NCBI GenBank assembly: GCA_018398765.1
Contig: JAHBMJ010000704.1
Location: 2,501 to 28,772, forward strand
Origin: Chromera velia
Taxonomy: Eukaryota; Sar; Chromeraceae
Direction: 5' to 3'
Length of the DNA: 26,272 bases
Shown: positions 1 through 26,272 of the stretch, in pieces
Layout of the letters: every line of letters starts with the position of its first letter
Position numbering within the stretch: position 1 is the stretch's first letter
Notes under the pieces: model-generated
Told to the model about the DNA's origin: nothing
Database searches by the model: none
The model's input: only the letters and a program-made list of their open reading frames with translations
Program-made: the position numbers and the translations under genes

Positions 1-800
1 CTGATGGTGACTGAATGTGGCTGCTGGCTGACTGACCAACGAGCTGAACGGCTTACGGATTGACTACTGACTCGCTCGCTCACAGGCTGGCTGACTGATT
101 GGCTGAGAGGTTGATTGACTGACTGACTGGCTGATTGGCTGCGAGGCCGACTGACTGACTGACTGGACTGACTGACTCACTGACTGACAAGCTGACTGAC
201 TGACTGACTGACTCACTGACTGACAGGCTGACTGACTGACTGACTGACTGACTCACTGACTGACTGACTCACTGACTGACTCACTGACTCACTGAATGAC
301 AGGCTGATTGACTGACTGACTGACAGGCTGACTGACTGACTGACTCACTGACTCACTGAATGACAGGCTGACTGACTGACTGACTGACTGACTGACTGAC
401 TGACTGACTGACAGGCTGACTGACTGACTGACTGACGGACTGACCGACTGACCGGCTCACTGACTGACTGGCTAGTTGGCTGGCTGCCTGACTGGGTGGC
501 TAACTGACGTGCCGGCTGACTGATGGTGACTGAATGTGGCTGCTGGCTGACTGACCAACGAGTTGAATGGCTTACGGATTGACTGCTGACTCGCTCGCTC
601 ACAGGCTGGCTGACTGGCTGAGTGGCTGACTGGCTGACTGGCTGACTAACTGGCCGACTGACTGATTGTGCATGACTCACCGTGACTGGCGAGATAACTG
701 GCTAACTGACTGGTTTACTGCATGGCAGACTGAACGGCTTATGCAGTGACTCACATACATACGGACTGACTGCTGTATGACCGGCTCGCTGACTGGCTGA
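1..800. repeat. Degenerate GACT tetranucleotide satellite with higher-order period
   Basis: The stretch is built almost entirely of CTGA/GACT tetranucleotides mixed with CTGG and CTCA variants. The purest runs lie at about 180-440. A longer unit is superimposed: the sequence that opens the window (CTGATGGTGACTGAATG and the roughly 100 bases after it) recurs at 520 with few changes, giving a period of 519 bp. The array therefore very probably continues to the left of the window. It decays gradually after about 780. Long open frames here (Ser-Val-Ser-Gln repeats on the minus strand) are translations of the satellite, not genes. Confidence 0.93.
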
Positions 801-1411
801 CTAGCTGACTGAGTGAAGGAGGAATCACTTCAGCCGAAGGGCAAGGTCACGAGAGCTTAAGATCTCCTCGTTGGCTCACTCATCCATGCTATATTTATTG
901 GGGGGCAAATCAATGCAGTCATAATGCAGCCCATCTTGTATTTTTTGGCTCTCAGAGCTGGCATGCGGATGCACTATGCCAGCAAGTTCACTTTTGACTG
1001 ACCTTCAGCCTCTGACATGCAGTGTTGAACGACTCCTGAACTCTTGTCTCCTCTTCTTCAGTCGCCATGCTAGAGGCTGGAGGGATCTAAGGGGCGTGCA
1101 AGTGGCAGAGGAGCCCAGACAAGGTGAAGGACCATGAGAGTTGAAGGGAGGTGGAGGACATCGTGGAGTCCTCTATGCATGCAAAACGAACCCCGGTTTT
1201 GTTGACAGGTTGGACTGCCGCCACAAAAACCCCCGGGGTTGTTTATTTTGGGCTTGCAGCCTCTGGATGCCGCCGCCAAAAAAGGTAGAGGTTCCAAATA
1301 GGACAAGGGGGTGATGCTGCATGCGGACGTGGCTGCATGGCCCCGGATAGCGTAGCGTGGGGCTCTTAAAATTTGTACTGCACGTGGGATAACACAATTT
1401 TGCTATAGTCT
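801..1411. other. Unassigned sequence between satellite and LINE array
   Basis: This stretch has mixed base composition and no reading frame that looks coding. The short open frames on the minus strand at 1070-1397 overlap each other in different phases and have no recognisable content. The last bases before 1412 adjoin the first unit of the LINE-derived tandem array. I see no RNA gene or regulatory motif. Confidence 0.6.
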
Positions 1412-1500
1412 CTGCACACTAAGTACGAGATCTCCATAAAAATGATGATCGAGGTTAATCGAGGTTTTTATAAAAAAAGTGTTTAACATAGAAAAAAAAG

Positions 1501-1651
1501 TTTCCAATTGGTTCCAATTGGATTCTAATTGGAAATTTTCCAATTCAAAATATATGTGATTTCCAATTGGAAAATTGGATTTCCAATATATTTCTAATTG
1601 AAAATCAAAATTTCCAATATATTTCCAATTGGAAATCAAAATTTCCAATTA
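1501..1651. repeat. CCAATTGG palindrome cluster, unit 1
   Basis: About 150 bp are made mostly of TTCCAATTGGAAAT and its variants, each a near-perfect palindrome centred on AATT, separated by short A/T stretches. The copies can pair with themselves and with each other. It lies close to the 3' end of the element on the minus strand. Confidence 0.8.
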
Positions 1652-2030
1652 TATTTTTTAAAGGTTAAATATTTACATAAAACTAATTCTAATCACTAAT
1701 TCGTGTTCATACAGATTTGAAATCTTTGAGTTTTAAAATATTTTTAAATATTTATGCTGCCAAAATTATGGATAAAACTAAAGCTTTGTACACCAAGTTT
1801 TTGATATATAAAAAAATGTTTCCAAAGCGAAAAGTAGAAGAATGTTTTGTCAGCTTGTATTCAACGGTTTCTATCAGTCTGTAGAGTCAGTACTATTGCG
1901 AGGTCTGTCTCTTTGCACTCATCCTTGACTCGCCCCTCCAGCGGAGTGTTCATCCATGATCTAGTCTTTTAATCATCCAATCATTCTTCTCTGTCCTCCT
2001 TATTGCAACACTGTATTACCTCGACGGTTG

Positions 2031-2312
2031 TCTTAGAGAGGGAGGGGGCCTCGATGTTTGACAATGTATATGGGGGGAGAGGGGCCGGCCTCGATGTTTG
2101 TGTGGGGAGGGAGGGGGCCTCAATGGTTGTGTTAGAGAGGGAGGGGGCCTCGATAGTTATGTGAAGAGGGGGAGGGCCTCGGTGTTTGTGTAGAGAGGGA
2201 GGGGCTCGATGTTTTTATGGAGAGGGAGGAGGCCAGCCTCAATGTTTATGTAGACTCCAAGAGGGAGGGGGCCCAGTGTTGGAGAGAAAGAGGATCTCGA
2301 TGGTTGTGTGGA
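2031..2312. repeat. G-rich ~30-bp minisatellite, unit 1
   Basis: About nine degenerate copies of a roughly 30-bp unit with core GAGAGGGAGGGGGCCTCGATG followed by TTTGTGTG-like spacers. The plus strand is strongly G-rich with several GGG runs per unit, so G-quadruplex formation is conceivable. Short open frames across it (for example 2186-2398) are translations of the repeat. Confidence 0.82.
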
Positions 2313-3410
2313 GTCCTTTTTATCGGATTGTGCCTCGCTGTCTGCTTATTTTTCATAGTATAGCTGCAGTGGATAAATTTCAATTTCAATTTTTATAAAT
2401 ACATTTGGAACCTGACAACCGCTATGATGAATAAATCTAGGAATAAATGTATATAAACAAACAAGATAAACAAATATAAACAGAATTTAAGACACATTTA
2501 GAATTATATTCTCATGTTTAGTTTTTAGAGTTTTTCAATGTATGTATGGATTTTAAAGTATAGATTAGAGTATTTTAGTTAAAAAAATTAGAATTAATGT
2601 TTTAAAATATAATTTTTTAATGTAACATATATTATTGTCAATTGATTGAACGCTAGATTCAACTTTATATATTTAGTTTCTATTCTTCTTTATCTTAATA
2701 TATTGATTCATTATTTTATATAAAACGAATTATAACTATTTATTACCGTTTTTTAAAATTCTGACTTATTGGTAAAGGTCCACTTACCATAACATATGTT
2801 TCTCTTCTTTTATTCTGATTGAGCTAGATTTCGGTAGAAAGAGGACAAGGCCACGCGTTCCTTATGAGGATGTAAGACCACTCTGCCTTACCGCAGGAAT
2901 TCAGTGAGTGGCCGTCACGGAAAAACCGTTCTTGCCTGTGTTATCTTCCTTCGTGAGAGAAGACTGCCCTAGCAGTGTCTGTCCAGCTGCGTATCGAACC
3001 TACCAAACGTCAGACGCTCATTTATGGGCCAATGGCGATGGTGAATGATGATGGTGATGATAAAAAAACATGCTTTATACAACCTATTTTATTCTTTATT
3101 TCATTTCCATAAACAGGCTACTTTAATTATTGAGTTTAATATTCTAGGTCACCCCACAATTATTAACTACTTACTTACTTACTTAATTGTGGTTAAGCCT
3201 AGAGTCTCTGAAACTAGAGACAAATGGCAACCTATGCATACAGTTGTAAACAAAAGGAGCAAACCGCCGCAGCTTAGCCTGCTTCTGCATGAATATGAAC
3301 AACCACGACCCTCCGCAGCCTAGGCTGAAGCTAAAGGCTGAACAACCACACAAGACGCGCGTGCACTCATTTCAGACAAGCTTTGATCAGTGCACTTGAC
3401 GCGCGTACAC

Positions 3411-4586
3411 TCATTTCAGACAAGTTTCGATCAGTGCACTTACCTTTTTTGGCTCCTGGTCCACAATGAATGAAACGAGCTCTCTTACATATGTCTCTTC
3501 TTCCCCGATACCTCTTCCCCCAGCTGCAGCAGTCCATCTTGCTCTACAGACCCTTTCACCAATTCTTGTTCTCTCTTTCACTCTCTCTGCCAGCGAATGA
3601 AGTTTGGATCTAAGCTGCTCTGTTCACACGCATGCAGACAATCGATGCACCGCATCGTCGATCACCTTTTTACCTTCGACTGCAGGACAGTGAATACAGT
3701 GTTCTTCGCAGGATCCACCGTGTCTCTTTCCCCCACTAGCACATGCTCGAAGGAGAGAAGTGAAAAGAGAACCACCAGACAAGAGAGAGCGAGGCAGAGT
3801 ACGCAATTGAACTGTNCCATGCATCCCAGACTGCCCGAGGAACCTCCCTTTCTGTTCTCTTTATGCTTTCTATGAAACCTCCCAACCGACAAGAAAGGAT
3901 CTCTCTCATGGGACACACCTCAACCGGAACTAAAGTTGGCACTTTGAAAGAGTTATAGGGCAAACGGAATGTCCAGCGCACAAATCGAAGCTGCAATGCA
4001 TCAAGTGCAACGATATCTCTCTGACTTACCGGCAAGGCTTCTAGCGAGTACGTTGCCACCGGCTCCCAGAGCGCCTGCAGTAAACGAACTTTGCATCGGG
4101 GGGGCAAAGGACCTAAGGATGAACAAGTGCCCATCACTGCCCCCAAACAGCGTTCAGCACTTTCAAGTCGGTCCCTGACTGACTTTCGTGGGTCCCCTCC
4201 CTCAAACACACGACACCCAAGGTATTTATAGCTCTCTACACGTTCAACTGTCTTCCCTTCAAAAGTCACTTCCCCTTCTATTTCCCTTCTTGAGCCTGAG
4301 AGTGCGAGAACTTTTGTTTTCTTTAAATTCACTTTCAACCCATGTTCCTGACAATAAGAGGCCAAATGGTCCAAACGCCACTGTAGGTCAGAAGAAGAGT
4401 GAGCAAAAATAACAAGATTGTCTGCGTAACCTATGCTCTCAAGCAGTAAGTCCGCCAATCTTACCTCCTCAGGGATACGGGGTCGCTGCTCCGTTGTTTC
4501 ACTCTCCTCCCTCCTCTCTCCGTATTCTCCCCCCCTCTGTCTTTCATCCGTATCTGATTTCCCATCTAAGCCGTTAACAGCTTCCC
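3411..4586 (-). pseudogene. Truncated LINE reverse transcriptase, unit 1
   Basis: Remnant of the C-terminal part of a non-LTR retrotransposon reverse transcriptase. It begins just upstream of catalytic motif C, which here reads Tyr-Ala-Asp-Asn (4417-4428, complement) instead of YADD. The usual downstream blocks follow: the GLKVN..KTKVL block, the YKYLG block, and a Leu/Arg-rich thumb-like region. An assembly N at 3816 removes about 324 bp present in unit 2 and scrambles the frame there. Beyond it the Cys-His region (C-x2-C-x12-H-x4-C) resumes, but an in-frame TGA at 3624-3626 cuts it; unit 2 has CGA at the same place. The fingers and most of the palm are missing at the unit junction, so it cannot be an active enzyme. 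Confidence 0.85.
3816..3816. other. Assembly N hiding about 324 bp
   Basis: A single N joins sequence that in unit 2 lies 324 bp apart (6990 and 7315). The offset between units changes from 3175 to 3498 exactly here. The N is therefore a placeholder or collapsed gap, not one unknown base. Confidence 0.9.
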
Positions 4587-4675
4587 CTGCACACTAAGTA
4601 TGAGATCTCTATAAAAATGATGATCAAGGTTAATCGAGGTTTTTGTAAAAAAAGTGTTTAACATAGAAAAAAAAG

Positions 4676-4826
4676 TTTCTAATTGGTTCCAATTGGATTC
4701 TAATTGGAAATTTTCCAATTCAAAATGTATGTGATTTCCAATTGGAAAATTGGATTTCCAATATATTTCTAATTAGAAATCAAAATTTCCAATATATTTC
4801 CAATTGGAAATCAAAATTTCCAATTA
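4676..4826. repeat. CCAATTGG palindrome cluster, unit 2
   Basis: Counterpart of the cluster at 1501-1651. It differs from unit 1 by four substitutions in this block, all transitions, for example CCAATTGG to CTAATTGG. Confidence 0.8.
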
Positions 4827-5205
4827 TATTTTTTAAAGGTTAAATATTTACATAAAACTAATTCTAATCACTAATTCGTGTTCATACAGATTTGAAATCT
4901 TTGAGTTTTAAAATATTTTTAAATATTTATGCTGCCAAAATTATAGATAAAACTAAAGCTTTGTACACCAAGTTTTTGATATATAAAAAAATGTTTCCAA
5001 AACGAAAAGTAGAAGAGTGTTTTGTCAGCTTGTATTCAACGGTTTCTATCAGTCTGTAGAGTCAGTACTATTGCGAGGTCTGTCTCTTTGCACTCATCCT
5101 TGACTCGCCCCTCCGGTGGAGTGTTCATCCATGATCTAGTCTTTTAATCATCCAATCATTCTTCTCTGTCCTCCTTATTGCAACACTGTATTACCTCGAT
5201 GGTTG

Positions 5206-5487
5206 TCTTAGAGAGGGAGGGGGCCTCGATGTTTGACAATGTATATGGAGGGAGAGGGGCCGGCCTCAATGTTTGTGTGGGGAGGGAGGGGGCTTCGATG
5301 GTTGTGTTGGAGAGGGAGGGGGCCTCGATAGTTATGTGAAGAGGGGGAGGGCCTCGGTGTTTGTGTGGAGAGGGAGGGGCTCGATGTTTTTATGGAGAGG
5401 GAGGAGGCCAGCCTCAGTGTTTATGTAGACTCCGAGAAGGAGGGGGCCCAGTGTTGGAGAGAAAGAGGATCTCGATGGTTGTGTGGA
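5206..5487. repeat. G-rich ~30-bp minisatellite, unit 2
   Basis: Counterpart of the array at 2031-2312 with the same number and order of degenerate units. This shows the minisatellite was already present before the large tandem duplication. Confidence 0.82.
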
Positions 5488-6585
5488 GTCCTTTTTATCG
5501 GATTGTGCCTCGCTGTCTGCTTATTTTTCATAGTATAGCTGCAGTGGATAAATTTCAATTTCAATTTTTATAAATATATTTGGAACCTGACAACCGCTAT
5601 GATGAATAAATCTAGGAATAAATGTATATAAATAAACAAGATAAACAAATATAAACAGAATTTAAGACACATTTAGAATCATATTCTCGTGTTTAGTTTT
5701 TAGAGTTTTTCAATGTATGTATGGATTTTAAAGTATAGATTAGAGTATTTTAGTTAAAAAAATTAGAATTAATGTTTTAAAATATAATTTTTTAATGTAA
5801 CATATATTATTGTCAATTGATTGAACGCTAGATTCAACTTTATATATTTAGTTTCTATTCTTCTTTATCTTAATATATTGATTCATTATTTGATATAAAA
5901 CGAATTATAACTATTTATTACCGTTTTTTAAAATTCTGACTTGTTGGTAAAGGTCCACTTACCATGACATATGTTTCTCTTCTTCTATTCTGATTGAGCT
6001 AGATTTCGGTAGAAAGAGGACAAGGCCATGCGTTCCTTATGAGGATGTAAGACCACTCTGCCTTACCGCAGGAATTCAGTGAGTGGCCATCACGGGAAAA
6101 CCGTTCTTGCCTGTGTTATCTTCCTTCGTGGGAGAAGACTGCCCTAGCAGTGTCTGTCCAGCTGCGTATCGAACCTACCAAACGTCAGACGCTCATTTAT
6201 GGGCCAATGGCGATGGTGAATCATGATGGTGATGATAAAAAAACATGCTTTATACAACCTATTTTATTCTTCATTTCATTTCTATAAACAGGCTACTTTA
6301 ATTATTGAGTTTAATATTCTAGGTCACCCCACAATTATTAACTACTTACTTACTTACTTAATTGTGGTTAAGCCTAGAGTCTCTGAAACTAGAGACAAAT
6401 GGCAACCTATGCATGCAGTTGTAAACAAAAGGAGCAAACCGCCGCAGCTTAGCCTGCTCCTGCATGAATATGAACAACCACGACCTTCCGCAGCCTAGGC
6501 TGAAGCTAAAGGCTGAACAACCACACAAGACGCGCGTGCACTCATTTCAGACAAGCTTTGATCAGTGCACTTGACGCACGTACAC

Positions 6586-8084
6586 TCATTTTAGACAAGT
6601 TTCGATCAGTGCACTTACCTTTTTTGGCTCCTGGTCTACAATGAATGAAACGAGCTCTCTTACATATGTTTCTTCTTCCCCGATACCTCTTCCCCCAGCT
6701 GCAGCAGTCCATCTTGCTCTACAGACCCTTTCACCAATTCTTGTTCTCTCTTTCACTCTCTCTGCCAGCGAATGAAGTTTGGATCTAAGCTGCTCTGTTC
6801 GCACGCATGCAGACAATCGATGCACCGCATCGTCGATCACCTTTTTACCTTCGACTGCAGGACAGTGAATACAGTGTTCTTCGCAGGATCCACCGTGTCT
6901 CTTTCCCCCACTAGCACATGCTCGAAGGAAAGAAGTGAAAAGAGAACCACCAGACAAGAGAGAGCGAGGCAGAGTACGCAATTGAACTGTATAACCCTAC
7001 CCCCTTCTAACCTTCCCCCCTAAAAGCAACATGGCCAGACGCTGGTGCGATCGGTTTTCTATCTGAAAATTACTCAGTCGGGAGTTGCGTGGATAGATGC
7101 CACATGAACGGGTGAGCCTATGCTTGCCGACGGGTCTTGAAGTCAACCATTCCGACAATCATTCTGAGGCTCCCCTTTCCCTCGCTTTCTGCCCGAGTAT
7201 CCATTTATTCGTTCTGTTTCTCCCTCTCTGGCTTTCTTCTCTCAAAAGATCTGGTGCGATTGTCTGAAGCATGCTACTGGCTGAATTGGCCCACACCGGG
7301 GTCAACGATCTATGCCATGCATCCCAGACTGCCCGAGGAACCTCCTTTTCTGTTCTCTTTATGCTTTTTATGAAACCTCCCAACCGACAAGAAAGGATCT
7401 CTCTCATGGGACGCACCCCAACCGAAACTAAAGTTGGCACCTTGAAAGAGTTATAGGGCAAACGGAATGTCCAGCGCACAAATCGAAGCTGCAATGCATC
7501 AAGTGCAACGATATCTCTCTGACTTACCGGCAAGGCTTCTAGCGAGTACGTTGCCACCGGCTCCCAGAGCGCCTGCAGTAAACGAACTTTGCATCGGGGG
7601 GGCAAAGGACCTAAGGATGAACAAGTGCCCATCACTGCCCCTAAACAGCGTTCAGCACTTTCAAGTCGGTCCCTGACTGACTTTCGTGGGTCCTCTCCCT
7701 CAAACACACGACACCCAAGGTATTTATAGCTCTCTACACGTTCAACTGTCTTCTCTTCAAAAGTCACTTCCCCTTCTATTTCCCTTCTTGAGCCTGAGAG
7801 TGCGAGAACTTTTGTTTTCTTTAAATTCACTTTCAACCCATGTTCCTGACAATAAGAGGCCAAATGGTCCAAACGCCACTGTAGGTCAGAAGAAGAGTGA
7901 GCAAAAATAACAAGATTGTCTGCGTAACCTATGCTCTCAAGCAGTAAATCCGCCAATCTTACCTCCTCAGGGATACGGGGTCGCTGCTCCGTTGTTTCAC
8001 TCTCTTCCCTCCTCTCTCCGTATTCTCCCCCCCTCTGTCTTTCATCCGTATCTGACTCTCCATCCAAGCCGTTAACAGCTTCCC
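6586..8084 (-). pseudogene. Truncated LINE reverse transcriptase, unit 2
   Basis: Same element as in unit 1, without the gap. One reading frame runs from the unit junction (8084) to a TGA at 6586-6588. It is interrupted by TGA at 7159-7161 and TAG at 6997-6999 but contains no frameshift. The first 40 or so residues are charged and precede motif C (YADN, 7915-7926). The stretch after it has the typical LINE order: GLKVN..KTKVL, YKYLG, a helical thumb-like region, then the C-terminal C-x2-C-x12-H-x4-C motif near 6810-6880, common to the C-termini of many LINE proteins. Upstream palm motifs are absent. The Asp-to-Asn change in motif C is present in both units, so it predates the tandem duplication. 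The clade cannot be set from this fragment. Confidence 0.87.
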
Positions 8085-8173
8085 CTGCACACTAAGTACG
8101 AGATCTCCATAAAAATGATGATCGAGGTTAATCGAGGTTTTTGTAAAAAAAGTGTTTAACATAGAAAAAAAAG

Positions 8174-8324
8174 TTTCTAATTAGTTCCAATTGGATTCTA
8201 ATTGGAAATTTTCCAATTCAAAATGTATATGATTTCCAATTAGAAAATTGGATTTCCAATATATTTCTAATTGGAAATCAAAATTTCCAATATATTTCCA
8301 ATTGGAAATCAAAATTTCCAATTA
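8174..8324. repeat. CCAATTGG palindrome cluster, unit 3
   Basis: Third copy. Four positions differ from unit 2 and all are G/A changes directly after a T (TpG versus TpA). Several of these break the symmetry of individual palindromes. Confidence 0.8.
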
Positions 8325-8703
8325 TATTTTTTAAAGGTTAAATATTTACATAAAACTAATTCTAATCACTAATTCGTGTTCATACAGATTTGAAATCTTT
8401 GAGTTTTAAAATATTTTTAAATATTTATGCTGCCAAAATTATAGATAAAACTAAAGCTTTGTACACCAAGTTTTTGATATATAAAAAAATGTTTCCAAAG
8501 CAAAAAGTAGAAGAGTGTTTTGTCAGCTTGTATTCAACGGTTTCTATCAGTTTGTAGAGTTAGTACTATTGCGAGGTCTGTCTCTTTGCACTCATCCTTG
8601 ACTTGCCCCTCCGGCGGAGTGTTCATCTATGATCTAGTCTTTTAATCATCCAATCATTCTTCTCTGTCCTCCTTATTGCAACACTGTATTACCTCGACGG
8701 TTG

Positions 8704-8985
8704 TCTTAGAGAGGGAGGGGGCCTCGATGTTTGACAATGTATATGGAGGGAGAGGGGCCGGCCTCAATGTTTGTGTGGGGAGGGAGGGGGCTTCGATGGT
8801 TGTGTTGGAGAGGGAGGGGGCCTCGATAGTTATGTGAAGAGGGGGAGGGCCTCGGTGTTTGTGTGGAGAGGGAGGGGCTCGATGTTTTTATGGAGAGGGA
8901 GGAGGCCAGCCTCAGTGTTTATGTAGACTCCAAGAGGGAAGGGGCCCAGTGTTGGAGAGAGAGGGGATCTCGATGGTTATGTGGA
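8704..8985. repeat. G-rich ~30-bp minisatellite, unit 3
   Basis: Third copy of the same degenerate array, in the same order of variants. It differs from the others mainly by C/T and G/A changes. Confidence 0.82.
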
Positions 8986-10030
8986 GTCCTTTTTATCGGA
9001 TTCTGCCTCGCTGTCTGCTTGTTTTTCATAGTATAACTGCAGTGGATAAATTTCAATTTCAATTTTTATAAATACATTTGGAACCTGACAACCGCTATGA
9101 TGAATAAATCTAGGAATAAATGTATATAAACAAACAAGATAAATAAATATAAACAGAATTTAAGACACATTTAGAATCATATTCTCGTGTTTAGTTTTTA
9201 GAGTTTTTCAATGTATGTATGGATTTTAAAGTATATATTAGAGTATTTTAGTTAAAAAAATTAGAATTAATGTTTTAAAATATAATTTTTTAATGTAACA
9301 TATATTATTGTCAATTGATTGAACGCTAGATTCAACTTTATATATTTAGTTTCTATTCTTCTTTATCTTAATATATTGATTCATTATTTGATATAAAACG
9401 AATTATAATTATTTATTACCGTTTTTTAAAATTCCGACTTGTTGGTAAAGGTCCACTTACCATGACATATGTTTCTCTTCTTTTATTCTGATTGAGCTAG
9501 ATTTCGGTAGAAAGAGGACAAGGCCACGCGTTCCTTGTGAGGATGTAAGACCACTCTGCCTTGCCGCAGGAATTCAGTGAGTGGCCGTCACGGAAAAACC
9601 GTTCTTGCCTGTGTTATCTTCCTTCGTGGGAGAAGACTGCCCTAGTAGTGTCTATCCAGCTGCGTATCGAACCTACCAAACGTCAGACGCTCATTTATGG
9701 GCCGATGGCGATGGTGAATGATGATGGTGATAATGAAAAAACATGCTTTATGCAACCTATTTTATTCTTCATTTCATGTCCATAAACAGGCTACTTTAAT
9801 TATTGAGTTTAATATTCTAGGTCACCCCACAATTATTAACTATTTACTTATAGCTATTTACATTAGTTATTTACTGGTGTTTTCACTACATGCGCTTATA
9901 TATGTAGAGCTATATGCAATGTGAAACTTGGAAGATTGATTGATAATTTATTTAATTGTTAATTTTTAGGTTCCATTATCAATTTTTGTTTAAAAATTTT
10001 GTTTCACTTCGAACGCAAACATTTTTTGCA

Positions 10031-11125
10031 TCATGTTTCTTCCGTTCCGGTGTGGTTCCATTTGTTGATAGGGTGGGCTCTCCCTATAAACCTATTTCCT
10101 TTCCGTAGATTCTCTTCCGCGAGCAGTGGCTGAAGGTTTGAAAAGTGGAGGCGAGCAATTTGAGTCATTTCATCCGGTTTTTCCCCATCAGGACCGACGT
10201 ACTTGACAGGCACAATATGGTCAACGTGCTACAAACTGCCGTAATTCTCCCACAACATTCCAGGGTTCCCGTGGAAGTCGTCCTTCTCGAGGTGGGCTTT
10301 GAGGTCGGGGAACGAACAACCGAGGTACTCGTGGGTGCGCTTTCGGAATGAGGATCGAAGGCTTTTCCCTTTTCTAATGGCTGAAAGACAATGTTGTAGG
10401 ACCGCTCGTGTGTTGCAGCTTAATCGGTAAATGGTGTCTGTTTTGTATCGAATCTTCTGGGCTTCTCTCTGCCGCAGTACTCTAGCGGCAAAGGCGGGGT
10501 TGTCCTTTTGACACTCTCTACACTCACTTCTGCGCCTCTGATGCTCACAAATTCTCCCACCACCGCACTCTTTGCACGTGGAGCGGATGCGGCCGTGTTC
10601 ATAGACTTGGCTGCCCTTGCATTCTTTACAATTCGGGCGCTGTCGACCGTGCTCGCAAATCCCGGTACCTTTACATTCTTTGCATCTCTGGCGAATACGC
10701 CCATGCTCACAAATCTGACTCCCTTGACAATCACGACAGTGGCCGCGCTGGCGGCCGTGATCACAAATTCCTTTTCCTCCGCAATCTACGCAAAGATATC
10801 TCTTTCGTCCATGAATGCAACGAGAGGCCCCCCCATATTCTGCGCAGTCCGTTCGTCTCCGTCCATGAACGCAGATTTGGGATCCTCCGCACTCTTTGCA
10901 CTTCCTGCGAACGCGGCCATGCTCACAAATTCCTCTCCCTCCGCACTCTCTACAATTGTACCGCATCCTTCCGTGAGGACAGCGGGATTTGCGCGCGGCA
11001 GCCTCGGAATGATGAGGCATGGCTCTACGAGCTGTTGCGCGGAAAGCCTCTGGGAGACTCTGCTCATTTTCATCAGTTACTATGAGCTGTCCCATCATTT
11101 GGGATTCATCGAATTCTCTTGCCAT
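10031..11125 (-). pseudogene. Cys/His repeat array plus HNH endonuclease, copy 2
   Basis: The proposed start is the ATG at 11125, about 48 codons before the first repeat. From about 10981 there are nine 18-residue repeats of the pattern C-x-H-G-R-x-R-x2-C-x2-C-x-G-x2-I. The four Cys/His positions look like zinc ligands. A basic helical linker follows, then an HNH nuclease domain with the HVDHI motif, the NLQP motif and a basic EEN..KGNR tail. The Trp expected before HVDHI is a TAG (10229-10231); the sister copy has TGG there. The frame then continues intact to TGA at 10031. Repeat 3 has Tyr for its last Cys and repeat 8 Tyr for its first Cys. Likely role by domain logic: DNA binding and cleavage, possibly a homing-type enzyme. 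Biochemical function is inferred. Confidence 0.8.
10241..10339 (-). repeat. Highly conserved 99-bp island, copy 2
   Basis: This part of the HNH module (THEYLGCSF to WENYG) matches 11657-11755 with two mismatches in 99 bases, although flanking parts of the two modules differ strongly in both bases and amino acids. Confidence 0.85.
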
Positions 11126-11494
11126 TTGAACGCGCCCGCTCTCTCCAGGAAGAGGATTGTCTGGGCACTCGTGCACCTTATCTCGAGGAAGAGAGGGAAG
11201 AAAGACAGAGGATGACCTGATTTGGCATATAACGGGGGGTATTCTCCGTCCGTCACACCTTCGCCCACTCAATATCATCCCCCACTGTCTTGAACCAGAC
11301 CCTTCTGAAAAATGGGACGTTGCTTTATTACAGAAACGACTGTCCCATGGGGACGCAATGCACGCAGTCAGTGTGGAGAAGCTTCGCACGCCTATAGTCC
11401 CAGAGACAGGCATGTTGACCCGAGTTTCTCTCTGGGGACTGTAGCAGTCAGCGCTGGGGGCGGGTATTGGGGGTGGGAAAAGAAGGGGTGGCGG
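11126..11494 (-). other. Open in-frame linker between the two HNH modules
   Basis: About 123 codons without a stop join the HNH domain of copy 1 to the proposed start of copy 2, in the same frame. The first part is Pro-rich and the rest has no recognisable domain. It may be a linker of a fused protein, a former intergenic region that happens to be open, or an intron. Confidence 0.5.
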
Positions 11495-12475
11495 TTTCCC
11501 GACAAATCTGTTACCTTTTTTGCGATTCTCCTCCGACCACATCGGCTGTAGATTTGAGAAGTGCAGGCGGCCTAGCTGAGTCTGTGCATCTGGCCTCTTA
11601 CTGTTTGGTTCAAGGAACATAATTAGCATAATATGGTCAACGTGCCACAGACTCCCGTAATTCTCCCACGACATTCCGGGGTTCCCGTGGAAGTCGTCCT
11701 TCTCGAGGTGGGCTTTGAGGTCGGGGAACGAACAACCGAGGTACTCGTGGGTGCGTTTGCTTTGAGCGGGGGCTTTGCCTTTCCGGACAGCAGTCAGGCA
11801 TCTGCTGACTGAATTTCTGACAGTATAGGTCAATCGATATGCAACATCCTCTCTGTACCTTACTCTGTGCCTTTCACGCCTTTCTATGAAAGCGGGATTG
11901 TCCTTCTGGCATTTTGTACAGGCGCTTCTCTGGCGTCCATGCTCGCAGATGCTGCCACCCCCGCACTGCTTACATTTTGTGCGCACGCGACCGTGTTTGC
12001 AAATCCTACCCCCACCGCACTCTCGACATACACTGCGAGGACGACCGTGTCCACAAATCGAACTTCCACGACAGTCAACGCAGGTGTACTTGATGCGCCC
12101 GTGTGCACAAATAGCGCTCCCCCCACACTCTTTGCAATTAGCATGCAGCCGACCATGAGCGCAGATCGAGCTGCCCCCACACACTCCACAGTTATGACGC
12201 CTTCACCCATGTTCACAAATCCCTTTTCCTCCGCAGTCTTTGTATTGGGAGTGCTGACGGCCATGTATGCACACTTGTGTCCCCCCGCACTCCTTGCAAT
12301 CATGCTTGCGCTGGCGTCTGTGCTCGCAAATTCCGCCCCCTCCACAATCTCTGCAAAGATATTTTATCCTACCGTGTGGGCACAGTGGTCTCTGCCTACG
12401 GTTTCTATTCGGAGAAGCAGTGTCGAGGAACTCCTTCCCTGAATTACGAGTAGGAGAAACACAGCTCCCTCTCAT
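11495..12475 (-). pseudogene. Cys/His repeat array plus HNH endonuclease, copy 1
   Basis: The first of two tandem copies in transcription order. An ATG at 12475 precedes nine repeats starting at 12382. An HNH domain (WHVDHI, NLQP, EEN..KGNR) ends near 11495. An in-frame TGA (12203-12205) replaces the conserved Arg of repeat 4 (HGR); reading continues in the same frame with well-formed repeats on both sides. Repeat 2 has one extra residue between ligands two and three, and repeat 3 has Tyr for its third ligand. No stop follows the HNH domain: the frame stays open through 11126-11494 into copy 2, so the two may once have been one double-module protein. The array-plus-HNH layout is seen in the sequence; zinc binding and nuclease activity follow from the motifs. 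Confidence 0.8.
11657..11755 (-). repeat. Highly conserved 99-bp island, copy 1
   Basis: Partner of 10241-10339. Identity falls off abruptly on both sides, which is more typical of gene conversion than of uniform selection. Confidence 0.85.
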
Positions 12476-13060
12476 AACAATCTCCTCAATTGCCTCCCTC
12501 TCCCCGATCCGTGGCACGGCTACCGTTGAAAAATAGGTACATTGGATTCCTCCAAAAGCCTCGTTTCCCAGACCTGCCCGCGCCCTATATATCACGGTCA
12601 GCAATTGCAGAGAGGTAGCAGAGGCGCGACTATCTTTTCTGAACTGCCTTTGATCATGGAGGAGTGCGTAGATGGATTGGATACGGGGTACGTGGAGGCG
12701 CCTCTCTTCAGCAGCCCTGTAGCTGAATGGAGGAGCAAAAGGGCTCAGACGGGAGTCTGGGGGAGGAAAAGACTGGTTCCGCAGTCCTCCTTCGCCCCCT
12801 GTCTTCAGAGACACCCTTGTTGTTGGAATATGAGGGCCACTTGTGAGAGAGAGCCTCAAACTCTCTTGAGCAAGACTGTGATAAATGGTCTGCCTTGTCG
12901 CTGCTTGAACTCTCCATCTTCCATTCATGATGGACGGCTTCGTTCTCTGCCTTTCATTCTGTGAGAAGAGGGCAGGAGTTCTCTGGAGAAGGGAGGAGAC
13001 TGCAGATTGAAGAGAATGGCGTGAAGCGCGTCGATAGAGCTTCGTGGTAATGCGTCTCAT
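12476..13060 (-). other. Open in-frame N-terminal extension of HNH copy 1
   Basis: The frame of copy 1 stays open upstream for 195 codons to an ATG at 13060. The first 35 or so residues are rich in Arg, Ser and Leu and almost free of acidic residues, which resembles a mitochondrial presequence. The remainder has no known motif and copy 2 has no matching extension. It may be real coding sequence, 5' leader or intron. Confidence 0.35.
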
Positions 13061-13420
13061 TTTGAAGTCACGGTGTGTCGGTTCAGGTCAACAGACAGGC
13101 ACGGAAAATTTTTTCTACAACACTTGGCTCGTTTCAAGTGCAGACATCTGATTCCAAAAGTTGGAAAGTGACTCGGACTAAGCTCTCAACGTAAGAATAG
13201 ATAACCTCAAATGCATCATAAATGGATCCTGCATGCAGCAAGTAGATATGCAAAGAACTGAAGTCTGCCCAGAATGACTGCATGGTGTCACTCCGGCTTG
13301 CTGGTTGTCAGAGCCGCCTAGACCGTATCGACGGTCCGTCTATAAGACTCTATATACACTTAATTGAACGGAACTGCATGTTGCAAATTAAGCGTTGTGA
13401 ACAACGCTTGAGATGCATGT
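13061..13420. other. Unassigned spacer with a short perfect palindrome
   Basis: No coding frame. The only clear structure is an 18-bp inverted repeat at 13391-13408 (AGCGTTGT, two bases, ACAACGCT), ending about 12 bp before the 910-bp repeat begins. Confidence 0.55.
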
Positions 13421-13609
13421 TGCTATGCGCTAGTCTAAACATAAGAAAATAGAGTAAATGATAGAAAATAATAGAAAAGAGGCAATGAATTTAACATTTT
13501 AACTTGGATAAGGAGAGAAGATCAAACGATTGAAAATGAAAATAAAAAAGAAGCAAAAAGATAAGAAAAGACAAGAATTAGGTAAAGACGATCTCTAAGT
13601 TAGGACCTA

Positions 13610-13681
13610 GCCTCCGTAGCCTAGTGGTTAGGATGAGAGGCTCGGACCGGGAGGTCCCGAGTTCGAGTCCCACCATCGGCA
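13610..13681 (+). promoter_or_regulatory. tRNA-like internal Pol III promoter (A and B boxes), copy A
   Basis: A 72-base block resembles a tRNA: TAGCCTAGTGGTTAGG at 13617 fits an A box and GTTCGAGTCC at 13661 fits a B box, with tRNA-like spacing of 44 bases between starts. The acceptor, anticodon and T stems do not pair properly by hand, so it is a tRNA-derived promoter of SINE type rather than a tRNA gene. Confidence 0.6.
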
Positions 13682-13710
13682 GAATTCCAAAATACATGTA
13701 TCCGAATAAA

Positions 13711-13995
13711 GCACGGTCTAAAATCGATAAGAGCTGGATAAGACCTGGTCTAAAATCGAAGATAAAAAGAAGCGCGATCAGAAATCGAGACGTCGAATAG
13801 TGCGCGGTCTGAATTCGAATAACCATCAGACCAAAAACCGAATAGTGCACGGTCTGAATTCGAAGTATCCGAATACCACTCGGTCGAAACTCACAATACC
13901 CGATTTTATCTGGTCGAATTCTGCGCGGTCTGAATTCGAATTTAAGCACGGCGATTAATTGGCTCTGAAATCGAATAATCGCCCGGTCTAAATGG
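13711..13995. repeat. CGGTCTGAATTCGAAT minisatellite, copy A
   Basis: About a dozen degenerate units of 20-35 bp share the core CGGTCTGAATTCGAAT or CGGTCTAAAATCGA. The core contains the palindromes GAATTC and ATTCGAAT. The long open frame on the minus strand (13578-13949, Phe-Arg-Pro and Ile-Gln-Thr-like repeats) is a translation of this array. Confidence 0.82.
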
Positions 13996-14331
13996 ACTGT
14001 CGCATCTGCAAAATCGGATCACGCAAGAAAAATTAAAATCTAGATTTCCCTGAGAGGATCTCCGAGGTCATAGGTCATCTCGGGAGGTCCGACACTATCA
14101 GAATTGCCTTTCTGAAGTCAACCTCCAAACTTGAGCAAAAAAACGCGAAGATCTGCATTCGATATTAACGTGAAATTGAGGGATAAGCAATCAACCTTAG
14201 CGCTATAGATTGAATTTTCTGGAACCTGACCTCTGACTCTTCAGACACTTAGATCATCTTGGAGCCTCACTGGAGCCTGACTAGTGTCACTTCCCTTTAT
14301 CTATTCTGAGGGCTTCCTGTAGCTCTTAACA

Positions 14332-15130
14332 CGTGGTGACTTTTTTCAACTGTCACAGGAGGATGAGAGGAGTTAATGGGGAGAAAGGAAGGAGGAAGGC
14401 AGAACATGTTCTTCTTTTCTTGAATTTTTTTTTTTCTTTTCTTTCCAGGTTTTCCTCGATTGACCGAAATGAAAAAGAGAGCAAAAGAAAGATGCGCGTC
14501 AATTACAATCATAACAAGAGTGTCAAACGGGGGAGTTGGAAAAAAAAAAAAAGAAAAACTCACGAAAAAGAAGTGTTTAGCTTTCGGTTGACAGAATCAA
14601 GAGACGTGAGAAAAAAAAAGTGTCGGTAGTACTAATGATCTGTATTAAAAAGAAAAAACGGTCGCCTTTGCGATTGTTTTTTTCGTGTGTCCGTCATAGT
14701 CTATGAATCCGCGTGAGTCTCTTACACCAAGTCTATAGATTCCTCGTGTATGTCAGAACTGGGGTGATCTGACACTACATAGAGGTCTGAGTCTGTGCAC
14801 CAATCGGTATATTCCTTTTTTTTTTTTTTTTTTTTTTTTTCCCGGGCCCGGGTTCACTTGTCATCCTTCATAATACTTGGAAACATCGTGTGTCCATTCC
14901 GATCGATAGTCACTTTCGATAAAAAGGAAAATACGGAGGCAACAAAACCCTCGATCAAATTATTTGAAGCAATCAAAAACTTCATTTCACTACTATTTTC
15001 TTTTAGTATTTAACTAAACACTAGACTAAACACCTTCCTAAGTTTGATTCTCATGCAGTTAAGAAAAGGACACACGCATGCTATGCGCTAAGATTTGGGT
15101 ATGGAACCCCAAACTTAAAAGGGAGACGCA
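14332..15130. other. Spacer between the 910-bp repeats
   Basis: About 800 bp present only once, with many homopolymer A and T runs and no convincing coding frame. It includes the T25 tract at 14816 and, next to copy B, a short hairpin flanked by direct repeats. Confidence 0.6.
14816..14852. repeat. T25 tract followed by CCCGGGCCCGGG
   Basis: Twenty-five T residues run directly into a perfect 12-bp GC palindrome. On the minus strand this reads as a GC palindrome followed by a poly(A) run. Confidence 0.9.
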
Positions 15131-15142
15131 TGCTATGCGCTA
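15074..15142. repeat. 17-bp direct repeats flanking a small hairpin
   Basis: ACGCATGCTATGCGCTA occurs at 15074-15090 and again at 15126-15142. Between them a TTTGGG...CCCAAA hairpin can form. The second copy is the left edge of the 910-bp repeat B. Confidence 0.75.
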
Positions 15143-15318
15143 GTCTAGATATAAGAAAATAGAGTAAATGATAGAAAATAATAGAAAAGAGGCAACGAAT
15201 TTAACATTTTAACTTGGATAAGGAGACAAGATCAAACGATTGAAAATAAAAATAAAAAGAAGCAAAAAGATAAGAAAAGACAAGAATTAGGTAAAGACGA
15301 TCTCTAAGTTAGGACCTA

Positions 15319-15390
15319 GCCTCCGTAGCCTAATGGTCAGGACGAGAGGCTCGGACCGAGAGGTCCCGAGTTCGAGTCCCACCATCGGCA
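15319..15390 (+). promoter_or_regulatory. tRNA-like internal Pol III promoter, copy B
   Basis: Counterpart of 13610-13681. The A box is altered (TAGCCTAATGGTCAGG) while the B box GTTCGAGTCC at 15370 is intact. Copy A therefore looks more competent for transcription. Confidence 0.55.
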
Positions 15391-15419
15391 GAATTCCAAA
15401 ATACATGCATCCGAATAAA

Positions 15420-15704
15420 GCACGGTCTAAAATCGATAAGAGCTGGATAAGACCTGGTCTAAAATCGAAGATAAAAAGAAGCGCGATCAGAAATCGAGAC
15501 GTCGAATAGTGCGCGGTCTGAATTCGAATAACCATCAGACCAAAAACCGAATAGTGCACGGTCTGAATTCGAAGTATCCGAATACCACTCGGTCGAAACT
15601 CACAATACCCGATTTTATCTGGTCGAATTCTGCGCGGTCTGAATTCGAATTTAAGCACGGCGATTAATCGGCTCTGAAGTCGAATAATCGCCCGGTCTGA
15701 ATGG
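15420..15704. repeat. CGGTCTGAATTCGAAT minisatellite, copy B
   Basis: Same array in the second 910-bp repeat, with identical unit order, so it was duplicated as a block. Confidence 0.82.
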
Positions 15705-16038
15705 ACTGTCGCATCTGCAAAATCGGATCACGCAAGAAAAATCAAAATCTAGATTTCCCTGAGAGGATCTCCGAGGTCATAGGTCATCTCGGGAGGTCCG
15801 ACACTATCAGAATTGCCTTTCTGAAGTCAACCTCCAAACTTGAGCAAAAACGCGAAGATCTGCATTCGATATTGACGTGAAATTGAGTGATAAGCGATCA
15901 ACCTTAGCGCTATAGATTGAATTTTCTGGAACCTGACCTCTGACTCTTCAGACACTTAGATCATCTTGGAGCCTCACTGGAGCCTGACTAGTGTCACTTC
16001 CCTTTATCTATTCTGAGGGCTTCCTGTAGCTCTTAACA

Positions 16039-16700
16039 AAGGAAGGAAAGTAAGGAGTCTTAGATAAAGAAAGAAGGAAGGCCAATTAATAAACATGGAA
16101 GGCAAGACAGAAGGAAGGAAGGAAAAAAGGAATCAAGAAAACAAGAAAAAAGAAGGAAGAAAGAGAGGAAGGAAGGAAGGAAAGAAGGAAAAAAGGAAGG
16201 AAGGAAGGAAGAACGGCAGTCAGGGATAAAAGACAGAAGAAAATGAAAAAAGAAGGAACTTCAAGGAAAGAAGAAAGCAGCAGGGGAAGGAAGAAAGAAG
16301 CAAAAGGAGAGACAGGGCAATGAAGGAAGGAAGAAGGAAGGAAGGAAGGAAGGAAGGAAGAAAGGAAGGAAGGAAGGAAGGAAGGAAGGAAGAAAGGAAA
16401 GAAGGAAGGAAGGAAGGAAAAAAGGAAGAAAGGAAAGAAACGAATAGAGGAAAGACGGGAAAAACGATGGAAGAAAGGAAGGATGAAAGACAGGAAGGAA
16501 ACAGACACAGAAAGCTTGAAAATTTTTGAACAGAAGAAAGAACGAAAGTACGACGGGGGAACGATGCAATGAAGGGAGGAAAGAAAGACGGAAAGAAGGG
16601 ATTCTAACAAGGAAAAAAAGGAAGAAAGGATCGAAGAAGGAAGAAAGAAAGAAAGTCACAAAGAGAGAAAGAGAGAGAGGGGGAAAAAGAAAGAGAGAGA

Positions 16701-16738
<38 letters not shown>

Positions 16739-16780
16739 GAAAGAAGAGAAGAAGGGAAGAAAAGGAGGAAGACACAAAAA
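16039..16780. repeat. Long polypurine tract (GGAA, GAAA, GA repeats)
   Basis: About 740 bp whose plus strand is nearly all purine: imperfect GGAA/GAAGG runs up to about 16640, then a (GA)n block at about 16690-16735. Long open frames on both strands are translations of the repeat (Ser/Phe/Leu/Pro on minus, Lys/Glu/Gly/Arg on plus). Confidence 0.92.
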
Positions 16781-16892
16781 CAATCACGTTGGGCCAAATA
16801 TGCAATACATGTACCGCACTTGATGGCTCACCGATACACCATACGCAATCGCGCGATGTGATATGAGACTGATTTTTATGCACTTTCAAGGC

Positions 16893-17055
16893 ATCGAATA
16901 TTGATCAATCGATGTTGCAAAGAGGGTAAATTAATCGACCTTGCAAGGTCCGTCTACTCATCATGGATCAAAACAGATCGACTCCAGACTTCATATAGAT
17001 CGATACTCGAGACTTTGAAAGCAAAATTTGTAAGTATATCGATCGATATCGATAT
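16893..17055. promoter_or_regulatory. ATCGAT-rich palindromic upstream region
   Basis: The 170 bp before the ATG at 17067 contain repeated ATCGAT, GATCGAT and TGATCA motifs, including the perfect 14-bp palindrome ATATCGATCGATAT ending about 20 bp before the start. No TATA box is evident. A promoter role is inferred only from position and motif density. Confidence 0.3.
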
Positions 17056-17066
17056 TACTGTCCACA

Positions 17067-18175
17067 ATGATGTCTCTTGATGTCGATCCGTATGCTGACA
17101 CAGACTTCGCAGCCAGTGCGAGTGAGTCGTTTCATCTTCGTATTGATAGAAGAACCTATGCCGCTCAAGGAGAGGTTCCAAAAGACGCAGAATTTGGAGT
17201 GTCCAACTTACCGAGAGCAGAACGCAATGCAGCAAATATTACGTGGATTAGAGATGCTAAGTACAAGGTCTGCCTCCAGAAAAAAATATACAGACAATAC
17301 CAACTTTATTTTCTGCCGTTGAATCTCATGGTTGCGAACAAAGTCTCTTGCCGCAGACTCGCTGCAACGTTATAAAACTCCCGTTGCATCTATAAGAATG
17401 ATGAGCTCAGGGGAGCTTTGACCAAGATCTTTCCAGAAGTCGATCTGAGTCTTTTTCAAGAGTTCGCAGTTTGCGGTCTTCCGCGGAAGGTGTTGTCCGA
17501 CGTTTTGAAAAGATTCATGCTTCATGCAATCAAAAAACTCGAGTTGTCGTTGGTGCCGGAGAGTCGATATTGCACTCCTATTGCAGTGTTTCACCCATTT
17601 GAGGGGAAGTTGGAAATCTGCTTTGTCTACAAGGTGTTGCCTCGAGTCTGGAAGAAAGAGATGACCCTTGCAGAAGCCGTGGCATTCTCAATATATCAGT
17701 TGAAACACAAGAAGAGGGAGGGTGGATACTTCAAGAAGAGAACGCTATCAGTTTTGAAGGGAAGCTTGAAAGGCGAAGTCGATCGCAAGGCCATCAACTT
17801 TGAGTCGATCTCCCAAGGGCCCGTTGTGTTTGATCCGAAAAGGCAAAAGATTTGTATATAGAAACGGCTCGTCGCCCTCCTATGGGAGGACGCGTTCACA
17901 TTCGGAAAGATAACACTTGGTCGTCACATGCTCCAAGCCGTCCTCTGGTTTCTAGATCCAGAAATGGACTTTTTGAAGCGAGGGTTTACAAAGGCGTCGA
18001 CTCTGTACAGCGTGAAGAGGGAGTGCAAGAGTACTATTGGAATGGCAATGGCTCAGCGGATGGCAGAGGCCTTGTTTGAGCTATTTGACAACCCTATCTG
18101 GTCAGTTGGTCCGGGCCGTTTGTCCATCGATCGGTCTCCTATACACGTGAGTCTGTCTGACTCACTCTCCCTGTG

Positions 18176-18210
<35 letters not shown>

Positions 18211-19729
18211 GTGGCCGTCTGTGTGTCTATCTGTATGTCATCAATTTGTTAGTGTACGCCTTTCTGTTTGTCATGCAGTCAGTTTGTCTCGCTCTATCAC
18301 TCACTTTCTGTTGCAGCACTGCATTGATGTGCATACATGCAGAATTGCCAAAGAGTTCTCTAACGCTCCACTGGACATCAAACTCGAGCTGATCACCGAG
18401 ATCTTGTACGTGGCTGATGACAAACAGCTCCGAGCAGCTCTCGGCATAGCGACAGGGAAGTCCGTGTTTTGGCATGCAATCTGGCTGATCGGTGCCTACA
18501 ATTGGTATTGGTGTTGTGAAGTAGCGGAGTCACAAAGACGGATTCTGGAGGGGGACTTTCACCGTCTTATTGCATTCCTCGCTGAACTCAGACAGAAGGG
18601 GGTGAAAGCCGACGGAAAACCCTATGCAAAAAGCTCTTTAGACAGAATTTCAGGTCAGCAGCTCGCCATTCCAGCTTTTGCCCTCTCCACTACTTGTTTT
18701 TTTCCCTTCTCTCGTTCACTGCTGCTTTCTTTCGCCTTCCTTGCTTTTCTCTGTCTTCCTTCTGTTTGACTGCTTTGTACATAGAATCGTGATTGATGCA
18801 TCTTGATTGTCTTCTTTATCTTGATATGCTTTCTGAATTTCAGCGGAGTTGCGCAAAGAGGCCGTCTACGGAGGGGCGTCGTTGCCCTTCTATTTGAGGG
18901 AGGTGGTTGTCAAGTTCGAAAAGATTGCCGCAGCGGCCGCTGCCGAGAAGGGGGCAGGAGAGGTGGCACAGAAGCTGAAGATTCTCCCACTTCCGGGGGG
19001 TATGCATAGCTGCCTGTCCCTCGACAAAAACAGTCTTGATGCCACAGTTCGCCTGGCCGAAAACGTGGATATCAGCAAACTCAGTGAGAATCTCTCCACC
19101 ATCTTGCAGCAGGAACTTGAGAAGCCTCAACTGATCGACAAGCTCAAATCGGACACCGGAGTAAAGAAGCTGTGCTCGCGAGCAGTAACCATAGCTCACC
19201 TATACGATCAGTATGAACGCATCGGCGAAAACGTAATTTCTCCAAACCTTCAGGTCAGGACGAAATTAAGAAAGAAAGAAGGAAGGAAAGAAGGAAAGAA
19301 GGAAGCCCCACATCTTTGACTGAATTATTCACCCATTAGATCCAGTCATACAGAGACAAGAAAGCGCACATAAAGACAGTAAGACCCTAACTATATGCGA
19401 AAGCAAACTCAGGAAGTAAGCTTAGGAAGGAAGGAAAGAAGAGAAACAGATAGATTGTATAAAGACATAAATAAACCTGTATGTCTATTAATTATGATAT
19501 TGTTGTCTTTGTGCAGATGCCAATGGCATTAGCCTATCGTTTCCGACGGTTGTTTTATTGGAGGAGACCCTTTGACCTCGGGAATTCTCTCGATACGTCT
19601 GTTGCTGCCTGTCTCTTGGCAGGTGTGTTGTATTTTACGAAGCCCGTGACGACGTGGGGCAACTTCCACTTAGTGAACGTTCAGGTCCTGGCCGAGTTTC
19701 ATAGAGAGAGAAAAATTCCCTTTTTTTAA
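17067..19729 (+). CDS. Multi-exon gene of unknown function
   Basis: Proposed exons: 17067-17267, 17397-18146, 18317-18653, 18844-19253 and 19517-19729; the last three junctions are well supported because the frame is kept across GT-AG boundaries. Donors are GTGAGT, GTCAGC and GTCAGG, and acceptors follow pyrimidine-rich stretches ending in TTGCAG, TTTCAG or GTGCAG. The first intron (GTCTGC to TATAAG) is tentative. Exon 2 has an in-frame TAG at 17859-17861, yet coding-like sequence continues in the same frame. The product would be about 635 residues, mostly helical, with an Ala-rich stretch in exon 4 and no signal peptide. I recognise no domain; the last exon faintly recalls a cyclin-like helix bundle, too weakly to name. 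Exon 5 may instead splice at 19683 into 19754. Confidence 0.6.
18147..18316 (+). other. Intron with CTGT microsatellite
   Basis: 170 bp from GTGAGT to TTGCAG. It separates exons 2 and 3 in phase 0 and contains a (CTGT)n run at about 18177-18210. The donor matches the eukaryotic consensus closely. Confidence 0.75.
18654..18843 (+). other. Intron, phase 1
   Basis: 190 bp from GTCAGC to TTTCAG, rich in pyrimidines on the plus strand. Splicing splits a codon after its first base and restores an Ala codon, joining two clearly coding segments. Confidence 0.75.
19254..19516 (+). other. Intron with GGAA microsatellite
   Basis: 263 bp from GTCAGG to GTGCAG, phase 0. It carries GAAGGAAA-type purine repeats like those of the intergenic tract at 16039-16780. 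Confidence 0.72.
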
Positions 19730-19753
19730 CTAGATGAAGGCAGGGGGGAGCAG

Positions 19754-20620
19754 ATGCTGTCCAATGATACAAAACTAGAGGCAAACCGCTCAAATCATCA
19801 GACTGCGGTCTGTTCTTGCCCTGCCTGCATCCGTTATTACCAGGAGATGGAAGGGACGGCCAAAAAGTGGGGAGGCGAAACAAAAGACGAGCCACCCTGC
19901 ATCTATGACGTGCATGCGTGCGTCCTTAATCAGGGCCATGAGCTTTGTTGGGCAGGGTGGGGGGAGCTGCTAAAGCATAGAAATCTGGTCACGTCTAAAG
20001 ATAGAGAGGCGCTGTGCCGAGCTATGCAGTATTTCAATCCGGAGCGAGATGCTCCGTACTGTCACCGTCTGCCGCAGCTAGACGCAGCTGCAAGGAAGCG
20101 CTCTGCACAAGATCCGTCTCCCGCAACTGCAAAGAAACGCTCTGTCCGGGCCCCGCAGGCCCCTCCCCCACACCCATCTGCAGCTCCAGCTCCAGCAGTA
20201 GCAGCTGCAGCGAGTGCCCCCCCTTCTCGGAAGCGGCAGCAAGTGCCCCCCCGTGAAGAATCCGACAGTGAGGAAGAAGAAGAATCCGACGGAGAGGAAT
20301 CAGATGAGGAAGAGGACAACGAAAGAGAAATGGTAGGGGAACAAGAGGACCAACGGGGGGCGGCAGCCTCCTCGAATGCACCGAGCAAGCAGACTGCATC
20401 TCAACGAAAAGCAGCAGCCGAGGCTCTTTTCAAGCAAGTGTGCAGAAATGGTGACTTTTTTGTTCTTGTTCCTTCTCCGGTCATGTACAAAGGAATGCCA
20501 CAGACGCAAAAGGATGGAATCATCCCTGTTTCCATCTGGAGGGGTGAGGTGACCGAGACAGGGGTTGAGCAGCTGTGGCCATACGTTAAGAGGAACAGAG
20601 AGATTCCCTTTTACGGATAG
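19754..20620 (+). CDS. Acidic, Cys-containing protein of unknown function
   Basis: An open frame of 288 codons from ATG 19754 to TAG 20618-20620. The first 100 residues contain a C-x-C-x2-C group near residue 20 and further Cys/His residues at about 49-71, which could bind metal. Residues 115-165 are low-complexity Ala/Pro with basic patches resembling nuclear localisation signals. Residues 168-192 are almost entirely Asp, Glu and Ser. The C-terminal 70 residues look globular. It starts only 24 bp after the previous stop, and the ATG also follows an AG that could accept a 70-bp intron from a CAG|GTCCTG donor at 19684, in frame. It may therefore be later exons of the preceding gene. A nuclear or chromatin-associated role is a guess from composition. 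Confidence 0.6.
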   Translation: MLSNDTKLEANRSNHQTAVCSCPACIRYYQEMEGTAKKWGGETKDEPPCIYDVHACVLNQGHELCWAGWGELLKHRNLVTSKDREALCRAMQYFNPERDAPYCHRLPQLDAAARKRSAQDPSPATAKKRSVRAPQAPPPHPSAAPAPAVAAAASAPPSRKRQQVPPREESDSEEEEESDGEESDEEEDNEREMVGEQEDQRGAAASSNAPSKQTASQRKAAAEALFKQVCRNGDFFVLVPSPVMYKGMPQTQKDGIIPVSIWRGEVTETGVEQLWPYVKRNREIPFYG

Positions 20621-20659
20621 TGTCAGTGAGGCAATGGGACAGACAGAAACGAGAAGCCC

Positions 20660-21142
20660 ATGCTTTTCTCTTCTATGTACAGGAAAGGATGGCGGCTGAA
20701 ACGTGATGTGGTCGTCACACTGACTGACGGAGAGGCTGACGGGTTGCTTTTCGAGCCTGATTCCACGACAAGTGATCAAAGCCCAGAAAATTGTCAACTA
20801 ACCCCAGAAGGAGTGATTTCTGTTGCGGCATCACTCAAAGTCAAAGCAAAGGAATATGGTAAGTCAGATGTCCTGAGGTGGGCGTATCGCCTGTTGGGCA
20901 GCTGGTTGATTGAGCCTCCAGATGAGGAGGACTTTGGTCTTTGGTCGATTGATCATCTGCATTCCCTCAAAGAAGTGTACCCGTCCTTTCATGTGTCCAA
21001 GTGGATGCAGGATGAGGGATTCTTGCATGGAGAGGGGACTCGGAGGACACACGAGGAGATTGAGGAGATCGTGGCTCATTTCACCGACAAGAGTTCTATC
21101 TTTTCCAATGGGGTACCCCAGTTTGTCCCTGTTTGCATATGA
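20660..21142 (+). CDS. Conserved-looking hypothetical protein or terminal exon
   Basis: An open frame of 160 codons ending with TGA at 21140-21142. The region from about residue 8 onward looks coding (charged and aromatic residues evenly spread, Trp-rich centre). TTTTCTCTTCTATGTACAG just before 20683 is a good splice acceptor, so the true start may be an exon boundary at 20683 rather than the ATG at 20660. I could not find an upstream donor that gives an obviously good junction. No known domain is recognised. Confidence 0.5.
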   Translation: MLFSSMYRKGWRLKRDVVVTLTDGEADGLLFEPDSTTSDQSPENCQLTPEGVISVAASLKVKAKEYGKSDVLRWAYRLLGSWLIEPPDEEDFGLWSIDHLHSLKEVYPSFHVSKWMQDEGFLHGEGTRRTHEEIEEIVAHFTDKSSIFSNGVPQFVPVCI

Positions 21143-21143
21143 C

Positions 21144-21175
21144 ATGATTCTAATGAACAATCATTTGTCTCATTT
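21144..21175. repeat. 32-bp direct repeat, copy 1
   Basis: A 32-bp sequence starting ATGATTCTAATGAA begins two bases after the stop codon at 21142 and recurs at 21339-21370 with one mismatch. Its ATGATT and AATCAT ends can pair. Confidence 0.75.
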
Positions 21176-21338
21176 CAAGAGTTATTTTGAGTTATTTAAA
21201 TATTTCTAGACACTTTTTATTCTACTTTATAGCACTGAATGATTGATCAAACTCATCATCATCATCACCAAAAACTTTGTTTGAAAAAAAATATAATAAT
21301 ATATTTACTAGTCTATTTAGTGATTTTATCTATATAAT

Positions 21339-21370
21339 ATGATTCTAATGAATAATCATTTGTCTCATTT
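21339..21370. repeat. 32-bp direct repeat, copy 2
   Basis: Second copy, 195 bp downstream; weaker similarity continues for about 25 bp beyond it (ATTTAAA.ATTTCTA.ACA.T). Confidence 0.75.
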
Positions 21371-21405
21371 AGAATCATTTAAACATTTCTAAACATTCTT
21401 TATTT

Positions 21406-21432
21406 GATTGATTGATTGATTGATTGATTGAT
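21406..21432. repeat. (GATT)n microsatellite
   Basis: Six to seven uninterrupted GATT copies. Confidence 0.95.
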
Positions 21433-21740
21433 AAGTTCCGCACTAGGCCTTTTTATTTTACATATAATACTTAAAGAAAGTTTCTAAAGATATTTATAAA
21501 TCTAACTAACTGCATGTGTTAGTTAACTTTTTGACTCAATAATTATGAATATAAATAATAAATTACATCAAAAATAAATTGATGAATTTGATGTAAGATT
21601 TCGCGCTCAGTGAAACACAAGACTTAGTGAGTCAAAGGGGCAAATAAAATTACTTGTCAAAATAAATTCTAGAAACTAGTCTAGAAATATGAAATCTCAG
21701 GATTATAAACTAAAGAAGTGCATAAAATGAATTTTGAACT

Positions 21741-21770
21741 GATTGATTGATTGATTGATTCATTGATTGA
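21741..21770. repeat. (GATT)n microsatellite, second
   Basis: About seven GATT copies with one CATT interruption. Confidence 0.93.
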
Positions 21771-22029
21771 ATTTACATTAATTGAGGGTTCACTCACTTT
21801 CCCCTGAATCCCTTCCCCTTCTTCATCCTCCTCCATCGTATCCACGCTCCCTCTCCTTGTGTTTCAACTGATATATTAATTGAGAATCGGAGAGGGAAAG
21901 GAGAAGAGAAGGGATGAGAGAAGAGCCTTCTCTTATTAATAAGTCTGAAACATGTCAGAGCCCCCAGAACCATCAGCCCCCCTGTCACCCCCTGTCTGCA
22001 AGTTGCTTCCCCCCTTTGTCACCGCTGAA

Positions 22030-22629
22030 TCAGATGCCACCTGTGCACCAAAAATGCCTGGAAATGGCTGACTTGCAGGCTAACTGGATGAGCTCGAGGA
22101 GCTGCTTGGGGCAGGGAGGGCTTTCAGGCTTTCCTGCAACTTTTAAAAATCTCCAAAACTCATTGCTGCAATTTGAGCTGGGAGGGCTCAGACAATGTAG
22201 CTGGGGGAAGGACCGGATGGAAAAGGGGAGAATCTCTGATTGTTGAGATTGGTTGGGGACAAAACCACCTGCAGAGAGGGCGGAAAGGGCTGGAGATTGC
22301 TGGAGAACCACCAGACCTGCAGAGAGGCCAGAGAGGGCAGAGAGGGCAAGGGACCCCTCAGGAACTCCTGCCGATCCTAGTGCCGACCCTGGGCCCCCAC
22401 CCTGCCCACCACCCTGCGCTAGAGCCTCTTTTCTCCTCTTTTTCGCTGCCTCCTTCTTCTTCAGTACATCTGCATCGTACTTAGCCTGTTCACCGCGGAA
22501 GCCCTTGAAGAGGGTTCACCTGTCAAGGCAGGCAGTGAGGAAGGTTTGCTTGAAACCCTCGTCAACTACCACAGATGAGTCGTTTTCAGGATCGAAAATG
22601 ATGTTCCACGTGCAGTAAAACGCTGTCAT
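22030..22629 (-). pseudogene. Small minus-strand gene with one in-frame stop
   Basis: A frame of 200 codons from ATG 22629 to a stop at 22030, broken once by TGA at 22516-22518 (codon 38). Both sides look coding: upstream a mixed hydrophobic and acidic segment, downstream a Lys/Glu/Arg-rich helix (about residues 50-68), a Gly-rich linker, an Ala-Leu-Ser repeat produced by a GGCCTCTCTGCC-type DNA repeat, and a C-terminal segment with spread Cys and Trp residues. The TGA lies inside GACAG|GTGAAC, a plausible splice donor, so exon 1 could end there instead. No domain is recognised. Confidence 0.45.
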
Positions 22630-23359
22630 TACCTCATTCAATAACAGAGTGGACTCTTAAGTAGGACTTAGTGGAATCCAAAATAACTTTTAAATTTACT
22701 ATATTCTAGCTTCATTATAAAGTAAAACTAGGTAACTTGAAGCAATCTAGAGTCTTTTAAAGCAATGCCATTTAAAATCGTTACTCCTGTGCAAATCTGC
22801 TTAAATGTGCTCAAAAGACTGGTTGATTAGCTAGAGTGCATGGTGGGAAAAATTACGATCACCGCGGCACGTAGAAGTTAGTGAATATTACCTGCAAAGA
22901 AACACACAGGCACGACACTAGTGGATATGCTTAAAAGCAACGTTTAGCGCTGCCAATCAACTACAAAGAATTGTTTCTTCTGCAAGGGAAACAGTGCAGG
23001 AAGGAGGGTTTCATAGCTAAGCTGGTCAGACCGGACAGGAGGCGGTTAGCAGGGGTCAGAGAGAACAGAGCACAGAGACAACATAATTCTTTTTATAAAG
23101 AACTCACACTACACGGCGCAAAAGCTTGCAACTTGTTCTGCGTATATCAATGAGAAACTGTAAAAAAGAAAGACAGGTCCATAGATAGATCCAGATGTTT
23201 AAAGGGAGACTAGTACAGAGTGTCACAAATGAGAAAGGATGAACGAGTAAGGAACACTTGCATCAGGATAGTATGGACCGCTTTTAAGGACTGACACACA
23301 CGGAACAAGTGGAAGACATTCAAATGCATGAAAGCTGAGCGATTGTTCTGGGTGGAAAA
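22630..23359. other. Unassigned intergenic stretch
   Basis: Moderately AT-rich, with only short frames lacking coding character. I see no repeat or RNA gene. Confidence 0.55.
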
Positions 23360-23698
23360 ATGTCTGGCAGGACTGAGAGCTGTGCAAAGCTTCAGAAGAG
23401 GCGGTCAAAAAATGGAGGCTCCAGCAGACTCTCCATCAACTCTCTCTCAGTGACCTCCCTTGTACGTTTCTATCAAGCCCCTAGCAGAATAAAGAAGCTA
23501 GATGCTAAGCAAATCATCATGCAAAGCGAAAGAGTGAGCCGCGCTTCCTTAACTGACCTGCAAGTGTCCTCAAGTCTCCGTCCACCAACACCTGCAAACA
23601 CGGAGGGACAGACGTTCACACTTTATGCAGTCAAGGAAGCACTTCTGTCTGGCTTATTATGCGTGCACAAGGTCCCAAGGAAAAGACCAAGAGCCTAA
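23360..23698 (+). CDS. Possible small Ser/Arg-rich protein
   Basis: An ATG-initiated frame of 112 codons. The product is rich in Ser, Arg and Lys and ends in a basic Arg-Lys-Arg-Pro-Arg cluster that resembles a nuclear localisation signal. Nothing else supports it: no neighbour in the same frame, no splice evidence and no recognised domain. It may be a chance frame. Confidence 0.2.
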   Translation: MSGRTESCAKLQKRRSKNGGSSRLSINSLSVTSLVRFYQAPSRIKKLDAKQIIMQSERVSRASLTDLQVSSSLRPPTPANTEGQTFTLYAVKEALLSGLLCVHKVPRKRPRA

Positions 23699-24543
23699 GA
23701 AGCAGCGGGTCCGGACAGGCTAACCTGGGGGTTGACCCCGGGGCTCCCAAGACTGTGACCTGCAAGGAAAGAGTAAGGAGAGCGACTAGGGTATAACACT
23801 CAGAGTCTGCAGACACTTTACAATACACAGAGAGTTCTAGCAGCAAGAACTGCATTTGATGCATTTATTTTCACCCGTTCACATCTTTTTTTGAAGAGAA
23901 AACATCTTGATATACAAAAAAAACACGTTTTCAAGGTGGTTCAAAAGAAAGAGGGGGGGTTCTGCACGGTTACAGGTCGGGTGCTAATGTTGGTTCCAGC
24001 TCTCCATACGATGGTGGTTCTTGAACCGATGAACTCATAATGAGAACTTCTGGAACTCATCTAAACTATCAAGAACTAAAGCAATTCTTGGTTTCTTGGT
24101 GAAGCTGTGTTGCGTGCCGCCGTGGTTGTGGAACACGTACGCAGTTTACATTCTATCTAGTTGCCGGGCCAGGATTCATATCTAGGGCCGCGCCGTGCAT
24201 TTAGCTCATATGTCGTCGACCTATTGCGTTTATCCGTTTCATCCAATGCGTTCGATCAACCCACCGAAGACTTAGTGACGTCTTTTGTTTGGCTTTTGTT
24301 CTATTCCTCTATTTAACACTCCTTAGACTCTGAATGACGGTCGAGCCCCAGGTGCACCTCCATACTGTCTCTATGTCTGTTCAGCATTATCATTATGGTA
24401 CACAAGAGGGAGAGAGCGTCAGGCTTCCACGAGCCTGCCAGGCTGGGGATATCCTGGCCGTCGATCAAGTTTGTGTTTCTTCTCATAAAAAAATCGTTCA
24501 ATGACTCATATTTTAGAACATTAATTGATCGGTAGCATGCCAT

Positions 24544-24571
24544 CTACTAGGTATTACTAGGCTATACTAGG
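24544..24571. repeat. Three TACTAGG repeats
   Basis: TACTAGG occurs three times at 10-11-bp spacing, about one helical turn, roughly 225-250 bp upstream of the ATG at 24795. Confidence 0.7.
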
Positions 24572-24625
24572 CCATTTATGAATCGGGTTACTATATGTTA
24601 CGATGTCAAAATAGCGAAAATAGCA

Positions 24626-24671
24626 AAAATAGTGACAATTTTTACTATTTTCTACGTTTAATAGTAGAAAA
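24626..24671. promoter_or_regulatory. Overlapping alternative hairpins upstream of a gene
   Basis: AAAATAGT (24626-24633) pairs with ACTATTTT (24644-24651), while TTTTCTAC (24648-24655) pairs with GTAGAAAA (24664-24671). The two stems share four bases and so exclude each other. A regulatory role is only suggested by position. Confidence 0.4.
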
Positions 24672-24794
24672 GCATAAGGGAGACCTCCACAGCAAAACCG
24701 TCTAAAACCGTCTGAAACTTGCTGCGAAGGAGTGTTTTTCGGTCTTTTTTGTCAAAAGCTAAGATTAAAAGGTACCGGAACAGCTGAATTTGGT

Positions 24795-25403
24795 ATGAAA
24801 CGCTTTCCCGTCTCCTTTGACCAAAAATGTTCCCTCTTGGTAATGCTCACGGAGGGAGAATCCCGCCTCTTGGCCATGCAGATCTTACAGACCGTACAGC
24901 AGAACACGGACAGTCTGAAAACTTATATCAGTGCCCACCACGAGATAGCTTGTCGCAGCACCCAGCAGCATGATGCTCAGCTTGCGATGTTTGCTGAAGC
25001 CGCCAAGCTCCAGTCGAGAGGGCTGGAACAATTCTTGGCTTCACAAGAAAAAGCCGACCTTCACATCAGGGAAATTGTTGGGCTTGACTTGAAGGCCCTG
25101 GCTAGGGAGAAGCAGGCTAAGCTGGGAGAGGAGGAAATGGAAAGAACAGAGCCAATGCTACGAAATTATGTTCATGGCCTTGCCGATTTCGTGGAAGCAG
25201 TTGGGGGAAGGAAGACTCAGTCTCAGAATGGTGAGCTCAATGTGGCTGCCAGTGTGGCTACCATCAAAAAAGCAGAGGTCAAGCCCAGAGTCTGGAGAGG
25301 GGGGCGGGAACTCCCCCCTCTGACCATTATCACCTTCTCGGACGAGCGGTTTGCGAAAGATTTTGACACCGTATTTGGTTTATCACACACAGTGAAATTC
25401 TAA
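24795..25403 (+). CDS. Helical protein of unknown function, N-terminal part
   Basis: I prefer the ATG at 24795 because upstream in-frame residues (from 24732) look non-coding. The product has 202 residues up to TAA at 25401-25403. Residues about 20-130 are rich in Leu, Ala, Gln and Glu with heptad-like spacing, suggesting a long helix or coiled coil. The last 50 residues are more globular. Directly after the TAA the same frame continues with coding-like sequence (25404-26120), so the TAA may be a nonsense mutation (for example from CAA) or the gene may end here. No domain is recognised. Upstream hairpins at 24626-24671 might affect expression. Confidence 0.6.
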   Translation: MKRFPVSFDQKCSLLVMLTEGESRLLAMQILQTVQQNTDSLKTYISAHHEIACRSTQQHDAQLAMFAEAAKLQSRGLEQFLASQEKADLHIREIVGLDLKALAREKQAKLGEEEMERTEPMLRNYVHGLADFVEAVGGRKTQSQNGELNVAASVATIKKAEVKPRVWRGGRELPPLTIITFSDERFAKDFDTVFGLSHTVKF

Positions 25404-26123
25404 AAGGTCAACTGTAGGATTTGTCTAAGAAAAATACGACCTCTGGCCCGCAGAAATGACTTTAAGTGGGCGTTCGAGTCGGGCGTGCGCAGCCAGAACG
25501 CTGATACGCGGGCCCGCGCCCAGAGAATTCTGAGCAGAGACGATCCGATCACAAACATGCTGCATGCATCGCGGATGTACTGCGGTATCGCACGAATGAG
25601 AGAGAGCTTCCCTGTACCTGCTCTCAACTGTGCAATGCAACAATACCACAACACCGCACAGCAGTATCCACTGTTACCCCACCAGAACTCCGTCTCCCCT
25701 ATTGCCCAGAATGCCTCACACGTGCCGTCTTCTCGTCCCGTCTCCGGAGTTCAGGCTTCGCAGGCCCCAGTCATTCCATCTGGTCTGCCGCAGCAGCACG
25801 CCCAGCCACAAGCAGCTCCGCCCAGATCACTTGCACAGCAAATCAGAGTGCAAAAGCGTATCCCCACCCAGAAGGCAGATAACAAACAGATCCCCAGAGC
25901 TCCCAATTCTCCCTCTGAAGTGTCGGATCGTGCTGCTCCGTCTGTGCAGGCACCCGAGGGAATTTTGTCACCCCCTCCTCGTGTAACTGATGCAGCTGCT
26001 GCTGCTATGCCCCTCGACGCTCTCGTCTCTCCAGACGAGGGAAGACCCTCCACCCCCAGGACAGACGGGGGTAAAAACAGAAAAAAAATGATGTCGGGTC
26101 GAGAAACCAGGTCACCGGGGTAG
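25404..26123 (+). pseudogene. Continuation of the preceding frame: basic then Gln/Pro-rich
   Basis: It begins with the codon right after the TAA, in the same frame. The first 55 or so residues contain a C-x2-C pair and are very basic (Arg/Lys), like a nucleic-acid-binding segment. Residues about 75-150 are rich in Gln, Pro and Ser, and the rest is Ala/Pro/Ser-rich and disordered. There is no early ATG. The frame ends at TAG 26121-26123, just after CAG|GTCACC, which matches the donor style of the gene at 17067, so the TAG may lie in an intron. I take this as the C-terminal part of the gene at 24795. Confidence 0.5.
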
Positions 26124-26264
26124 GGGGGCGAGAGGATGGGAAGGAAAATTCTGGAGGAGGAGGATGCAGTACGCATGAGGGGTCGGATGCTCTACAGAAC
26201 CTTTCAGGCAGCGGGCGAAGGGTTTCTGGGGTTTCGCGAGACACTCGTCGGTCTCCCCCCTTGA
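26124..26264 (+). pseudogene. Further in-frame continuation, about 46 codons
   Basis: Still in the same frame after the TAG. It encodes a charged then aromatic segment of coding appearance, ending with TGA at 26262-26264. An internal ATG lies at 26136. It could be the tail of the preceding gene, with TGA as the true stop or as another nonsense codon; the window ends eight bases later. Confidence 0.35.
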
Positions 26265-26272
26265 GGTCCGGG

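Follow-up and report, generated by a model that had tools for sequence, protein, structure and literature searches.

The TALE repeat is a helical unit of 33-35 amino acid residues with variable residues at positions 12 and 13, and the PPR repeat is a helix-turn-helix of 35 residues. The C2H2 zinc finger has the pattern C-x2-4-C-x12-H-x3-5-H in about 28 residues, and engineered zinc-finger nucleases combine a zinc array with a nuclease, with two units per site. Here we describe a gene family of the alga Chromera velia with a different repeat, C-x-H-x6-C-x2-C followed by a linker, which has a period of 18 residues and the ligand positions C1, H3, C10 and C13. One copy lies in a stretch of 26,272 nucleotides of contig JAHBMJ010000704.1 (the window), to which all coordinates refer.

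The pattern and the period of this module exclude a C2H2 zinc finger array. A TALE array was excluded by the period and by the structure model of array 2, in which only 3-residue turns were seen, and a PPR array by the period and by array models without helices of four or more residues. The repeat models had a mean pLDDT of 88.9 and 84.6, the latter for array 2, which was predicted as a regular repeat. No Pfam or NCBIfam model matched the module above the cut-off, and no solved fold or relative was found for it. A NUMOD-bearing homing endonuclease was rejected, as neither two frames of the window, scanned with E up to 1, nor 10 array proteins from outside, with E up to 0.1, matched a Pfam NUMOD domain. 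The DnaJ central zinc domain was rejected likewise, with no match to Pfam DnaJ_CXXCXGXG in the window or in the 10 outside array proteins. A published description of the array-nuclease family was not found in the literature searched.

Structure of the gene in the window

The translation of the minus-strand reading frame 13060-10031 contains two arrays of nine modules and, after each of them, an HNH nuclease domain. The first-pass annotation had described a zinc-repeat array nuclease at 10031-12475. The feature is real and ends at 10031, but it is encoded on the minus strand and the gene starts near 13060, outside that interval. The frame begins with a leader (first 30 residues, 12971-13060) that is rich in arginine and, judged by the composition of 19 leaders, resembles a mitochondrial presequence. 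About 200 weakly conserved residues separate it from array 1 (11909-12382), which has nine CxH-x6-CxxC modules of 18 residues, and HNH1 (11498-11911), with the motif W-H-x-D-H ... N ... N. A linker of about 170 residues (10982-11497), open in the window copy and with an R-S-F-S-T motif at 11372-11386, leads to array 2 (10511-10981) and HNH2 (10082-10513), and the frame is terminated by the stop at 10031-10033.

Two further stops are in frame, a TGA in module 4 of array 1 (12203-12205) and a TAG that breaks HNH2 (10229-10231), so the window copy is probably a pseudogene. The eighteen modules and the HNH domain after each array were present in the translation as first annotated, and the listed residues 8 and 9 of each module were correct. 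The framework, which had been called nearly constant, holds for the ligands in general, but tyrosine stands at a ligand position in three modules, namely module 3 of both arrays and module 8 of array 2. In array 1, module 2 also carries an extra residue.

The H-x-D-H ... N ... N catalytic signature of an HNH (His-Me finger) nuclease is present, and cleavage is predicted. Its residues H90, D92, H93, N120 and N129 were invariant in 27 of 27 aligned domains; the alignment used 27 of the 40 domains extracted from the same genome, and two further stop-bearing domains were left out. The window HNH matched phrog_28061, a family of unknown function, weakly.

Other parts of the window are repetitive. 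Between 1412 and 8384 three stretches of 300 bases (starting at 1412, 4587 and 8085, spaced by 3175 and 3498 bases) are 97-98% identical, with minus-strand frames like reverse transcriptase at 3736-4458 and 7159-8067, the second of which matches PF00078. This region consists of repeated copies of a retroelement. A direct duplication of 1.7 kb with pieces 96-98% alike lies at 13421-16038, immediately upstream of the nuclease gene. Long tetranucleotide-type repeats (GACT-like, GGAA-like) at 19-700 and 16072-16700 are by chance open in some frames.

The family in Chromera velia and selection on the module

The assembly searched has 177.8 Mb in 4040 contigs. When the HNH1 domain was used as the query, 127 matches were obtained, which fell into 72 gene-level clusters on 70 contigs. 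Exactly two HNH matches were found in 51 of the 72 clusters, and 34 HNH pairs lie in one stop-free frame, a count that was made from equal frame lengths and may be wrong by one or two. The usual unit is a single open frame of about 900-1100 residues with leader, array 1, HNH1, linker, array 2 and HNH2. In a detailed set of 25 loci, the window and 24 of 64 others selected from the same genome, most loci had the order array-HNH-array-HNH within a single frame; L029 was stopped, one HNH was seen in each of L030 and L031, and L013 and L016 were split between frames or cut.

In a tree of 40 own and 4 viral HNH domains, the HNH1 and HNH2 labels were strongly clustered, with 4 changes each. Shuffled labels gave means of 13.4 and 14.0, and none of 500 shuffles was as low as 4. 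On this tree topology the doubling of the array-HNH unit is older than most of the family expansion. Single exchanges occur, for example L019_H2 and L024_H2, and many inner forks are open. The two HNH domains of the divergent locus L032 group together, by either a separate doubling or gene conversion.

Among the 382 modules parsed from the 25 loci, entropy was highest at position 9 (3.88 bits), followed by positions 6 (3.08), 8 (2.81), 16 (2.77) and 2 (2.45), and was 0.03-0.12 bits at the four ligand positions. The arrays open with CxH and close with CxxC, in favour of the zinc unit being CxH-x6-CxxC. Substitutions were counted in 17 disjoint pairs of paralogous arrays with 115 module pairs. 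One of the array pairs combines the sole parsed array of L016, its second, with array 1 of L012. The pN value was 0.40 at position 9, 0.27 at position 6 and 0.16 at position 8, the last being like positions 2 (0.18), 11 (0.17) and 16 (0.18). It fell to 0.079 at positions 4, 5 and 7 and to 0.005 at the ligands, against a pooled pS of 0.57, at which silent change is near saturation. The almost frozen ligands indicate that the family is, or formerly was, functional, and the counts make purifying selection on it clear. At no module position of these array pairs did pN exceed pS, and there was no sign of positive selection. Chance is excluded as the origin of the pattern by 178 matches in the genome with the window frame as query, by the strict motif in 300 of the 382 modules and by the ligand pN.

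The first-pass annotation had proposed residues 8 and 9 as a variable pair in a fixed scaffold. Both positions are variable, but position 6 exceeds position 8 in entropy in the algal modules, and of the pair only position 9 changes fast between paralogs. Since pN is highest at 9 and 6 and ordinary at 8, the pair is the wrong frame for this variation. It fits better in 140 non-algal modules, where positions 9, 8 and 6 are highest (3.55, 3.36 and 3.00 bits), yet the linker positions 16 and 17 are also high (3.26 and 3.09 bits). In these outside modules a basic residue is found at position 5 in 120 and at position 7 in 123 of the 140. At fixed places in the array, position 8 is often common to paralogs and position 9 rarely. 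The majority residue at position 9 reaches 0.70 of 20 at module 1 of array 2 and 0.14-0.38 at the other 11 places examined. Residues are held at module 1 of array 2 (Y8 in 0.90 and D9 in 0.70 of 20) and at position 8 of the last module (0.80). The 108 different pairs of residues 8 and 9 among 366 modules argue against a small TALE-like code of the short RVD type.

Leaders were picked at 19 of the 25 loci with a start motif that itself demands R, K, Q or N at residue 2. They had on average 5.4 R+K and 0.6 D+E per 30 residues and an amphipathic moment of 0.32, compared with 3.5 basic and 2.1 acidic residues and a moment of 0.20 in 133 control windows of the same proteins; 10 of the 19 leaders had no acidic residue. 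No hydrophobic signal peptide was seen by eye in the leaders, which favours the mitochondrion over a complex plastid, and we lean towards a mitochondrial location of the array nucleases.

The linker motif R-x-[FLIMYW]-[SHYTAC]-[ST], picked post hoc, occurred in 18 of 21 linkers, where shuffling gave a mean of 3.2 and at most 9, and in 6 of 21 regions ahead of array 1, where the shuffled mean was 2.4 and the maximum 7; linker starts are possibly off by a few residues from a fixed-offset fallback in the script. The motif resembles a presequence cleavage site. The two array-HNH halves may be separated after import, or the motif may be the relic of a second leader. The linkers between HNH1 and array 2 in this genome are otherwise variable, and their RSLHS-like (18 of 21) and RSLSVL-like (12 of 21) arginine motifs are possible processing sites.

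Array nucleases in viral and other contigs

Relatives were sought in two collections, IMG/VR and genome contigs from 84,980 species of prokaryotes. A two-module pattern gave 1 and 3 stretches, and looser patterns gave 13 and 97 viral stretches. From 58 parsed frames, 21 of low complexity or unlike the array were removed, leaving 37 array frames, 35 on viral contigs and 2 on genome contigs, near-copies included.

A nuclease-type domain follows the array in 30 of the 37 frames, with the types judged by eye. The WHxDH HNH type of the window accounts for 3 of them (L136, L178 and L196), a CxxC HNH for 8, a phrog_3322-type endonuclease for 6, a conserved 'QFPNC...SDHxHDG...YRGEIC' domain for 7, an Endonuclease_7-like domain for 5 and another HNH-like domain for 1. 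A named nuclease family was matched by 5 of 10 scanned outside array proteins: phrog_3118 HNH endonuclease by L113 and L191, phrog_3322 endonuclease by L122, and Pfam Endonuclease_7, above the cut-off, by L148 and L179. L136 and L178 match phrog_28061 and align with the window HNH. Profile comparison linked the second and third nuclease groups, CxxC HNH and phrog_3322-type (A6-A7, E 1.2e-9). With these small alignments, no link was obtained from the window HNH (A1) to A4 (E 0.079), A6 (0.3) or A7 (0.75), or from A4 to A5, the fourth and fifth groups (0.087). The groups may all be distant His-Me finger kin.

In phage-like, polinton-like and giant-virus sequences, several kinds of nuclease are thus preceded by the same 18-residue module. 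No other observation supports as strongly the view that the array serves targeting and is not a piece of one enzyme; it is probably a portable part for targeting nucleic acid. The fusion of a modular array to an HNH domain, as first annotated, was borne out, and the recognition role proposed with it has become likelier through the viral nucleases.

Matches to the Poxvirus A32 ATPase and to a telomere-resolvase domain suggest that the contig of L178 is a polinton-like virus. On this viral contig of 34.7 kb (IMGVR_UViG_3300037485_001433), 7.7 kb with the array nuclease occur twice (L178 and L196), inverted and 100% identical. The inverted copies adjoin the telomere-resolvase domain and reflect a hairpin-ended genome or an assembly artefact. 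Two or three array nucleases lie together on several viral contigs, as is the case for free-standing homing endonucleases; they are of different types on two contigs (L123 with L175 twice; L152 with L153) and of one type on two (L121 with L122; L125 twice with L146). An Endonuclease-VII-like gene without a parsed array (L175:4020-4541) lies between two array nucleases of one viral contig. The six-module array nuclease L114, on PAUB01000035.1, labelled as an Opitutaceae MAG, has neighbours that by eye resemble eukaryotic or giant-virus genes (RCC1-like repeats, a chromodomain-like frame) and is perhaps misbinned.

Possible function and comparison with known systems

In our model, each module would bind one zinc by C1, H3, C10 and C13, and neighbouring modules would stack into a regular rod. 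The basic residues 5 and 7 would fix the rod to nucleic acid, DNA most likely, and residues 6, 8 and 9, which differ from module to module, would set the site preference. The HNH domain directly after the last module would cut beside the chosen site. As the array-HNH unit was doubled in one gene before most of the growth of the algal family, a single chain holds a pair of arrays and a pair of nucleases; such a protein could work as a built-in dimer and nick each of the two strands. Its leader would direct it to the mitochondria. The unit may have been drawn from the pool of free-standing nucleases of viruses and phages, in which the array swaps between nuclease types. That the array places the nuclease on nucleic acid appears likely from the sequences; that it selects sequences is an even call. 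We give about an even chance to the whole account, a double-headed, array-guided nuclease family of viral type that is probably mitochondrial.

A DNA clamp or ruler that has no sequence preference is a rather improbable reading of the array, although pN never rises above pS, position 8 behaves like other surface positions, and position 9 is mostly free at fixed array places, with very many 8-9 pairs. It also has a precedent in the zinc element of I-TevI, where linker and zinc finger act as a distance determinant (PMC2988022). A clamp accounts poorly for the peak of variability at position 9 in two separate module sets with a near-constant framework on either side and for the residues held at module 1 of array 2 and at position 8 of the last module; arrays of 2 to 15 parsed modules are also long for a clamp. 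Binding of a protein, or sensing of metal or redox state, with no part in target choice, is very unlikely. The cysteine-rich modules could be redox switches and have no solved relative that we found, but they recur with nucleases of several types in those 30 of 37 outside frames.

The nucleases could also be selfish and of the homing type, cutting an empty site and being copied in by repair, so that the algal family would be a parasite expansion and the window copy dead. The contigs with two or three array nucleases recall phage T4, with 12 free-standing endonucleases (PMC2988022), the homology between algal paralogs ends close to the gene, and 12 of the 127 HNH matches contain a stop. We hold this to be unlikely, as neither a target duplication nor a terminal repeat was seen in the three paralog pairs examined, the clusters are spread over 70 contigs, and a role in the host is suggested by the common leader and the strong purifying selection. 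Mitochondrial RNA enzymes, whose arrays would choose sites in fragmented rRNA transcripts as a zinc counterpart of PPR proteins, are less likely again: to our knowledge HNH domains cut DNA, and the viral relatives are paired with DNA-type endonucleases. The large family, the leader and the modular array would suit such enzymes, as would the fragmented mitochondrial rRNAs of Myzozoa, if the alga belongs there (PMC9550989).

The preferred model of an array-guided nuclease has parallels in several described systems. Compared with engineered zinc-finger nucleases, the algal proteins are natural, have an 18-residue CHCC module and an HNH domain in place of FokI, and carry both halves in one chain. 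I-TevI likewise links a zinc element to a phage nuclease (PMC2988022), but with a single finger and a GIY-YIG nuclease. HNH homing endonucleases of the I-HmuI type also have small modules, NUMOD, beside the HNH domain, and a NUMOD-type enzyme has been reported in a polinton-like virus too (PMC12220804). The array differs from them in lacking a NUMOD match and in its zinc-type modules, of which as many as 15 were parsed in tandem. Recombination endonuclease VII (PF02945) is the nuclease part of the viral L148 and L179 and not that of the window. The array model matched the predicted structures of two pithovirus proteins, deposited as LCPAC304 'DnaJ central domain protein' (E 2e-20) and LCPAC404 'Endonuclease' (E 8e-11).

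Even without a code, a large double-nuclease family with a mitochondrial-type leader would bear on the maintenance or processing of the mitochondrial genome of the alga. If the array reads sequence, it would be a compact targeting module, with 18 residues per step, that nature has shuffled and that already functions with nucleases of several types; many natural arrays for decoding would be at hand in the algal family. TALE and PPR arrays have the same layout of tandem repeats with variable residues, and differ from the 18-residue, zinc-type modules of the alga. That these modules make up a third class of natural modular arrays that read sequence, next to TALE and PPR, is a tentative and rather doubtful proposal. 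In it, residues 6, 8 and 9, lying between fixed basic residues, would read bases; phages, polinton-like viruses and giant viruses would shuffle the array among nuclease types; and the alga would use it, in a natural counterpart of paired zinc-finger nucleases, in some 70 double-headed nucleases bound for the mitochondria.
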